Positions 1 through 64,000 of a DNA stretch of 64,000 nt are shown here, piece after piece. Positions within the stretch are counted from its first letter, which is position 1; every line of letters starts with the position of its first letter. This DNA is from Pseudoflavonifractor phocaeensis (lineage in GTDB: Bacteria > Bacillota > Clostridia > Oscillospirales > Oscillospiraceae). The notes under the pieces were generated by a model. The model ran no database searches, was not told the origin of the DNA, and saw only the letters and a list, made by a program, of their open reading frames with translations. Made by a program: the position numbers and the translations under genes. The stretch spans positions 62,001-126,000 of the forward strand of contig NZ_JADYUM010000003.1 in assembly GCF_021531815.1 (NCBI RefSeq). Direction: 5' to 3'.

Positions 1-83
1 ACATATCGTCCACCCAGATCTATTCCCGGCTGCTGAACCAGAAGATCAAGGACGTCTATTTAAAAGCCCATCCCAGGGCATGA
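1..83 (+). CDS. xerD: Tyrosine recombinase C-terminus (XerD-like), 5' truncated by the window
   Basis: Reading from base 3, an open frame without a start gives ISSTQIYSRLLNQKIKDVYL and ends in KAHPRA and a TGA at 81-83. This matches the C-terminal end of XerC/XerD recombinases: the S-T-Q-I-Y motif holds the catalytic tyrosine (codon 21-23), and the K-x-H-P-R-A ending is typical of XerD. Only the last 26 residues are visible, so assignment to XerD rather than another integrase is an inference. In the family this protein resolves chromosome dimers at dif together with XerC. A strong hairpin terminator follows directly. Confidence 0.7.
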   Translation, partial: ISSTQIYSRLLNQKIKDVYLKAHPRA

Positions 84-88
84 AAACG

Positions 89-120
89 CGGCAGGAGGGA
101 GGCCTCCTGCCGTTTTGCGT
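89..120 (+). terminator. Rho-independent terminator after the XerD-like gene
   Basis: A 10-bp GC-rich stem (89-98 with 103-112, arm CGGCAGGAGG) with a 4-nt loop is followed by TTTTGCGTTT. It lies 6 bp after the stop codon. Confidence 0.85.
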
Positions 121-148
121 TTACAAGTTTACCGCAGCCTGCTATAAT
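120..148 (+). promoter_or_regulatory. Sigma-A promoter of radA
   Basis: The -35 box TTTACA (120-125), a 17-bp spacer and a perfect -10 box TATAAT (143-148) lie just upstream of radA. The expected start is near 155, giving a leader of about 30 nt that contains TTTTGTTGACC (158-168). Confidence 0.8.
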
Positions 149-183
149 GAAAAAAAGTTTTGTTGACCAAAGAGGAGTTTTTC

Positions 184-1557
184 ATGAAGGCAAAGACCTT
201 GTTTTATTGTACCGAGTGCGGCAATGAGACTCCCAAGTGGGCGGGAAAATGCCCTGCCTGCGGCGCCTGGAACACCGTAGTGGAGCGCCCGGCGGAGAAG
301 CCGGCGAAAAAGGCCGGTCCGGCCGCCTCACGGGGGTCTGCCATCGGGGTGGCGGTCCGCCGCCCCAAGCCCATGACCGAGGTGGAGACCACCGACGAGC
401 TGCGCTTTCTCACCGGAATGGGGGAACTGGACCGGGTGCTGGGGGGAGGGGCGGTAAAGGGCTCCCTGGTGCTGGTGGGCGGCGCCCCCGGCATCGGGAA
501 GTCCACCCTGATGCTCCAGATCTGCGACAATCTCTGCCGGTTCGCCACCGTTTTATACGTGTCCGGTGAGGAATCGGAGCGGCAGATCAAGCTCCGGGCG
601 GAGCGTCTGAAGGTGCGGGGAGATGGGCTTTATCTGCTGTCGGAGACAAACCTGGAAAATCTGGTGGACGCTGTGCACCAGCTCCAGCCCGATGTCCTCA
701 TCGTGGACTCCATCCAGACCATGTACAACGGGGATGTAAACTCCGCTCCCGGCAGCATCACCCAGGTGAAAGAGTGCACCATGACCCTGATGCAGCTGGC
801 AAAAGGGGAGGGGCTCACCGTCTTCGTGATCGGTCATGTGAACAAGGAGGGTTCCATTGCCGGTCCCAAGGTGCTGGAGCACATGGTGGACTGCGTGCTT
901 TACTTCGAAGGGGAGCGCCATATGGCCTACCGCATCCTGCGCGCGGCCAAAAACCGCTTCGGCGCCACCAATGAGATCGGCGTCTTCGAGATGGAGGACG
1001 GCGGTCTGACGGAGGTGCCCAATCCCTCGGAAGCCATGCTGGCGGGCCGCCCGTCCGGGGCCCCCGGCACCTGTGTCACCTGCGTCATGGAGGGTGTGCG
1101 CCCGGTGCTGGCGGAGATCCAGGCCCTGGTGGTGCCCAGCAGCCTGGGAAACCCCCGCCGGGTAAGCAACGGGTTTGATTATAACCGCGGGATGCTGCTG
1201 CTGGCGGTGCTGGAGAAGCGGGGCGGACTGTTGGTGGGCAATTGCGACGCCTATGTGAACGTCATCGGCGGCCTGTACCTGGATGAGCCGGCCGCCGATC
1301 TGGCCGCGATCCTGGCCCTGGCTTCCAGCTTTCGGGACCGCCCAGTGCCCCACGATCTGACCGCCATCGGAGAGGTGGGATTGACTGGGGAGCTCCGGTC
1401 AGTCAGCGCCCTGGGACAACGGCTGGCTGAGGTCCGGCGTCTGGGCTTCACCAAGTGCCTGATCCCCAAGCGGGTCCAGGGAAAGCTGGTTGTCCCGGAG
1501 GGCCTGGAGTTGATCCGGGTGGCCAATATCCGGGAGGCTCTGGCCGCGCTGCTGTAA
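184..1557 (+). CDS. radA: DNA repair protein RadA
   Basis: RadA is a RecA-like ATPase that promotes branch migration and processing of recombination intermediates in the cytoplasm. The 457-aa product has the N-terminal zinc finger (C9-x2-C12, C23-x2-C26), a Walker A motif GGAPGIGKST at about residues 99-108, the RadA-specific KNRFG motif near residue 260 and a C-terminal Lon-like domain. The start chosen is ATG 184 because AAAGAGGAG (169-177) sits at ideal spacing; an in-frame TTG at 160 would lie upstream of that ribosome-binding site. It has its own promoter and appears to be transcribed alone. Length and motif order are normal for the family. Confidence 0.97.
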   Translation: MKAKTLFYCTECGNETPKWAGKCPACGAWNTVVERPAEKPAKKAGPAASRGSAIGVAVRRPKPMTEVETTDELRFLTGMGELDRVLGGGAVKGSLVLVGGAPGIGKSTLMLQICDNLCRFATVLYVSGEESERQIKLRAERLKVRGDGLYLLSETNLENLVDAVHQLQPDVLIVDSIQTMYNGDVNSAPGSITQVKECTMTLMQLAKGEGLTVFVIGHVNKEGSIAGPKVLEHMVDCVLYFEGERHMAYRILRAAKNRFGATNEIGVFEMEDGGLTEVPNPSEAMLAGRPSGAPGTCVTCVMEGVRPVLAEIQALVVPSSLGNPRRVSNGFDYNRGMLLLAVLEKRGGLLVGNCDAYVNVIGGLYLDEPAADLAAILALASSFRDRPVPHDLTAIGEVGLTGELRSVSALGQRLAEVRRLGFTKCLIPKRVQGKLVVPEGLELIRVANIREALAALL

Positions 1558-1713
1558 AGCCGCGGACGGGTGCCTGGGGATAAAGTTCACACAGCCGCCG
1601 CTGGAAGGGATCCCGGAAGACAGCGCCCGTGACAAGGAACACCGGCCGTCTTTCTGATAAACGCAGGGATCGGTGCAGGCAATAAGACTCACGCAGATCC
1701 ACCTCGATTCCAT
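1558..1713 (-). other. Possible small cysteine-containing protein or remnant, antisense to the radA 3' flank
   Basis: On the - strand from ATG 1713 the frame reads MESRWICVSLIACTDPCVYQ and continues with KDGRCSL and then GCVNFIPR. The C-x3-C, QKDGRCSL and GC-V-F pattern resembles short clostridial cysteine-rich proteins of unknown function that share a C-h-x-Q-x-D-G-x-C-x-L signature. The frame has no stop before it runs antisense into radA (open to about 1399), so if real the gene has lost its end or overlaps radA by about 160 bp. There is no convincing ribosome-binding site. It may be a decayed gene or chance; the other strand of this 233-bp gap shows nothing. Confidence 0.3.
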
Positions 1714-1790
1714 CCGGCATCTTTGTCTTAGCATCTCCAAAAGACTTTTTCATATACCGACGAAAGGAGGGACGTTAAAGGCCCTCTAAA

Positions 1791-2918
1791 ATGGGTAGAG
1801 TCTCAGGTCAACAAAATAAAAATTTTGTTGACCTGAGTGGAGGCGAAAAGCCTGATCCACCCCGTTTGAAGGCTTTTAGCAGGCATACGGACTACCGAAC
1901 TGAAGCTCCGCCGCTGCTGCGGGATTTTCTGGTTTACCATGAAACGATCCAGGGACATTCCAGGCAGACGGTTGACGAATACTTTTTAGACCTGCGGAAT
2001 TTCTTCCGCTATTTGAAACAGGAAAAAAATTTAGTTCCCAGAGACGTTCCGCTGGATCACATCTCCATTGACGATGTTGATCTGTCTCTGGTCCGCAGTG
2101 TCACGCTGACGGATATTTACAGCTATATGAATCACCTGTCCCGCGACCGCGGTCTGAACGCCGCGTCCCGGGCCCGCAAGGTCGCCACCATCCGTTCCTT
2201 TTACAAATACCTGACCAACAAGGCCAAGCTGCTGGACCAGAATCCGGTCCAGGATCTGGATTCCCCCCGGTTGAAAAAGTCCCTGCCAAAATACCTGAAT
2301 CTGGATGAAAGCGTGGAACTGTTGGAATCGGTGGAAGGCAAAAACGCCAGCCGGGACTACTGCATCCTGACGCTGTTTTTGAACTGCGGTCTGCGTATCT
2401 CCGAGCTGGTCGGGCTCAATGTAACAGATGTTCGAGGGGACCATCTCAGGGTGTTGGGCAAAGGCAACAAGGAACGGGTCTTATTTCTCAATCCCGCCTG
2501 TCAGAAGGCTTTGCAGGACTGGATGACCGACCGGAACACTCTGACGCTGGTGGATCAGAACGCCCTGTTCGTCACCCTCCAAAACCGGCGGCGCATCTCC
2601 AAGGCCGCAGTCCACAAGCTGGTCAAAAAGCACTTGGCCGCCGCCGGTCTGGACAGCACCCAGTACTCCTCCCACAAGCTGCGGCACACCGCCGCCACCT
2701 TGATGCTGCAAAACGGTGTGGATGTCCGGACCCTCCAGGAGGTGCTGGGCCACGACCACTTGAACACCACCCAGATCTATACCCACGTGGACAGCGACGA
2801 TCTCCGCGCCGCCGCCCGGGCCAATCCTCTGGCCCAGGTAAAGCGCCGGGGCCGCCCGCCCAAAGGTGCCGGCAGCACCAAAGAGCATACCGAAACAGAC
2901 GAAAAGGATGTGGATTGA
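1791..2918 (+). CDS. xerC: XerC-like tyrosine recombinase with AT-hook-like tail
   Basis: This 375-aa tyrosine recombinase has the SAM-like DNA-binding domain (about residues 40-145) and a full catalytic set: R202 in GLRISEL, K224 in GKGNKER, H295 and R298 in HKLRH, H321 and the nucleophile Y330 in TTQIY. The family cuts and rejoins DNA through a 3'-phosphotyrosine. It differs from normal XerC (about 300 aa) by an unusual first 35 residues and a basic tail with KRRGRPPKG (351-359), an AT-hook core. A perfect inverted repeat covers codons 4-16. The start is uncertain: ATG 1791 has only a weak AAAGG upstream, and the next in-frame option is TTG 1866. It may be housekeeping XerC or a specialised recombinase. 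The next gene follows within 2 bp. Confidence 0.85.
   Translation: MGRVSGQQNKNFVDLSGGEKPDPPRLKAFSRHTDYRTEAPPLLRDFLVYHETIQGHSRQTVDEYFLDLRNFFRYLKQEKNLVPRDVPLDHISIDDVDLSLVRSVTLTDIYSYMNHLSRDRGLNAASRARKVATIRSFYKYLTNKAKLLDQNPVQDLDSPRLKKSLPKYLNLDESVELLESVEGKNASRDYCILTLFLNCGLRISELVGLNVTDVRGDHLRVLGKGNKERVLFLNPACQKALQDWMTDRNTLTLVDQNALFVTLQNRRRISKAAVHKLVKKHLAAAGLDSTQYSSHKLRHTAATLMLQNGVDVRTLQEVLGHDHLNTTQIYTHVDSDDLRAAARANPLAQVKRRGRPPKGAGSTKEHTETDEKDVD
1802..1837. repeat. Perfect 16-bp inverted repeat at the start of the XerC-like gene
   Basis: CTCAGGTCAACAAAAT (1802-1817) is followed by AAAA and then by its exact reverse complement (1822-1837). It lies inside codons 4-16 of the predicted recombinase. There is no T-run after it, so it is not a standard terminator. 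It could be an operator, a recombinase target or an RNA hairpin hiding the translation start. Confidence 0.9.
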
Positions 2919-2919
2919 C

Positions 2920-3282
2920 ATGTATTATCTGGCTTTCCTGCTGGTGATGGCTACTCCCCTGGCCCTGCTGGCCCTCGGCCTGATCTGGCGTTCCCACTCG
3001 CCCAAGCGCGGGGGCGGTGGTTTGGCCTACCGCACTGCCCTGTCAGACCGCAGCGACGAGACCTGGGCCTTCGCCCACCGGCATATCGCCAAGCTCTGGA
3101 CCCGGCTGGGTCTGCTGCTGGCCATCGCGTCCGCCGCGCTGATGGTGGTATTTCGTTCCAGCTATTCCGGCTTTTTTCTCTGGCTTATTGGCGGCCAGAT
3201 GGTCTTTCTGTGCATCAGTGCCTTCCTGGTGGAAGGCTTGCTGAAGGCCTCTTTTGACGAAAACGGCAACCGGATCGGCTGA
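2920..3282 (+). CDS. SdpI-family membrane protein
   Basis: The product is about 120 aa with an N-terminal membrane segment (residues 1-22), a soluble stretch reading AYRTALSDRSDETWAFAHRH, then two further hydrophobic segments. The Y-R-T, E-T-W-x-F-A-H pattern is the signature of the SdpI/YhfL family; in Bacillus SdpI is an immunity protein and receptor for the SdpC toxin, but most homologues have no known role. ATG 2920 is chosen since GAAAAGG (2901-2907) lies upstream; ATG 2908 is an alternative adding MWID. The start is 2 bp after the recombinase stop, so the two are likely co-transcribed. Confidence 0.7.
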   Translation: MYYLAFLLVMATPLALLALGLIWRSHSPKRGGGGLAYRTALSDRSDETWAFAHRHIAKLWTRLGLLLAIASAALMVVFRSSYSGFFLWLIGGQMVFLCISAFLVEGLLKASFDENGNRIG

Positions 3283-3301
3283 ACCAATTGCCGCGGAAAA
3301 G

Positions 3302-3340
3302 CGCCGCACATCTATGGAAGATGTGCGGCGTTTTCGCTTT
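3302..3340. terminator. Bidirectional terminator
   Basis: A 12-bp stem (3302-3313 with 3319-3330) is followed by TTTTCGCTTT and preceded by AAAAG. It separates the + strand SdpI-like gene from the convergent - strand amidase gene. Confidence 0.85.
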
Positions 3341-3344
3341 ACAG

Positions 3345-3881
3345 TCATTGGTTCTTCTTGGATTTTTCGGGTATCCAGAGCGGACGTCTGGCCCCGAGGA
3401 TATGGATGAAACGGATCTCCTGGAACTGGTAGGTGTCCAGTGGACGGAAATCCGCATCCAGACTGTGGGCAGCTACCAGAATGTTGTTCAGGGTGGGCGG
3501 TTCTCCCACCTCCACCACGATGGGGGTATGCCCAAACCGCTCCTGCTCAAATCGGAGCTGGACAAAGTCACCGGGCTGGATCATGCGTGGAGAACTCTCC
3601 ATTCCGAAAGGCCCCTGTGTCTCTTCAGTCCGGGTCATGAAATTGAAGAAGTAGGGCACGCCGGTCCAGGCGGGAGATTTGTCATTGGGCCCCAGGTAAT
3701 ACCAGCCGTAGGTAGGGGTATAATTCATGATCCCGGTACCGGCATAGAGGCACTGGGAGGCGAAATTGGTGCAGTCGCCCCCGATCTCCTCATAGTCGTA
3801 ATACTTTGGATTCCGGCCATAGGCCCATCGGTGGGCATAGCGCACCGCCGCTTCCCGGTCATATGGAATGATCTCTGACAT
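3345..3881 (-). CDS. Amidase-domain (Amidase_6 type) protein
   Basis: The 178-aa protein begins MSEIIPYDREAAVRYAHRWA and contains GGDCTNFASQCLYAG, the cysteine-centred signature of the putative amidase domain related to NlpC/P60 peptidases, with a likely catalytic histidine in RFGHTPIVVEV. Such domains are thought to cleave amide bonds in cell-wall peptides, but the substrate is not known here. There is no signal peptide, so if it acts on the wall it must be released some other way, for example by mother-cell lysis; that is speculation. ATG 3881 is preferred to an upstream frame extension because GGGGAG lies about 9 nt before it. Confidence 0.8.
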   Translation of the reverse strand: MSEIIPYDREAAVRYAHRWAYGRNPKYYDYEEIGGDCTNFASQCLYAGTGIMNYTPTYGWYYLGPNDKSPAWTGVPYFFNFMTRTEETQGPFGMESSPRMIQPGDFVQLRFEQERFGHTPIVVEVGEPPTLNNILVAAHSLDADFRPLDTYQFQEIRFIHILGARRPLWIPEKSKKNQ

Positions 3882-3933
3882 GAGGCCCTCTCCCCTTTCC
3901 CACCAGTCTATGTCCGGGGCAAGGGAAAAGGTT

Positions 3934-3964
3934 CCGCCCCGGCCCATAGGACCGGGGCGGTTTT
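3934..3964. terminator. GC-rich hairpin between aldolase and amidase genes
   Basis: A perfect 9-bp stem (3934-3942 with 3952-3960) is followed by TTTT on the + strand and by CCTTTTCC on the - strand. It probably backs up the fba terminator 50 bp away; which strand it serves is unclear. Confidence 0.45.
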
Positions 3965-4004
3965 CAGTTCTTCACAGATTCTCGTGGGACAGTGGCCAAG
4001 GAGT

Positions 4005-4040
4005 GAAAACGGGCCGCCGCAAATTCCTTGCGGCGGCCCG
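4005..4040 (-). terminator. Terminator of fba
   Basis: A 12-bp stem, GGGCCGCCGCAA (4011-4022) with its complement (4028-4039), ends in GTTTTC on the - strand. Confidence 0.85.
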
Positions 4041-4070
4041 TCGGGTCACATGGGAAAAGATAAGCTGAGA

Positions 4071-5039
4071 TCAGGCCTTGCCGTCGCAGCCCAGGACGTT
4101 GATCAGCTTGTGCTTGACCAGCTCCTTGATGTTGGCGCGGGCGGGCTTCAGATACTCGCGGGGATCGAACTTGTCGGGGTGCTCATCGAAGAACTGGCGG
4201 ATGGTGCCGGTCATGGTCAGGCGCAGATCAGAGTCGATGTTGATCTTACACACGGACATGGAAGCGGCCTTGCGCAGCTGGTCCTCGGGGATGCCGATGG
4301 CGTCGGGCATCTTGCCGCCGTGCTCGTTGATCATCTTCACATACTCCTGGGGCACGGAGGAAGATCCGTGGAGCACGATGGGGAAGCCAGGCAGGCGCTT
4401 GGAGACCTCCTCCAGCACGTCGAAACGCAGGGGCGGGGGAACCAGGATGCCCTTCTCGTTGCGGGTGCACTGGGCAGGCGTGAACTTATAGGCGCCGTGG
4501 CTGGTGCCGATGGCGATGGCCAGGGAGTCGCAGCCGGTCTTGGTCACAAACTCCTCGACCTCCTCGGGATGGGTGTAGGAGGAATCCTCGGCGGAAACCT
4601 TCACCTCGTCCTCCACGCCGGCCAGGGTGCCCAGCTCGGCCTCTACCACCACGCCGTGGTCATGGGCGTACTCAACGACCTTCTTGGTGATCTCGATGTT
4701 CTCAGCGAAGGGCTTGGAGGAGGCGTCGATCATGACGGAGGTAAAGCCGCCGTCGATGCAGGCCTTGCAGGTCTCGAAATCGGGGCCGTGGTCCAGATGC
4801 AGGGCGATGGGGATCTCGGGGCACTCGATGACAGCGGCCTCCACCAGCTTCACCAGATAGGTGTGGTTGGCGTAGGCGCGGGCGCCCTTGGAGACCTGGA
4901 GGATCAGGGGGGCCTTGACCTCGCGGGCGGCCTCGGTGATGCCCTGGACGATCTCCATGTTGTTCACATTGAAAGCGCCGATGGCGTAGCCGCCGTCGTA
5001 AGCCTTCTTAAACATTTCGGTAGTAGTGACCAATGGCAT
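4071..5039 (-). CDS. fba: Fructose-bisphosphate aldolase, class II
   Basis: This zinc enzyme cleaves fructose-1,6-bisphosphate to dihydroxyacetone phosphate and glyceraldehyde-3-phosphate in glycolysis. The 322-aa product starts MPLVTTTEMFKKAYDGGYAI and shows class II features: the GAFNVNN opening, the LHLDHG motif with zinc-binding histidine, EAELGTLAGVED with the metal/substrate glutamate, and IGTSHGAYK and LHGSSS near the phosphate site. ATG 5039 is selected because AAAGGAGAT lies 9 nt upstream. It is transcribed away from pfp from overlapping promoters, so two committed glycolytic genes share one control region. Length is normal. Confidence 0.97.
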   Translation of the reverse strand: MPLVTTTEMFKKAYDGGYAIGAFNVNNMEIVQGITEAAREVKAPLILQVSKGARAYANHTYLVKLVEAAVIECPEIPIALHLDHGPDFETCKACIDGGFTSVMIDASSKPFAENIEITKKVVEYAHDHGVVVEAELGTLAGVEDEVKVSAEDSSYTHPEEVEEFVTKTGCDSLAIAIGTSHGAYKFTPAQCTRNEKGILVPPPLRFDVLEEVSKRLPGFPIVLHGSSSVPQEYVKMINEHGGKMPDAIGIPEDQLRKAASMSVCKINIDSDLRLTMTGTIRQFFDEHPDKFDPREYLKPARANIKELVKHKLINVLGCDGKA

Positions 5040-5073
5040 AGTTACCATCTCCTTTTCAAATTTGGCGTTTCTT

Positions 5074-5102
5074 ATTGTATCATTAACGGTTGATAAATAC
5101 AA
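5074..5102 (-). promoter_or_regulatory. Sigma-A promoter of fba
   Basis: On the - strand TTGTAT (5102-5097), a 17-bp spacer and TACAAT (5079-5074). Its -35 region overlaps that of the divergent pfp promoter. Confidence 0.65.
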
Positions 5103-5118
5103 GGGTTTGTGTTATCCT
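5090..5118 (+). promoter_or_regulatory. Candidate promoter of pfp
   Basis: TTGATA (5090-5095), a 17-bp spacer and TATCCT (5113-5118). The spacer includes the fba -35 box, so the two polymerases would compete. The -10 box is weak (4 of 6). Confidence 0.45.
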
Positions 5119-5183
5119 TTAAAGAGAATTTCCGAGTTAATTCCATTTTATTCTTATTTATTTCGTTTAAGGAGGAAGCAAAC

Positions 5184-6425
5184 ATGGAGAAATTGACTGG
5201 CGCCTGTATTATCGGCCAGTCCGGAGGCCCCACCGCTGTCATTAACGCCAGCGCTCAGGGCGTCATCCAGACCGCTTTGAAGGCTGACTGCATTACCCGG
5301 GTGCTGGGTGCCGCCCACGGCATCAAGGGTGTGCTGGAGGACAAGCTGTATGACATGTCCCAGGAGGACCCCGCCGAGCTGGATATTCTGAAGTATACCC
5401 CCTCCTCTGCTCTGGGCTCCTGCCGGTATAAGCTGGCTGACCCCGACAAGGACGACACCGATTACAAGCGCATTCTGGAGATCTTCCAGAAATACAACGT
5501 CCGCTATTTCTTCTACAACGGTGGCAACGACTCCATGGACACCTGCAACAAGATCTCCAAGTATATGCAGAAGGTAGGCTATGAATGCCGCATCATGGGC
5601 GTGCCCAAGACCATCGACAACGACCTGAACGGCACCGACCACTGCCCCGGCTTCGCCTCTGCCGCCAAGTATATCGCCACCTCCTGCGCCGAGGTCTGGC
5701 AGGACGCCCACGTCTATGACACCGGCATGGTCACCATCATTGAGATCATGGGCCGTCACGCTGGCTGGCTGGCCGGTTCTGCCGCTCTGGCCTCCCTCAC
5801 TGGCTGCGGTCCCGACCTGGTCTACCTGCCTGAGACTGACTTCGACATGGACAAGTTCCTGGCCGACGTGAAGGCCATCTATGCCAAGACCGGCAAGTGC
5901 ATGGTTGCTGTCTCCGAGGGCATTCACTACGCCGACGGCACCTTCGTCTCCGAGGCCAAGACCTCCGCCACCGACGGTTTCGGCCATGCCCAGTTGGGCG
6001 GTCTGGCCTCCCTGCTGGCCGAGACGGTGAAGCAGGCCACCGGCGCCAAGGTCCGCGGCATCGAACTGTCTCTGCTTCAGCGCTGCGCGTCCCACGCCGC
6101 CTCCAAGACCGACGTGAAAGAGGCCTGGCAGGCCGGCGCCGCCGCTGTGGAGGCCGCTGTTTCCGGCGTCACCGATAAGATGGTTGCCTTTAAGTGCACC
6201 CGCGAGGGCGGCTACCAGTGTGAGACCAGCCTGGAGCCCCTGGATATCGTGGCCAACTTCGAGAAGAAGGTCCCCCGCGAGTGGATCAATGAGGCCGGCA
6301 ACGGCATTGAGCAGCCCTTCATTGATTATGTGTTACCCCTGATCCAGGGTGAGTCCGAGGCCCCCAAGGAGAACTCCCTCCCCCGCTTCGCCCGCCTGAA
6401 GAAGGTCCTCACCACCGAGATGTAA
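5184..6425 (+). CDS. pfp: Pyrophosphate-dependent 6-phosphofructokinase
   Basis: The 413-aa enzyme phosphorylates fructose-6-phosphate, probably with pyrophosphate rather than ATP. It has GQSGGPTAVINAS near the N-terminus, GGNDSMDT at the phosphoryl-donor site and GVPKTIDNDLNGTDHCPGF, the catalytic PKTIDND form that marks PPi-type enzymes, followed by EIMGRHAGWLA. The start ATG 5184 has AAGGAGGAAG upstream; an upstream in-frame extension is not used. Length (413 rather than about 320) also fits the longer PPi-dependent clade. Donor choice is inferred from motifs only. It ends in a strong terminator and is monocistronic. Confidence 0.93.
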   Translation: MEKLTGACIIGQSGGPTAVINASAQGVIQTALKADCITRVLGAAHGIKGVLEDKLYDMSQEDPAELDILKYTPSSALGSCRYKLADPDKDDTDYKRILEIFQKYNVRYFFYNGGNDSMDTCNKISKYMQKVGYECRIMGVPKTIDNDLNGTDHCPGFASAAKYIATSCAEVWQDAHVYDTGMVTIIEIMGRHAGWLAGSAALASLTGCGPDLVYLPETDFDMDKFLADVKAIYAKTGKCMVAVSEGIHYADGTFVSEAKTSATDGFGHAQLGGLASLLAETVKQATGAKVRGIELSLLQRCASHAASKTDVKEAWQAGAAAVEAAVSGVTDKMVAFKCTREGGYQCETSLEPLDIVANFEKKVPREWINEAGNGIEQPFIDYVLPLIQGESEAPKENSLPRFARLKKVLTTEM

Positions 6426-6434
6426 TGATCTGGA

Positions 6435-6470
6435 CGCCCCGCCGTGTTATCACGGCGGGGCGTTTTCTTT
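6435..6470 (+). terminator. Terminator of pfp
   Basis: A perfect 12-bp stem (6435-6446 with 6451-6462, TTAT loop) followed by TTTTCTTT. Confidence 0.95.
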
Positions 6471-6485
6471 CACGCCATGCGTGCC

Positions 6486-6532
6486 CGAAAATACGAGCGC
6501 CCCATGCCAGACGGCATAGGGCGCTCGTTTTC
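6486..6532. terminator. Terminator of the AI-2E-type gene
   Basis: A 15-bp stem with one mismatch (6494-6508 with 6513-6527) has TTTT on the + side and GTATTTTC on the - side. It closes the - strand transporter gene and probably works both ways. Confidence 0.75.
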
Positions 6533-6537
6533 AATAC

Positions 6538-7845
6538 TCAATGCAGAGGGTTCTTTTCCTCCGGCACATCACCTGCACCGCAGGACAAAGGCCCCGTTTT
6601 CCCCAGATAGAACCCCGTGTCCTGGGGCAGCCCATGCTTTCGCAGTCCCCGCCGGACCAGCCGGTTGGCAATGTTGTACAGCATGGCAAAAACAGGTACC
6701 CCCAACACCATTCCCGCAAAGCCAAACAGGCCGCCGAACAGCAGAATGGAGAACAGCACCCAAAAGGAGGCCAGCCCGGTGGAACTGCCCAGGATCTTGG
6801 GGCCAAGGATATTGCCGTCAAACTGCTGGAGCACAATGATAAACACCACAAAATAGATACACTGGATGGGACTGACCAGCAGGATCAGGAAGGCGCAGGG
6901 CACCGCCCCGATAAAGGGGCCGAAAAAGGGGATGATGTTGGTCACGCCGATGATGGTGGCCAGGAGGGCGGGATAGGGAAACTTGAACAGGTTGCTGCAA
7001 ACCAGCGTGATCCCGCCGATGATCATGGAATCCAACAGCTTCCCAGTGATGAAACCGCTGAGGATACGGTAGGCGTTCCGGACTTCCTCCACGATCAGGT
7101 CCCCGGTGCGGGTGGGGAAAATGCTGTACACGACCTTCTTGCTCTGGGCGGCAAAGGTATCCTTCCGGGCCAACAGGTAGATGGAGACGATGAGGGCAAT
7201 GAGCAGGTCCTTCATCAGGTTCAGGAATGCGGCGATCATGGCCGAAACGTTTGAGACCACCCCGGTAAGATTGGGCAGGACGGAACCTCGCAGCCATTGG
7301 AAGGTGGAGGGAATAGATTCCAGATTGGGCAGGATATCGGTGTACAGCCACTGCTCCAGGGAGTTGGCCGCCGAGTCGTACAGAGACATGACCGAAGACT
7401 GGATCTCCGGGTTGTCATCCAGAAAGGCGACCAGCCAGGTTTGGACGCTCTCAATATAGTCCGGGAAGGCCTGGATCAGCCCCACAATGCTGAGGTAGAC
7501 CTGGGGGACCACCATGGCCATCAGAAGATAGACCAGAAAAAAGGCAAAGAGCAGGCTGAAAACGATGGCCAGGACATTCAGAAAGGCGAGGTTCCGCTGG
7601 TCCTTCAGACTGCTGTCCGGCGTCGTGGCCTTCATAAAGCCCAGGATGCCCCGGTGGACAGGCAGAAGGAGAAAGGCGATGATCATGCCCATGAAGATGG
7701 GGCGCAGGATGCGGGCCAGCAGCGTCAGAAACCGCCGGACCCCCGCGGCGTGGAACAGAAGGAAAAAGAGCAGGATGGCAGCGGCGACCACGCAGAACGC
7801 CGTGACGCCGGCAGCGATATAACGTCTATATGGACTGCGCTTCAA
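6538..7845 (-). CDS. AI-2E family transporter (YtvI/PerM-like)
   Basis: The 435-aa integral membrane protein has two N-terminal membrane segments, a central amphipathic region (about residues 130-230) and a C-terminal hydrophobic half with GVTNIIPFFGPFIGAVPCAF and a late conserved P-x-I-x-G motif seen as NILGPKILGSSTG. These are hallmarks of the AI-2E exporter (PF01594) family, whose members export diverse small molecules or act as Na+/H+ antiporters; substrate is not predictable. The start is TTG 7845 with AGGTGG upstream. It follows purB by 28 bp and may be read from the same message. Confidence 0.9.
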   Translation of the reverse strand: MKRSPYRRYIAAGVTAFCVVAAAILLFFLLFHAAGVRRFLTLLARILRPIFMGMIIAFLLLPVHRGILGFMKATTPDSSLKDQRNLAFLNVLAIVFSLLFAFFLVYLLMAMVVPQVYLSIVGLIQAFPDYIESVQTWLVAFLDDNPEIQSSVMSLYDSAANSLEQWLYTDILPNLESIPSTFQWLRGSVLPNLTGVVSNVSAMIAAFLNLMKDLLIALIVSIYLLARKDTFAAQSKKVVYSIFPTRTGDLIVEEVRNAYRILSGFITGKLLDSMIIGGITLVCSNLFKFPYPALLATIIGVTNIIPFFGPFIGAVPCAFLILLVSPIQCIYFVVFIIVLQQFDGNILGPKILGSSTGLASFWVLFSILLFGGLFGFAGMVLGVPVFAMLYNIANRLVRRGLRKHGLPQDTGFYLGKTGPLSCGAGDVPEEKNPLH

Positions 7846-7873
7846 GGCAATTCCACCTGTCCTTCCCGGTGTG

Positions 7874-9310
7874 TCAGACCTTCAGTTCCGCCTCTTTGTC
7901 CTGGAGGGCGCCGGCGTAGCGCTCCAGCACGGGAGCTACCTCCCCGTCCAGGAACTCCTCCACCTGCTGGGGACAGCGGCCAATGTAACGGCTGGGCTCC
8001 AGATGGGCGGTCAGCTCCTCCCGGGTCATGCCGAAGGCGGGATCTTCCGCGATCAGATCGATCAGGTTGTTTGACAAGCCCAGATCCTTTACATTCTTTC
8101 CGGCCTCCAGGGAGTGGACACGGATGCGCTCATGGAGCTCCTGGCGGTTGCCGCCCTTCTTCACCGCGTCCATCATGATGTTCTCGCTGGCCATGAAGGG
8201 CAGCTCCTCCAAGACATGCTTCTCGATGACCTTGGGGTGGACAATGAGGCCGGAGGCCACGTTCAGGTAGATATTCAGGATGGCGTCCACGGCCAGGAAG
8301 GCCTCGGGCACGGAGATGCGCTTGTTGGCGGAGTCGTCCAGGGTCCGCTCAAACCACTGGGTAGCGGTGGTGACGGCGGGGTTGCCCACGTCCACGATGA
8401 CATACCGGGCCAGGGAGCAAATCCGCTCGCAGCGCATGGGGTTGCGCTTATAGGGCATGGCGGAGGAACCGATCTGGTTCTTCTCAAAGGGCTCCTCCAC
8501 TTCCTTCAGGTGGCAGAGCAGGCGCATGTCGGTGGCGAACTTGCTGGCGGACTGGGCGATGCCGGCCAGGGTGGACACCACGTTGTAGTCCATCTTGCGG
8601 GAATAGGTCTGTCCGCTTACGGGGACAAAGGCCGTAAAGCCCATCTCCTTGGCGATCTTCTCCTCCAGCAGCTTCACCTTCTCGTGGTCCCCCTCGAACA
8701 GCTCCAGGAAGGAGGCCTGGGTGCCGGTGGTGCCCTTGGAACCCAGCAGCTTCAGGGTGGAGATGCGGTGCTCCACCTCCTCCAGGTCCATGAGCAGATC
8801 GTTCATCCACAGGGTGGCGCGCTTGCCCACGGTGACCAGCTGGGCGGCCTGGAAGTGGGTGAAGCCCAGGGTGGGCAGGGCCTTGTACTCGTTGGCGAAC
8901 TTGGCCAACTTGGCGATGACCTGGACCAGCTTGCCCCGCACCAGCTCCAGCCCCTCCTTCATGAGGATCACATCGGTGTTGTCCCCCACGTAGCAGCTGG
9001 TGGCCCCCAGATGGATGATGGGCATGGCCTTGGGGCACAGCTCACCGTAGGTGTGGACGTGGGCCATCACGTCGTGGCGCAGCTTCTTCTCCCACTGGGC
9101 GGCTTTTTCGTAATCGATGTCGGTGATATGGGCCTCCATCTCGTCCACCTGCTCCTGGGTAACGGGCAGGCCCAGCTCCATCTCGGCCCGGGCCAGGGCG
9201 ACCCACAGGCGGCGCCAGGTGGAGAACTTCTTATCGGCGGAGAAAATGTACAGCATCTCGTCACTGGCGTAGCGGGAGGACAAGGGGCTTTCGTAGGTGT
9301 TGGTAGCCAT
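7874..9310 (-). CDS. purB: Adenylosuccinate lyase
   Basis: PurB performs two beta-eliminations in purine synthesis: SAICAR to AICAR plus fumarate and adenylosuccinate to AMP plus fumarate. The 478-aa product carries the superfamily signature SSAMPYKRNPMRCERI (flexible catalytic-serine loop), GATSCYVGDN and KGTTGTQASFLELFEG. ATG 9310 has AGAGG upstream. It is preceded by about 130 bp of leader after a probable promoter and leads into the AI-2E-type gene. No other purine genes are nearby. Confidence 0.97.
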   Translation of the reverse strand: MATNTYESPLSSRYASDEMLYIFSADKKFSTWRRLWVALARAEMELGLPVTQEQVDEMEAHITDIDYEKAAQWEKKLRHDVMAHVHTYGELCPKAMPIIHLGATSCYVGDNTDVILMKEGLELVRGKLVQVIAKLAKFANEYKALPTLGFTHFQAAQLVTVGKRATLWMNDLLMDLEEVEHRISTLKLLGSKGTTGTQASFLELFEGDHEKVKLLEEKIAKEMGFTAFVPVSGQTYSRKMDYNVVSTLAGIAQSASKFATDMRLLCHLKEVEEPFEKNQIGSSAMPYKRNPMRCERICSLARYVIVDVGNPAVTTATQWFERTLDDSANKRISVPEAFLAVDAILNIYLNVASGLIVHPKVIEKHVLEELPFMASENIMMDAVKKGGNRQELHERIRVHSLEAGKNVKDLGLSNNLIDLIAEDPAFGMTREELTAHLEPSRYIGRCPQQVEEFLDGEVAPVLERYAGALQDKEAELKV

Positions 9311-9438
9311 GTTATTTCGACCTCTTTTATCTAAAGTGTTTCTTCTATGGCGGCACGAGGGCGGGAAAATACTGTTCCGCCTCCCCCCTGCCCTTCCGGC
9401 ATGGCGGGAATCACAGCGCCGTTGATCCAGTCGATATT

Positions 9439-9467
9439 ATTATATCGTATTTCTTTCCGCATTGCCA
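9439..9467 (-). promoter_or_regulatory. Candidate promoter of purB
   Basis: A perfect TATAAT (9444-9439) on the - strand with a poor -35 (TGGCAA, about 17 bp upstream). The leader to purB is about 125 nt and shows no recognisable riboswitch or PurR box. Confidence 0.5.
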
Positions 9468-9501
9468 CACTTTCGGGAAACTTTCAGGAAAAATTCAGAA
9501 T

Positions 9502-9529
9502 AAAAAAGGATGCCGCGGACACGGCATCC
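9502..9529 (-). terminator. Terminator of the aminotransferase gene
   Basis: GGATGCCG (9508-9515) pairs with CGGCATCC (9522-9529), followed on the - strand by TTTTTT. Confidence 0.9.
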
Positions 9530-9548
9530 CTTTGCATGTTCATATTGC

Positions 9549-10748
9549 TCAGACGGTCTCGCCCCGGAGGAAGCGCTCCAGGCGGCTCAGACCCTCCTTG
9601 ATATTATCGATGGAGGTGGCGTAGGACCAGCGGACAAAGTTGGGGGCGCCGAAGCTGGTGCCGGGGACCACAGCCACCTTGCCGTACTTCAGGAACAGGG
9701 TGCCGAAATCGTCGGCGTTCCGGATGACCTGGCCGTGCATCTCCTTACCGATGAGCTGTTCAATGTTCATCATGATATAGAAGGCGCCGTGGGGCTTGTT
9801 GCAGCTGACGCCGGGGATGTTGTTCATCCGCTCCACCATATAGTTACGGCGGCGCTCAAAGGCCAGGCGCATGCTCTCCACGCTGTCCTGGGAGGCGGTC
9901 AGCGCCTCCAGCGCGGCCTTCTGGGAGATGGCGCAGGGGGAACCGGTGCAGTGGCTGAGATAGTTGGCGATGACCTGGGCGATCTGGTGGTTGGCGGCAA
10001 CGTAGCCGATCCGCCAGCCTGTCATGGCATAGGACTTGGAGACGCCGTTGATGAGCAGAGTGCGCTCCTTGACCTCCTCGCCCAGAGAGGCGAAGCTGAC
10101 GAATTCGGCGTTGTCGTAAACCAGGCTGTAATAGATCTCGTCGGAGATGACATAGATGTCCTGCTCCAAACAGACCTTGGCCAGAGCCTCCAACTCCTCC
10201 CGGCTGTACATGGAGCCGGTGGGGTTACAGGGGTTGTTCAGGATCATGCACTTGGTCTTGGGGGTGATGGCGGCGGAGAGTTCCTCGGCGGTGATCTTGA
10301 ACTCATCGGCCTCGGCGGCATGGACGATGATGGGAACGCCGCCCACCATCCGGATCAGCTCGGAGTAGCTGACCCAGTAAGGAGAGGGCAGAATGACCTC
10401 GTCCCCGGGGTTGACCAGGGCGCGGAGGGCCACATAGACACAGGGCTTGGCGCCGTTGGAGACAGAGATCTGCTTGAAGTCGTAATCCAGTCCGCAGTCG
10501 GCATTCAGCCGGGCACAGATGGCTTTGCGCAGCTCCACAGTACCGCTGGAGGGGGTATAGCGGGTGTCGTTGTTGTCGATGGCCGCGTGACCGGCGGCTT
10601 TGATGTGGTCAGGCGTGGCAAAATCGGGCTCACCGGCGCCGAAGCCGATCACGTCCTGCCCCTCTGCTTTCATCTGCTTGAACATGGAGTCGATCGCCAT
10701 GGTGGCGGAGGGTTCCACCGCCAGAGCAATTCTTGACAACTCTTTCAT
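9549..10748 (-). CDS. aspB: Pyridoxal-phosphate aminotransferase, aspartate type
   Basis: The 399-aa class I/II aminotransferase contains GAGEPDFATPDH, SNGAKPCVYVALRALV, NPCNPTGSMYS (PLP-ring contacts), YSLVYD and SKSYAMTGWRIGY with the Schiff-base lysine. Motifs fit the AspB (I-gamma) subgroup that moves the amino group between aspartate and 2-oxoglutarate; tyrosine or alanine activity cannot be excluded. ATG 10748 has AGGAGGA 9 nt upstream. It stands alone between terminators, with a 160-nt leader and an upstream region rich in TGCAAA motifs. Confidence 0.9.
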   Translation of the reverse strand: MKELSRIALAVEPSATMAIDSMFKQMKAEGQDVIGFGAGEPDFATPDHIKAAGHAAIDNNDTRYTPSSGTVELRKAICARLNADCGLDYDFKQISVSNGAKPCVYVALRALVNPGDEVILPSPYWVSYSELIRMVGGVPIIVHAAEADEFKITAEELSAAITPKTKCMILNNPCNPTGSMYSREELEALAKVCLEQDIYVISDEIYYSLVYDNAEFVSFASLGEEVKERTLLINGVSKSYAMTGWRIGYVAANHQIAQVIANYLSHCTGSPCAISQKAALEALTASQDSVESMRLAFERRRNYMVERMNNIPGVSCNKPHGAFYIMMNIEQLIGKEMHGQVIRNADDFGTLFLKYGKVAVVPGTSFGAPNFVRWSYATSIDNIKEGLSRLERFLRGETV

Positions 10749-11120
10749 AGGTCTCTTTCCTCCTATTTCCTACCCTGTAATTCTTTTCCGATTTTGCAAA
10801 AAATCATGCAAAACAAAAGTATCTGTCCTGCAAAATACAGGGATTCCTGCAAAAATTTGCCGCAGCGGCCTCCGACCTAATCTATGCGGTCCTGTTCGCA
10901 CACGGCAGGACATATTATACCCGCGAACCTGCAAAAATGCAAGAAAAATCTGCGAATCCCCTTCTTTTTTGCGCATATGACATTTCCCACACTGCAAAAA
11001 GAGCCTCCTGCTGTGATTATCACCAGAAGGGCGGGCCCCCATTTCCACCCATCTGCCCTTTTGCACTTCGCCGGGCAAGACGGATGCATGCTTCCGTCAT
11101 GCAAAAGAGGTCCGGCTCCA
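10749..11120. other. AT-rich control region with repeated TGCAAA motifs
   Basis: This gene-free stretch holds TGCAAA in the same orientation at 10795, 10807, 10830, 10848, 10930, 10993 and 11100, plus TTTTGCA at 11059. The aminotransferase promoter lies in its middle. No protein-coding ORF or known riboswitch is evident. Confidence 0.6.
10914..10942 (-). promoter_or_regulatory. Promoter of the aminotransferase gene
   Basis: On the - strand TTGCAT (10942-10937), a 17-bp spacer and perfect TATAAT (10919-10914). The -35 box is embedded in TGCAAAAATGCA, part of the repeated motif array. Confidence 0.7.
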
Positions 11121-11150
11121 TAAAAAACGGCCGCCCACAGGCGGCCGTTT
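11121..11150 (-). terminator. Terminator of leuCDB
   Basis: An 11-bp stem (11125-11135 with 11140-11150) followed on the - strand by TTTTTT. Confidence 0.9.
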
Positions 11151-11166
11151 AAAGGTTTGGGTTGGA

Positions 11167-12239
<1,073 letters not shown>

Positions 12240-12243
<4 letters not shown>

Positions 12244-12725
12244 TTCGCCACACCTCTCGCTTTCAGGGAATTGAGCAGTCCGCCGCTCTGGATGATGCCG
12301 TCGATAAACGCGGGGAAAGGAGCGGCCTGGTAGGTCTTCCCGGTGGTCACATCGGTGATGACGCCGGAAGCAAAGTCCACTTCCACCTGATCCCCGGCCT
12401 GGATCTCCTCGGCGGCCTGGGGGCACTCCACGATGGGGAGGCCGATGTTGATGGAGTTGCGGTAGAAAATGCGGGCGAAGGAGGGAGCGATGACGCACTT
12501 CACGCCGCAGGATTTGATGGCCAGGGGAGCGTGCTCACGGGAGGAGCCGCAGCCGAAGTTGGGGCCCGCCACGATGATGTCCCCCGCCTCCACGGTGGAG
12601 GCGAAGTTGGCGTCGATGTCCTCCATACAGTGGGAGGCCAGGGCCGCGGGAGAGGGATCGTTCAGGTGCCGGGCGGGGATGATCACGTCGGTGTCCACAT
12701 TGGCACCGTATTTGTAAACCTTCAT
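12240..12725 (-). CDS. leuD: 3-isopropylmalate dehydratase small subunit
   Basis: The 161-aa swivel-domain subunit pairs with LeuC to isomerise 2- to 3-isopropylmalate. It shows the VDTDVIIPARHL opening and GPNFGCGSSREHAP, the conserved loop that closes over the active site. It lies 86 bp downstream of leuC and overlaps leuB by 4 bp, so the three are translationally linked. Length is normal for the stand-alone LeuD of Clostridia and archaea. Confidence 0.97.
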
Positions 12726-12811
12726 GCTCGGTTCAGTCCTTTCTTGTTGTGGAAAAACTCCGTTTTTCTTTATTTGATCGATCGCCTTTACAAAGTCCGT
12801 ATCAGGTCAAG

Positions 12812-14071
12812 TCAGACCTTTCGGGGATCGGCCACGCAGCCGGCGATGGCGGAGGCGGCGGCCACGTCGGGGCTGGCCAGAATGATCTCGGAGGTGACAT
12901 GGCCCATGCGGCCCACGAAGTTCCGGTTAGTGGTGGAGACGGTGCGCTCCCCCTCCGCCATGACGCCCATGTGGCCGCCCAGGCAGGGACCGCAGGTGGG
13001 GGTGGAGACGGCGGCGCCGGCTTCAATGAAGGTCTGGATCAGGCCCTCCTCCATGGCCTGGAGGACGATAGCCTGGGTGGCGGGGATGACGACGCAGCGG
13101 ACGTTGGGGGCCACCTGTTTGCCCTTCATCACCGCGGCGGCGGCCCGCAGGTCGCTGATCCGGCCGTTGGTGCAGGAGCCGATGACCACCTGGTCGATGG
13201 GCAGGCCGGCCACCTCGCTGACCACCTTGGTGTTCTCCGGCAGGTGGGGCATGGCCACGGTGGGCTCCAGCTGGTCCAGGTCGATGACGACCTCGCTGTC
13301 ATACCGGGCGTCCTCGTCGGCGGAGAAGGCCTCGCAGGGGCGGTTGACCCGGCCGTTGATGTACTCCATGGTCTTCTCATCCACAGGGAAAATACCGTTC
13401 TTGGCCCCGGCCTCGATGGCCATGTTGCAGATGGTGAAGCGGTCGTCCATGGACAGGGCGGAGACGCCCTCTCCGGCGAACTCCAGGGACTTGTACAGCG
13501 CGCCGTCCACGCCGATGGTGCCGATGAGGTGCAGGATCACGTCCTTGCCGGACACGTGAGGCTGGAGCTTGCCCTTCAGGGTCACCTTGATGGCGGAGGG
13601 CACCTTGAACCACAGCAGGCCGGTGGCCATGCCCGCGGCCATGTCGGTGGAGCCCACGCCGGTGGAGAAAGCGCCCAGCGCGCCGTAGGTACAGGTGTGG
13701 GAGTCGGCACCCACAATGACCTCGCCGGGGGCGCACAGGCCCTTCTCCGGGGCCAGAGCGTGCTCCACGCCCATCTGGCCCACGTCGAAGAAGTTGGTGA
13801 TGTGGTGCTTGTGGGCAAACTCCCGGGACTGCTTGCACAGCTGGGCGGACTTGATGTCCTTGCAGGGGGTGTAGTGGTCCAGAATAATGGAGATCTTATC
13901 CTTGTCAAAGACCTGGGTAAAGCCGGCCTTCTCAAACTCGGTGATGGCGACTGGGGTGGTGATGTCGTTGCCCTGCACCAGGTTCAGTCTGGCCTCGATC
14001 AGCTGGCCAGGCTCCACCCGGTCCAGTCCGGCGGCCTTCGCCAGGATCTTCTGTGTCATGGTCATTCCCAT
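12812..14071 (-). CDS. leuC: 3-isopropylmalate dehydratase large subunit
   Basis: LeuC is the aconitase-like [4Fe-4S] subunit. The 419-aa protein has [24 protein letters not shown] and the cluster-binding [11 protein letters not shown] and [13 protein letters not shown] cysteines. It belongs to the shorter archaeal/clostridial type that partners with small LeuD. ATG 14071 follows AGGAGGA by 9 nt. It is the first gene of leuCDB; leuA is not in the window. The operon is divergent from a Crp-type regulator across 111 bp. No T-box leader is present. Confidence 0.97.
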
Positions 14072-14124
14072 AAAAATGATTCCTCCTATGCTGATAAGCG
14101 GTTACCGTTAGTATGACAGAGTCC

Positions 14125-14154
14125 TTGCAAAAAGAATGTAAACTATGTTATAAT
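14125..14154 (+). promoter_or_regulatory. Promoter of the Crp-type regulator
   Basis: TTGCAA (14125-14130), an 18-bp spacer and perfect TATAAT (14149-14154). The divergent leuC promoter must lie in the same 111 bp but could not be placed with confidence. Confidence 0.65.
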
Positions 14155-14182
14155 CAGTCATATTTCTTGGAGGTGACATCCC

Positions 14183-14827
14183 TTGGAACTGCTTTCCCAA
14201 GACTCCATGGGCCTCCCCGCCCAGATCTGGCAGCCCTTCGCCGAGCACCGTGCCCCCATCGCCTGCTCCCCCGGCTTCCTCATCTATCTCCAGGGCACCG
14301 AGGCCACCTGCTTCTACTTTCTCAAGGAGGGCCGGGTCAAGAGCTTTATCCAGTCCGAGGACGGCAACGAACGGGTTCTGAACATCTACGGCGCGGGCAG
14401 CCTGTTCGGGGAAGCGTCCTTCTTTGACGAGCTGCCCCGGGTGTCCTCCGCCGTGGCCATGACCCCCTGCCAGCTGGTCCCCATCGACCGGGAGCTGGTG
14501 ACCCAGGAGATCGCCCGGGACCCGGAGCTGGCCCTGGCCATGATGAAGTATCTGGCCCGGACCGTTCGCCTCCTATCCGGCCAGGTGGACCAGATGGCCT
14601 TCCGCCCCGCCAAGTGGCGGGTGGCCCAGTACCTCCTCTCCCACGCCGGAGCACAGGACCTGGTGTCCTGCACCCAGGATGACATCGCCGCCTCGGTATC
14701 GGTGAGCCGGGTGACAGTGAGCCGCATCCTCAACGCCCTCGCCCGGAAGGGCGTAGTGGAGCTGGGCTACCGCGGGCTGGTCCTGCGGGACCGCGCCGCA
14801 CTGGAGGCGATCTGTCAGGAGGAGTAA
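14183..14827 (+). CDS. Crp/Fnr-family transcriptional regulator
   Basis: The 214-aa protein has an N-terminal cyclic-nucleotide-type beta-barrel (about residues 20-130, with FYFLKEGRVKSF and GSLFGEASFFDE) and a C-terminal winged helix with a recognition helix in ASVSVSRVTVSRILNALARKG. There are no clustered cysteines for an Fe-S cluster, so it is not a canonical FNR; the effector is unknown. TTG 14183 is the start, 7 nt after GGAGGTGA. It sits divergent from leuCDB, so regulation of that operon is possible but unproven. Confidence 0.9.
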   Translation: MELLSQDSMGLPAQIWQPFAEHRAPIACSPGFLIYLQGTEATCFYFLKEGRVKSFIQSEDGNERVLNIYGAGSLFGEASFFDELPRVSSAVAMTPCQLVPIDRELVTQEIARDPELALAMMKYLARTVRLLSGQVDQMAFRPAKWRVAQYLLSHAGAQDLVSCTQDDIAASVSVSRVTVSRILNALARKGVVELGYRGLVLRDRAALEAICQEE

Positions 14828-14842
14828 AGCCAGTCCACCCCA

Positions 14843-14883
14843 TAAAAAGCAGCCCCGGCATCCTTTTAGATGCCGGGGCTGCT
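14843..14883. terminator. Terminator between crp-like and sulP genes
   Basis: A perfect 15-bp stem (14848-14862 with 14869-14883). The - strand side ends in TTTTT, so it mainly serves the sulP gene; the + side has only a poor T-run. Confidence 0.85.
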
Positions 14884-14910
14884 GTCTTCACTATGACAAG
14901 TATAAAGGCT

Positions 14911-16569
14911 TTACGCCTTCTGTTTTTCCTCCATCAGGTCCCGCAGCTCCACCGCGCGGGCAATGGCGGCGTCGATGTTGGGCTGGAAGTTGTCCGCTCC
15001 CATATCGTCCAGCAGGCCGGACTTCTTGAAGACAGACATGGGCTGCTCGTTCACATGGGAGAACACCACCTGGATACCCTTGCGGCGGCACTCCTCCCAC
15101 AGGCGGCGCATACCCTTCAGGGCGGTGATGTCCAAGGCGGGGACCGCACGCATCCGCAGAATGAGTACGCTCTTGTCGGTCTCCTGGTCCATGTGGGGGA
15201 TCTTGTCGGCGGCGCCGAAGAACATGGGGCCGGTGATCTCAAAGACCATGACATGGGCGGGAACGGGCTTCAGCCGGCCCTTCTTGTCCTGGGTGTCCTC
15301 CACATAGTCCCACTCCTTGACGGAGGACACATCGGCCATCCGCTTCATGAACAGCAGGCAGGCCAGGGACAGGCCCACGGCGATGGCCACCACCAGGTCA
15401 AAGACCACGGTTAGGAAGAAGGTGATCAGCAACACGGCGATGTCGCTCTTGGGGGAGCGCTTGACCACCCGGACAAAGGTGCGCCAGCCGCTCATGTTGT
15501 AGGCCACCTGGAACAGGATGGCGGCGATGCAGGGCATGGGAATGAGGGCGGCGTAGGGCATCAGCAGCACCAGCACCAGCAGCAGGACCCCGGAGTGGAC
15601 CATGCCGGCAATGGGAGACAGGCCGCCGTTTTTGATGTTGGCCGCCGTCCGTGCGATGGCGCCGGTGGCGGGGATGCCGCCGAACATGGCGGAGGCCGCG
15701 TTGCCCACGCCCTGGGCCACCAGCTCCATGTTGGAGTTGTGGCGGGCGCCGGTCATCTCGTCGGCCACCACCGCGGACAGAAGGGACTCAATAGCCGCCA
15801 GAATCGCGATAGTAAAGGCGTCCGGGAGTACCGCCGCCACCGTTTCATAGGAGAAGGAGGGCAGGTGGAAGGTGGGGGGCGCGCTGGAGATGGTGTACAG
15901 GTCGCCGATGGTGTTCACCGGCAGGTCCAGCAGGGCCACCGCTCCGGCGGTGATGATGACCGCCACCAGAGAGGCGGGGATCTTGGCGGAGACCCGGGGC
16001 CAGAAGATCAGGATGGCCAGGGCCAGGACGCCCACCCCCATGGCCGCCACGTTCAGCGTGCCAATGCAGGAGACCACCTGCTCCAGCTTTTCCATGGTCT
16101 CGATGGGTGACTTCTCAAATGTCAGGCCGAGGAAATCCTTGATCTGGCCGATGAAAATGGTGACGGCGATACCGGCGGTAAAGCCGGTGGTGATGGTGTA
16201 GGGAATGAACTTGATCATGCTGCCCATCTGCAGCAGGCCCATTGCTACCAGGATAACGCCAGCCAGAATGGTGGCCACCGCCAGGCCGTCCATCCCGTTT
16301 TTCGCCACGATGCCCGCCACGATGGTGGCGAAGGCCGCCGTTGGGCCGGCGATCTGGACCTTGCTGCCGCCCAGGGCGGAGATCAGGAAGCCGGCAACGA
16401 TGGCGGTGTACAGGCCCTGTTCCGGCGACACGCCGGAGGCAAGGGCCAGGGCAATGGACAGTGGCAGGGCGATGATGGCTACAATGACGCCGGAGACCAG
16501 ATCTTTCAGGAACTTTTCCTTGGAGTAGTCCTTCAGGGACAACAAAAGCTGGGGCTTCAAGTCGTTCAT
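14911..16569 (-). CDS. SulP-family anion transporter with STAS domain
   Basis: The 552-aa inner-membrane protein has about 12 hydrophobic segments, the SulP features ALPLSIALALASGVSPEQGLY and GGSKVQIAGPTAAF in the first third and IPATGAIARTAANIKNGG in the middle, and a cytoplasmic C-terminal STAS domain (about residues 440-545) with VLILRMRAVPALDITAL. Family members carry sulfate, bicarbonate or dicarboxylates; the substrate cannot be read from sequence. ATG 16569 is chosen because GGAGAG lies upstream. It is monocistronic with its own promoter and terminator. Confidence 0.93.
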   Translation of the reverse strand: MNDLKPQLLLSLKDYSKEKFLKDLVSGVIVAIIALPLSIALALASGVSPEQGLYTAIVAGFLISALGGSKVQIAGPTAAFATIVAGIVAKNGMDGLAVATILAGVILVAMGLLQMGSMIKFIPYTITTGFTAGIAVTIFIGQIKDFLGLTFEKSPIETMEKLEQVVSCIGTLNVAAMGVGVLALAILIFWPRVSAKIPASLVAVIITAGAVALLDLPVNTIGDLYTISSAPPTFHLPSFSYETVAAVLPDAFTIAILAAIESLLSAVVADEMTGARHNSNMELVAQGVGNAASAMFGGIPATGAIARTAANIKNGGLSPIAGMVHSGVLLLVLVLLMPYAALIPMPCIAAILFQVAYNMSGWRTFVRVVKRSPKSDIAVLLITFFLTVVFDLVVAIAVGLSLACLLFMKRMADVSSVKEWDYVEDTQDKKGRLKPVPAHVMVFEITGPMFFGAADKIPHMDQETDKSVLILRMRAVPALDITALKGMRRLWEECRRKGIQVVFSHVNEQPMSVFKKSGLLDDMGADNFQPNIDAAIARAVELRDLMEEKQKA

Positions 16570-16606
16570 GGGGTGCTCTCTCCTTCTCTTGATTGGACAC
16601 AACACA

Positions 16607-16635
16607 TTATTACGCGGGAAACAGGGCCAGGTCAA
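16607..16635 (-). promoter_or_regulatory. Promoter of the sulP gene
   Basis: On the - strand TTGACC (16635-16630), a 17-bp spacer and TAATAA (16612-16607). Confidence 0.65.
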
Positions 16636-16639
16636 TCAT

Positions 16640-16850
16640 ACGTAAGTAACGAACCGCTTTTGTAACTAGAGTAACAGCGCTTTCCTTCAGCCGCCGTGAC
16701 GTGAAGCTGCGCCGAAAGCGGATGACCGTATCAAATGATAAGGGATAGGTCCATATTTTGCAAGTTATTTTTCCAATTTTCTCCCGTCCGTTCAATCCCT
16801 TCCCAACCAGCCGGAGAAAGTCGTATGAGGGGCGATTTGGCAGAAAGCTG
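16640..16850. other. Intergenic stretch without a recognised gene
   Basis: An 83-codon - strand frame (16610-16861) exists but has no ribosome-binding site, overlaps the sulP promoter and looks like no known protein. I see no RNA gene or repeat here. Confidence 0.5.
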
Positions 16851-16879
16851 TTGCAAAGCATAGGGTCCTATGGTATTTT
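16851..16879 (+). promoter_or_regulatory. Candidate promoter with operator-like palindrome
   Basis: TTGCAA (16851-16856), a 17-bp spacer and TATTTT (16874-16879) upstream of the DUF6056-like gene. The spacer contains the perfect inverted repeat CATAGG-GT-CCTATG (16859-16872), a natural place for a repressor. Confidence 0.4.
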
Positions 16880-16965
16880 TAATATGGGAATTTTTGCGGT
16901 GGGATGCTGTCTTTTGAGCCGCCGCTCCAAATAGGAAAGAGATACTGGAGGGAAAGCACAGTTTT

Positions 16966-18555
16966 GTGCGTGTCCATATGGAAAACGAACTGCATCACCC
17001 GTTAGAAGCCCCGGCCAATCCCGGAGAGGCCCTGCATGCTGAGCCGGCTGTACCGGAGGATCAGAAAGCCGCCCCCTCCTCCGTTCACCGGCAAAGAGAA
17101 AGACTGATCCGGTGGGCGGGCCTGCTTCTCTTATTCGCGGGTCTTCTGTCCCTGTTCTGGCTGTGTCCCGTCATGGGAGACGACTGGTTCCGGGAGGAAC
17201 TGGGGCGGAACCTCCACAGCCTATCCGACCTGATGGATAAAGTGATCGCCGGCTGGTGCACCTACAACGGGCGTATTCTCGGCAACATTCTGGCCTACTC
17301 CGCAGGGGGACGGAAAGTACTGCGGGAACTGATGCGCGCCCTCTTTACCCTGGGCACCGTATGTGTCGCCGGCCGGCTGGCCGGTTTTCGCTCCCTGTGG
17401 GGCACGCTGCTTGCGGCCGCTGCCCTCCTGGCCCTGCCCAAGGAAATGTTTTGCCAGATCTACCCCTGGGCCGCCGGCTTTTTCAACTATGTGCCCCCGG
17501 TGCTTTTTCTGTTCACCGCCCTGTGGCTTATCCGGGCCGTCTTCACGGAGGAACCACTCCCGGAGAACCCGATCCGGGGAGCGGCGGTGTTCCTGCTGGG
17601 ATTCAGCGGACAGCTGTTCATTGAGAACAACACCCTGTACGCCGTCTGGGCGGGGTTGGTCCTGCTGGTCTGGTACGCCTTCCGCCGGAGGATGCTGTCC
17701 CCCACACTGGTATCCTTCTTTCTCGGCACTGTGCTGGGCGCCCTCCTGCTGTTCGCCTCTCCCTCCTACGGGCTGATCTGGAGCAGCGGCGGCGGATATG
17801 AGACGGGCCTCGGCGGCGGCCTGTCCGGTCTCTGGTCCACTGTTCAGGGCAACCAGGAGGAGGTCCTGCGCTATCTGATCGCCGGCTGTCCGGTGCTGTA
17901 CCTGTCGCTGACGGCTCTCGGCCTGGTGTGGTTCGCCCGCTCGGCCCGCCGCTGGCCGGACTGGACGGCGGCAGCGGTGCTGCTTCTGGGCTGTGTATAC
18001 TTTGCCGCGAACCGCGGCGCCTCTCTGGGCCCTTGGGCCACTCCACTGGCCGTGCTGCTGTGGGGACTGGCCCTGGGCGTGGGCTGCTGGCGCTGGCTGC
18101 CCAAAGGGGCCGGACGAAACAGCGCCCTGTTCTTCTGGGCCAGTTCCGTGGTAGCCGCTTTCCCGCTGCTCTTTGTACTGCCCATCGGCCCCCGGTGCCT
18201 GTACCTGTCTTATGTGTTTCTGCTGCTGACCGCCGGATGCCTCCTCTCCTCCCTTCCCCTGGAACGGCTGCCCAAAGCGGCGGTATGCGTGTCCGCCTCC
18301 CTGCTGGCTGCCGCCGTTCTGGGTTATTACCTATACTTGTTCCTCCCCATCCACAGTCTGGAACTGGAACGGGACGCCGCTCTGGAGCGTGCCATGGCCG
18401 CGGGCAAGACTGAGGTCACCCTGCCCGCCTATCCCCACGGAGATTACCTCTGGGATGGGGACTCCGTCAAGGTCGGTTTCCGCTACTACTACCACACCCC
18501 TGGCGACCTGACCGTCCAGTATGTGCCGGCGGACCAGTGGAACAGTGAGGGCTGA
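16966..18555 (+). CDS. Polytopic membrane protein, DUF6056-like
   Basis: The 529-aa protein has a soluble N-terminus of about 45 residues, then roughly 11 membrane segments and a short C-terminal exposed domain. After the first segment it carries CPVMGDDWFREELG and later YNGRILGN, the acidic D-D and N-x-R pattern of the GT-C-like DUF6056/GtrC-type membrane glycosyltransferase-related families. Function is unknown; surface polysaccharide modification is a guess. GTG 16966 is taken because GGAGG is 14 nt upstream; ATG 16978 is possible. A small hairpin (GCACA...TGTGC, 16956-16969) covers the start. It is monocistronic. Confidence 0.75.
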   Translation: MRVHMENELHHPLEAPANPGEALHAEPAVPEDQKAAPSSVHRQRERLIRWAGLLLLFAGLLSLFWLCPVMGDDWFREELGRNLHSLSDLMDKVIAGWCTYNGRILGNILAYSAGGRKVLRELMRALFTLGTVCVAGRLAGFRSLWGTLLAAAALLALPKEMFCQIYPWAAGFFNYVPPVLFLFTALWLIRAVFTEEPLPENPIRGAAVFLLGFSGQLFIENNTLYAVWAGLVLLVWYAFRRRMLSPTLVSFFLGTVLGALLLFASPSYGLIWSSGGGYETGLGGGLSGLWSTVQGNQEEVLRYLIAGCPVLYLSLTALGLVWFARSARRWPDWTAAAVLLLGCVYFAANRGASLGPWATPLAVLLWGLALGVGCWRWLPKGAGRNSALFFWASSVVAAFPLLFVLPIGPRCLYLSYVFLLLTAGCLLSSLPLERLPKAAVCVSASLLAAAVLGYYLYLFLPIHSLELERDAALERAMAAGKTEVTLPAYPHGDYLWDGDSVKVGFRYYYHTPGDLTVQYVPADQWNSEG

Positions 18556-18606
18556 GCCGATTCATCATGGGTTACCAGCCGCCGCCCATATCCCCATACT
18601 TCACCG

Positions 18607-18653
18607 AAAAACAGCCACATCCGGACAAAACCCGGATATGGCTGTTTTTTCCC
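18607..18653. terminator. Bidirectional terminator between DUF6056-like gene and spoIVA
   Basis: A 14-bp stem with one G-U (18611-18624 with 18632-18645), flanked by AAAA and TTTTTT. Confidence 0.9.
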
Positions 18654-18666
18654 TTTGTTTCCTCGC

Positions 18667-20145
18667 TTAAAGGATGATACAGATGAGTCCGCCGGAACCC
18701 TCGTTGATGATACGCTGGAGTGTCTCCCGCAGCTTTGCCCTTGCGTCCTCCGGCATCCGTTTCAGCTTCACATTCAGGTCCTCATTGACCAGCTCGTGGA
18801 GGGATTTCCCGAAGATGTTGGCCTCCCAGATCTTGCTGGAGTCCCCCTCATACTCCTGCAGCAGGTAGTTGATCATGTCCTCGCTCTGCTTTTCGCCCCC
18901 CACAATGGGGGATACCTCCGTCTCAATATCCGCCCGGATCATGTGTATGGACGGGGCGCTGGCTTTCAGACGGACGCCGTACCGTCCCCCCTGCTTCATG
19001 ATCTCCGGTTCCTCCAACACCAGGGAGTCGATGGAGGGTACCACGATGCCGTAACCTGTCTCCTCCACCTCCTTCAAGGCGTCAGCCACCTTGTCATAGG
19101 CCGCCTTAACCCCCGCCAGCTGGGTGAGCAGGGCCAGCAGATCTCCGTCATCGCTGACCTGGAAGCCCGACTGCTGGGACAGGGTCTCATAGAACAGGGC
19201 CCGGGGCAGCTCCAGGGAAGCCACCGACAGGCCGATGCCCAGATCGATTGAGGTGATCTGGGCCTGACTGACCACCTCACAGTCCCGGAAGGAGGCCACC
19301 GCCCGCTCCACGTCCCGGATGCGGCACAGCTGTCCGGTGCCCTCCCGGATGGCGGCGTACAGCATGGCCTTGATGGGGTGCTCCTGGGGCAGAGCGTCAA
19401 TCCAGGGCGGCAGGTACAGGTCCAGCTCCTTCAGGGGGAACTCATAGAGAACGTCCTTCAGGATCTCGTGGATCTGCTCCTGGCCAAGCTCCAGACAGTT
19501 CACCGCCATGCAGGTCACGTCATACCGCTGGGCGATGTCCGCGCGGATGGCCTGGGCCCGGTCAGAGTCGGGATAGGCCGAGTTGAGCAGCACCACAAAG
19601 GGTTTGCCCAGCTCCTTCAGCTCGGAGATCCCCCGCTCCTCCGCCTCCAGATAGTCCTCCCGGGGAATGTCGGTAATGGTGCCGTCGGTGGTGATCACAA
19701 TGCCGATGGTGGAGTGCTCCGAAATCACCTTCCGGGTTCCGATTTCCGCCGCCTCCGCCATAGGGATCTCGTGGTCGAACCAGGGAGTGGTGACCATCCG
19801 CTCTGTCTCCCCCTCCAGCTGACCCACCGCCCCGGGCACCATATAGCCCACGCAGTCGATGAGCCGGACCCGGAAGGAGGCCCCTCCGTCCACCGTCACG
19901 CTTACCGCGTCCTCGGGGACAAATTTGGGCTCGGCGGTCATGATGGTCCGGCCCGAACCGCTCTGGGGCAGCTCGTCCCGGGCCCGCTCCCGGCGGTACA
20001 CGTTGTCGATACCCGGGATCACCAGCGTCTCCATGAAACGCTTGATAAAGGTGGATTTTCCGGTACGGACCGGCCCCACGACGCCGATGTAGATGTCGCC
20101 CTCCGTCCGAAGGGCAATATCCTCATAGATTTTGCGGTCTTCCAC
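18667..20145 (-). CDS. spoIVA: Stage IV sporulation protein A
   Basis: SpoIVA is the ATP-hydrolysing, self-polymerising base of the spore coat on the outer forespore membrane. The 492-aa product has a TRAFAC-type Walker A GPVRTGKST at residues 24-32, the SGSGRTIMTAEPKF region, DCVGYM as Walker B and LNSAYP, with the long alpha-helical middle and C-terminal domain typical of the protein. It starts at GTG 20145, 8 nt after GAAGGAGG. A sigma-E-type promoter lies 47 bp upstream. The neighbours are SipL-like and SpoVM genes, its two known partners in assembly. Confidence 0.97.
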   Translation of the reverse strand: MEDRKIYEDIALRTEGDIYIGVVGPVRTGKSTFIKRFMETLVIPGIDNVYRRERARDELPQSGSGRTIMTAEPKFVPEDAVSVTVDGGASFRVRLIDCVGYMVPGAVGQLEGETERMVTTPWFDHEIPMAEAAEIGTRKVISEHSTIGIVITTDGTITDIPREDYLEAEERGISELKELGKPFVVLLNSAYPDSDRAQAIRADIAQRYDVTCMAVNCLELGQEQIHEILKDVLYEFPLKELDLYLPPWIDALPQEHPIKAMLYAAIREGTGQLCRIRDVERAVASFRDCEVVSQAQITSIDLGIGLSVASLELPRALFYETLSQQSGFQVSDDGDLLALLTQLAGVKAAYDKVADALKEVEETGYGIVVPSIDSLVLEEPEIMKQGGRYGVRLKASAPSIHMIRADIETEVSPIVGGEKQSEDMINYLLQEYEGDSSKIWEANIFGKSLHELVNEDLNVKLKRMPEDARAKLRETLQRIINEGSGGLICIIL

Positions 20146-20191
20146 TGCGATTCCTCCTTCGGCCCTATTCGTCAGCCGGTAGTTTCCCTAC

Positions 20192-20221
20192 ACTCTATGA
20201 GGATAAGCCCTGGAATATAAC
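20192..20221 (-). promoter_or_regulatory. Sigma-E-type promoter of spoIVA
   Basis: On the - strand GTTATATT (20221-20214), a 14-bp spacer and CATAGAGT (20199-20192). This matches the Bacillus sigma-E consensus in 7 of 8 and 6 of 8 positions with the correct spacing, fitting mother-cell expression. Confidence 0.7.
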
Positions 20222-20243
20222 CCGGGCTTCAGAGGCTGTTACA

Positions 20244-20268
20244 GAAAACGGCCGCCCATAGGGCGGCC
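20244..20268 (-). terminator. Terminator of the sipL-like gene
   Basis: GGCCGCCC (20250-20257) pairs with GGGCGGCC (20261-20268), followed on the - strand by GTTTTC. It separates the sipL-like gene from spoIVA. Confidence 0.8.
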
Positions 20269-20303
20269 ATTCTGATTCGTCTTTTCACGCCCCGGCGGCA
20301 CTC

Positions 20304-21830
20304 CTACCTCATGCGTGGGATCAGCAGCATCCGGCCCTCGGGGAGGGCGTCCTCGCTGAGTTCATTGGCCTGCAGGATCTGCTGGGTGGTGGTACCGTAG
20401 GCCTTGGCCAGCTCCCAGATACCCTCCCCGGGCGCGGCCAGACGCAGGACCACCGAGGGACAGGGGCCCTCCCCCCGGGTCCTGGGGCCGCCCAGCCGGG
20501 CTTCCCGCACCGACGGTACCTGGGTACGGCCCAGTGTGAGGCAGTGGAACTCCAGGGTGAACCGTACCTCGGCGCCCCCGGCCGCCGGGACGGCAAAGAC
20601 CTCACCGGGGCAGCGGCAGACGCAGGTGCAGCGGTAATCCTCCGGGCAGTCCAGTCGGCAGGTCACGGGAACGGTCCTGTGGGCGCACTGGACCAGGCCG
20701 TTTTCATCCAGGTAGAGGACTGTGATCCAGGCCTCCGCGCTGAGCAGCAGAGTGTTGCCCTCCCGGCTCTGGGTCACCTGGCCCAGGGTCAGGCGGCTGT
20801 CAATGACGCTGCGTACCAGTTCCCCCGTCTCCAGCAGCTCCCGCACCGCCTGTGGCCGGACAGACTGCTCCCCCAACTTCCAAAGTGTCTGGAGCTCGCT
20901 GTCCGCCTCCATCTCATATGCGGTGCTGTACAGGTCCTGCAGCAGAGTCACTGGCCTCCGGCACCGTACCCCAGCCTGGGCCAGCAGCTCCAGGTCCACG
21001 TTCAGACTGCCTCCGTCAGCCAAATCTGTCTCCCAGGTCAGATCGGTGAGCTCCACATCCACCTGGCAGTCCCCCTCCTCATTCTCCCCGGACACCTCCA
21101 TGACCTGGGAGAAGGTGAGGGACTCGTGGCTGGAGGTCAGGCCCCCATCCCCCTCCTGGAGGAGCATATGGAGGTCTACTGTGCCCTTGAAGATCATCTT
21201 GCTGCCCACCAGCTTGCTTTCCGTGCACATGGGCTGGGCCCACAGGGCCATGATCCGGGGCACCTCTCCCGGACTGGAGGGCAGGCGTACCTGCTCCTGG
21301 AATGTAAAGGGCTTCTCCTGAACAGCACTGATCAGACAGGTCTCCCCGTGGAATTGGCGCTGACAAAGCCCAGCCCCCTCCCGCTCCTGGACGCCCCGGC
21401 AAAGGGTACATTTGGAGGGCTGATAGGCGGCCACATCCACCGCCAGGTCCACCCGCAGCAGCACCTTGCGGGGATTCAGGGCCCGGGCCTCCGCCCTGCG
21501 CAGTCTGGGAGAGGCAAAGACGGTCCCATCCCCGGTGAAGCCCGGCGCCTCCGCCTGGCAGGTAAAGGGCAGCCCCACCTCCATCCGCCGCAGTCCGCTG
21601 CCCTCCTCGGGCTGGTACAGGATGGCCGCCTTCACCATACCGGAGACCATGGCCGCTCCGTCCCGGGCCTGCTTCCCCGTCAGCACCGCCTGACCGCATA
21701 CATCCACAATGCGCAAAATGTCCGGGCAGGCATCCGGGACGATACTCTCCAGGGTCTCCTCCTGGCACAGGGTCACCTCCGCCGCCGTTTCATAGAAATT
21801 CATGGTCTCCCGATCAAATTCCAGTTCCAT
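20304..21830 (-). CDS. sipL: SPOCS and LysM domain protein, SipL-like
   Basis: The 508-aa protein begins MELEFDRETMNFYETAAEVT. Repeated beta-rich SPOCS (DUF3794) segments fill residues 1 to about 450, and a LysM domain ends the protein (GEGIWELAKAYGTTTQQILQ, then a LIPRMR end). This order is that of SipL of Clostridioides difficile, which binds SpoIVA through the LysM domain to anchor the coat. Its position next to spoIVA and spoVM supports that role. ATG 21830 has GGGAGAGGA upstream; a frame running further back would cross the promoter. The symbol is by analogy. Confidence 0.85.
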   Translation of the reverse strand: MELEFDRETMNFYETAAEVTLCQEETLESIVPDACPDILRIVDVCGQAVLTGKQARDGAAMVSGMVKAAILYQPEEGSGLRRMEVGLPFTCQAEAPGFTGDGTVFASPRLRRAEARALNPRKVLLRVDLAVDVAAYQPSKCTLCRGVQEREGAGLCQRQFHGETCLISAVQEKPFTFQEQVRLPSSPGEVPRIMALWAQPMCTESKLVGSKMIFKGTVDLHMLLQEGDGGLTSSHESLTFSQVMEVSGENEEGDCQVDVELTDLTWETDLADGGSLNVDLELLAQAGVRCRRPVTLLQDLYSTAYEMEADSELQTLWKLGEQSVRPQAVRELLETGELVRSVIDSRLTLGQVTQSREGNTLLLSAEAWITVLYLDENGLVQCAHRTVPVTCRLDCPEDYRCTCVCRCPGEVFAVPAAGGAEVRFTLEFHCLTLGRTQVPSVREARLGGPRTRGEGPCPSVVLRLAAPGEGIWELAKAYGTTTQQILQANELSEDALPEGRMLLIPRMR

Positions 21831-21899
21831 GGTCGCTGTCCTCTCCCTTGTCACAGTATCATGTCCATTCCGGCCATCCGGGGGCACTGGCTTTGTGAC

Positions 21900-21929
21900 A
21901 CTATATGGCTGGGGGAGAAAATGTATGCC
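21900..21929 (-). promoter_or_regulatory. Sigma-E-type promoter of the sipL-like gene
   Basis: On the - strand GGCATACA (21929-21922), a 14-bp spacer and CATATAGT (21907-21900), about 6 of 8 in each box. It has the same geometry as the spoIVA promoter and would start transcription near 21892. Confidence 0.6.
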
Positions 21930-21934
21930 TGTTT

Positions 21935-22006
21935 TTACTTCAGACCGAACACTCTGCGCAGCAGGCCCCGCAGGCATTTGGGGGAACGTACCACCACGAT
22001 GCCCAT
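21935..22006 (-). CDS. spoVM: Stage V sporulation protein SpoVM (23 aa)
   Basis: This 23-residue amphipathic peptide begins MGIVVVRSPKCLRG and ends RRVFGLK. SpoVM inserts into the convex outer forespore membrane and recruits SpoIVA; the Bacillus peptide is 26 aa with a key proline at position 9, and a proline is at position 9 here too, followed by the same lysine and the basic-hydrophobic helix. GGGGAGG precedes ATG 22006 by about 8 nt. It lies 105 bp upstream of the sipL-like gene and near spoIVA, its two functional partners. It is far below usual gene-finder length cut-offs. Assignment rests on pattern, length and context. Confidence 0.85.
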   Translation of the reverse strand: MGIVVVRSPKCLRGLLRRVFGLK

Positions 22007-22052
22007 GAAAACGCCTCCCCTCCCTCATAGATTGGCCGTTTCCGGCTGTGTC

Positions 22053-22082
22053 ATCCTATGTCACGGGGGCCGTGTTTGACAC
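22053..22082 (-). promoter_or_regulatory. Weak candidate sporulation promoter of spoVM
   Basis: CATAGGAT (22060-22053 on the - strand) matches the sigma-E/sigma-K -10 pattern in 6 of 8 positions, but no good -35 box lies at 14 bp. Confidence 0.25.
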
Positions 22083-22113
22083 AGGAGATTTCTCCGCCCT
22101 CCCTCCACTCCGG

Positions 22114-22160
22114 AGAAAAAACATCCCGAACGGACCGTAAGACGCGGTTCGTTCGGGATA
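22114..22160 (-). terminator. Terminator of the rsgA operon
   Basis: A 15-bp stem with one G-U (22123-22137 with 22145-22159) followed on the - strand by GTTTTTTC. It ends the long run that starts at yicC. Confidence 0.9.
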
Positions 22161-22163
22161 CTT

Positions 22164-23075
22164 TCATTTCATGGATGGGTCCTGCTGGTTTTTGCGCCGC
22201 TCCCAGTCGGGGACGGCCTTAGCCTGCTGGTACAGGCGGACGTAGCTCTGGTGCCGGGTGGGTTGGATCTTGCCCTGGGCCAGGGCCTCCAGCACGGCGC
22301 AGCCCTTCTCCTTCACATGGGCACAGTCCTGAAAGCGGCACTTGTCCAGGTAAGGCGCAAACTCCCGGAAGGCGTATTGCAGGTCCTCCGCCCGGGCCAG
22401 CTCCATCCGGTCCACATCGAAGGAGGAAAAGCCCGGGGTGTCGGCCACCAGAGTGCCGCAGGACAGCCGCAGCAGCTCCACGTGCCGGGTGGTGTGCCGG
22501 CCCCGGCCCAGCTTCTGGCTCACGTCGCCGGTAGCCAGGGCGAACTGGGGATCTAGCACATTCAGGATGCTGGATTTTCCTACGCCCGAGTTTCCTGTAA
22601 AGGCAGATACCTTTCCAGTAATTGCCTGCCGCAATTCCTCCATACCCTCCCCGGTTTCCGCGCTGACCATCAGGGTCCGGAAGCCCGCCGTCCGGTAGAT
22701 GGCGGCCAGGGGCTCCCCATCGGCCAGGTCGCACTTGTTGACGCAGACCACCACGTCACATCCCCGGCTCTCGGCAATGGCGGCCACCCGGTCGATGAGG
22801 AAGGGATCAGTCACGGGGATGGCCTGGGAGGCGATGACCACCAGCTGGTCGATATTGGCCACGGCGGGGCGGAAAAATTCGTTCTTTCGGGGCAGGATCT
22901 CCTCCAGCGCGCCGCTGCCGTTTTCCAGGGGGGTAAAGCGCACCCGGTCCCCCACCAGCGGGGTGACCTTGTCCCGGCGCAGCTTGCCCCGGCCCCGGCA
23001 GGCGGTGACGGTTTGCCCGTCGTCCACGTAATAGAAGCCGCTGAGGGCCTTCATGATGATTCCTTCCGACGTCAT
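22164..23075 (-). CDS. rsgA: Ribosome small-subunit-dependent GTPase A
   Basis: RsgA checks late 30S maturation and is a circularly permuted GTPase. The 303-aa product has an N-terminal OB fold (GIIMKALSGFYYV start), G4 NKCDL at about 114-118 before G1 GNSGVGKSS and G3 DTPGFSS, and a C-terminal zinc motif (CRFQDCAHVKEKGCAV). ATG 23075 overlaps the prkC stop by 4 bp and has GGAG 8 nt upstream. It is last in the operon. Confidence 0.96.
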   Translation of the reverse strand: MTSEGIIMKALSGFYYVDDGQTVTACRGRGKLRRDKVTPLVGDRVRFTPLENGSGALEEILPRKNEFFRPAVANIDQLVVIASQAIPVTDPFLIDRVAAIAESRGCDVVVCVNKCDLADGEPLAAIYRTAGFRTLMVSAETGEGMEELRQAITGKVSAFTGNSGVGKSSILNVLDPQFALATGDVSQKLGRGRHTTRHVELLRLSCGTLVADTPGFSSFDVDRMELARAEDLQYAFREFAPYLDKCRFQDCAHVKEKGCAVLEALAQGKIQPTRHQSYVRLYQQAKAVPDWERRKNQQDPSMK

Positions 23076-25060
23076 GGCGTAAACTCCACAGAGATACTGT
23101 CGGCCTGGACGCCGTTATAATAGACCGTCAAAGTTTTGGTCTCCCCTGCCGGCGCGGTGACCGTCACGGGGACAGTCAGCTCCATGGCGGTATCCACATC
23201 CTGGGAGAAGATCACCGCGCCGTCCATCATCACCTGGACGTTGACCACGTCGCCCCTGTCAGGCAGGGAGATGTCCACGGTCTTGGTGACCTCCTTGGGC
23301 TGACTGGCGGGGTCCGGACCCTGGCTCACCTGGAGATTCACCTTGGTCCCCTCGGATACCATGGTCGTGACCGCGGGGTACTGGTCCACCACCACGCCGG
23401 CTTCCACCGTATCGCTGTATACCGGCGTAATTTCACCCACCTCCAGCTTCTGGAAGGTGATCTGTTTCTCCGCATTGGCCTGGGTCATGCCCACCACATT
23501 AAACATGGGGAATTCCTCCACCTTGGGACCCAGGCTGATGACCAGATGGACGGTGGTGCCAGGCGCCACCGGGGTGTCAGCCAGGGGCGTGAAGGAAATG
23601 ACGTGGTCCTTGGCCACCTCGTCGCTGTTTTCATAGTCGGGGGTATCGTACTTCAGCTTATGCTCATCCAGCACGATAAAGGCCTTGCGGTACTCCAGAT
23701 TATACAGGTCAGGCACCTGGACGATCTGCGGGCCGCCGCTGACGGTGACGGTGATCTGGGTCACCGGCTCCCCCACCTTGCTGCCCGCCGCCGGGTCCTG
23801 GTTCAGGATGGTGCCCGCCTCGGCGTCATTTTCCACCGTATTGCCCAGCACCACGGTGAACCGGCCCAAAAGCGCGGTATCCTGGAGGACCTGCTCATAG
23901 TTCTTGCCCGTCAGGGGTGGGACCTCATAGGTTTGGGGCGGAGCGAAAAGGCCGGAGAAGAAGGTTCGGAACAGGAAATAGAATACCCCCGCCAGAAACA
24001 GCAGCACCGCCGCCACGCAGGCTACAATGGTCCAGGGAGAGCCGCCCCGGCGCTCCTCCTCGTCCTCCTCATAGCGCTGGACGTGCCGGCCGCCGGAGCG
24101 CTCGCTCCTGGGCCGCTCATAGTCCTCCCCCGAGGCGTGAATGTGGGTGACCGGACGGATGCGGGTCTTGTCCTCGTCTGGTTCTTCCTCGGGCAAAAAC
24201 TCGTGGAGGTCATAATCAAAGTTGATGTTGGGATTTTTACGGAACTCCTCCAGGTCGGCGAGCATCTCGTCGGCGCAGGAGTAACGGTCATCCGGGTTGG
24301 GGGCCATAGCCTTCATGGTGATCTTTTCCAGGGCCTCGGGGATGGAGGGATCGATCTCCCTGGGAGACAGGGGGATGGAGTTGATGTGCTGAATGGCCAC
24401 GGACACGGGGGTGTCCCCCTCAAAGGGCAGGCGTCCGGTGATCATCTCATAGAGGACCACGCCGGCGGAGTACAGGTCGGACCGGGCGTCGATGTGGCTG
24501 CCCCGGGCCTGCTCCGGGGAGATATAGTGGACGGAGCCCAGAGCCTCCTGAGTCAGGGTACTGTGTCCCCCGGAGGCCACCCGGGCGATGCCAAAGTCGG
24601 CCACCTTCACGCTGCCGTCCCGGAGGACCATCACATTGTGGGGCTTGATGTCCCGGTGGATGATGCCCCGGCTGTGGGCGTGGCCCAAGGCCTTGACGAT
24701 CTGGGTGATGAAGTGCAGGGCCTCCCGCCAGTTGAGCTTGTTCCCCTTTTTCTGCATGTACTGCTTCAGGGTGATGCCGTCGATGAGCTCCATGACGATA
24801 TACTCCAGCTCAGAGGAGCGGCTCACGTCGTACACCGCCACGATGTTGGGGTGGGACAGCATGGCGACGGCCTGGGACTCGTCGTGGAAGCGACGGCGGA
24901 ACTCGGCGTCCTGGGCCAGATCCTCCCGCAGGATCTTGATGGCCACCAGCCGGTTCAGCCGGTGGCAGCGGGCCTTGTAGACCCGGGCCATGCCGCCGGT
25001 GCCGATGAGCTCCAGTATCTCATATCGGTTATCGAGTAATTTACCGATGTACGGATCCAT
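23072..25060 (-). CDS. prkC: PASTA-domain serine/threonine kinase
   Basis: The 662-aa membrane kinase has an N-terminal kinase domain (glycine loop GTGGMARVYKA, Lys42, HRDIKPHN at 135-142, DFG at 155-157), an acidic linker, one membrane segment around residues 346-368 and three PASTA repeats, followed by a roughly 80-residue beta-type C-terminal domain. PASTA domains sense muropeptides or lipid II outside the cell; PrkC controls germination and wall growth in Bacillus. The PP2C phosphatase gene lies just upstream, the standard antagonistic pair. Confidence 0.96.
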   Translation of the reverse strand: MDPYIGKLLDNRYEILELIGTGGMARVYKARCHRLNRLVAIKILREDLAQDAEFRRRFHDESQAVAMLSHPNIVAVYDVSRSSELEYIVMELIDGITLKQYMQKKGNKLNWREALHFITQIVKALGHAHSRGIIHRDIKPHNVMVLRDGSVKVADFGIARVASGGHSTLTQEALGSVHYISPEQARGSHIDARSDLYSAGVVLYEMITGRLPFEGDTPVSVAIQHINSIPLSPREIDPSIPEALEKITMKAMAPNPDDRYSCADEMLADLEEFRKNPNINFDYDLHEFLPEEEPDEDKTRIRPVTHIHASGEDYERPRSERSGGRHVQRYEEDEEERRGGSPWTIVACVAAVLLFLAGVFYFLFRTFFSGLFAPPQTYEVPPLTGKNYEQVLQDTALLGRFTVVLGNTVENDAEAGTILNQDPAAGSKVGEPVTQITVTVSGGPQIVQVPDLYNLEYRKAFIVLDEHKLKYDTPDYENSDEVAKDHVISFTPLADTPVAPGTTVHLVISLGPKVEEFPMFNVVGMTQANAEKQITFQKLEVGEITPVYSDTVEAGVVVDQYPAVTTMVSEGTKVNLQVSQGPDPASQPKEVTKTVDISLPDRGDVVNVQVMMDGAVIFSQDVDTAMELTVPVTVTAPAGETKTLTVYYNGVQADSISVEFTP

Positions 25061-25098
25061 GGTAAATATCCTCCTTCTCTTTCAGGGTCGTGCCGGAG

Positions 25099-25818
25099 TC
25101 AGCGGCGGATCAGCACCGCCGTCACGTTGTCCGGAGCGCCCCGGTGCAGGGCGATGTCCAACAGACGCTGGCAGCAGCTCTCGATCTCTCCGCCGTGGAT
25201 GACCTCATAGAGCATCTCCTGCTCCGTGACCACGTTGCTCAGTCCGTCGCTGCACAGCAGCAGGCAGTCTCCCGGGGCCATGGCCTGCCGGAAGCAGTCA
25301 GCCAGCAGCACCGGCTCCGCCCCCAACGCCCGGGTGATCAGGTTTTTGTGGGGGTGGATGCGGGCCTGCTCCCGGGTCAGCTCGCCCCGTTCCACCATAT
25401 CCTCCACCAGTGAGTGGTCCCGGGTGACCAGGACGATCCCCTCCTGATTGATGTGGTAGGCCCGGCTGTCCCCCTCGTTGAGGATGACCGCCTCCCCCGG
25501 CCCGGCCAGGGCCGCCACCAGGGTGGTGCCCATACCGGCACATTCCGGGTCGTTGGCCGCCCGCTGAAAGACCTCCTGGTTGGCCAGGGCGGCCGAGGTC
25601 TGCATCCGTTCCTGGTCGTTAGGCTCGTCTTTTTGCTCCAGGAAGCGGCGCATGAACAGCTCCACCGCCATGGTGCTGGCCACGTTGCCCGCCCGGGCGC
25701 CTCCCATACCGTCGCAGACCAGGGCGATGATACGCCCGTCCTCCAGAAGCCGGGCGTCAAAAGCGTCCTGATTTTGTTGCCGGACCGCACCCCTGTGGGT
25801 GATTCCCCATGTCTCCAT
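25099..25818 (-). CDS. stp: PP2C-family protein serine/threonine phosphatase
   Basis: This 239-aa soluble phosphatase reverses PrkC phosphorylation. It shows the PP2C metal motifs: RQQNQDAF (first aspartate), LVCDGMGGARAG, GDSRAYHI, and LCSDGLSNVV with PDNVTAVLIRR at the end. It lies 38 bp upstream of prkC and 50 bp after rlmN, in the common order rlmN-stp-prkC-rsgA. A PrpC-type name is equally valid. Confidence 0.95.
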   Translation of the reverse strand: METWGITHRGAVRQQNQDAFDARLLEDGRIIALVCDGMGGARAGNVASTMAVELFMRRFLEQKDEPNDQERMQTSAALANQEVFQRAANDPECAGMGTTLVAALAGPGEAVILNEGDSRAYHINQEGIVLVTRDHSLVEDMVERGELTREQARIHPHKNLITRALGAEPVLLADCFRQAMAPGDCLLLCSDGLSNVVTEQEMLYEVIHGGEIESCCQRLLDIALHRGAPDNVTAVLIRR

Positions 25819-25869
25819 GGAACATCTTCCTCTTTTCTGCCGGGATCCCGGCGAAACTGGGGCCTGATT

Positions 25870-26907
25870 TCAGCGCCCCTCCCCCTGTGCGGCCTTCATG
25901 GCCTTCCGGCGCAGCTGGCCGCAGGAGGCGTCGATGTCGCCCCCCAGCTTCCGCCGGACGGTGACGGTGACGCCGTGGCCCTCCAGACGTTTCTGGAAGG
26001 CGGCCACGCGGCGGCTGGGCTTCAGGGGACTCTCCTCCACCTCGTTGAGGGGGATCAGGTTCACATGACCGGGCGTGCCCTTCAGCAGACTGGCCAGCAG
26101 GTCGGCCTGCCAGTCGGCGTCGTTCACCTCGTCGATCATGGCGTATTCGTAGGAAATGCGCCGCCCGGTGGTCTGAAAATACCGGCGGCAGGTCTCCATC
26201 AGCTTTTCCACCCCCACCGAGCGGTTCACCGGCATGATCTTGGATCGGGTCTCGTCATCGGGAGCGTGAAGGGAGACGGACAGTGTCAATTGTAACCCAC
26301 GCTGGGCCAGTTTGTCAATTTGCTCCACCAGACCGCAGGTGGACAGGGAAATATGCCGCATCCCGATGTTCATGCCCTCCGGGTGGTTGACCAGGGTGAG
26401 AAACTTCATCACCGTGTCGAAATTGTCCAGAGGCTCCCCGATGCCCATCAGGACGATATTGGAGATGGGGGCGCCGCTGTCCAGCTGGGTAAAGAGGACC
26501 TGGTCGATCATCTCCGCCGGGGTCAGATTCCGGACCTTGCCCGCGATGGTGGAGGCGCAGAAGGCGCAGCCCATTCGGCAGCCCACCTGGCTGGAGATGC
26601 ACACAGTGTTGCCGTGCTTGTAGCGCATCAGCACCGTCTCGATACAATTGCCGTCGGCCAGCTCCCACAGGTATTTGATGGTGCCGTCCTGGGCGGACAC
26701 CTGCTTCCGGGCCACCTGGGGGGCGGTGATGAAGCAGGTCTCCTCCAGCTTCTGCCGCAGGGTTTTGGACAGGTCGCTCATCTCGTCGAAGGAGGTGGCC
26801 CCCCGGTACAGCCAGCGGAACACCTGCTTGGCCCGGAAGGCCGGCTCCCCCTGGTCCCGGAACCAGGCGGTAAGCTCCTCCAGTGTCATGGATTTGATGT
26901 CGGTCAA
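25870..26907 (-). CDS. rlmN: 23S rRNA/tRNA adenine-C2 methyltransferase RlmN
   Basis: RlmN is a radical-SAM enzyme that makes m2A2503 in 23S rRNA and m2A37 in some tRNAs. The 345-aa product has the radical-SAM cluster motif in GCRMGCAFCASTI, GIGEPLDN, and the catalytic C-terminal cysteine in GGDIDASCGQLR. It starts at TTG 26907, overlapping the rsmB stop by 4 bp (TTGA), with GGAGG 7 nt upstream. Confidence 0.96.
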   Translation of the reverse strand: MTDIKSMTLEELTAWFRDQGEPAFRAKQVFRWLYRGATSFDEMSDLSKTLRQKLEETCFITAPQVARKQVSAQDGTIKYLWELADGNCIETVLMRYKHGNTVCISSQVGCRMGCAFCASTIAGKVRNLTPAEMIDQVLFTQLDSGAPISNIVLMGIGEPLDNFDTVMKFLTLVNHPEGMNIGMRHISLSTCGLVEQIDKLAQRGLQLTLSVSLHAPDDETRSKIMPVNRSVGVEKLMETCRRYFQTTGRRISYEYAMIDEVNDADWQADLLASLLKGTPGHVNLIPLNEVEESPLKPSRRVAAFQKRLEGHGVTVTVRRKLGGDIDASCGQLRRKAMKAAQGEGR

Positions 26908-28241
26908 AGGGTATCCTCCCCTTTTCTCAGTTTGCAGATAAAGAAGCCGTCCGTCCCGTGGCGGTGGGGCCAGAGAGTGACCATGCCGTCCTCCACCTCC
27001 CCAACGGGACCAGGGAGTGTAAAGGCTTCTGCCTTGTAAGTTGGATGGCCCTCCAAAAAGTCCCGGACCACCGCCTCGTTCTCCCGCCGCAGCAGGGTGC
27101 AGGTGGAGTAGAGCAGCGTCCCGCCGGGCCGCACATACCGGGCGGCGTTGGCCAGGATGGCCGACTGGACGGCGGGCAGCTCTGCCAGGGGCTTCGGATC
27201 TTTATAGCGGATATCCGGTTTTTTCCGAATGACCCCCAGCCCCGAGCATGGGGCGTCCACCAGTACCAGGTCAAAGGCATTCTCCCACTGGGAGCGGAAC
27301 ACCTTGCCGTCGGCGGTCATGGGGGCCACGATGTCCAGACCAAGCCGGTCCGCCCCGGCCTGAATCAGTTTTTTCTTATGGGGGTGGAGGTCGCAGGAGA
27401 CCACTTCTCCCCGGTTCTCCATGGCGATGGCGGCGGCGAAGGACTTGCCGCCAGGGGCCGCGCAGCAGTCCAGCACCCGCATCCCGGGCTTGGGGTCTGC
27501 CGCCATGATGGCCGAGCGTGAGGCAGGGTCCTGGACGTAGAACAGTCCCTCCTGGAACGCGGTGAGCCGCTCCAGATCGCCGGTGCGGCTGAGCAGCAGG
27601 CAGTCCTCCAGCCAGGAGTGAGGCCGCACCTCTACCCCCGCCTCCTTCAGACGGAGGGTCAGTTCCTCCCCCGTGGTCCGGGTGGTGTTCACCATGACGC
27701 AGGTGGGCGGCTGGCTGTTGTCAGCGGCCAGAAGCTGGGCCGCCTCCTCTGCTCCAAGTGTAAGGATAAATTCCTTTACAAGCCACTCTGGATGGGAGTA
27801 AAGGGTGGACAGGTACGCCGCCTGGTCCCCCTGGGGGATCACCGGCAGGTCATTGAGGCTGCGCTCCAGGCTGCGGAGGATGCCGTTGACCATCCCCGCC
27901 GCCCGGGGGTTCTTGCAGTTGGCCTTGGTGATGGCCACCGCGCTGTTCACCGCCGCGCTGTGGGGAATTTTATCCAGAAACAGCATCTGGTAAGCTCCCA
28001 GACGCAGGATCTGGACCACCTTTCCCTCCATGCGCTTCAGGGGGATATTGGAGAATTTGGACAGGTAGAAATCCAGCAGCAGCTGGTTCTGGAGCACGCC
28101 GAAACACAGCTGCGTGGCCAGGGCCGCGTCCCGGCTGTCCAAATCGGCGGCCGCCAGCTGCTTTTTCAGCACACCGTCCGACCACCCTCCCTGCCGCTGG
28201 CAGGCGTTTAAGGTCAGCATCGCCGCTTCCCGCGCGTCCAT
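26904..28241 (-). CDS. rsmB: 16S rRNA m5C967 methyltransferase RsmB
   Basis: The 445-aa protein has an N-terminal NusB-like domain (about residues 1-130, MDAREAAMLTLNACQRQGGW onward) and a C-terminal Rossmann methyltransferase domain with VLDCCAAPGGKSF for SAM, DAPCSGLG and STCTLLRREN, where the two cysteines act in catalysis. ATG 28241 follows AAGGAGG by 9 nt; frame extension further upstream would run into the repeat element. The canonical fmt-rsmB junction is split here by that element. Confidence 0.96.
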   Translation of the reverse strand: MDAREAAMLTLNACQRQGGWSDGVLKKQLAAADLDSRDAALATQLCFGVLQNQLLLDFYLSKFSNIPLKRMEGKVVQILRLGAYQMLFLDKIPHSAAVNSAVAITKANCKNPRAAGMVNGILRSLERSLNDLPVIPQGDQAAYLSTLYSHPEWLVKEFILTLGAEEAAQLLAADNSQPPTCVMVNTTRTTGEELTLRLKEAGVEVRPHSWLEDCLLLSRTGDLERLTAFQEGLFYVQDPASRSAIMAADPKPGMRVLDCCAAPGGKSFAAAIAMENRGEVVSCDLHPHKKKLIQAGADRLGLDIVAPMTADGKVFRSQWENAFDLVLVDAPCSGLGVIRKKPDIRYKDPKPLAELPAVQSAILANAARYVRPGGTLLYSTCTLLRRENEAVVRDFLEGHPTYKAEAFTLPGPVGEVEDGMVTLWPHRHGTDGFFICKLRKGEDTL

Positions 28242-28388
28242 ATCCTCTGCCTCCTTGTGTGTTAGTTGTGGATCCTTTTCTTGTAAGAAAAGAATCAAAA
28301 GAACTTTGGCGCAAAACTTCGTTTTGCTTCCACCTTTGGATCGACCTGCGGAAACAACGAACCGTGTTCTTTGAAGAAAACTGTCCTT

Positions 28389-28414
28389 TGGGCGCATCGT
28401 GATGCGCCCCTACG
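28389..28414 (-). repeat. GTAGGG-headed hairpin repeat, copy a
   Basis: On the - strand GTAGGGGCGCATCACGATGC then GCCC: a GTAGG head followed by a GGGCGCATC/GATGCGCCC hairpin. It is related to copies at 28450, 63780 and 63874. Confidence 0.6.
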
Positions 28415-28449
28415 GCCCGTAGGAGCGGCCCCATATGGCTACCCGCATT

Positions 28450-28476
28450 CGGCGGGGGCAAGCCCCCGCCCTACCG
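28450..28476 (-). repeat. GTAGGG-headed hairpin repeat, copy b
   Basis: On the - strand GGTAGGGCGGGGGCTTGCCC then CCGCC: head GGTAG and a GGCGGGGGC/GCCCCCGCC stem. It aligns with copy c at 63780 with matched changes in both stem arms. Confidence 0.6.
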
Positions 28477-28608
28477 GCGCAAACATCCGACATATGCCGG
28501 AACCCGGACACGACAAGCCGTCTTCCTGCGCCATTCAAAAGCAATACTCCTCCAGCGCCGTCCGAGGCGAAACGCAGTTTCGCACAAAGTTCTTTGCCCC
28601 GCTTTCTT

Positions 28609-29529
28609 TCAAGAAAGCGGGTGGCCACGGAGGTAATCGGCGGCGGACATGCGGCGGCTGCCGGGCGCCTGGAGTTCCAGTACCCGGAGGACCTGCCCAT
28701 CCCCGCAGGCGATGTCGATGCCGTCCTTTCCGGCGGCCACGATGGTCCCGGGCGCGGCAGAGACAGCTTTTCCCGGCACCGCGGAGCGGTAGAGCTTCAC
28801 CGTATCCCCGGAGATCACGTCGGTGGAGGTGGCGGGCCAGGGGTTCAGCCCCCGGATCTTGTTGTGGATCGCCCAGGCGCTCTGGCTCCAGTCGATGGGC
28901 GACAGCTCCCGGGACAGCATGGGGGCGTAGGTGACCTGGGCCAGGTCCTGGGGGGTCCGGCGGACAGTCCCCGCCTCGATCTGAGCCACCGTCTTCACCA
29001 ACAGCTCTCCGCCCAGAGCGGCCAGCCGGTCGTGGACGGCCTCCACCAGTTCATCCGGTCCGATGGGGGTACTGGCCTGGGCCAGAATGTCGCCCCCGTC
29101 CAGCTCCTTCACCACGTCCATGATGGTCACGCCTGTCTCCTTGTCCCCGTTGACCACCGCCCAGTGGATGGGTGCGGAGCCCCGGTACTTGGGCAGCAGA
29201 GAGGAGTGGACATTGATGCAGCCCTTGGGCGGCAGCGCCAAGATCTCATCGGGCAGGAGACGGCCATAAGCCGCCACAACGATGAGCTCAGGGGCCAATT
29301 TCTTCAGCTGGGCTAGGGCCGCCCCGTCCCGCAGCCTGGCAGGCTGAAACACAGGGATGTTATGGGCCAGGGCGCACTCCTTCACGGGAGTGGGCTTCAG
29401 CTTGTTCTGGTGCCGGCCCACAGGCTTGTCCGGCTGGCTGAATACCCCGCAGACCTCATGTCCCGCGGCGATCAGCGCCTCCAGAGAGGGCACGGCAAAA
29501 TCGGGGGTGCCCATGAAGACGATCCTCAT
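28609..29529 (-). CDS. fmt: Methionyl-tRNA formyltransferase
   Basis: Fmt formylates initiator Met-tRNA using 10-formyl-THF. The 306-aa product has MRIVFMGTPDFAVPSLEALI, HSSLLPKYRGSAPIHWAV with the catalytic Asn-His region (CINVHSSLLP), DGGDIL and a C-terminal OB-type domain ending RGHPLS. ATG 29529 overlaps the def stop by 4 bp. Its stop codon lies inside a perfect 10-bp-arm palindrome that forms the end of the neighbouring repeat element. Confidence 0.96.
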   Translation of the reverse strand: MRIVFMGTPDFAVPSLEALIAAGHEVCGVFSQPDKPVGRHQNKLKPTPVKECALAHNIPVFQPARLRDGAALAQLKKLAPELIVVAAYGRLLPDEILALPPKGCINVHSSLLPKYRGSAPIHWAVVNGDKETGVTIMDVVKELDGGDILAQASTPIGPDELVEAVHDRLAALGGELLVKTVAQIEAGTVRRTPQDLAQVTYAPMLSRELSPIDWSQSAWAIHNKIRGLNPWPATSTDVISGDTVKLYRSAVPGKAVSAAPGTIVAAGKDGIDIACGDGQVLRVLELQAPGSRRMSAADYLRGHPLS

Positions 29530-30023
29530 CGGTCCGCCTCCTGCTCCTCCATCATCTGGTCCAGTTCCTCACTGGTATAGAGCTTTTCACAAAGCTCGGT
29601 GTACAGATGGCCGTCCAGATGGGCCAGCTCATGACAGAAGCAGCGGGCGGTGAGTCCGGTGCCCTCCGTCTCAAACCAGTTCCCGTTCCGGTCCTGGGCC
29701 TTCACCCGCACCCACTCGGGGCGCTTCACATAGCCCCACATGCCGGGGACGGAGAGGCAGCCCTCCAGACCGTCCTGTTCTCCCTTCTGGGCCAGGATCT
29801 CGGGGTTGACCAGCTCTAGCATCTCCCCCTCCCCGTTGACCACCAGCACAACGCGGCGAAGGATGCCCACCTGGGGGGCGGCCAGCCCCACGCCGTTGGC
29901 CTGGGTCAGGGTCTCCCGCATGTCATCCAGCAGGTCGGCCAGCTTGCCGTCAAACTTGGTGACGGGGTGGCAGGCTTTGTTTAGCACCGGGTCATCCCCG
30001 GTAATAATGGTACGGATCGCCAT
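29526..30023 (-). CDS. def: Peptide deformylase
   Basis: The 165-aa metalloenzyme removes the formyl group from new proteins. It has the three family motifs: GVGLAAPQVG, EGCLSVPG with the metal-binding cysteine, and CHELAHLDG with the HExxH metal site. ATG 30023 is chosen since GGAGGAGA lies 8 nt upstream; ATG 30029 would be too close. It pairs with fmt downstream. Confidence 0.96.
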   Translation of the reverse strand: MAIRTIITGDDPVLNKACHPVTKFDGKLADLLDDMRETLTQANGVGLAAPQVGILRRVVLVVNGEGEMLELVNPEILAQKGEQDGLEGCLSVPGMWGYVKRPEWVRVKAQDRNGNWFETEGTGLTARCFCHELAHLDGHLYTELCEKLYTSEELDQMMEEQEADR

Positions 30024-30050
30024 AATCATTCTCCTCCATGTGGTAAAAAT

Positions 30051-32516
30051 TCAGCTTTGATAGGGGTCCAGGTCCGCGTAGACCGACACCCCGCGGTTTT
30101 CCTTATCCTGATGGGCCGCCCGAAGCAGGTGGGCGATAAGGGCCCTGCTTTCTTTATCGTTCTTGCCTGTGAGGGTCAGACGGTAGCGCCAGCGGTTGTT
30201 CACCCGGGCCACTGCCGCCGGAGCGGGGCCCAAGATCTGCCAGCCTCCCCGCCGTCCCAGTCCGTTCTCCAGGGCCTGACGCAGGCGGACGCAGCACCGG
30301 AGCACCGCCCCTTCCTCCGGTCCCGAGGCGGTAATGACCACCACGTCGGAGAAGGGCGGGCAGCTCCGCAGCTTCCGGAGCTGGATCTCCGTCTCGTAGA
30401 ACCGGCCATAGTCCTGGCGGGCGGCAAACCGGATCACATCGTTGTCGGGCGTATAGGTCTGGATGACCGCACGGCCCTGCTTCTCGCCCCGGCCGGCCCG
30501 GCCCACCACCTGAGTCAGCAGGGAGAAGGTCCGCTCCCCCGCCCGGAAGTCGTCCACGTACAGGGACAGGTCGGGGGCGATCACCCCCACCAGGGTCACA
30601 TTTTCAAAATCCAGCCCCTTGGCCACCATCTGGGTGCCCACCAGAATGGGCACCTTGTCCTTGCGGAAGTGGTCCAGCAGCTTTTCGTGGGGGTTGGCGG
30701 CGGTGACAGTGTCCGTGTCCATCCGCAGGACCTCCACGCCGGGAAACAGCTCTTCCAGCTCCTCCTGGACCCGTTGGGTCCCCACTCCGATGAAGTTCAG
30801 CAGACCCCCGCAGACGGGACAGGCCCGGGGCAGGGGCTGGGAATAGCCGCAGTGGTGGCACATGAGCCGCCCGTTGGCCGAATGGTAGGTCAGTTTAACG
30901 GAGCACCGGGGGCACTCGGGCACCGCGCCGCACTCCCCACAGGACACCATTCGGTTGGCCCCCCGGCGGTTCAGAAACAGAATGGACTGCTCCCCCCGGT
31001 ACAGGTTGGCCTGAAGCTCCTCTTTCAGCACGGAGCTGATGGTGGTGTCGTTTCCCCGGCGCAGCTCCTCCTTCATGTCCGCAATGAGGACCTGGGGCAG
31101 CGCCTTCTGATTGTAGCGGTTTTTCAGCCGGAACAGGTGGAAGGAGCCCTCCTCCGCCTGGTACATGGTCTCCACCGAAGGGGTGGCGGAGCCCAGCACC
31201 AGCAGGGCCTTATGCTGGACGCAGCGGTACTTGGCCACATCCCGGGCGTGGTAGCGGGGAACGTTTTCCGACTTATAGCTGTTTTCCTGCTCCTCATCCA
31301 GAATGATCAGGCCCAGATCGTCCAGCGGGGCAAAGACCGCCGACCGGGTCCCGATGACCACACAGGCGTCCCCATTTCTGGCCCGCTTCCACTCGTCGTA
31401 CCGCTCTCCCGCCCGGAGAGAGCTGTGGAGCACAGCGATCTTGTCGCCGAAGTGGGAAGCAAATATCCTTAACAGCTGCGGCGTCAGAACGATCTCCGGC
31501 ACCAGCACCAGGGCCTTGCGCCCCTGGGCCAGCATCTCCTGGATCAGGCGGATGTAAACCTGTGTCTTGCCGCTGCCGGTGACGCCGTACAGGAGGGCGG
31601 CGGCGGGCTTTCCGGTCCGGGTCAGGGCCAGCAGACCCTCAAAGGCCGCCTGCTGCTCCCCGTTCAGCACCGGAGGGGGCGCCGGCTCCACCTCCCCGGT
31701 GGGGACGCGGCGGAAGACCTCCTGCTTTTCCAGGGTAAGAATACCGCTTTTTTCCAGGGACTTGACCGTGGGCATGGAGGCCCCGGTGAAGTAGCAAAGC
31801 TCCTTGGCGGAGGCGGCTCCCAGGGTGCACAGCAGTTCGGTGACGGCATAGCGCAGGGGGGCGGACTTCCGCCGCGGGGTCACCACGGCCATGGCTTCCT
31901 CCGCCGGGACGGCCAGGACGGCCACCTTCTCCGTCTTGTCCCCCACCCCCCGCTGGGTGCTGGTCTCCAGGGCCACGATTCCCTGTTCCGCCAGCCTGTG
32001 GATGACGGGGTTGGGGTCCCTGGTCCCAAAGGCCAGACGGATCTGCTCCATCTCCCCTTGCCCGCCCCAGCCGTAGAGCAGGTCCAGGAGCTTGCTCCCC
32101 CCGAACACACCTTCAGCGGCGGCGTAGTTCCCCTCCCGGTCTGCCGGGCGGACCAGGGACACACAGTCCCGCAGGGAGAAGTACAGCCCCGCGGGGAGCA
32201 TGGCCTTGACGCAGTCATAGAGGGTACAGAAGTACCGCTCCCGCATCCAAAGGGCCAGCTGGATGGCCTTGTGGTCCAGCACCGGAGTCTGGTCCAGCTG
32301 GGCCCGGATCTCCTTCAGATTCTGACCCGCGCCCTGCTCCTCACAGACAGACAGGACGATGCCGTCAGAGCCCCGGTTGCCCGACCCGAAGGGGACCAGC
32401 ACCCGCACGCCGGGTCCCAGGCTGTCCTCCAGCTCCCGGGGGACCAGATAGTCATACGGCTTGTCAATGGCGTAGATCGCCTTGGATACCGCGACTTTCG
32501 CCACCTTGCGCCCCAA
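30051..32516 (-). CDS. priA: Primosomal replication-restart helicase PriA
   Basis: PriA reloads the replisome at stalled forks. The 821-aa protein has an N-terminal DNA-binding domain, Walker A GVTGSGKTQV, the DEEQE box, a zinc-binding insert with eight cysteines (CGECGAVPECPRC and CHHCGYSQPLPRACPVCGG) and helicase motifs V-VI including QVVGRAGRG. It starts at TTG 32516, 8 nt after GGGAGGAAG. It is followed by def and preceded by the rpoZ terminator. Confidence 0.96.
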   Translation of the reverse strand: MGRKVAKVAVSKAIYAIDKPYDYLVPRELEDSLGPGVRVLVPFGSGNRGSDGIVLSVCEEQGAGQNLKEIRAQLDQTPVLDHKAIQLALWMRERYFCTLYDCVKAMLPAGLYFSLRDCVSLVRPADREGNYAAAEGVFGGSKLLDLLYGWGGQGEMEQIRLAFGTRDPNPVIHRLAEQGIVALETSTQRGVGDKTEKVAVLAVPAEEAMAVVTPRRKSAPLRYAVTELLCTLGAASAKELCYFTGASMPTVKSLEKSGILTLEKQEVFRRVPTGEVEPAPPPVLNGEQQAAFEGLLALTRTGKPAAALLYGVTGSGKTQVYIRLIQEMLAQGRKALVLVPEIVLTPQLLRIFASHFGDKIAVLHSSLRAGERYDEWKRARNGDACVVIGTRSAVFAPLDDLGLIILDEEQENSYKSENVPRYHARDVAKYRCVQHKALLVLGSATPSVETMYQAEEGSFHLFRLKNRYNQKALPQVLIADMKEELRRGNDTTISSVLKEELQANLYRGEQSILFLNRRGANRMVSCGECGAVPECPRCSVKLTYHSANGRLMCHHCGYSQPLPRACPVCGGLLNFIGVGTQRVQEELEELFPGVEVLRMDTDTVTAANPHEKLLDHFRKDKVPILVGTQMVAKGLDFENVTLVGVIAPDLSLYVDDFRAGERTFSLLTQVVGRAGRGEKQGRAVIQTYTPDNDVIRFAARQDYGRFYETEIQLRKLRSCPPFSDVVVITASGPEEGAVLRCCVRLRQALENGLGRRGGWQILGPAPAAVARVNNRWRYRLTLTGKNDKESRALIAHLLRAAHQDKENRGVSVYADLDPYQS

Positions 32517-32540
32517 TGTTTTCTTCCTCCCTTATATTCG

Positions 32541-32582
32541 GAAAAACCAAAACAAGCGCAGGGGGATCCCTTCGCTTGTTTT
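32541..32582. terminator. Hairpin between rpoZ and priA
   Basis: A perfect 10-bp stem AAAACAAGCG/CGCTTGTTTT (32549-32558 with 32573-32582) followed on the - strand by GGTTTTTCC. It would partly stop transcription before priA. Confidence 0.7.
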
Positions 32583-32587
32583 GCTCC

Positions 32588-32782
32588 TTATTGCAGTTTG
32601 TCGTCCAGCTTGCCCTCGGCCACCTCACGGATGGCGATGCTGACGGGCTTGTCATCCAGGGGCTCGCCGGCGGCCTCGGCCTCACTGGCGATCTGACGGG
32701 CCCGGCAGGCCACCACGTTCACCAGCTCATAGCGGCTGGGCACCTTCTTCAGCAGGTCTTTCATAGCGGGATAGAGCATCAT
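32588..32782 (-). CDS. rpoZ: RNA polymerase omega subunit
   Basis: The 64-aa omega subunit helps fold and assemble the beta' subunit. It begins MMLYPAMKDLLKKVPSRYEL and continues VNVVACRARQIA, the omega signature, then KPVSIAIREVAEGKL. ATG 32782 lies 9 nt after AAGGAG; a longer frame to 32806 would include that site. It sits downstream of gmk as in most Firmicutes. Confidence 0.93.
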   Translation of the reverse strand: MMLYPAMKDLLKKVPSRYELVNVVACRARQIASEAEAAGEPLDDKPVSIAIREVAEGKLDDKLQ

Positions 32783-32855
32783 AGTGCAAGACTCCTTCTT
32801 TTCCATTCAAAATAACTTCGGGGACCGCTCCAAACGGGATCGTCCCCCGCAGGCA

Positions 32856-33470
32856 TCAGATAAACTGGGACAGAATGTCCCGGCGGTTCTCCACCTGGCA
32901 CTCGGCCGCGGTGAGGATGGCCTCGATCTCCTCCACGGCGTTGGACACCTTGTCGTTGATGACCAGGTAGTCGTAGTTGGGGATCTCCCGGAACTCCAGC
33001 CGCGCCTTCTCCAGCCGGCCGGCGATCACATCCTCGCTGTCCGTGTTCCGGCCGTGGAGGCGGCGGGACAGTTCCTCAAAGGAGGGCGGGATAATGAAGA
33101 TGAGCAGCGCCTCGGGACACCGGGCCCGGACCTTGGCCGCGCCCTGGACCTCGATGTCCAGCAGCACGTCCACCCCGGCCTCCAGCCGCTCCCGGATAGC
33201 CTTCAAGGAGGTGCCGTAGTAGTTGTCCACATACTCGGCATACTCCAGCAGCTCGTCGTCGGCGATCATCCGCTCGAACTCCGTACGGTCCACAAAGTTG
33301 TAGTTTACCCCGTTCTGCTCCCCCACCCGGGGCTTCCGGGTGGTGTAGGAGACGGAAAAGTACAGGTTGGACCGCTGGCCCATCAGCTCGGCAATGACGG
33401 TGCTCTTGCCCACGCCGGAGGGGCCGGACAGGACAATGAGCTGCCCCTTGTCTTTCTTCTTTACTGCCAT
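32856..33470 (-). CDS. gmk: Guanylate kinase
   Basis: Gmk converts GMP plus ATP to GDP. The 204-aa product has the P-loop [10 protein letters not shown], the GMP-binding [17 protein letters not shown] and [11 protein letters not shown]. It starts at ATG 33470 inside the last codons of remA (10-bp overlap), so the two are translationally coupled. Confidence 0.97.
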
Positions 33471-33730
33471 TCTTCTTCCTCCTCCCCGTCCGCCGGCTCC
33501 CCGGACAGGCGGTTGGCCACCGTCTCGGGCTGGAGGGCGGACAGTACCAGATGGTCGTTATCCATGACCAGAACAGCGCGGGTGCGCCGTCCGTAGGTGG
33601 CGTCGATGAGCATCCCCCGGTCCCGCGCCTCCTGGACCATACGCTTGATGGGAGCGGACTCCGGGCTGACCACGGCGATCAGCCGCTGGGGAGAAACCAG
33701 GTTGCCAAACCCGATGTTGATAAGCTTCAC
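33461..33730 (-). CDS. remA: RemA/DUF370 DNA-binding regulator
   Basis: The 89-aa protein begins (M)[20 protein letters not shown] and has the SPESAPIKR and [14 protein letters not shown] motifs of RemA. In Bacillus RemA is an oligomeric DNA-binding protein that turns on biofilm matrix and osmoprotection genes; in Clostridia its targets are unclear. It starts at GTG 33730. The acidic tail ([13 protein letters not shown]) is encoded in the overlap with gmk. Confidence 0.92.
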
Positions 33731-33742
33731 CGGAGTTCCCCC

Positions 33743-34621
33743 TTACTCAATGTTCTGGACCTGTTCCCGAATCTTCTCGATCTCGGCCTTGATGTCCACC
33801 ACATGGCGGGCGATCTCGATGTCGCTGCACTTGGAGCCGATGGTATTGGCCTCCCGGTTAAACTCCTGGATGAGGAAATCCAGCTTCCGTCCGGTGGCGC
33901 CGCCCTTGGCCAGCATCTCCCGGAGCTGGCCGATATGGCTGCGCAGGCGGACCGTCTCCTCGTCCACGGCGATCTTGTCCGCGAAGATGGCGGCTTCCGT
34001 GAGGATGCGGGCGGGGTCGATCTGGGTGTTGGCTAGGACCTCGTTCATCTTGGCCTCCAGCCGGGCGCGGTATTCCGACACGGTCTGGGGGGAGCGCTCC
34101 TCCACCAGGGCCACCTTGGACTCAATGGTCTCGGCCCGGGACAGGATGTCGTCCCGGAGCCGCTCTCCCTCCCGGGTGCGCATCTGGTCGAAGTCAGCCA
34201 GAGCCCGGTCCAAAACGGAACAGATGTCCTTGGCCATCTGCTCCACGTCTTCCTCCGCCTTCTCGGCCAGCAGGACGTCGGGGAACCGGGACAGCAGAGA
34301 GACGGAGATGTCGTTGGACAGGTGGTACTCCTCCGCCAGCTTCGTCAGGGCGGCGTAGTAGCCGTCGGCCACCGGCTTGTTCACGGACACCTGGACCTTG
34401 TCGGCCCCGGCGTTGTCCAAGGTGACGAACACGTCCACCTTTCCCCGGGAAATGGTGTTCTGGACTCTTGATTTGATGGCGTCCTCCGCGAAGAGGTACA
34501 GCCGGGGGATGCGGACGCTGCAGTCCAGATAGCGGTTATTGACGGAGCGCAGCTCCACGGTGATGGTACAGCCGTTGACGGTCTCCTCCGCCCGGCCGTA
34601 CCCTGTCATGCTTTTGACCAA
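33743..34621 (-). CDS. yicC: YicC/YloC-family endoribonuclease
   Basis: The 292-aa protein starts (M)VKSMTGYGRAEE and shows ELRSVNNRYLDC near the N-terminus and a C-terminal DUF1732 helical domain with LIQEFNREANTIGSKCSD. Family members are metal-dependent endoribonucleases that act on structured RNA. TTG 34621 is chosen because AAGGAG lies about 9 nt upstream and the resulting N-terminus matches relatives; an in-frame GTG at 34630 touches the ribosome-binding site. It heads the yicC-remA-gmk-rpoZ series. Confidence 0.92.
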   Translation of the reverse strand: MVKSMTGYGRAEETVNGCTITVELRSVNNRYLDCSVRIPRLYLFAEDAIKSRVQNTISRGKVDVFVTLDNAGADKVQVSVNKPVADGYYAALTKLAEEYHLSNDISVSLLSRFPDVLLAEKAEEDVEQMAKDICSVLDRALADFDQMRTREGERLRDDILSRAETIESKVALVEERSPQTVSEYRARLEAKMNEVLANTQIDPARILTEAAIFADKIAVDEETVRLRSHIGQLREMLAKGGATGRKLDFLIQEFNREANTIGSKCSDIEIARHVVDIKAEIEKIREQVQNIE

Positions 34622-34646
34622 AGTGGTCACTCTCCTTATGTGATGA

Positions 34647-35189
34647 TCAATATGGACCCGCCCGCCGGCCCGGACCCAGCCGGGTCAACAGCAGAGCGAT
34701 GAGCTTGGATAATCCGAAATCATAGGCCAGAAAGACCAGGTTGCCCAACACACCGAGCAACACGCCCCGCTCGCCCAGCCAGGGCGGCAGATGGGGCAGA
34801 AGCAGCCCACGCAGGACAAACCAGGCGATGGTCAAGGCGGCGTTGAAGAAGGCCAGCTTCAGCACCCACTCCACCGGACGGCGGCGGATGGCCTCGATCC
34901 GGCTCTTTATCACGGGATAGATCCCCAGAAAGATCAGGTACAGGACCGGCACGCCCTTGTCAGGCAGCAGGACCAGGCCCAACAGGCCCGCCGCCGCCCA
35001 GCACAGGTAGCCCATGCCTCTCCCCGCGGCCAGCACCCCGGCCACGGGAAACAGCCCCGCCACGGCGGTGAGCCCCATCCGTCCCGACGGCGCCAGACAG
35101 GCCAACCACAGTATAGCCAGACTTCCGGCGGCCAGCACGCCCCCCAGGGCGGTCCGTCCGCTTCCCTTTGAAAACGGCGCATTCGCCAT
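34647..35189 (-). CDS. Hypothetical polytopic membrane protein
   Basis: The 180-aa protein has about five hydrophobic segments, with a central PDKGVPVLYLIFLGIYPVIKSRIE loop and a C-terminal basic end (GPGRRAGPY). The Y-P-x-I-K-x-x-I-E motif between segments is seen in conserved clostridial integral membrane proteins of unknown role; I do not recognise a named family with certainty. The start is 1 bp after the stop of the J-domain gene, so both are one transcript. Confidence 0.75.
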   Translation of the reverse strand: MANAPFSKGSGRTALGGVLAAGSLAILWLACLAPSGRMGLTAVAGLFPVAGVLAAGRGMGYLCWAAAGLLGLVLLPDKGVPVLYLIFLGIYPVIKSRIEAIRRRPVEWVLKLAFFNAALTIAWFVLRGLLLPHLPPWLGERGVLLGVLGNLVFLAYDFGLSKLIALLLTRLGPGRRAGPY

Positions 35190-35190
35190 G

Positions 35191-35793
35191 TTAACAGTGG
35201 CCTCCTCCGCACAGGCAGTTCAGGCACAGCATGGTGGTACAGCAGTCCAGGCCGTCCACCGTGTTGGTGTATCCATAGGGGCGGTAGCCTCCGCCCCGCT
35301 GCTGCATCATATTCAGGGCCTGACGGTATTCCATGTTGCTCGGCTCCATCTGGACGGCCAGGGTGTAATTCTGCATGGCCTCGTCCAGCCAGCCCTTCCG
35401 GTAGGCGATGCTGCCGGACAGGAAGTACCACTCCCCGTCCTTCTGCCCTACCTCGTAGAGCAGCCGCTCCGCCGTCCCCAGGTCCCCGGCGTTGATGAGG
35501 TTGCGCACCCGGGCGTAGGTGGGGTTGTTGGAGGAGTAGCTTCTCTGCTGCTGGGCGTAGCCGCCATAGCTCCCGGAGGACTGCTGCTGGTAGCCGCCCC
35601 CTCCGGCGCGCTGCTTGGTGATGGCGTCGTAGGCCTCGTTGATCTCCTTCATCTTCTCCTCAGCCAGATCGGCCAGAGGATTGTTCTGGTAGTTGTCCGG
35701 ATGGTATTTCCGGGCCAGCTCCCGGTACGCCTTCTTCACTTCCTCGTCGCTGGCGTTCTGACTGACGCCCAGGACGCTGTAAGGATCTTTCAT
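35191..35793 (-). CDS. J-domain protein with TPR-like region and cysteine-rich tail
   Basis: The 200-aa protein has an N-terminal J domain (residues 1-65, [20 protein letters not shown] with HPD in KYHPDNYQ), a Gly/Gln/Ser/Tyr-rich linker, a helical TPR-like region ([37 protein letters not shown]) and a tail [17 protein letters not shown] with six cysteines and a histidine. It cannot replace DnaJ but should stimulate an Hsp70. ATG 35793 follows GGAGAAA; it overlaps the upstream DUF5685 stop. Confidence 0.88.
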
Positions 35794-36656
35794 TGGCCGT
35801 TTCTCCATATCTTTTGTTTTTTGATCTGAGCCCAGCTGCCGTCAAAGACGGCCCGCTGTACCAGGGGCAGGCCCAGGTATACAACATTTTCCAAAACCGG
35901 GGTCCTGCACCCGAAGTCCCCCAATTGCAGGGCCGCCCCCATCAGTTCCAGGGAGTGGTCCAGGGTCAGCTTCAGGGCCTGGTCATCCCCTTCCGGTCCG
36001 TACCGGGCCGCTACCGGATTATAGCGGTCCGCCTCCCGGTCCTCCGCCAGGTCATCCCGGGCGTCGATGAGGTAGATCCAACGGCCCAGGTGGTAGAGCA
36101 GCTGCTCCAGCACCCGGCTTCTGGGATCAGAAGACGGGGCCGCCGACCGGAGCAGGCGGGCGAAGGTATCCGCCGTCCGGTCCAGGGAGGCGCACTGTTC
36201 TGTCTCCAGGGCGGTCAGCTCCTCCAGGCTTCCTTGCACCGCCCGGTCAAATTCAGGCCGCAGCCCCGCCGCCTTCCGGTAGGCGGGATAGAGCAGTCCG
36301 GACAGGGCCTGGGCGGACATCCCTTCCCAAAATTCCTCATCCCGGACCGAGTCCCTCAGCTTCCACCAGGCCAGAATGATACTCTCGTCCGCCGCCAGCT
36401 CCAGGGCGGGGCTGTCAGGGCACATGGGCTTTTGGACCAGGGGATTGGCGTGGCACCGGCCCCGGCAAGGGGTAAAGGTATTCTCCGGCTGCCACAGCAA
36501 CAGGGCGAGGAAAGTAAAATCAAAGTTCAGGAACATGGGGGCTACCGGACCGTACCGCCGGCGCAGACACCGGCACAGGCCACAGTAAGTGGCCCGGTAC
36601 AGGTCGAAGTCCCGGCACTTCAGCTCCTGACGCAGGGGACGCACATAGCCGAACAC
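35790..36656 (-). CDS. DUF5685 family protein
   Basis: The 288-aa protein begins (M)[20 protein letters not shown] and has clustered cysteines ([13 protein letters not shown] and later [16 protein letters not shown]) that could bind metal, followed by an all-helical region with [18 protein letters not shown], an acidic D-D/E motif resembling helical prenyl-type folds. The family is common in Clostridia beside a J-domain gene, as here; function is unknown. GTG 36656 is the start. It overlaps the next gene by 4 bp. Confidence 0.85.
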
Positions 36657-36666
36657 CCAGCCGTCC

Positions 36667-37089
36667 TCAGCCCAGCAGCTTCAGGATGCGGAACTCGGGA
36701 GCCTGACGGCGTGTGATGGCCCGGTTGGCCAGCACGGCGGGCACAAAGCCCGCCACCAGGCCCAGGACCGCCGTTCCCAGCGCCGCCATATCTCCCAGGC
36801 CCAGCAGGCTCTGACCCAGGACATAGCCAAGGCCCAGACCCAGGCAGGGCAGCAGGAACACGATGACGGAAGTCATGATGTTGTGGCCGTCCACCGGCTC
36901 CACCTCCACCACGCTGCCGGGGACCGCGCCCACGGAATTGCTGGCCAGGGCCAGGATCTCCTCCTTGGGCTTCTGCCCGCAGCCGGCGCAGGCACCGTCA
37001 CAGTGGAGTCCACACTCCATCTGCCGCAGGAGGGAGACCTGGACCACTCCATCCCCCACGATCTTCTTCACAATTGCGTTTTGAACCAT
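36667..37089 (-). CDS. RseC/MucC-family (SoxR-reducing) protein
   Basis: The 140-aa membrane protein has an N-terminal domain with C-x3-C-x3-C-x2-C (CGLHCDGACAGCG), then two adjacent membrane segments (about residues 72-90 and 98-118) and a basic tail. This is the RseC_MucC layout, linked elsewhere to SoxR reduction and often to Rnf-type electron transport. No rnf genes are in view. ATG 37089 follows GGAGG. It lies 37 bp downstream of cdaR. Confidence 0.85.
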   Translation of the reverse strand: MVQNAIVKKIVGDGVVQVSLLRQMECGLHCDGACAGCGQKPKEEILALASNSVGAVPGSVVEVEPVDGHNIMTSVIVFLLPCLGLGLGYVLGQSLLGLGDMAALGTAVLGLVAGFVPAVLANRAITRRQAPEFRILKLLG

Positions 37090-37126
37090 AGCTGATGTTT
37101 TCCTCCAGGCAGGGCCGCGTTTCCGG

Positions 37127-38359
37127 CTACCTGCTGATATTGACCACAATGGAATACTCTCCGATGACACCCACCGAACTGCTGGCGTCCAGATAGACCT
37201 TCACGGGAATGGAATAGGTCCCCACCGTTGTGATCTCCGACATGTCGGCCACAATGCGCAACTGGCTGGCGTCCACCGTGGCCAGGTCCTTCTCCTTGCC
37301 CCGGACCACCACGGTCCGTACCTGGGTGGCGGAGGTCACCGTGTATCCCTCGGGCACGTTGGACAGAATGATGTTGTCCACATCAAAGGTGCGGGTGGAA
37401 AGTCCGCTGACCGTCACCTTAACGGTAGCCTGGGTGATGCCGCTGACGTTCTCCAGACTGGGATCCAGGTCGATGGGCCGGACGATGGAGTTGGTGCCGA
37501 TCACCTTGGCCAGGTCCACGCTGCCCAGGGAGATCTCCGTCAGGTCCCGCAGGTCCTCCTCGGCCCCCGAGACCGTGATGGTCTTGGGATCGATCTCATA
37601 CTTGATGTCATCCTCGGTGGCGCCGCCGCCGGTCTGGAAATTCACCGTCAAGGGAATCTCCTTGACAACCACCACCGGCAAGACCACATAGGCGGAGCTG
37701 GTGTCCAGCGTGATCTCCATGCCCTCCAGCACCTCGCCGGAGGCGTCCAGCAGGGTCAGGGGCAGGTCGCCGGCAAACCGCTCATCCAACTGCTCGTCCT
37801 CCAGAATGGCCACTACTTTGGCCACCCGGCTCACCTGCTCCACCGCGCCGCTGACCACCACGGTCTCCGGGCTGATGGCGGGGGTACCGGCCTGGTATCC
37901 CTTGGCCACCTTGCCCTTGAGCTGGAACTCCACGGTGAAGGTCTTGGTGTACAGCTTTTCCACGGTGACGGTAATGGAATCCGGGTTCCGGTTGGTGGTG
38001 ACCAACTTCTCTGTGTTCACATTGCTGGGGTACACCGGGGTGTAGAGCAGCTTGTTCTCCCCCTCCACGCACTTGGATACATCCACGGTCACGTAGATAT
38101 CCTTCCGGTTCCGGATCAGGTCATCCAGCACGCTGGTGGGGCCCTCCACCTTCAGGTTGACTGTGTCGGCGGACAATTCCGCCACCGTCAGTCCCTGACG
38201 GGTGAGCACCGTGCTCCCCGTTGTCTGGACAGGGATGTTATAGAGCCAACTGTCGTCCATGGGGTCCTGTTCCGCCCGGACATAGAGCCAGAACGTGATC
38301 GCCAGGGCCACGGAGATCAGCACATAGACCCACTTGCTTTCCCGAAGTTGTTCCATCAT
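37127..38359 (-). CDS. cdaR: CdaA regulator CdaR (YbbR repeats)
   Basis: The 410-aa protein has one N-terminal membrane segment (YVLISVALAITFWLYVRAEQ) and about four extracellular YbbR-like beta repeats. CdaR binds the diadenylate cyclase CdaA and tunes c-di-AMP production. ATG 38359 lies 7 nt after AAGGAGG and overlaps the cdaA stop. The usual third gene glmM is absent here and an RseC-like gene follows. Confidence 0.93.
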   Translation of the reverse strand: MMEQLRESKWVYVLISVALAITFWLYVRAEQDPMDDSWLYNIPVQTTGSTVLTRQGLTVAELSADTVNLKVEGPTSVLDDLIRNRKDIYVTVDVSKCVEGENKLLYTPVYPSNVNTEKLVTTNRNPDSITVTVEKLYTKTFTVEFQLKGKVAKGYQAGTPAISPETVVVSGAVEQVSRVAKVVAILEDEQLDERFAGDLPLTLLDASGEVLEGMEITLDTSSAYVVLPVVVVKEIPLTVNFQTGGGATEDDIKYEIDPKTITVSGAEEDLRDLTEISLGSVDLAKVIGTNSIVRPIDLDPSLENVSGITQATVKVTVSGLSTRTFDVDNIILSNVPEGYTVTSATQVRTVVVRGKEKDLATVDASQLRIVADMSEITTVGTYSIPVKVYLDASSSVGVIGEYSIVVNISR

Positions 38360-39234
38360 GTCTGATCCTCCTTCCGGCTCCGGCCCAGGATCAGGTTGAC
38401 CAGCTGGCTCTGCCCGTTTTTCTTCTCCTCCTGGCTGTCGCTGAGCAGCTCGTTGCGCAGCAGGCGCTCCAGGGTCTCAGGGGCCAGGTGCCGCTTGAGC
38501 ATCCCGCCCACGGCGGCGGAGATGGAGCCCGTCTCCTCAGAGACGATGACCACCACCGCGTCGGAGTGCTCGCTCATGCCGATGCCGGCCCGGTGGCGCA
38601 TGCCCAGGTCCCGGCTCAGATTCACGTTGCCGGACAGGGGCAGCATACAGCCCGCGCCCACAATACGGCCCTCCCGCACGATGACAGCGCCGTCGTGGAG
38701 GGGAGCCTTGTTCCAGAAAATATTCTTTAAAAGCTCACTGGATACCGCACAGTCCAGGGCGGTCCCCGTCTTGATCACATCGTCCAGCAGATTCTGCCGC
38801 TCAAAGACCATCAGGGCCCCCACCTTGTCCCGTGACATGTCGGTGTAAGCGGCGGTGGTCTCAGTGATGGCGGATTCCAGGTCCATGGGGGTGGCCTTGT
38901 TGGACGTGAATACCAAGCCCAAACGGCTGCTGCCCACCCGCTCCAGCAAGCGGCGCAGCTCCGGCTGGAACAGGATGACCAGCACCAGAAGGCCGTATTC
39001 CACCACCAGGTTCAGCAGAAAGCTGGTGGCCGTCAGGGGGATCTCCGAGGAGATCCACATGGCCAGCATCAGCATCAGGATGCCCCGGAGGACCCTCCCG
39101 GAACTGCTCTTGCGCAGCATCCACAGCAGCTTGTAAATCAGGAAGGAGAGAATGGCAATATCCGCTACGTCCCAGATCCGCAGCCGGATCATAGGCAGCT
39201 GAGACTGCATAAATATCTGGGCCGTTTCCAACAT
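38356..39234 (-). CDS. cdaA: Diadenylate cyclase CdaA
   Basis: CdaA makes c-di-AMP from two ATP. The 292-aa product starts MLETAQIFMQSQLPMIRLRI, has three membrane segments (about residues 17-95) and a DAC domain with the catalytic DGAVIV and RHRAGIGMSE motifs. ATG 39234 has GAGGTGA upstream; an extended frame to 39327 is not supported by a ribosome-binding site. A strong sigma-A promoter lies about 100 bp upstream. It is the first gene of the cdaAR operon. Confidence 0.96.
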   Translation of the reverse strand: MLETAQIFMQSQLPMIRLRIWDVADIAILSFLIYKLLWMLRKSSSGRVLRGILMLMLAMWISSEIPLTATSFLLNLVVEYGLLVLVILFQPELRRLLERVGSSRLGLVFTSNKATPMDLESAITETTAAYTDMSRDKVGALMVFERQNLLDDVIKTGTALDCAVSSELLKNIFWNKAPLHDGAVIVREGRIVGAGCMLPLSGNVNLSRDLGMRHRAGIGMSEHSDAVVVIVSEETGSISAAVGGMLKRHLAPETLERLLRNELLSDSQEEKKNGQSQLVNLILGRSRKEDQT

Positions 39235-39335
39235 GGAACTCACCTCTTTCATTCTCCGCGCAGACTGCCGTTCTGTCCCGCCGGCTGATCGGTTTTCCCG
39301 GGGACAGCCGCTTCGCAGCCTATCCATTAGATAAT

Positions 39336-39364
39336 ATTATACGATATTCCGACTGGATTGGCAA
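39336..39364 (-). promoter_or_regulatory. Promoter of cdaAR
   Basis: On the - strand TTGCCA (39364-39359), a 17-bp spacer and perfect TATAAT (39341-39336). It may drive the whole block down to the J-domain and membrane protein genes. Confidence 0.75.
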
Positions 39365-39528
39365 CATGAAAGAGGGAGCGGGAAATGAAAATTTCATGAA
39401 TTTTTCGGGGAATGTTTTCCGTTTCTGTCAATCCCCAATTGTCCCCGGAGCCCTCCTGCCCTGCCCGGGCATGTCCCTGTCCCGCGGGCGGCGGTCCGGT
39501 CCGGGGCCGCTGCTTCTTCCCATACGGA
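39365..39528. other. Intergenic stretch without recognised gene
   Basis: This segment lies between the cdaA promoter and the 3' hairpin of the desulfurase-like gene. I see no ORF with a ribosome-binding site, RNA gene or repeat in it. Confidence 0.5.
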
Positions 39529-39556
39529 TACCGCCGTCTCTGTCGGGACGGCGGTA
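39529..39556 (-). terminator. Hairpin after the cysteine desulfurase-like gene
   Basis: A perfect 10-bp stem TACCGCCGTC/GACGGCGGTA (39529-39538 with 39547-39556) 20 bp after the stop. There is no T-run, so termination is uncertain. Confidence 0.4.
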
Positions 39557-39576
39557 CCGGCGTTGGTATTCCGGCT

Positions 39577-40701
39577 CTATGGTTTATTCAGCCCCTCCAT
39601 GGCCCGGAGGAACTGGCAGATCTCCCCCTCCCGGTTGAAGGGGGACACGCTGGCCCGGACGGTCCCTGTCTCCAGCGTACCGGCGCTCCGGTGAGCCAGG
39701 GGGGCGCAGTGGAGCCCTGCCCGCAGGGCGAATCCCCGGTCGCCCAGGGCCTCCCCCAGTTCCTCGCAGTCCCGGCCCTCCATCAGGAAGGACAGCACGC
39801 CCCCCTGGGCCTCCGGGTCCTCCGAGAGAAACACCCGAAGTCCGGGCAAAGCGGTCAGCCCCTCCCCCATCTTCCGGATCAGGCAGCTCTCCCGGCGGCC
39901 GATTTCTTCCACCCCCTGCCGCCGCACAAAACGGATGCCCTCCAGCAGGCCGGCCACGCCGGTGATGTTGTGGGTCCCCGCCTCCAGGCGATCAGGCAGA
40001 AACTCAGGCATGGTCTGGCTGAGGGACTGGCTGCCCGTCCCTCCCTCCAGCAGAGGCTCCGCTTCCCCGGCGCAGAGCAGCAGTCCGGTGCCCTGGGGGC
40101 CGAACAGACCCTTGTGTCCCGGCATGGCCACAAAGGCAACCCCCAGAGCCTGAAAGTCCAGGGGAAGGCACCCGGCCGACTGGGCGGCGTCCACGATAAG
40201 CGGCACTCCCTTCGCACGGCACAGGGCAGCGATCTCCTCCAGGGGAAGTATGAAGCCGAACACGTTGGACACATGAGTGCAGACCGCCGCGTCCACGCCC
40301 CGGTCCAGTTCCCGTCGGAAGGACTCCACCATGGCAGCCTGGTCAAACAGCGGCCCTTCCGCCACCCGTACCTCCACCCCGGGGATCGCATGGAGGGGCC
40401 GGGTCACGGCGTTGTGCTCATAGCCGGAAATCACCACCCGGTTTTTGGGCTTCACCAGGGATTTGATGGCGATATTCAGTCCATGGGTGGCGTTGAAGGT
40501 AAAAACCACCTGCTCCGGCGAAGTGACGTGGAACAGGGCGGCCGCTTCCTCCCGGCAGGCGAAGGCTGTCTCCGAGGCGGCCATGGCGGGGCGGTGTCCC
40601 CCTCGTCCGGGACTGGCCAGATGGTTGATGGCATTTGCCGCCGCCCGGGCCACGGCAGGCGGCTTTTGCAGCGTGGTGGCGGCACTGTCCAGATAGATCA
40701 C
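39577..40701 (-). CDS. Cysteine desulfurase-like class V aminotransferase
   Basis: The 374-aa PLP enzyme begins (M)IYLDSAATTLQKPPAVARAA and has NATHGLNIAI, the PLP aspartate in VDAAQSAG, and the Schiff-base lysine in MPGHKGLFGPQGTG. A cysteine lies in the RAGLHCAPLAH loop where desulfurases hold the persulfide. The sequence style fits the EF2568-like subgroup often tied to selenium-dependent molybdenum hydroxylases; that link is inferred. GTG 40701 overlaps the DUF3343 stop by 4 bp and follows AGGAGGTGG. Confidence 0.88.
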   Translation of the reverse strand: MIYLDSAATTLQKPPAVARAAANAINHLASPGRGGHRPAMAASETAFACREEAAALFHVTSPEQVVFTFNATHGLNIAIKSLVKPKNRVVISGYEHNAVTRPLHAIPGVEVRVAEGPLFDQAAMVESFRRELDRGVDAAVCTHVSNVFGFILPLEEIAALCRAKGVPLIVDAAQSAGCLPLDFQALGVAFVAMPGHKGLFGPQGTGLLLCAGEAEPLLEGGTGSQSLSQTMPEFLPDRLEAGTHNITGVAGLLEGIRFVRRQGVEEIGRRESCLIRKMGEGLTALPGLRVFLSEDPEAQGGVLSFLMEGRDCEELGEALGDRGFALRAGLHCAPLAHRSAGTLETGTVRASVSPFNREGEICQFLRAMEGLNKP

Positions 40702-40952
40702 AGTTCCACCTCCTGATAGCTGCCGTCTCCGGCAGTGATGAAGATCCGTTTGGGACTCAGCGCCGCCCGTTCCAATACCCGCAGGGCGTCCGGCAGACTG
40801 CGCTGGGAGACTTTTACAGAGTGGCTGCACCCCTCCCCCGCGATGCTTTTGGGGGAGCGCAGGACCCGTGCCGTGATCCCCGCCCGCTCCAGGGCGGCGG
40901 CGGTCCGCTGGGCGTCGGTCAGGGAGCGGCACACGATGAGATAATAGAGCAT
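40698..40952 (-). CDS. DUF3343 small protein (putative Se/S carrier-like)
   Basis: The 84-aa protein begins MLYYLIVCRSLTDAQRTAAA and has one cysteine in the GEGCSHSVKVS loop, as in DUF3343 proteins, which are proposed sulfur or selenium carriers. It is translationally coupled by 4-bp overlap to the cysteine desulfurase-like gene, so a desulfurase-to-carrier relay is likely. AAAGGAA precedes the ATG. Confidence 0.85.
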   Translation of the reverse strand: MLYYLIVCRSLTDAQRTAAALERAGITARVLRSPKSIAGEGCSHSVKVSQRSLPDALRVLERAALSPKRIFITAGDGSYQEVEL

Positions 40953-41060
40953 AGCACAGTTCCTTTCCTGTACAGCGGGGCGGCGCCCGGGACACCGGGG
41001 CCGCCCTGAGAGAACCCTCCTCTCTGCCCCATCCTATGCGTCTGCCCCGGCGGCGGTGCT

Positions 41061-41096
41061 CAAAAAGAGAGGGCCTTCCGGCACACCGGAAGGCCC
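41061..41096 (-). terminator. Terminator of the carD-ispDF unit
   Basis: A perfect 11-bp stem (41071-41081 with 41086-41096, CACA loop) with CTTTTTG following on the - strand. Confidence 0.85.
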
Positions 41097-41187
41097 TGGT
41101 ACCATATGAAGCTGTAAACGTCCCGTGGACATTCTTCCCTGAACTGGGCCCGGTCGCATCTTCCCGGCCGGACCGCAGGGGCCGTTC

Positions 41188-41661
41188 TTACGCCCGTTCC
41201 AGCAGGCAGACCGCGTGGGCGGCAATGCCCTCCCCGGCCCCGGTGAAGCCCAGTCCCTCCTCGGTGGTGGCCTTCACATTGACCTGCTCCGGCGCCACAC
41301 CCATATGGGAAGCCAGATTCTCTCCCATTTTTCCGATATGCGGGGCCAGCTTGGGCCGCTGGGCCAGGATGGTGGCGTCCACATTGCCCACCTTCCAGCC
41401 CCGCGCCCGGAGCAGCCCCACCACGTGGTCCAGCAGGACCAGGCTGTCCGCCCCGGCGTAGGCGGGGTCGGTGTCGGGGAAGTGCCGGCCGATGTCCCCC
41501 AGCCCGGCGGCCCCCAGCAGGGCGTCCATGACGGCGTGGGTGAGCACGTCGGCGTCGGAGTGGCCCAGTAGGCCCTTCTCCCAGGGGATATATACTCCCC
41601 CCAGGATCAGCTTCCGGCCCTCCACCAGCTTATGTACGTCGTATCCGTGTCCGATGCGCAT
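41188..41661 (-). CDS. ispF: 2-C-methyl-D-erythritol 2,4-cyclodiphosphate synthase
   Basis: IspF forms the cyclic diphosphate in the MEP isoprenoid pathway. The 157-aa product begins [20 protein letters not shown] with the zinc-binding D-x-H and has [21 protein letters not shown], and ends [22 protein letters not shown] 41661 follows AGAGGAG and lies 1 bp after the ispD stop. Confidence 0.97.
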
Positions 41662-41662
41662 G

Positions 41663-42397
41663 TTATACTCCTCTCGCGCGGCCTTCCAGGATGGCCTCCC
41701 CCAACAGCAGGTCAAAGGGCGTGGTGATCTTGATGTTCTCCCGGCTCCCGGCGGTGAGGGACACCCTCATCCCCAGCCGCTCCACGGCGGCGCAGTCGTC
41801 GGTGAGGCTCTCCCCGTCCTGGACCGCCTTCTCCAGCGCCGCCCGGATGAGCCCCGCCTCAAAGACCTGGGGGGTCTGGACCGCCCGCAGCTGCTCCCGG
41901 TCCACCGTCTCCACCGTCTGGCCGTTCTCCTCCCGCTTAATGGTGTCGGTGATAGGTACGGCGGGGGCCGCCGCCCCGGTGGCCCAGCCCCGGGCCACCA
42001 CCTCGTTCAGCACCTCCTGGGACACCAGGGGCCTGGCCCCGTCGTGGATGGCGATCAGCTCCGCCGCCGGATTCACCTCCCGGAGGCCGGCCAGCACCGA
42101 GTGGATGCGCTCCGCACCTCCCACCACCACCTTGGTCACCTTGTCCAGGCGGTAATCCTTGCAGAGGCCGCTGATCTCCACCAGCAGGTCCTCCCGGGTG
42201 ACCACCACGATCTCGTCCACCCCGGGGCAGTCCTGAAAGGCGTACAGGGTGTGGACGATCACCGGCAGTTCCCCCAGGGGCGCCAGGATCTTGTCGATCC
42301 CCTCCATCCGCCGGGCCGAGCCCGCCGCCACGATCACCGCGGAGCACAGCCCCGGAGCCGCCTTTTTCTTTTGAAACAGGGAAAGCAGTCCAGCCAT
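41663..42397 (-). CDS. ispD: 2-C-methyl-D-erythritol 4-phosphate cytidylyltransferase
   Basis: IspD joins CTP to MEP. The 244-aa product has the nucleotide-binding [33 protein letters not shown] and [10 protein letters not shown] motifs and ends in a GENIKIT-like [13 protein letters not shown]. It is followed by ispF and preceded by carD at 99 bp. The third MEP gene in the window is ispH within the S1 fusion. Confidence 0.97.
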
Positions 42398-42496
42398 ATC
42401 ATGTCCTCCCGTTGGAAAATAGTTACAAGGCCAAAGGAGCCCGAAGGCCCCCCTGGCCCTTTGTCATCACAGTATGGGTATTCATTTCCAGTCTTC

Positions 42497-42976
42497 TTAT
42501 GCCAAGGCGGTGTCCAGCTCCCGTTCCACCGCCTCATAGCTGAGGCTCTTGGACAGTACCAGCTCAGAGATCAATATCTGCCGGGCGGAGTGGAGCATCT
42601 TCCGCTCTCCGGTGGACAGGCCCCGGGCGGTGTCCCGGACCGTCAGGCCCTTGACCACCCGGGCCACCTCCAGAAGGTCGCCGCTTTTCAGCCGTTCCAT
42701 GTTTTCCCGGTAGCGGTGGTTCCAGTTGGAGGTCATCTCCACCTGGATACCTGGGATGGCCGCCAGTACCGCGTCGGCCCGGGCCCGGTCCACCACGGGA
42801 CGCACCCCGATCTCCTCGCTGTTTTCCACCGGGATCATCACCACCATGGAGCGCTCAGGCAGCTTCATGATGTAATACTCCCGGGTCACACCGCTCACCT
42901 TCTTCTGCACGACGCTCTCCAAGATCCCGGCGCCGTACATGGGGTGGACCACCTTATCCCCGATTTGGAACGACAT
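42497..42976 (-). CDS. carD: CarD-family transcriptional regulator
   Basis: The 159-aa protein has an N-terminal Tudor-like RNA-polymerase-interaction domain (MSFQIGDKVVHPMYGAGILE to about residue 65) and a helical C-terminal domain with RWNHRYRENM-type sequence (SNWNHRYRENMERLKSGDLL). CarD proteins bind RNA polymerase beta and stabilise open promoters. A strong promoter lies about 55 bp upstream; it probably heads carD-ispD-ispF. Confidence 0.93.
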   Translation of the reverse strand: MSFQIGDKVVHPMYGAGILESVVQKKVSGVTREYYIMKLPERSMVVMIPVENSEEIGVRPVVDRARADAVLAAIPGIQVEMTSNWNHRYRENMERLKSGDLLEVARVVKGLTVRDTARGLSTGERKMLHSARQILISELVLSKSLSYEAVERELDTALA

Positions 42977-43026
42977 TTGACACCTCCAGTCCGCAAAAGC
43001 CCCTATCTCACCATATTTTCCCCTTC

Positions 43027-43055
43027 ATTATAACCATTTAAACTTTTACGTGCAA
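43027..43055 (-). promoter_or_regulatory. Promoter of carD-ispD-ispF
   Basis: On the - strand TTGCAC (43055-43050), a 17-bp spacer and perfect TATAAT (43032-43027). Confidence 0.75.
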
Positions 43056-43220
43056 GGGAATTCGGGAATTTTAACGAAAATCACACATTTTTTACATATT
43101 CTCGTGGTTTTGACCAATCAAGATACAATGTATGGCGGAGGTAGGGAGGCAGGCGGATACGCCGGTCCGCAGATGCGGATAACTCCACAGACCGCTTCTC
43201 GGAGAACCGCGGCGTGCGGA

Positions 43221-43256
43221 ACAAAAAGGGTCCGGACGCGGCAGCGTCCGGACCCT
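43221..43256 (-). terminator. Terminator of ispH-rpsA
   Basis: A perfect 12-bp stem GGGTCCGGACGC (43228-43239) with 43244-43255, followed on the - strand by TTTTTG. Confidence 0.95.
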
Positions 43257-43268
43257 GATGGGATTTGC

Positions 43269-45215
43269 TTACTCCTGAGTCTCAGCCTCCTCCTCAGCGG
43301 CGGGAGCCTCCAGCAGAGCGCGGATGGACAGGGAGATCTTCTTGTTCTCCATGTCGATGTCGGTGATCTTCACGTCCACCTTATCGCCCTCAGCCAGCAC
43401 GTCGCCGGGCTTGTCGATGCGGTGGTCGGCGATCTGGGAGATGTGGATCAGGCCGTCCACACCGGGGACTACCTCGGCGAAGGCGCCGAAGGTCATCAGC
43501 TTGACAATGCGGACGTTGGCCACGTCGCCCACCTGGTAGGTGCTGGTAAACACGGTCCAGGGCTCCTGGCTGTGGTCCTTCATGCCCAGGGAGATCTTCT
43601 TCTTCTCCTTGTCGGCGGAGATGACGTACACGTCCACGGTGTCGCCCACCTTGACCACCTCGGAGGGGTGCTTGATGCGGCTCCAGGACAGCTCGGAGAT
43701 GTGGACCATGCCGTCCACGCCGCCGATGTCCACGAAAGCGCCGTAGGAAGTCAGGGACTTCACGGTGCCGGTGTAGTGCTTGCCTTCCTCGATCTCGGCC
43801 CAGACCTTCTCAGCGGCGGCGGCCCGCTCGGCGCGGGTGACCTTGCTGATGGAGCCCACCACGCGGCGGCGGGCACGGTTGACCTCGGTGATGACCAAGC
43901 GAACCTTCTTCTTCAGCAGCTCGCTCATGGGAGTCTCGCGGGGCAGGCCGGTCTGGGAGGCGGGAACGAAAACGCGGATGCCCTTGACGGAGACGACCAC
44001 GCCGCCCTTGTTGTCCTCGGTGACGAAGCCTTCCACCACGGTCTCGTTGTCCTTGGCGGCCTCGATCTCCTCCCAGCCCTTGACCATGTCCAGACGCTTC
44101 TTGGACAGCTTGACCAGGCAGTCACGGTCACTGACCAGCATGACATAGCTCTCGATCTCGTCGCCCACCTTGACCACGTCCTCGGGCTTGACGTTGGGAT
44201 CGTCGCTCAGCTCGGACAGGGGAATGTAGCCGGGGTACTTGATGCCCAGCTCGACCTGGATCTCAGTGGGCGTGATTGCCACTACGGTGCCGGTGACCTT
44301 ATCTCCATTATTGATAGGCTTGATCGACTCCTCCAGCAGCTCCGCGAAGGATTTTTCGATCTCCATGATTTCATCGCTCATTTTGTTATAGACCTCCTTT
44401 ATTATCCACGCGGGCGTGGACGCGCCCGCCGTGATGCCGATCGTTTCCGTCTGGGGAATGTGGGTCAGGTCCAGATCCTCCGCCCGCTCGATGAGACGGA
44501 CGTCGGGACAGACCTCCCTGCACAGCTCCGCGAGCCGTTTGGTATTGGAGCTTTTCCGGTCCCCAATGACCACCATCATGCCGCACTTTTCAGCCAGCTG
44601 ACGGGCCTCCTCCTGACGTTTGGACGTCGCTCCACATATTGTATCAAAAAATTCTGCGTTTGTACACTCTTTTTTTGCTTTTTTCACGCAGCTGTCCCAA
44701 ATTTTCCTGGTGGAGGTGGTTTGGGACACAAAAGTGAGGGGCAGCCCACGGTGCTCCGGCCCTTGGGACAGCCAGGTTTCCAGGTCTTTTTCCCCGGAGA
44801 GGACCACGGGATGGCGGCACCACCCGGCGATGGCCCGGACCTCGGGATGGTCGGGGGTTCCCACGATGATAGGCTGTCTTCCCCGCTCCTCCGCCTGAGC
44901 CACGATCTGGTGGATGCGGGTGACGTTGGGGCAGGTGGCGTCCAGGACCCGGACGCCCCGGGCCTCCAGTCCCTCGTGGACCGCCCGGCTCTCCCCGTGG
45001 GAGCGGATGATGACCGCCGAGCCGTCCGGGACATCCTCGGGCCGCTCCACTGCCCGCAATCCCTGGCTGGCCAGGTGGTCCATCACGTCCTGGTTATGGA
45101 TGATGGGACCCAGCATCACGCAAGGTTCCCCCTGCTTCGCCGTCTCCTCCGCCAGCTCCACCGCCCGGCGCACGCCGTAGCAGAACCCGGCGGACTTGGC
45201 TAAGACCAGCTTCAT
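43269..45215 (-). CDS. ispH-rpsA: IspH (HMBPP reductase) fused to ribosomal protein S1
   Basis: The 648-aa product has IspH at residues 1 to about 280: the Fe-S cysteines in GFCYGVRR, DATCPNV and TICGATSKRQ and GPIIHNQDV. IspH makes isopentenyl and dimethylallyl diphosphates. Residues about 285-640 carry four S1 RNA-binding repeats (for example GTVKSLTSYGAFVDIGGVDG), as in ribosomal protein S1, which aids mRNA binding. The fusion is known in Clostridia. A strong ribosome-binding site inside the frame could also give a separate S1. ATG 45215 overlaps the plsC stop by 4 bp. Confidence 0.95.
   Translation of the reverse strand: MKLVLAKSAGFCYGVRRAVELAEETAKQGEPCVMLGPIIHNQDVMDHLASQGLRAVERPEDVPDGSAVIIRSHGESRAVHEGLEARGVRVLDATCPNVTRIHQIVAQAEERGRQPIIVGTPDHPEVRAIAGWCRHPVVLSGEKDLETWLSQGPEHRGLPLTFVSQTTSTRKIWDSCVKKAKKECTNAEFFDTICGATSKRQEEARQLAEKCGMMVVIGDRKSSNTKRLAELCREVCPDVRLIERAEDLDLTHIPQTETIGITAGASTPAWIIKEVYNKMSDEIMEIEKSFAELLEESIKPINNGDKVTGTVVAITPTEIQVELGIKYPGYIPLSELSDDPNVKPEDVVKVGDEIESYVMLVSDRDCLVKLSKKRLDMVKGWEEIEAAKDNETVVEGFVTEDNKGGVVVSVKGIRVFVPASQTGLPRETPMSELLKKKVRLVITEVNRARRRVVGSISKVTRAERAAAAEKVWAEIEEGKHYTGTVKSLTSYGAFVDIGGVDGMVHISELSWSRIKHPSEVVKVGDTVDVYVISADKEKKKISLGMKDHSQEPWTVFTSTYQVGDVANVRIVKLMTFGAFAEVVPGVDGLIHISQIADHRIDKPGDVLAEGDKVDVKITDIDMENKKISLSIRALLEAPAAEEEAETQE
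44381..44400 (-). promoter_or_regulatory. Internal ribosome-binding site and start for free S1
   Basis: AAAGGAGGTC (44400-44391 on the - strand) sits about 10 nt before an in-frame ATG (44381) that begins MSDEIMEIEKSFAELLEESI, exactly at the IspH/S1 junction. Starting here would yield a 370-aa, four-repeat S1 protein. Confidence 0.7.
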
Positions 45216-45856
45216 TCCCGGCCCTCCCCCAGCTTATGGACCCGGTCCATCAGGTCGCCCACAATGGCGTCCAGCTCATCGGGGGTGGGCTTCCGTCCGG
45301 CGTACCCGGGGTGGTAGGGCTTTCCGATGACCACCACGTTCCGGCCAAACACCTTTTTCTTCCGCTGAATATAGACAGGCAGCAGGGGCGCGCCCGTCCG
45401 GGTAGCGAACATAGCGGCGCCCGTCTTGGCGGTCACGTCCTCCCCATCGTGGACCCGGGTGCCCTCGGGGAACATAAGCAGCTTGTTGCCGTCTTTCAGG
45501 CATTTCAGGGCGGTCTTCACCGCCTTCATGTCCGCGTGGCCTCGGTCCACGCCGAAGACCCCGGCTTTCCCCAGGATCCAGCCCACAAAGGGGACCCGCA
45601 TGATCTGGATCTTGGCCATGGCCCGCATGGGATATTTGCGTCCGAAGGCGAAGACCACGTAGAATGGGTCGCCGATGGTGCTGTGGTTGGGGCAGATGAC
45701 CGCCGGACCGTCGGGGATGTTCTCCCGGCCGATGGCATGGACAGGGTGGATGAAATTCAAAATAGGCCAGAGAACGGCATACAGGAAATGAAACCAGGCG
45801 TCTTTCCGCCGGTCCTCCCGGCGGCTCTCCTCCTGGGCGGCTAGTTCCGTGCTCAC
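45212..45856 (-). CDS. plsC: 1-acyl-sn-glycerol-3-phosphate acyltransferase
   Basis: PlsC acylates lysophosphatidic acid in phospholipid synthesis. The 214-aa protein has an N-terminal hydrophobic stretch, the catalytic H-x4-D motif as CPNHSTIGDPFY, and FPEGTRV. It starts at GTG 45856, overlapping cmk by 4 bp, with AAGGAG upstream. The order cmk-plsC-ispH-rpsA is typical in Clostridia. Confidence 0.93.
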   Translation of the reverse strand: MSTELAAQEESRREDRRKDAWFHFLYAVLWPILNFIHPVHAIGRENIPDGPAVICPNHSTIGDPFYVVFAFGRKYPMRAMAKIQIMRVPFVGWILGKAGVFGVDRGHADMKAVKTALKCLKDGNKLLMFPEGTRVHDGEDVTAKTGAAMFATRTGAPLLPVYIQRKKKVFGRNVVVIGKPYHPGYAGRKPTPDELDAIVGDLMDRVHKLGEGRE

Positions 45857-46524
45857 AGGTCGATCTTCTCCTTTATGATGGCCAGCAGAGCCTCCAGGCT
45901 CGCGGCCAGATCCAGATTGGTGGTGTCAAGCAGCACCGCGTCCTCCGCCTGACGCAGGGGGGCGATGGGGCGGTTCCGGTCCTGCTCGTCCCGGGCGATG
46001 ATGTCCCGGAGGACGGTGTCATAGTCGGCCTGCTGGCCACGCAGCTCCAGGTCCCGGAGCCGCCGGCGGGCGCGGGCCTCGGGGGCGGCGGTGAGGAACA
46101 CCTTCACGTCGGCATGGGGCAACACCACGGTGCCGATGTCCCGGCCATCCATGAGCACGTCGTGCTCCCGGGCCAGCTTCCGCTGGAAGTCCAGCAGAAA
46201 GGCCCGCACCTCCGGGATGGCGGACACCTTGGAGGCCAGACCGGAGATTTTATGCTCCCGGATGGCGGAGGACACATCCTCCCCCTCCAGGAACATCCGC
46301 TGCTCCCCGTCGGGGCCGTAGTCCATCCTCAGGTCCAAGTTCTCCAGCAGGGGGACCACCTGGGCCGGGTCGACGGGGTCCGCCCCCGCCCGTACCGCCT
46401 TCAGGGCCACGGTGCGGTAGATGGCCCCGGTGTCCACATATAAAAATCCCAGCGCCTTGGCCGCCTGTTTGGCCAGAGTGCTCTTTCCGGCCCCGGCGGG
46501 GCCGTCGATGGCAACGCTTCTCAT
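45853..46524 (-). CDS. cmk: Cytidylate kinase
   Basis: Cmk phosphorylates CMP and dCMP. The 223-aa product begins MRSVAIDGPAGAGKSTLAKQ with the P-loop, then YVDTGAIYRTVAL, DGRDIGTVVLPHADVK and RDEQDRNRPIAPL. A copy of the TTTTCTT hairpin repeat lies just upstream (46547-46578). Confidence 0.97.
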   Translation of the reverse strand: MRSVAIDGPAGAGKSTLAKQAAKALGFLYVDTGAIYRTVALKAVRAGADPVDPAQVVPLLENLDLRMDYGPDGEQRMFLEGEDVSSAIREHKISGLASKVSAIPEVRAFLLDFQRKLAREHDVLMDGRDIGTVVLPHADVKVFLTAAPEARARRRLRDLELRGQQADYDTVLRDIIARDEQDRNRPIAPLRQAEDAVLLDTTNLDLAASLEALLAIIKEKIDL

Positions 46525-46546
46525 CCAGTGATCACTCCAATGGTTG

Positions 46547-46578
46547 TTAGTTGTGGATTCTTTTCTTACAAGAAAAGT
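46547..46578. repeat. Partial copy of the hairpin repeat found at 28258
   Basis: GTTAGTTGTGGATTCTTTTC followed by TTACAAGAAAAG repeats 28261-28292 with few changes; the hairpin is CTTTTCTT-AC-AAGAAAAG (46560-46577). Only this end of the element is present. Both copies lie just 5' of a - strand gene (rsmB, cmk). Confidence 0.7.
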
Positions 46579-46601
46579 GACGCCCGGCCGGCGAGGCCAG
46601 C

Positions 46602-47873
46602 CTATCCTTCCGAGGCACGGATAGATTCCGCGGCGCTCTCCCCCGCCGCCCGTCCGGTGGCCCAGGCGATCTGGAGGTTGAAACCGCCCGTATAGGCGTC
46701 CACGTCCAGCAGTTCCCCGGCGAAGTACAGCCCCGCCGCCTTCTTGGAGGCCATGGTCTTGGGGTCCACCTCCGAGACTTTCACCCCTCCGGAGGTGATG
46801 ATGGCCTCGCTGATGGGCCGGGGCCCGGACACCGCCACGGTGAAGTGCTTGAGCAGCTCCAGCAGCCGCCGGCGCTCCCCTCTTGTCATATCGTGGGCCT
46901 TCTTCTCTCCGGGGATGTCCGCCCGGGCCAGCAGCACCGGGATCATCAGCCGGGGGACCAGAGCCCCCATCAGGTTGGCCATGTCCTTGTTGGCGTTCTC
47001 CCCCAGCTCCCGCACCAGGCGGGCGTCCAGAGTCTGCTCATCCAGGGCGGGCTTTAAATCGATGGAGCAGGCGTACTGCTCCTTGCCGAAGTCCCGCATG
47101 TGGGCGCTGGCGGACAGGACCAGGGGACCGGACATGCCAAAGTGGGTGAACAACAGCTCACCCTGCTCCTGGTATACGATTTTACCCTTTCGGCCCCGCA
47201 CCGTCAAGACCACGTTTTTCAGGGCCAGCCCCTGCATCTCCCCGCAGAAGGGATCCGGGGACTCCAGGGGCACCAGAGAGGGGCGGGGCTCCACAATGGT
47301 GTGGCCCAGCTCCTCCGCCATCCGGTAGCCGTCTCCGGTGGATCCGGTGGCGGGATAGGAGGCTCCGCCTGTGGCAAGGATAACCGCCTTACAGCTCAGT
47401 CCGGTCCGGTTTTTGCCCTCTCCCATCTCCACGGCGCACACCGCTCCGTCCCGCAGGCAGACCGCTGAGACCCGCTCCTGGAGGATGGGCACCCGCAGCC
47501 GTTTCAGCTCCAGAAACAGGGCGTCGATGATGTCGGCGGACTTGTCCGACTTGGGGAATACCCGGTTGCCCCGCTCCACCTTCAGCTCTACCCCCAGGCT
47601 GGTGAAAAATTCCTCCACAGCGGCGGGGGTGGTACGGCTCATGGCGCTGTACAAAAAGCGGCCGTTCCGCGGAGTGGCAGCCAGAGCCTCCTCCGGGGTG
47701 CAGTGGTTGGTCACGTTGCACCGGCCCTTGCCGGTGATATACAGCTTGCGGCCCACCTTGGGGTTGCGCTCGACGAGGCAGACCTCCGTACCCATCCGAG
47801 CGGCGGTGATGGCCGCCATCATGCCGGCGGCCCCGCCGCCCACCACGATCAGATCATAATGGGCGCCGCTCAC
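46602..47873 (-). CDS. BaiN/HI0933-family flavoprotein oxidoreductase
   Basis: The 423-aa flavoprotein has the FAD dinucleotide motif LIVVGGGAAGMMAAITAA, the family signature GRKLYITGKGRCNVTNH, ATGGASYPATGSTGDGY and a C-terminal GGFNLQIAWATGRAAGESAA. Related proteins include BaiN of gut clostridia, proposed to reduce bile-acid intermediates, but most homologues are broadly conserved and of unknown substrate. GTG 47873 overlaps the upstream regulator stop by 4 bp. Confidence 0.93.
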   Translation of the reverse strand: MSGAHYDLIVVGGGAAGMMAAITAARMGTEVCLVERNPKVGRKLYITGKGRCNVTNHCTPEEALAATPRNGRFLYSAMSRTTPAAVEEFFTSLGVELKVERGNRVFPKSDKSADIIDALFLELKRLRVPILQERVSAVCLRDGAVCAVEMGEGKNRTGLSCKAVILATGGASYPATGSTGDGYRMAEELGHTIVEPRPSLVPLESPDPFCGEMQGLALKNVVLTVRGRKGKIVYQEQGELLFTHFGMSGPLVLSASAHMRDFGKEQYACSIDLKPALDEQTLDARLVRELGENANKDMANLMGALVPRLMIPVLLARADIPGEKKAHDMTRGERRRLLELLKHFTVAVSGPRPISEAIITSGGVKVSEVDPKTMASKKAAGLYFAGELLDVDAYTGGFNLQIAWATGRAAGESAAESIRASEG

Positions 47874-48733
47874 TCCTGCACCTTCTCATAGACGCCGTAC
47901 TCGTCCCAGATCCCCTCCAGGGTCTCAAAGGTGTGGGCCAGATCGTCATTCTTCTTCCGGCTCACCGCCACCAGCAGGGCGTTGACCAGAGACAGGGGAG
48001 CCACCAGGGAGTCCACAAAGGAGGCCATGTCGCTGCGGGCCTTCAGCGTGTAAGTGCAGATGGGGGCCAGGGGGGAAGCCTCACTGTCGGTGATGGCGAT
48101 GGTGGTGGCCTTCCGGTCCCGGGCGAAGCTCATGGCCTGGACGGTACGGCTGGAGTACCGGGGGAAGCTGACGCCGATGACCACGTCCCCCTCCCCCACC
48201 CGGAGCAGGTTCTCAAAGACCTCGCTGGCGGTGTTGGCGGACACCTTCACCACGTTGTCGAAGATCAGGTTGAAGTAGAAGGACAGGAAGGTGGCGATGG
48301 CGGCGGAGGACCGCACGCCGATGATATAGATCTTCCGGGCGGACACAATGGTGTCCACCGCCTTGTCAAAGGCGGCCCGGTCCAGTTCCTCCAGGGTCAG
48401 GCGGATCTTCTCCATATCCGACTGGAGGACCATGGCCAGCAGGTCCTGGTCTCCGATCCGGTCGTTGGTCACCTCGATGCGCTGGACGGAGGTGAGGCGG
48501 TTCCGGATCATCTTTTGCAGGGATTTCTGCATATCCGGGTAGCCGTCATAGCCCAGCTCGGCGGCGAAGCGGACAACAGTGGATTCACTGACCCCCACCT
48601 TCTTGCCCAGGCGGCTGGCCGTCATAAAGGCGGCCTTGTCATAGGACTCCAGGATAAAATTGGCGATCCTCTTTTGACCCTTGGAAAAAGTGTGCATATT
48701 TTCCTGGATCAGCGCAAGGATATCATGATTCAT
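47870..48733 (-). CDS. RpiR/MurR-family transcriptional regulator
   Basis: The 287-aa protein has an N-terminal helix-turn-helix (ASRLGKKVGVSESTVVRFAA) and a C-terminal SIS sugar-phosphate-binding domain (IYIIGVRSSAAIATFLSFYF, VIGVSFPRYSSRTV). Such regulators usually sense a phosphosugar and control a neighbouring catabolic operon, but none is here; it is instead coupled to the BaiN-like gene. ATG 48733 is chosen since GGGAGATG lies upstream; TTG 48751 is possible. Confidence 0.9.
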   Translation of the reverse strand: MNHDILALIQENMHTFSKGQKRIANFILESYDKAAFMTASRLGKKVGVSESTVVRFAAELGYDGYPDMQKSLQKMIRNRLTSVQRIEVTNDRIGDQDLLAMVLQSDMEKIRLTLEELDRAAFDKAVDTIVSARKIYIIGVRSSAAIATFLSFYFNLIFDNVVKVSANTASEVFENLLRVGEGDVVIGVSFPRYSSRTVQAMSFARDRKATTIAITDSEASPLAPICTYTLKARSDMASFVDSLVAPLSLVNALLVAVSRKKNDDLAHTFETLEGIWDEYGVYEKVQE

Positions 48734-48786
48734 TTCTTTTTCATCTCCCAATCTGTCGGCCCTGCACAGGGGCCGGCACTGGGTAT

Positions 48787-48815
48787 ATCTTACTCTGTTC
48801 TCCCATAAAATGCAA
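48787..48815 (-). promoter_or_regulatory. Promoter of the murR-like operon
   Basis: On the - strand TTGCAT (48815-48810), a 17-bp spacer and TAAGAT (48792-48787). It abuts the terminator of rluB. Confidence 0.5.
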
Positions 48816-48857
48816 GGGCTTTTTGCAGGAAATTCATTTTTCCTTGCAAAAAGCCCC
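48816..48857 (-). terminator. Terminator of rluB
   Basis: GGGCTTTTTGCAGGAAA (48816-48832) pairs with 48839-48856 with one bulge; the U-rich CTTGCATTTTA that follows on the - strand includes the next promoter's -35 box. Confidence 0.75.
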
Positions 48858-48859
48858 GG

Positions 48860-49585
48860 TCAATCTTCCTTTTTTCCCTCCTGGGACAACAGCAGCAGCT
48901 CCTGTCCGGTCAGCGCCCGCCACTTTCCCGGCGCTAGGCTCCGGTCCAGGGAGAGGCCTCCCTCCCGGATCCTCTTGAGCCGCAGCACCGTCAGCCCCGC
49001 CTGGGCGCACATCCGACGGACCTGGCGGTTCTTTCCCTGGTGGATGACGATGGACAGCTGGGAGACCCCGCCGATTACCCTGCCCCGGCGCACTTTGGCC
49101 GGAGACAGCATGTCCCCGGCCAGCTCCATGGGGGCGGACAGGATGGGCAGGGCCCGCTTCACGTCCCCGGTGACCCAGACCAGGTACTCCTTTTCGATCT
49201 CATGGCTGGGATGGAGGAGCCGGTGGGTCAGCTCCCCGTCGTCGGTGAGGAGGAGCAGCCCCTCGGAGTCCATGTCCAGCCGCCCCACAGGCCAGACCCG
49301 CGCGCCGCAGTCCGACACCAGGTCGGCCACCGTCCGCCTCCCTTTTTCATCGGAAAGGGTGGTCACATAGCCCCGGGGCTTGTTCAGCATCAGATAGGTC
49401 CGCCCGCCTCCGGGGTCCAAGGGGGTCCCATCCACCAGGATCTCATCCCGGTCCGGGTCAGCCCGGTCCCCCAGGTGGGCGGTCCGGCCGTTTACCGTCA
49501 CCCGCCCGGCGGTGATCCATCCCTCCGCCGTCCGACGGGAGGCCAGACCGCAGGCGGAGATCAGTTTTTGCAGCCGTTCTTCCAT
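48860..49585 (-). CDS. rluB: rRNA pseudouridine synthase (RluB/RsuA family)
   Basis: The 241-aa enzyme has an N-terminal S4 RNA-binding domain (RLQKLISACGLASRRTAEGW) and the RsuA-type catalytic domain with VGRLDMDSEGLLLLTDDG, which holds the catalytic aspartate, and KNRQVRRMCAQAG. It follows the D-Ala carboxypeptidase gene and scpAB, as in many Firmicutes, so RluB activity on 23S rRNA is the best guess. Confidence 0.93.
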   Translation of the reverse strand: MEERLQKLISACGLASRRTAEGWITAGRVTVNGRTAHLGDRADPDRDEILVDGTPLDPGGGRTYLMLNKPRGYVTTLSDEKGRRTVADLVSDCGARVWPVGRLDMDSEGLLLLTDDGELTHRLLHPSHEIEKEYLVWVTGDVKRALPILSAPMELAGDMLSPAKVRRGRVIGGVSQLSIVIHQGKNRQVRRMCAQAGLTVLRLKRIREGGLSLDRSLAPGKWRALTGQELLLLSQEGKKED

Positions 49586-49655
49586 AGGGACGCCCCCTTT
49601 CTCTCTGTATCGGTGAGATTTGCGTGGCGGCGGTCAGCCGCCCCCGCGGAAACAC

Positions 49656-50765
49656 TCAGTCTGACAGCTCCTCCAGCCGCTCTTTCAGGCGGTCCAGAAA
49701 GTCCACGCTCGCTGTCCGGTCCGCCGTTACCGCTTCTCCCGTCACCAGGGGCACCCGGCCCACCTCCTGGTTTTCCAGGAAATAGACCGCCTCCCCCACC
49801 GCCGTCCCCGCGGGCAGAGGTCCCTCCAGCACCTCCCGGTCCAGCCGCAGCTCCCGGCGGACCTGCTCCTCTCCGGTCAGGCACAGGGAGAGGCTCCCCC
49901 CCGCCTTCACCGGACAAAAGGGCACCAGACTGCCCGACGTGGGCACCCGGCACAGGGTATCTCCCGCCCGGACCGCCTGCTCCCCACGGTAGTTGGCAAA
50001 CCCATAGTCAAAGAGGGCGGCGTGGTCCGCCCAGTCGTTGGGGTCGTTAAGGGTGACGCAGATCAAGGTCAAGCCGTCCCGCTCAGCCGCCGACACCAGG
50101 GTCCGCCCCGCCTTCTCGGTATATCCGGTCTTCATGCCGATGCAGCCCTCATACCGCCACAGCAGCTTGTTGTGGTTGGTGAAGATCCGGGTGCCCAGGG
50201 TGATGGACTTGGTGGACACCATTTTGGCCAGAGTCTCGTTTTCCAGGCAGGCCCGGGCCAGCAGGGCCATATCGTAGGCGGTGGAGTAGTGGTCCCCGGC
50301 ATTGAGGCCGTTTGGGTTGGCAAAGGAGCTGTCCTTCATGTCCAGTTCCCGGGCCTTCTCGTTCATCCGGGCTACGAAATCCTCCACCGTCCCGCCGCAG
50401 TGGCCCGCCACCGCCAGGGCGGCGTCGTTGCCTGACCGGAGGATCATCCCGTAAAGCAGGGTCTCCAGGCTTACCTTCTCCCCCGGCCGCAGGTAGATGG
50501 AGGAACCCTCCGCCCCCGCCCACTCCGGGCGGATGGTCACCTCTTCCCCCAGGTCGTGGCCCGACTCCAGGGCCACCAGAGCGGTCATCAGCTTAGTGAT
50601 GCTGGCGATGAGCCGGGGTTCGTGGGCATTTTGCTCATACAGCACCCGGCCGCTGTCCGCTTCCATCAAAATGGCGGAGGACGCGGAGGTGCCCGCCGCG
50701 AAAGCGGCGGGCAGAGAGGTCATGATGATGGTCAGGGCGAGGACCGCCCTCAGGACCCGCTTCAT
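49656..50765 (-). CDS. dacF: D-alanyl-D-alanine carboxypeptidase (DacF/DacB type)
   Basis: The 369-aa secreted penicillin-binding protein trims pentapeptides in peptidoglycan. It has a signal peptide (residues 1-24, ending AFAAG), the SxxK motif SITK, SGN in LRSGNDAALAV and KTG in GMKTGYTEKAG, plus the C-terminal PBP5-type domain. ATG 50765 follows AAGGAAGGTGA. Position after ytfJ suggests a sporulation-related copy; a possible sigma-E promoter lies at 50800-50830. Whether it is DacF or DacB cannot be settled. Confidence 0.92.
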   Translation of the reverse strand: MKRVLRAVLALTIIMTSLPAAFAAGTSASSAILMEADSGRVLYEQNAHEPRLIASITKLMTALVALESGHDLGEEVTIRPEWAGAEGSSIYLRPGEKVSLETLLYGMILRSGNDAALAVAGHCGGTVEDFVARMNEKARELDMKDSSFANPNGLNAGDHYSTAYDMALLARACLENETLAKMVSTKSITLGTRIFTNHNKLLWRYEGCIGMKTGYTEKAGRTLVSAAERDGLTLICVTLNDPNDWADHAALFDYGFANYRGEQAVRAGDTLCRVPTSGSLVPFCPVKAGGSLSLCLTGEEQVRRELRLDREVLEGPLPAGTAVGEAVYFLENQEVGRVPLVTGEAVTADRTASVDFLDRLKERLEELSD

Positions 50766-50799
50766 AGCTGTCACCTTCCTTAGAAATGGACACTTGACA

Positions 50800-50830
50800 C
50801 TAGTATGAAGCGGTATTTCTCCATTATCAC
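50800..50830 (-). promoter_or_regulatory. Weak candidate sigma-E promoter of the carboxypeptidase gene
   Basis: On the - strand GTGATAAT (50830-50823), a 15-bp spacer and CATACTAG (50807-50800), 6 of 8 in each box. Confidence 0.3.
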
Positions 50831-50854
50831 GGGGAAATTTTTGAAATTATCCCA

Positions 50855-51286
50855 TCATTCGGCAAAGTCGCTCTCGGCGGCCTGGGCGGCCTTCTGCTCC
50901 TTCTTGGCCTGCTGGCTCTCGATAAAGCCGGTGACCTTGTCCACCACCTCGGGCACCGTCTCGATGACCCGGTCCACGGTGGTGGCGGGGGGCGGAGCCA
51001 CAGGCAGCAGCTTGACGCTGCCCTCCCGGACCACCAAGAAGGCCACGGGCTCCAGCTTGGCGCTGGCGCCGCTGCCGCCGCCGAAGCTGTTGTCTCCGGC
51101 GGGCTGCTTCTTGGTGGAGAACTCGGTGCCCCCTCCGGCCACGCCGAAGGACATCCGGGATACCGGGATCAGAGTCACCCCCTCCGCCTGAATGGGGTTT
51201 CCGATAATGGTGTTGGCGTCAGCCATGGTGCGCACATGCTCCATGGTGGTGCTGATGAGCTCAGCCAGGGAATTGTTCTTTTCCAT
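50855..51286 (-). CDS. ytfJ: GerW-family sporulation protein YtfJ
   Basis: The 143-aa protein has the YtfJ core: GNPIQAEGVTLIPVSRMSFG and GGGTEFSTKK, followed by GGGSGASAKLEPVAFLVV, with a charged C-terminal extension. In Bacillus GerW (YtfJ) is needed for normal spore germination with L-alanine. It lies 4 bp downstream of the DUF2953 gene, the usual ytfI-ytfJ order. Confidence 0.92.
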   Translation of the reverse strand: MEKNNSLAELISTTMEHVRTMADANTIIGNPIQAEGVTLIPVSRMSFGVAGGGTEFSTKKQPAGDNSFGGGSGASAKLEPVAFLVVREGSVKLLPVAPPPATTVDRVIETVPEVVDKVTGFIESQQAKKEQKAAQAAESDFAE

Positions 51287-51290
51287 ACCG

Positions 51291-51926
51291 TCAGGCCGCC
51301 TTTCTCTCCTGTTGTTTCAGTTTCTGCCGTCTCCGGACGGCGAGGAAGCCCCGCAGGGCCTTACATCCGAAATAAAGTCCCAGCCAGAGGATCTGGCCGA
51401 TCTTGAGGGACAGGGAGGCCCGGCCATATACCGTCATCCCCCCGGACTCAAAGTCTACCCGCACCCGGGCGTGTCCGTCCTTCACATGGAAGGCGCGGGT
51501 CAGGGGCTCCCACAAAGCCCCCAGGGCGGCGCTGGCCTGGCCGTACCGTATGGCGGCGTCCGCCGGGTCGGCGGCCCCTACCGTCAGTTCCAGTTCCAAA
51601 GTGTCCATCCGGATCTTGCTGTACATGCTGCCCACCGCGTCCAGAGCCACGGGCAGCAGAGTCCTGGCGTAGTCCAGAGCGCCCCCCGCCTTCTCCGCCA
51701 GCGGGACCTCTGCCTTGGGCTTCTCCTTCTTCTCCTTGGGAGGCTTGGCCTTTTTCGCCTTCTTTTTGGCGGGCTTGTCCTTCTTTTTCAAGGGGAACAC
51801 TTTTATATGCAGCTTCCCCAGCCGCACCCAGGCAAGAAACCCTTTGGCGCTGTACTCCGCCAGACCGCCCACCCGGACCTGTCCGATCAGAAGCAGGACG
51901 GCCAATACGATCAAAAGGATTTTCAT
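51291..51926 (-). CDS. ytfI: DUF2953 protein (YtfI-like)
   Basis: The 211-aa protein has an N-terminal membrane anchor (MKILLIVLAVLLLIGQVRVG), a lysine-rich stretch (KKKDKPAKKKAKKAKPPKEK) and a DUF2953 region with YGQASAALGALWEP. It is likely a membrane partner of YtfJ in the spore, by gene order. ATG 51926 overlaps the scpB stop by 4 bp. Confidence 0.85.
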   Translation of the reverse strand: MKILLIVLAVLLLIGQVRVGGLAEYSAKGFLAWVRLGKLHIKVFPLKKKDKPAKKKAKKAKPPKEKKEKPKAEVPLAEKAGGALDYARTLLPVALDAVGSMYSKIRMDTLELELTVGAADPADAAIRYGQASAALGALWEPLTRAFHVKDGHARVRVDFESGGMTVYGRASLSLKIGQILWLGLYFGCKALRGFLAVRRRQKLKQQERKAA

Positions 51927-52552
51927 TCCTCACCCGCCGGGGGCTCCGGCTGGGCCGGGGAGGACTCCTCCCCCTCCTCCTGGGCCTTCAGCTTGGCTAC
52001 AGCCGCCTCCAACTCCAGGGTCATCTGCTCCCCCTCCTTGGAGGCGTCGGGCAGCTCAGGCAGCTCCTCCAGGCTGGACAGGCCGAAGGAGCGCAAAAAG
52101 TTCTTGGTGGTGCGGAACAGGGTGGGACGGCCGGGGACCGCCAGACGGCCCGCCTCCTCGATGAGCTCCCGCTCCAGCAGCAGGCTCACGGTGTAGGCAC
52201 TGTCCACTCCCCGCACCTGGTCCACATAGGCCCGGGTCACCGGCTGGTAGTAGGCGATGATGGCCAGCACCTCCAGCGCCGGCTGGGACAGGCGGGCGGG
52301 CTTGCGGCTCTCCAGGGTCTTTCGGATATAGGGGGCGAACTCCGGGGCGGAACACAGCTGGTAGCTGGTGTCCAGCCGCAGCAGGCGGATGCCCCGCCGC
52401 TCATAGCTGTACTTGTCCATGAGCCGCTGGGCCACCGCGTCCAGGGTGGGACGGTCCACCTCCAGGCCCAGACACAGCCGCTCCACGGCCACCGGCTCAC
52501 CGGAGGCGAACAGCACCCCCTCCAGGGCCGATTCCAGTTCTTTGATCTCCAT
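51923..52552 (-). CDS. scpB: SMC complex subunit ScpB
   Basis: ScpB is the winged-helix kite subunit of the SMC-ScpAB condensin that compacts and segregates chromosomes. The 209-aa product has SALEGVLFASGEPVAVERLC, SQPALEVLAIIAYYQPVTRA and RGVDSAYTVSLLLERELIEE. It is followed without gap by the ytfI-like gene and has an acidic tail. Confidence 0.95.
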   Translation of the reverse strand: MEIKELESALEGVLFASGEPVAVERLCLGLEVDRPTLDAVAQRLMDKYSYERRGIRLLRLDTSYQLCSAPEFAPYIRKTLESRKPARLSQPALEVLAIIAYYQPVTRAYVDQVRGVDSAYTVSLLLERELIEEAGRLAVPGRPTLFRTTKNFLRSFGLSSLEELPELPDASKEGEQMTLELEAAVAKLKAQEEGEESSPAQPEPPAGEE

Positions 52553-52567
52553 GGTCTCCCCCTCTCC

Positions 52568-53377
52568 TTATTGGCTGTATTGGCTGTCGGCGGTAAACTC
52601 CACCGCCTCGCCCGTCTCCTCCTGGGTGCAGGTGACGGTGCAGTCCTCCTCGGTGCCGGCCAGCCGGACCCGGTGGGCCTTGCACAGCTCCAGCACCGCC
52701 AGGAAGGTCGCCACCACCTCGGAACGGCTGCGGTTACCCTTGAACAGGGCCCGGAACCGGGTGACCCCGAATTGGACCAGGCGGTGGATGATCTCTCCCG
52801 CCTTGTCGGCCACGGGGTAGGGCTCCCGGCCCACGATGCCCTGAAAGGCGGCCCCCGGAGGCGGCAGCTTGTTGTCCGAACGGCTGAGTACCGCCGTCAT
52901 GGCCTTCAGCAGGTCCTCCTTCTCATGGACATAGCGGTAGGTCTTGTCAGGCTGAATGGCCTCGGGCACCTTGGTCAGGTAGTCCCGGCCATAGCGGTAG
53001 CGGTCGTCCAAGGATGGGACCACCGCCTTGATCTTCAAGTAGTTCTCGTTGCGCTGGTGGGCCTCCAGAGTGGCGATGAGCTGTTCCATCTCGCTCATGG
53101 CCTCCTCGTCGTGGATGGACAGCAGCATCCTGGTCTTGATATAGATGAGGTGGGAGGCCATGGTGACAAATTCGCTGGCTACCTCCAGGTCCAATTCCTT
53201 CCGCTTGTTCATCCACTCCAGGTACTGGTCCAGGATCAGGGAGATCTGGATGTCCTTGATCTCCATCTTGTTCTTGCTCAACAGATGGAGGATCAGGTCC
53301 AGGGGGCCCACGAAGTCCTCCATGCTCTCCTCTTTCGCCTTCACCACCCCTTCCAGGTGGTAGATGGGTGCCTCCAA
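52568..53377 (-). CDS. scpA: SMC complex kleisin subunit ScpA
   Basis: The 269-aa kleisin bridges SMC heads. It shows the N-terminal FVGPLDLILHLLSKNKMEIK motif, then SEFVTMASHLIYIKTRMLL, and a C-terminal winged helix (VVATFLAVLELCKAHRV). The start is taken as TTG 53377, 5 nt after GGAGGTGAG; the ATG at 53413 is excluded because it coincides with the predicted transcription start. Confidence 0.95.
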   Translation of the reverse strand: MEAPIYHLEGVVKAKEESMEDFVGPLDLILHLLSKNKMEIKDIQISLILDQYLEWMNKRKELDLEVASEFVTMASHLIYIKTRMLLSIHDEEAMSEMEQLIATLEAHQRNENYLKIKAVVPSLDDRYRYGRDYLTKVPEAIQPDKTYRYVHEKEDLLKAMTAVLSRSDNKLPPPGAAFQGIVGREPYPVADKAGEIIHRLVQFGVTRFRALFKGNRSRSEVVATFLAVLELCKAHRVRLAGTEEDCTVTCTQEETGEAVEFTADSQYSQ

Positions 53378-53416
53378 GGGCTCACCTCCCCCGATTTTTC
53401 CAGATTCATTCAAGAT

Positions 53417-53445
53417 ATTATATCAGTTCAAGGGAGAAAAGACAA
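53417..53445 (-). promoter_or_regulatory. Promoter of scpAB-ytfIJ
   Basis: On the - strand TTGTCT (53445-53440), a 17-bp spacer and perfect TATAAT (53422-53417). Confidence 0.7.
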
Positions 53446-53472
53446 GTTGAACGGGCGGCGGCAGTCGGATAA

Positions 53473-53524
53473 ATTTTAGTTACCGTTTCTTAAGGCCCCC
53501 TTCATCGAACATGTAAACTAAAAT
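53473..53524. repeat. Spaced inverted repeat upstream of scpA
   Basis: ATTTTAGTTAC (53473-53483) and GTAAACTAAAAT (53513-53524) are inverted copies with one extra base, 29 bp apart. It lies between the scpA promoter and the ysxC 3' hairpin; role unknown. Confidence 0.6.
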
Positions 53525-53544
53525 CTATTATTCCATACAGCAAG

Positions 53545-53577
53545 ATTCCCCCGACACGCCAAGCGCATCGGGGGAAT
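53545..53577 (-). terminator. Hairpin after ysxC
   Basis: A perfect 10-bp stem ATTCCCCCGA/TCGGGGGAAT (53545-53554 with 53568-53577); followed by CTTGCTGT, a weak T-run. Confidence 0.55.
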
Positions 53578-53586
53578 GTAAGCAAA

Positions 53587-54183
53587 TCATTTGAGCCCCG
53601 CCCCTGACAGGATGGCGGACAGCAGGTCCTCCCTGCCCGTCCCCTTCTCGGCGGAGAAGGGGATGACAGCAGTTTCCTCATCCAGCTCCAGGGTGTCCCG
53701 GATGGTTTGGAGGTTTGGCTCTATCTCGCTTTTTTTCAGCTTATCCAGTTTGTTGGCTACCACCACCAGGGGACAGCCCGTATCCTTGAACCACTGGGCC
53801 ATGGTGCAGTCATCGGCGGTGGGCTTGTGCCGGGAATCCACGATCATGACTCCCAAGGTCATCAACTCGGGGTGGGCAAAGTAGCTCTCCATCAGCTTGC
53901 CCCAGCGGTCCCGCTCGGACTTGGACACCTTGGCGTAGCCGTAGCCCGGCAGGTCCACCAGATAGAAGGCTCCGTCAATCTTGAAATAGTTGATATGGAT
54001 AGTCTTGCCGGGGGCCGCCCCCACCCGGGCAAAGTTCTTCCGATTGAGCAGGCGATTGATCACCGAGGACTTGCCCACGTTGGAACGGCCGGCAAAGGCC
54101 ACTTGGGGCAGGCCGTCATGCAGGAAATCCTTGGGGGAGGCGGCGGAGAGGATAAACTCCGCCTTTTGCAGATTGATGGCCAT
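53587..54183 (-). CDS. ysxC: Ribosome-biogenesis GTPase YsxC/EngB
   Basis: The 198-aa GTPase is needed for 50S assembly. It has G1 GRSNVGKSS, G3 DLPGYGYAKVSK and G4 NKLDKLKK. It lies 10 bp downstream of lon, the normal clpX-lon-ysxC order. Confidence 0.96.
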   Translation of the reverse strand: MAINLQKAEFILSAASPKDFLHDGLPQVAFAGRSNVGKSSVINRLLNRKNFARVGAAPGKTIHINYFKIDGAFYLVDLPGYGYAKVSKSERDRWGKLMESYFAHPELMTLGVMIVDSRHKPTADDCTMAQWFKDTGCPLVVVANKLDKLKKSEIEPNLQTIRDTLELDEETAVIPFSAEKGTGREDLLSAILSGAGLK

Positions 54184-54193
54184 TTTCTCCTCC

Positions 54194-56638
54194 TTACAGC
54201 CGCAGTCTGGCGGCGGACTGGTCCTGAACCGTGGGGACCAAAACCGTCTCCTGCTCTTTCCGGGCGGGTTTGCTGCCGCCGCCGGACTCCACTGCCGGGA
54301 TCACATTCCGGACCAGCGCCTGATCCAGCACCTGGTCCGCCCGCTCCACCAGAATGAAGTGCAGGGCTTTCCGCACGGTCTGGTCGATCTCCTCCAGGTC
54401 CTTTCCGTTGTCCGCCGGGATGATGACCGTCTTGATGCCGTTTCGGAAGGCGGCCATGGTCTTCTCCTTCAAGCCTCCGATGGGTAGCACCCGGCCCCGC
54501 AGGGTCACCTCTCCGGTCATGGCGATCCCCCGCCGCACCGGAGTCCCGGTGAGGGCGGACACCATGGCGGTGGTGATGGCAATACCGGCGGAGGGTCCGT
54601 CCTTAGGGACGGCTCCCTCGGGGAAGTGGACGTGGAGGTCCTTTTCCTTATAAAAGTCAGAGGGGACGCCCAACCGGTCAGACTGGCTGCGGATATAGCT
54701 CAAGGCCGCGTGGGCCGACTCCTTCATCACGTCGCCCAGGTTGCCCGTCAGCTCCACCTTTCCGGAGCCGGGGACCACGTTGACCTCCACCTCCAGCAGC
54801 TCGCCGCCGACGCTGGTCCAGGCCAGACCGTTGACCACGCCCACACGCTCCTCCAAAGCCTGGCGCTCCGGGTAATACCGGGGAACACCCAGGAACTTCT
54901 GGAGCTGTTTTTCTGTAATGCGGATTGACTTTACATCATTTGATACTACCTGCATGGCCGCTTTGCGGCAGATGGCGGCCAGCTTCCGCTCCAGGATCCG
55001 GACGCCGGACTCCCGGGTATAGGAGGCGATGATCTCCCGAATGGCCCCGTCGGACACCTTCAGCTGCTGACGGGTCAGCCCATGGCGCTTCAGCTCCTTG
55101 GGCAGCAGGTGTTTTTTGGCGATCTGGAGCTTCTCCTCATCGGTATAGCTGGACAGCTCGATGACCTCCATCCGGTCCAGCAGGGGCCGGGGAATGGTGT
55201 CGGTGGTGTTGGCGGTGGTGACAAACAGCACCTCGGACAGGTCGAAGGGCACCTCCAGGAAGTTGTCCCGGAAGGTGGCGTTTTGCTCCCCGTCCAATAC
55301 CTCCAGCAGAGCCGAGGCCGGGTCTCCCCGGTGGTCGCTGCCCAGCTTGTCGATCTCGTCCAGAAGGATCAGGGGGTTGCAGCTCCCTGCCTGGTTGATG
55401 GCGTTGATGATGCGGCCGGGCATAGCCCCCACATAGGTCTTGCGGTGGCCACGGATCTCCGCCTCATCGCTGACGCCGCCCAGAGAGATGCGGGCCAGCT
55501 TCCGGTTCATGGCCCGAGCCATGGACATGGCAATGGAGGTTTTGCCCACGCCGGGCGGGCCGACAAGGCAAAGTACTTGCCCCTTTAAGTCGGGAGCCAG
55601 CTGCTTGACAGCCACAAACTCCAAAATGCGCTCCTTCACCTTTTCCAAACCGAAGTGGTCCTGGTCCAGAGCTTTCTTCACGGCGGAGACACTGACCTTC
55701 TCCTTGGTGGTCTTGCCCCAGGGCAACTCCAGGCACACATCCAGGTAGCTGCGCAGGACGGTGGCCTCAGAGGAACCGAAGGGCTGCTTGGTCAGGCGGT
55801 TCAACTCCTTGGTCAGCTTCTCCCGCACCTGGTCGGGCAGCTGGGCGCCGGCGATCTTTTTCCGGTACTCCTCGAACTCGTCAGAGTCCTCCCCTTCCCC
55901 CAGTTCCTGCTGGATGGCCTTCATCTGCTCCCGCAAATAGTAGTCCCGCTGGTGGCCGGAGATCTGATCCCGGGCCTTGTTCTGGATCTCCGCGTCCAGG
56001 GAGAGGATCTCCACCTCCCGCTCCAGCAGGCGGTAGAGCTTCTCCAGCCGGCGGACAGGGCGCAGCTCCTCCAGGATCTCCTGCTTGTCCCGGTTGCGCA
56101 TGGCGATGTTCTGGGCGATATAGTCGGCGATGTAGCCCGGGTCCTGACTGGCCAGCACATGGATCAGCAGGTCGGGGGACACCTTGGGCGCCAGTTCGGT
56201 GTACTGCTGAAACAGCTCGTAGGTGGAGCGCATCAGCGCCTCCTGCTTGGCCGTGGCACGGCTGCCGGGCTCCTCAGCCGGGATGGCCTGGACCTCCGCC
56301 TCCAGGTAGGGTTCGGTACGGGTCAGTTGGACCAGACGGCCCCGGCTCTGCCCCTCCACCAGCACCCGCACATTGTCCCCCGGCATCCGGAGGATCTGGC
56401 GGACATTGGAGACGGTACCCACGGTAAACAGGTCCTTTTGCTCCGGCTGTTCCACGCCGATGTCCTGCTGGCCCACCAGAAACACCGGACCTCCGGTGTT
56501 CATGGCCTCCTCCAGGGCTTTGATGGAGATGTCCCGGGCCACCTCAAAGTGGATCATCACATTAGGGAACACCGTCAGCCCCCGCAGGGCGATGGCAGGC
56601 ATGGTGGACACATCGGTCAGGTTCCATTCTTTGCTCAT
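54194..56638 (-). CDS. lon: ATP-dependent protease Lon
   Basis: The 814-aa LonA has an N-terminal substrate domain (to about 240), a coiled region, the AAA+ module with Walker [10 protein letters not shown] at 360-368 and [11 protein letters not shown], and a serine-lysine protease domain ([14 protein letters not shown]). It degrades damaged and regulatory proteins. ATG 56638 has GAGAGGAAGTGA upstream. Confidence 0.97.
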
Positions 56639-56715
56639 AGCAAATTCACTTCCTCTCAGGGGTATCAGCGGAGGAGCGAGAAAGCGCGTTCTTCTCCCGT
56701 CCGCTGACAATATCG

Positions 56716-56767
56716 GCAAAAACGCCCCGTGGCCCGCCGTATCGGGGTGCCGCGGGACGTTTCCGTT
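56716..56767 (-). terminator. Probable terminator of clpX
   Basis: An imperfect GC-rich hairpin between clpX and lon followed on the - strand by GTTTTTG. Confidence 0.5.
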
Positions 56768-56782
56768 TTCATTCTTTCGGTA

Positions 56783-58096
56783 TCAGCCTGCGTGGGTGCC
56801 GGGCATTCCGCCCCGCTCCGCCCGCAGGGAGGCACGGCCCAGCTTTGGCCGCTGTTTCCGCTCCGGGTCCCGGGTCAGTTCGGGGGCGGCTCCCTGCTTC
56901 ACGCTGTCAGCGTGGATGGACACCTTGACGATGGTGGGGTCGGAGGGCACGTCATACATCACCTTGGTCATGACCTCCTCCAGCACAGCCCGCAGGCCGC
57001 GGGCGCCGATGCCCCGCTCCACCGCCCGGTCGGCCACCGCCTCCAGGGCGTCCCGTCCAAAGTCCAGCTCCACCTGGTCGTACTCCATCAGCTTCTGGTA
57101 CTGCTTCACCAGGGCGTTCTTGGGCTCGGTGAGGATCTTGACCATCTGGTCCCGGTCCAGAGACTCCAGGGTGGTGATGACAGGCAGACGGCCCACCAGC
57201 TCAGGGATGATGCCGAATTTCAGCAGGTCCTGGGGCTGGATCTCCGCCATAAGCTGGCCCACGTTCCGGTCCTTCCGGCTCTGGATCTCGGCGCCGAAGC
57301 CCATGGCCCGCTTGTCCAGGCGGTTTTCGATGATCTTGTCGATGCCGTCGAAGGCGCCGCCGCAGATAAAGAGGATGTTCTTGGTGTCCACCTGGATGAA
57401 CTCCTGATGGGGGTGCTTCCGGCCGCCCTGGGGCGGGACGTTGGCCACGGTGCCCTCCAGGATCTTCAGCAGAGCCTGCTGGACGCCCTCGCCGGACACG
57501 TCGCGGGTGATGGAGGTATTCTCGCTCTTCCGGGCGATCTTGTCCATCTCGTCGATGTAGATGATGCCCCGCTCAGCCAGCTCCACGTCATAGTCGGCGG
57601 CCTGGACCAGACGCAGCAGGATGTTCTCCACGTCGTCGCCCACATAGCCCGCCTCGGTGAGGGTGGTGGCGTCGGCGATGGCGAAGGGCACCTTCAGCAC
57701 CCGGGCCAGGGTCTGGGCAAAGAGGGTCTTGCCGCAGCCGGTGGGGCCCATGAGGAGGATGTTGCTCTTCTGGAGCTCCACATCCTCTCCGCCCCCGAAA
57801 TAGATGCGCTTGTAGTGGTTGTAAACCGCCACGGACAGGGCCACCTTGGCCTTCTCCTGGCCGATGATATACTGGTCCAGAACGGCGTGGATCTCCTTGG
57901 GAGTGGGGATCACGTCGGGAATCTCGTTGTCAATGGCAGGCTCCTCCGGGGCATAGCCGTCGTCCAGGATGCTCATGCACAGCTGCACGCACTCGTTGCA
58001 GATGTAGGCGTTGGGACCGGCGATGATCCGGCGGACCTGGTCGGAATGTTTGCCGCAGAAGGAACAGCGGATATTTTTCTCGTCGTTTCGAGCCAT
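56783..58096 (-). CDS. clpX: ATP-dependent Clp protease unfoldase ClpX
   Basis: The 437-aa AAA+ unfoldase feeds proteins to ClpP. It has the N-terminal zinc-binding domain ([11 protein letters not shown] and CNECVQLC), Walker [25 protein letters not shown], and sensor motifs GIGARGLRA. The IGF loop that docks on ClpP is not obvious at the usual place, where the sequence reads [10 protein letters not shown]. It lies 82 bp downstream of clpP. Confidence 0.97.
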
Positions 58097-58178
58097 GGAT
58101 ACACCTCATAAACACGTTCCTGGGGAACAGATAAGTCGGCGGGGGGATGGATTCTCCCCCGCCGGCGGGGAAAAGCCC

Positions 58179-58760
58179 TCAGCGGTGGTCGATGACCTTG
58201 TCGATGAGGCCATACTCCATGGCCTCCTGGGCGGTCATGAAGTTGTCCCGCTCGCAGTCGGAGGTGACCACCTCGATGGGCTTTCCGGTGTTTTCAGACA
58301 GGATGCGGTTCATCCGCTTCTTGACGATCTCCAGCCGCTTCAGGTGGATGGCCATATCGGTGATCTGGCCCTGGGTGCCGGCGGAGGGCTGGTGGATCAT
58401 GATCTCGGCGTTGGGCAGGGCCAGACGCTTGCCCTTGGCGCCGGAGGACAGCAGGAAGGCCCCCATGGAGGCCGCCATGCCGATACAGATGGTGGACACG
58501 TCACACTTGATATACTGCATGGTGTCGTAGATGGCCATGCCCGCGGTGACGGAGCCGCCGGGGCTGTTGATGTAGAACTGGATGTCCTTGTCCGGGTCCT
58601 GGGCCTCCAGGTACAGCAGCTGGGCCACCACCAGGGAGGCGGTGGTATCGTTGACCTCCTCGGACAGCATGATGATGCGGTCGTTGAGCAGGCGGGAGAA
58701 GATGTCATAGGACCGCTCGCCCCGGTTGGTCTGTTCTACTACATAGGGAACTAAACTCAT
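58179..58760 (-). CDS. clpP: ATP-dependent Clp protease proteolytic subunit
   Basis: ClpP forms the double-heptamer protease chamber. The 193-aa product has the catalytic serine in [13 protein letters not shown], histidine in [14 protein letters not shown] and the late aspartate in [16 protein letters not shown] 58760 has AAAGGAG 9 nt upstream; a longer frame to 58889 is not used. Confidence 0.97.
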
Positions 58761-58892
58761 AATTGAAACTCCTTTTTCAGACGAGATACCAAAGTATACC
58801 CGCCCAGCCGGAAAACCATTCCTCCGGCCCGGGTGGGACGCTGATGAGACGTTCACAAGCCGAACGTTTCCGTCCCACGTAAATAGCACGCG

Positions 58893-58918
58893 CCCGGGGC
58901 GGCCTTGGCTGCCCCGGG
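58893..58918 (-). terminator. Hairpin after tig
   Basis: CCCGGGGC (58893-58900) pairs with GCCCCGGG (58911-58918), with inner GGCC pairing. No T-run follows, so it may only slow transcription before clpP. Confidence 0.4.
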
Positions 58919-58933
58919 ACGTGTGATGGATAC

Positions 58934-60298
58934 TTACTCAGCCTTGGGCTCCTCGGCGGGCTCCTCGGTCTTCTTCTTGCGGGTGCGCTTGGGCTTCTCT
59001 GCAGGGGCCTCCTCGGCCTGGGGGGCCTCGCCCACCTGGGCGGAGGAGATGACCAGCTCGCTGGCCTTCTTCAGCAGCAGGTCCTTCTTCAGGTCCTCGG
59101 CGGGAACGGCGGCCTTCACCTGGGCGGCCTCCAGCTTGTACTGCTCGGCCAGACGGGCGAACTCAGCCTCCAGCTCCTCCTCGTTGACCTCCAGGTTCTC
59201 CGCGGCGGCCACGGCCTCCAGAGCCAGCATGGTCTGGACACGGCGCAGGGCGTCGGGACGGGCGGAGGAACGGATCATATCGGCGTTGACGCCCAGCATT
59301 TTCTGATAGTCCTCCATGGAGATGCCCTGGCTCTGCAGCCGCATGGCGTAGTCCTCCATCATGCGGTCCACTTCCACGTCCACCATGCCGTCGGGGATCT
59401 CGCACTCCATGTTGGCGATGAGCTGCTCCATGACCTTGTTCTCAAAGTCGTTCTGAGCCTGGGCCTGGCGGCGCTGGGCCACCTTCTCCTTCAGGTCGGC
59501 CCGGAAGGCCTCCAGAGTATCGAACTCAGACACGTCCTTGGCAAACTCGTCGTCCACCTCGGGGACCTGGGACTCCTTGACCTCCTTGACCTTCACGTGG
59601 AAGACCACGGCCTTGCCGGCCAGGTCGGCGTGATAGTCCTCGGGGAAGGTGATGTCCAGGTCCTTCTCCTCGCCGGCCTTCAGGCCCACCAGCTGCTCCT
59701 CAAAACCGGGGACGAAGGAGCCGGAGCCCAGCTTCAGGTCGAAGTTCTCGCCCTTACCGCCGTCGAAGGCCACGCCGTTGTCGAAGCCCTCGAAGTCGAT
59801 GACCACGGTGTCGCCGTTCTGGGCCTCGCGCTCCACGCTGACCAGACGGGTGGCCCGGTCGATGTAGGGCTTCAGCTCGGCATCCACATCGGCGTCGGTG
59901 ATCTCAGCCTCGGTCTTGGGGGCGGTGAGGCCCTTGTACTCGCCCAGCTTCACCTCGGGACGGACAGAGACCAGAGCCTTGAAGGTGTAGCCCTCCTTGC
60001 CGGCCTCCACCAGCTCCACGTGGGGGTAGCCCACATCGTCCAGGCCCTGCTCCTTCACGGCCTCGGCGTAAGCGGCGGGATAGGTGGCCTCGATGGCGTC
60101 CTCATAGAACACGCCGGAGCCGTACATGCCCTCGATGATCTTCCGGGGGGCCTTGCCCTTCCGGAAGCCGGGGACGTTGATCTTGGTGCGGTTCTTCAGG
60201 TAGGCCTGCTGGACAGCGGCCTCAAACACATCGGCCTCCACCTGGATGGTCAGCTCGACCGTGCTCTTTTCTTTCTTTTCAACACTGGTGACCTTCAT
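58934..60298 (-). CDS. tig: Trigger factor
   Basis: The 454-aa ribosome-bound chaperone has the N-terminal ribosome-binding domain with the [11 protein letters not shown] loop, the FKBP-type PPIase domain ([20 protein letters not shown]) and the helical C-terminal domain. It carries an extra charged tail (about 30 residues, [20 protein letters not shown]) beyond the usual end. tig-clpP-clpX is a standard order. Confidence 0.97.
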
Positions 60299-60379
60299 TT
60301 GTCAATTTCCTCCTGTCGGCGCGTCCTTGCCCCGACATTTTTCGGAAACAACAGCGCCTTTTTACTTTCGCCACGATAT

Positions 60380-60408
60380 TTTACCAGATATATGTCCGTT
60401 TGACCAGA
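60380..60408 (-). promoter_or_regulatory. Promoter of tig
   Basis: On the - strand TGGTCA (60408-60403), a 17-bp spacer and TAAAAT (60385-60380). Confidence 0.55.
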
Positions 60409-60439
60409 GCAATTTTAAGAAATTTCCATGAATTTTTGC

Positions 60440-61126
60440 TCAATCCATAATTTTCCTCGGGCAGAACCCCAAATAATCCGCCGAAACCAGCTGATAGTCC
60501 ACTCCGCCCACCGGGCCGGAGACAGCCAGGCGGTGGCTCCCGCCGTGGAGGTGGCCGTAGCAGCAGCGCGTTACGCCGTACCGCTCCAGCAGGTCCATGA
60601 TCTCCCGGCAGCGGTAGCCCTGGTACACCGGCGGGTAGTGGAGAAAACAGATCTTCTCCCGGTCCCCCGCCGCCTTCAGGGACGCCTCCAGCCGGAGCAG
60701 CTCCCGGTTGAAGATCTTGGCGCTGTGCTCCCCCCGGTCCTCCTCGTAGAACCAGCCCCGGGTGCCGCAGAGGGCCACGTCCCCGTACAGCCGGCAGTTG
60801 TTGTGGAGCAGCGAGAGGGTGTCGAAGCCGTTCTCCCGGAAAAACCGTTCCATCTTGGCCGCGGTGGTCCACCAGTAGTCGTGGTTTCCCTTGAGGACCA
60901 CCTTCTGTCCGGGCAGGGCGTTGAGAAAGGCAAAATCCTCCCGGGCCTCCTCCAGGCTCATACCCCAGGACAGGTCGCCGCACAGCACCACCGTGTCCCC
61001 GGGCTCCACGATCTCAAAGCCCCGGCGCAGCCGCTCCACATAGCCGGTCCAGCCGCCGCCGAACACGTCCATGGGCTTGTCGGTACCGAAGGACAGATGG
61101 GTGTCTCCGATCGCGTAGAGGGCCAT
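60440..61126 (-). CDS. Calcineurin-like metallophosphoesterase
   Basis: The 228-aa protein has the metal-site motifs of the superfamily: GDTHL, GDLSWG, GNHDYWW and GHLHGG. The substrate is unknown. It lies 3 bp downstream of thrC, so the two form one transcript. No signal peptide is visible. Confidence 0.92.
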   Translation of the reverse strand: MALYAIGDTHLSFGTDKPMDVFGGGWTGYVERLRRGFEIVEPGDTVVLCGDLSWGMSLEEAREDFAFLNALPGQKVVLKGNHDYWWTTAAKMERFFRENGFDTLSLLHNNCRLYGDVALCGTRGWFYEEDRGEHSAKIFNRELLRLEASLKAAGDREKICFLHYPPVYQGYRCREIMDLLERYGVTRCCYGHLHGGSHRLAVSGPVGGVDYQLVSADYLGFCPRKIMD

Positions 61127-61129
61127 AGG

Positions 61130-62614
61130 TCACCCCAACATGGACATCACAGCGTCCACCATGTGGTCCTTCTCCACCGTGGTGGTAAAGCGGACTTCCT
61201 TGTCCCGCAGTCCGGCCAGGGGCGCGGGGGCGGGCAGGCCGGTCTTCTCAGACAGCTGGTCCAGGGCGTCCAGGCCGGGAGCCACCTCGGTGACGCCCAG
61301 GGCGCCCAGCACGCTGCCGCAGAACTTGAAGGGGCTGGCGGTGGAGGCCACCACGCAGGGAGTCTGGTCCCCTGTCTCAGCCCGGTACTGCTCCAGGGCA
61401 GAGAAGGCCACGGCGGTGTGGGGGTCGATGAGGTAGTCGTGGGTACGGTACATCTCCCCGATGACCCGCTGGGTCTCCTTGTCGTCGCAGCAGTAGCCCC
61501 AGAACCGCTTCTGCAGCTTCTCCAGCACCTTCTCCCGGACCTCGTAGCGGCCGGTGGCGTTGAGCTGCTCCATGTAGCCCTTCACCTCGTCCACGTCCTG
61601 GGTCAGAGCCAGCAGCATCCGCTCCAGATTGGAGGAGATCAGGATGTCCATGGAGGGAGACATGGTGTTGTAGAAGGTCCGGTTCCGGTCATACACGCCG
61701 GTGCGGATGAAGTCGGTGAGGACGTTGTTGCTGTTGGAGGCGCAGATCAGGCGGCCGATGGGCACTCCCATCTCCCGGGCGTAGTAGGCGGCCAGGATGT
61801 TGCCGAAGTTGCCGGTGGGGACGCAGACGTTGATGGTCTGACCCAGCTCGATTTTCCCGTCCCGTACCAGGTCGCAGTAGGCGGAGACGTAGTAGACGAT
61901 CTGGGGCAGCACCCGGCCCCAGTTGATGGAGTTGGCGGAGGAGAAAAAGAAGCCCTTGTCCGCCAGGGTCTGGCGCAGCCCCTCATCGGAGAACAGCCGC
62001 TTCACGCCGGTCTGGGCGTCGTCGAAGTTGCCCACCACCGAGGCCACACCCACATTGTTTCCCTCCTGGGTGACCATCTGCAGCTCCTGGACCTGGGACA
62101 CCCCGTCCTTGGGATAGAACACCAGGATGCGGGTCTTGGGCACGTCTTTAAACCCTTCCAGAGCGCCCTTGCCGGTGTCGCCGGAGGTGGCCACCAGGAT
62201 GCACACCGTCTTGAACTCCTCGGTCTTGGCCAGGGAGGCGGTCAGCAGGTGGGGCAGCATCTGGAGCGCCATGTCCTTGAAGGCGCAGGTGGGACCGTGC
62301 CACAGCTCCAGGCAGTGGGTGTTCCCGTCCACGGTCCGGACGGGAGCCACGGCGGGCGTGTCAAACTTGGCCGGACCGTAGGCCGCGGCGGCAAAGTCGG
62401 TCAGCTCCTTGACGGTGAACTCCTCCAGAAACTGCTTCATGATGTAGACCGCCCGGTGCTGATAGGACATGTCCTTCAGCTCCTCCAGGGCTTTCCCGGG
62501 CAGCTTGGGAATATAACAGGGGGTCAGCAGGCCGCCGTCCGCGGCCAGTCCCTGTGTGATCGCCTGGGAAGCGGTGAACCGGGTCCCTGCGTCTCTTGTG
62601 CTGATATATTGCAT
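61130..62614 (-). CDS. thrC: Threonine synthase
   Basis: ThrC converts O-phosphohomoserine to threonine with PLP. The 494-aa product belongs to the long (fungal/E. coli-like) form: MQYISTRDAGTRFTASQAIT start, the PLP lysine in GPTCAFKDMALQML, SGDTGKGALEGF, and GNFGNILAAYYA. ATG 62614 has GGGGATG upstream; the longer frame to 62680 is not supported. It is the first gene of its transcript. Confidence 0.96.
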   Translation of the reverse strand: MQYISTRDAGTRFTASQAITQGLAADGGLLTPCYIPKLPGKALEELKDMSYQHRAVYIMKQFLEEFTVKELTDFAAAAYGPAKFDTPAVAPVRTVDGNTHCLELWHGPTCAFKDMALQMLPHLLTASLAKTEEFKTVCILVATSGDTGKGALEGFKDVPKTRILVFYPKDGVSQVQELQMVTQEGNNVGVASVVGNFDDAQTGVKRLFSDEGLRQTLADKGFFFSSANSINWGRVLPQIVYYVSAYCDLVRDGKIELGQTINVCVPTGNFGNILAAYYAREMGVPIGRLICASNSNNVLTDFIRTGVYDRNRTFYNTMSPSMDILISSNLERMLLALTQDVDEVKGYMEQLNATGRYEVREKVLEKLQKRFWGYCCDDKETQRVIGEMYRTHDYLIDPHTAVAFSALEQYRAETGDQTPCVVASTASPFKFCGSVLGALGVTEVAPGLDALDQLSEKTGLPAPAPLAGLRDKEVRFTTTVEKDHMVDAVMSMLG

Positions 62615-62689
62615 GAAATCATCCCCATTTTGAGTTATAACAGAAAGCGGCCCGGACCGGGCTGTCCTGTGTACTGTCACTAAAGTTAT

Positions 62690-62718
62690 ATTATGCCAGT
62701 TTCCCCGCTCCAGGTCAA
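62690..62718 (-). promoter_or_regulatory. Promoter of thrC
   Basis: On the - strand TTGACC (62718-62713), a 17-bp spacer and CATAAT (62695-62690). The leader is about 70 nt with no T-box. Confidence 0.65.
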
Positions 62719-62764
62719 GGGATTCCCGGAAAAACGCCCAGAATTGTCAAAAATTCCCCGTTGT

Positions 62765-63133
62765 TCAAAACGCGTTTTCCGTGCGGCGTACAATGGGCCG
62801 CAGGGTGTCCCTCCCCTGTGGAGCATAGACCTCCACCACGTCAAACCGGGGCTGAAGGTTTGTGGGATGCTCCATCAGGTAGAGCTGGGCGGAGGTGCGC
62901 AGCTTCTCCTGCTTCCGGCCGTCCACCGCCTCCGCCCCCCGGCCGTAGGCGTCGTTCTTGCGCAGCTTGACCTCCACAAAGCACAGGCAGTCCCCGTCCT
63001 CCGCGATGAGGTCGATCTCCCCGAAGCGGCACCGCCAGTTGGCCGCCAGCAGCACGCATCCCCGCTGCTCCAGCCACTGGGCCGCCAGCGCCTCCCCCCA
63101 GCGGCCCAGGGCTCTGCTCTCCCCGCCGCTCAT
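62765..63133 (-). CDS. yraN: UPF0102 family endonuclease-like protein YraN
   Basis: The 122-aa protein has the YraN motifs: GRWGEALAAQWLEQRG, FGEIDLIAEDGDCLCFVEVK (PD-x-ExK-like nuclease core) and LYLMEHPTNLQPRFDVVEV. Function is unsettled. ATG 63133 overlaps the rnhB stop by 4 bp; rbgA-rnhB-yraN is a conserved order. Confidence 0.92.
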   Translation of the reverse strand: MSGGESRALGRWGEALAAQWLEQRGCVLLAANWRCRFGEIDLIAEDGDCLCFVEVKLRKNDAYGRGAEAVDGRKQEKLRTSAQLYLMEHPTNLQPRFDVVEVYAPQGRDTLRPIVRRTENAF

Positions 63134-63735
63134 AGGTTCTTTAGAAATGTCCGGCGGTGGATGGGACTGGGACCATATGTACGCAGCAGCTCATAGTGGA
63201 GCTTCGTCCCATAGCCCTTGTGCTGTTCAAAGCGGTACTGGGGATACTGCTCCGCCATTTCCAGCATAAAATGGTCCCGGCTCACCTTGGCCAGGATAGA
63301 GGCCGCCGCGATAGAGGCTGACAAGCTGTCCCCCTTTACAACGCAGCGGTGGGGCACCGTGATGGCGGCGGTCTTTCCGTGGTCCCGGTTGCCGTCGATG
63401 AGAGCGAAGTCCGGGAACTGGGGCAGACCGTCCATGGCCAGCTGCATGGCCTTCATCCGGGCGCTGAGGATGTCAGTCTCGTCGATCTCTTTGGCGCTGA
63501 CCGAGGCCACGCTCCAGTACTGGGCGATCTCCTGAATGATGGGAAACAGCGCCTCCCGCTTCTTCTCCGCCAGCTTTTTGGAGTCGTTCAGGCCGGGGAT
63601 GTCCGCCCCCATGGGCAGAATGACGGCGGCAGCGTATACCGGACCGGCCAGGGGGCCGGCCCCCGCCTCGTCACAGCCGCAGACAAGGGTGTACCCCTCT
63701 GCCAGAGCCTCCCTCTCATATTGCCAGAGATCCAT
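63130..63735 (-). CDS. rnhB: Ribonuclease HII
   Basis: RNase HII cleaves RNA in RNA-DNA hybrids and starts ribonucleotide excision. The 201-aa product has CGCDEAGAGPLAGPVYAAAV with the acidic pair, NDSKKL, the DGN motif ALIDGN and SIAAASILAKVSRD. It precedes yraN and follows a probable rbgA across a spacer with two hairpin repeats. Confidence 0.96.
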   Translation of the reverse strand: MDLWQYEREALAEGYTLVCGCDEAGAGPLAGPVYAAAVILPMGADIPGLNDSKKLAEKKREALFPIIQEIAQYWSVASVSAKEIDETDILSARMKAMQLAMDGLPQFPDFALIDGNRDHGKTAAITVPHRCVVKGDSLSASIAAASILAKVSRDHFMLEMAEQYPQYRFEQHKGYGTKLHYELLRTYGPSPIHRRTFLKNL

Positions 63736-63779
63736 GGTTCATGCTCCTTTCAAGCAGCGCGTTTTCAGCCGTGAATTTT

Positions 63780-63805
63780 GGTAGGGCAAGGGCTCTGCCC
63801 TTGCC
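63780..63805 (+). repeat. GTAGGG-headed hairpin repeat, copy c
   Basis: GGTAGGGCAAGGGCTCTGCC then CTTGCC: perfect GGCAAGGGC/GCCCTTGCC stem with a TCT loop. It matches copy b at 28450 with paired changes in the stem. Confidence 0.65.
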
Positions 63806-63873
63806 TTTCCCCGCCCACCAAACAGCGAAGAGACGGGGAACGGTTCCTTCTCATGGAATGGGCGCGCGCCCGC

Positions 63874-63900
63874 GGGCGGCCACACGGGGCCGCCCCTACG
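63874..63900 (-). repeat. GTAGGG-headed hairpin repeat, copy d
   Basis: On the - strand GTAGGGGCGGCCCCGTGTGG then CCGCCC. It faces copy c about 70 bp away; the two together form an inverted pair that fills the rnhB upstream gap. Confidence 0.6.
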
Positions 63901-63937
63901 CAGCCCTATTGTGACCTGTCCATACGGCTTTGTTCGT

Positions 63938-64000
63938 TCACGTTTGATCTGCCTCAGCGGGGGCTTCCAGGGTAAACCGTCCCAGCTTGCCCCCCCGGTA
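63938..64000 (-). CDS. rbgA: Probable RbgA/YlqF GTPase C-terminus, truncated by the window
   Basis: An open frame on the - strand reads YRGGKLGRFTLEAPAEADQT and stops at 63938. The G-K-L-G-R-x-T-L-E ending resembles the C-terminus of the 50S-assembly GTPase RbgA, and rbgA precedes rnhB in many Firmicutes. Only 20 residues are visible. Confidence 0.5.
   Translation of the reverse strand, partial: YRGGKLGRFTLEAPAEADQT

Follow-up and report, generated by a model that had tools for sequence, protein, structure and literature searches.

A conserved 23-codon gene ahead of sipL is the probable spoVM of a Pseudoflavonifractor genome

Results

A 23-codon ORF between rsgA and sipL is a conserved gene with the features of spoVM

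We found that positions 21935-22006 of the window, that is, of the whole 64,000-nucleotide stretch of DNA analyzed here (contig 33, 62001-126000, in a 2.67-Mb assembly that is 98.8% complete), are a conserved protein-coding gene. This 23-codon open reading frame (ORF) is very probably spoVM and would encode the genome's SpoVM orthologue, with a mechanism that we infer from better-known systems. It is SpoVM-like over its full length, occurs as a single copy, lies directly upstream of sipL, and has its own conserved promoter-like element. The ORF runs on the minus strand from an ATG at 22006 to a stop codon ending at 21935 and specifies the peptide MGIVVVRSPKCLRGLLRRVFGLK; its assignment draws on the reading of the frame, profile matches, relatives, and pN/pS. 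A ribosome-binding site, GGGGAGG (22014-22020, minus strand), stands 7 nt ahead of the ATG, and a GGAGG-like site precedes the gene in all 22 genus loci. The first-pass annotation had proposed the ATG followed by 23 codons and a stop, this ribosome-binding site, and a proline at position 9, all of which the sequence bears out; it had left the strand unnamed, and we can now assign the ORF to the minus strand. The length and basic-hydrophobic composition of the peptide fit the SpoVM type of about 22-30 residues, and its residues 10-23 have a hydrophobic moment of 0.54, not significantly different from that of shuffled sequences (P 0.18).

Evidence for coding came from the 22 same-genus copies, which amount to 20 different DNA versions encoding 14 different 23-residue peptides. 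The first, second, and third codon positions held 13, 5, and 19 variable columns, and the mean pS and pN were 0.43 and 0.10. The resulting pN/pS was 0.24 in frame versus 1.12 and 3.56 in the shifted frames; conservation at the codon level, whose lack in relatives had been named beforehand as grounds for giving up the gene, is thus present.

A profile search, as proposed in the first-pass annotation, aligned the whole 23-mer (residues 1-23) to positions 1-23 of 26 in the NCBIfam model NF033436 (SpoVM_broad), with an E value of 0.0027 and 17.7 bits. This score lies under the curated cut-off of 31 bits, which is a naming threshold and not a biological feature. Because of the shortfall, spoVM would probably be missed by automatic naming, in keeping with the earlier remark that the gene is too short for routine annotation; such neglect is already published. 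By sequence, the 23-mer matched no Pfam family and no solved structure. Searched over the whole source genome at E <= 10, NF033436 found the spoVM ORF as its sole match (E 0.027). At the same threshold, the model also matched 6 of 14 control genomes, five of which were not Bacillus subtilis, and therefore the model alone is no proof of identity.

All 28 aligned close and distant relatives match NF033436 at E <= 1, the best at 3.5e-12, and a SpoVM match was present in 35 of the 40 relatives searched. Within the genus, 22 of 25 genomes, the source genome counted, have SpoVM, and the three that lack it are 58, 80, and 75% complete. Other families of the order gave a match in 13 of 15 genomes, the weakest at an E value of about 1. 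The SpoVM alignment (A1) takes in such weak matches (E 0.07-1.0), retained as full length. A profile made from the relatives' alignment found a single full-length match in the source genome (6e-14); its three other matches there are partial (E 0.49-4.7), and each falls within a longer frame. No second, canonical spoVM, which would have spoken against the assignment, was thus found elsewhere in the genome. A single copy is likewise present in nearly all same-genus genomes with a match; one (G020) has an extra partial match inside a 360-aa frame. Pro9 is found in the window's peptide and in all 34 rows of the SpoVM profile A3, which contains nine divergent SpoVM sequences from the rsgA-sipL interval.

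spoVM, sipL, and spoIVA are neighbors with separate promoter-like elements

Downstream of spoVM lies a sipL-like gene (20304-21830, minus strand), recognized with Pfam and from relatives. Its 508-aa product has three SPOCS stretches (PF12673, 85.2 bits) and a C-terminal LysM domain (PF01476, 32.8 bits), the domain content of a SipL. It is followed by spoIVA (18667-20145, minus strand), which is intact, with a 492-aa product that aligns over residues 1-492 of 492 and scores 705.3 bits with TIGR02836 against a cut-off of 459.9. These two genes give the only SipL and the only SpoIVA matches of the source genome. The distance from the start of spoVM to the end of spoIVA is 3,340 bp, in agreement with the 3.4 kb given in the first-pass annotation for the three partners. 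Upstream lies rsgA (22164-23075, minus strand; TIGR00157, 224 bits), which stands outside the coat cluster and is itself preceded by a PASTA-kinase gene (23072-25060).

No stop codon interrupts the sipL frame between its start and a further ATG at 22028 (21831-22028, minus strand), a stretch that overlaps spoVM. Translation from this ATG would give a 574-aa product, which we rejected for sipL because the initial 66 codons cross spoVM; the start at 21830 is preferred because relatives align from that ATG. A gene caller choosing the ATG at 22028 would mask spoVM.

Next, we examined promoter-like elements, by motif counts over the genus loci. A -10-like element, CATAGGAT (22053-22060, minus strand), lies 54 nt before the spoVM ATG, and of the 22 genus loci, 21 have CATANNNT in the 130 nt ahead of spoVM, as compared to a mean of 1.3 and a maximum of 6 in dinucleotide shuffles. 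A conserved TGTCA occupies the -35 position (22077-22081, minus strand), and the combination TGTCA-N14-18-CATA is found upstream of spoVM in 16 of 22 loci (shuffle mean, 0.015). Between spoVM and sipL, we found a second element, GCATACA-N14-CATATAGT (21900-21928, minus strand), and CATA-N13-17-CATA is present in this interval in 21 of 22 loci (shuffle mean, 0.29; maximum, 3). The element at spoIVA, TTATATT-N14-CATAGAGT (20192-20220, minus strand), was read in the window alone. All three resemble sigma-E promoters, judged by the B. subtilis consensus.

Two terminator hairpins accompany these elements. The one after rsgA (22123-22159, minus strand; -23.3 kcal/mol, z -5.2) is followed by GTTTTTTC and divides rsgA from spoVM, while the one after sipL (20250-20268, minus strand; folding z -5.4) is followed by GTTTTC. 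A terminator pattern scan assigned both hairpins to the plus strand; it gave 2 sites where 1.7 are expected, which is no excess. Because of the genes' own promoter-like elements and the hairpins after rsgA and sipL, we set aside the operon reading: spoVM, sipL, and spoIVA look like separate sigma-E-type transcripts, as predicted from these signals. The "compact module" of the first-pass annotation therefore stands as a cluster of genes but not as one unit.

TGTCA on the minus strand occurs both at 22077-22081 and at 21890-21900, the latter just after the sipL -10 element, and recurs in many genus loci. Its reading as a SpoIIID site was not supported.

The spoVM-sipL pair is constant in relatives

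The first-pass annotation had suggested checking for conservation between rsgA and sipL in related genomes. In all 21 other same-genus loci, spoVM and sipL share a strand, with sipL following 139-255 nt after the start of spoVM, and the separation of the two genes in the genus is 67-177 nt. In these 21 loci, spoIVA lies downstream within 5.1 kb in 16 and rsgA upstream of spoVM in 9. We extended the survey to 120 family genomes, each at least 90% complete, among which SpoVM (E <= 0.1) was matched in 68, SpoIVA in 110, SipL in 109, and RsgA in 119. A robust SpoVM match (E <= 0.0036) was present in 61, and in 58 of these, sipL is directly downstream of spoVM. Of the remaining three, two have SipL matches at places not given, and one has SpoVM at a contig edge and no SipL match. 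Of these 61 genomes, 37 have rsgA no more than 1.5 kb upstream and 31 have spoIVA no more than 6 kb downstream. We also scanned named genomes with SipL, which left 80 loci, 79 of them with room upstream, and SpoVM is just ahead of sipL in all 79, Flavonifractor plautii ATCC 29863 among them. The nearest named locus is that of Pseudoflavonifractor phocaeensis An901 (83% SipL identity), and the others are titled Flavonifractor, Lawsonibacter, Colidextribacter, Flintibacter, or Intestinimonas. On these counts, the constant pair is spoVM-sipL, with rsgA and spoIVA frequent but looser neighbors, and the spoVM-sipL-spoIVA layout is a trait of the family, not special to the source genome. We found no paper on this cluster in the group in the open-access literature.

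SpoVM was found in none of the eight family genomes without SpoIVA and SipL and in 68 of the 110 with SpoIVA. As it is recognizable in only 68 of 110, SpoVM is not universal for the SpoIVA pathway.

In one family genome (G100; L235:148-2105 and L236:14921-16396), about 31 kb interrupt spoIVA near residue 404, and a large serine recombinase gene adjoins its C-terminal fragment, as in a skin element. Two genomes of other genera (G061 and G133) have spoIVA split at the same residue. No paper on such a split spoIVA was found by title.

A hairpin gene is paired with spoVM outside the window

Subsequently, we turned to 30 family genomes that had given no robust SpoVM match and inspected their rsgA-sipL interval. 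Nine of the 30 intervals hold a divergent SpoVM with Pro9. An ORF of about 50 residues, with two hydrophobic stretches around a proline (hereafter the hairpin gene), is present in 29; in nine of these, a SpoVM starts shortly after it, and 20 have no recognizable SpoVM. Among 13 loci of other families, 11 have a hairpin-type ORF whose end lies 10-110 nt ahead of spoVM. The hairpin loci (L095-L124, L126-L154, and L053-L065) all lie outside the window.

We built two hairpin profiles, A2 and A4, from ORFs in the rsgA-sipL slot. A2 was made from 20 ORFs and has no row from the 29 family loci on which it was tested (L066-L094). Among 3,934 small ORFs, it picked out the hairpin gene (E 1e-7 to 3e-14) in 13 of 27 additional loci from other genera of the family, with the matches at the spoVM-proximal position, and it matched none of the 24 genus loci, which represent 23 genomes and include the window. 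The window's genus appears to have lost the hairpin gene; loss is favored over original absence because the gene is present in the rest of the family and in the order.

Over the 120 family genomes, the hairpin was found in 81 and SpoVM, with the wider profile, in 70; both occur in 44, the hairpin only in 37, SpoVM only in 26, and neither in 13. Profile seeds came from 22 of the 81 hairpin-positive genomes and not from the other 59, and 31 of the 44 genomes with both gave no hairpin seed. In all 44, the hairpin gene is directly upstream of spoVM on the same strand, at a distance of 8-238 nt. The pair also co-occurs with SpoIVA: at least one of the two was found in 105 of 110 SpoIVA genomes and in none of the eight without SpoIVA and SipL (Fisher P 1.8e-9, uncorrected for phylogeny). 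Two genomes (G086 and G122) have SpoVM, the hairpin, and SipL and no SpoIVA match; G122 consists of two contigs and is rated 100% complete.

Class-wide, hairpin matches occurred in 110 of 392 genomes and 75 of 219 genera. In 28 of the best 30 loci from these 110 genomes, a SpoVM-like ORF lies 11-105 nt downstream of the hairpin gene, one of the 28 scoring only 7 bits. Three of these SpoVM-like ORFs after the hairpin in class relatives (L143, L147, and L150) are without Pro9, having Pro8 in two cases and Ser9 in one.

The hairpin gene is under coding constraint, with a pN/pS of 0.32, 0.32, and 0.26 in three groups as compared to 0.66-0.91 and 1.6-2.3 in the shifted frames. No Pfam or NCBIfam family was matched by more than one of 30 hairpin members at E <= 0.01. 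A single-sequence AlphaFold model of the Papillibacter hairpin predicts helices at residues 2-21 and 26-48 (mean pLDDT 83). We found no paper on a hairpin gene upstream of spoVM; the search covered open-access literature, so the gene is possibly described elsewhere.

Discussion

By homology, we infer a SpoVM function for the 23-residue peptide. During sporulation, the mother-cell sigma factor E would switch on spoVM, sipL, and spoIVA from separate promoters, and the peptide would enter the curved outer forespore membrane, kinked at Pro9. There, it would bind and position the SpoIVA ATPase, which would polymerize into the basement layer, with SipL binding SpoIVA and carrying the remaining coat. 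By analogy with C. difficile, SpoVM might adjust this step without being indispensable. The steps follow published properties: SpoVM has a kink at Pro9, the only completely conserved residue in a published SpoVM alignment (Fig. 1 of PMC5607322), prefers positively curved membrane, and binds SpoIVA, the last also published for Clostridioides difficile, and SpoIVA binds SipL (PMC5607322).

The peptide might have departed from the B. subtilis role. Lys2, Ile6, and Ile15, described as critical in B. subtilis SpoVM (PMC5607322), do not define the family; the window has Gly2, Val6, and Leu15 in their place. All 22 same-genus copies have Gly2, as do 50 of the 79 named loci, and the remaining 29 carry Lys or Arg there. 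According to the same source, B. subtilis with the K2A substitution makes no cortex, and its CmpA checkpoint is set off, Clostridia are without CmpA, and C. difficile SpoVM is largely dispensable. These points make a change of role at residue 2 plausible; a SpoVM-derived peptide with Gly2 would then perhaps take no part in the cortex step and only modulate SpoIVA encasement. However, the changes at positions 6 and 15 (Ile to Val and Ile to Leu) are conservative, unlike that from Lys2 to Gly2, and the remaining peptide is under strong purifying selection and therefore still needed for something. We regard a lost or changed B. subtilis role as rather unlikely, though well worth keeping in mind. 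The window in any case offers a natural Gly2 variant of a residue required in B. subtilis, in organisms without the CmpA checkpoint. Regulation may vary along the same line, since the CATANNNT element precedes spoVM in 49 of the 79 named loci, namely, 48 of the 50 Gly2 loci and 1 of the 29 others, and is thus mostly absent outside the Gly2 clade.

It is very improbable that the ORF is a leader peptide whose translation regulates sipL and whose product is non-functional. The ORF is short, precedes sipL wherever sipL was located, and in the genus lies close to it, as such a leader would, but its amino acid sequence is constrained and SpoVM-like, sipL has a start of its own from the promoter-like element that separates it from spoVM, and in the wider class, 28 of 30 loci have the spoVM-like ORF after the hairpin gene. 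The view that this is merely a short ORF arisen by chance in an intergenic gap can be dismissed: ORFs of 23 codons readily occur at random (the surrounding 3 kb are overlapped by 36 ORFs of 20 aa or more) and the NF033436 score is sub-threshold, but 22 of 25 genus genomes carry this one, nearly all with a match as a single copy, with a pN/pS of 0.24, a conserved ribosome-binding site and promoter-like element, and a fixed place ahead of sipL (79 of 79 named loci).

The pairing of spoVM with the hairpin gene outside the window leads to a tentative proposal, which we consider possible without leaning toward it. Ancestrally, Clostridia could have had a unit of two peptide genes with spoVM in second place, in which the hairpin, a previously unnamed membrane protein, shares the job of bringing SpoIVA and SipL to the forespore membrane and can replace SpoVM. 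Lineages would have kept both genes, the hairpin alone, or, as in the window, SpoVM alone with Gly2. If so, the hairpin could be the redundant factor proposed by Ribis et al. for the dispensability of C. difficile SpoVM. Since the hairpin protein occurs with or without SpoVM, it becomes testable how SpoIVA reaches the forespore when SpoVM is missing or dispensable; the hairpin is the part most worth pursuing. Sporulation of gut Clostridia is hard to study, and its earliest coat protein tends to drop out of annotation; reading the rsgA-sipL interval as a positional rule yielded the nine divergent spoVM genes where the profile had given no robust match in the genome.

As compared to B. subtilis SpoVM (NF033436), the window's peptide agrees in its whole-length alignment, Pro9, size, basic-hydrophobic make-up, and occurrence of one per genome. 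It differs in residues 2, 6, and 15, in having 23 versus 26 residues, and in scoring under the cut-off. Its gene adjoins sipL and spoIVA, whereas B. subtilis, according to PMC5607322, is without SipL. C. difficile is similar in having a clostridial SpoVM together with SpoIVA and SipL, with sigma-E control reported there for spoVM (PMC5607322) and, together with SpoIIID repression, for sipL and spoIVA (PMC3789822), and a sigma-E-like element here. However, the locus numbers given for C. difficile in PMC3789822, CD2629 for spoIVA and CD3567 for sipL, are far apart, while all three genes of the window fit within 3.4 kb. Last, the window's spoVM would be the same kind of case as those of Galperin et al. 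2012, who described the very short spoVM as rarely recognized and added 70 missed spoVM genes by tblastn (PMC3533761). They reported SpoVM as not found in several clostridia and asked whether distant versions hide there (PMC3533761); in contrast, reading the rsgA-sipL interval brought out such divergent versions in 9 of 30 genomes without a robust match. SpoVM and its neglect in annotation were already known, and the gene in the window is a further member of the SpoVM family.
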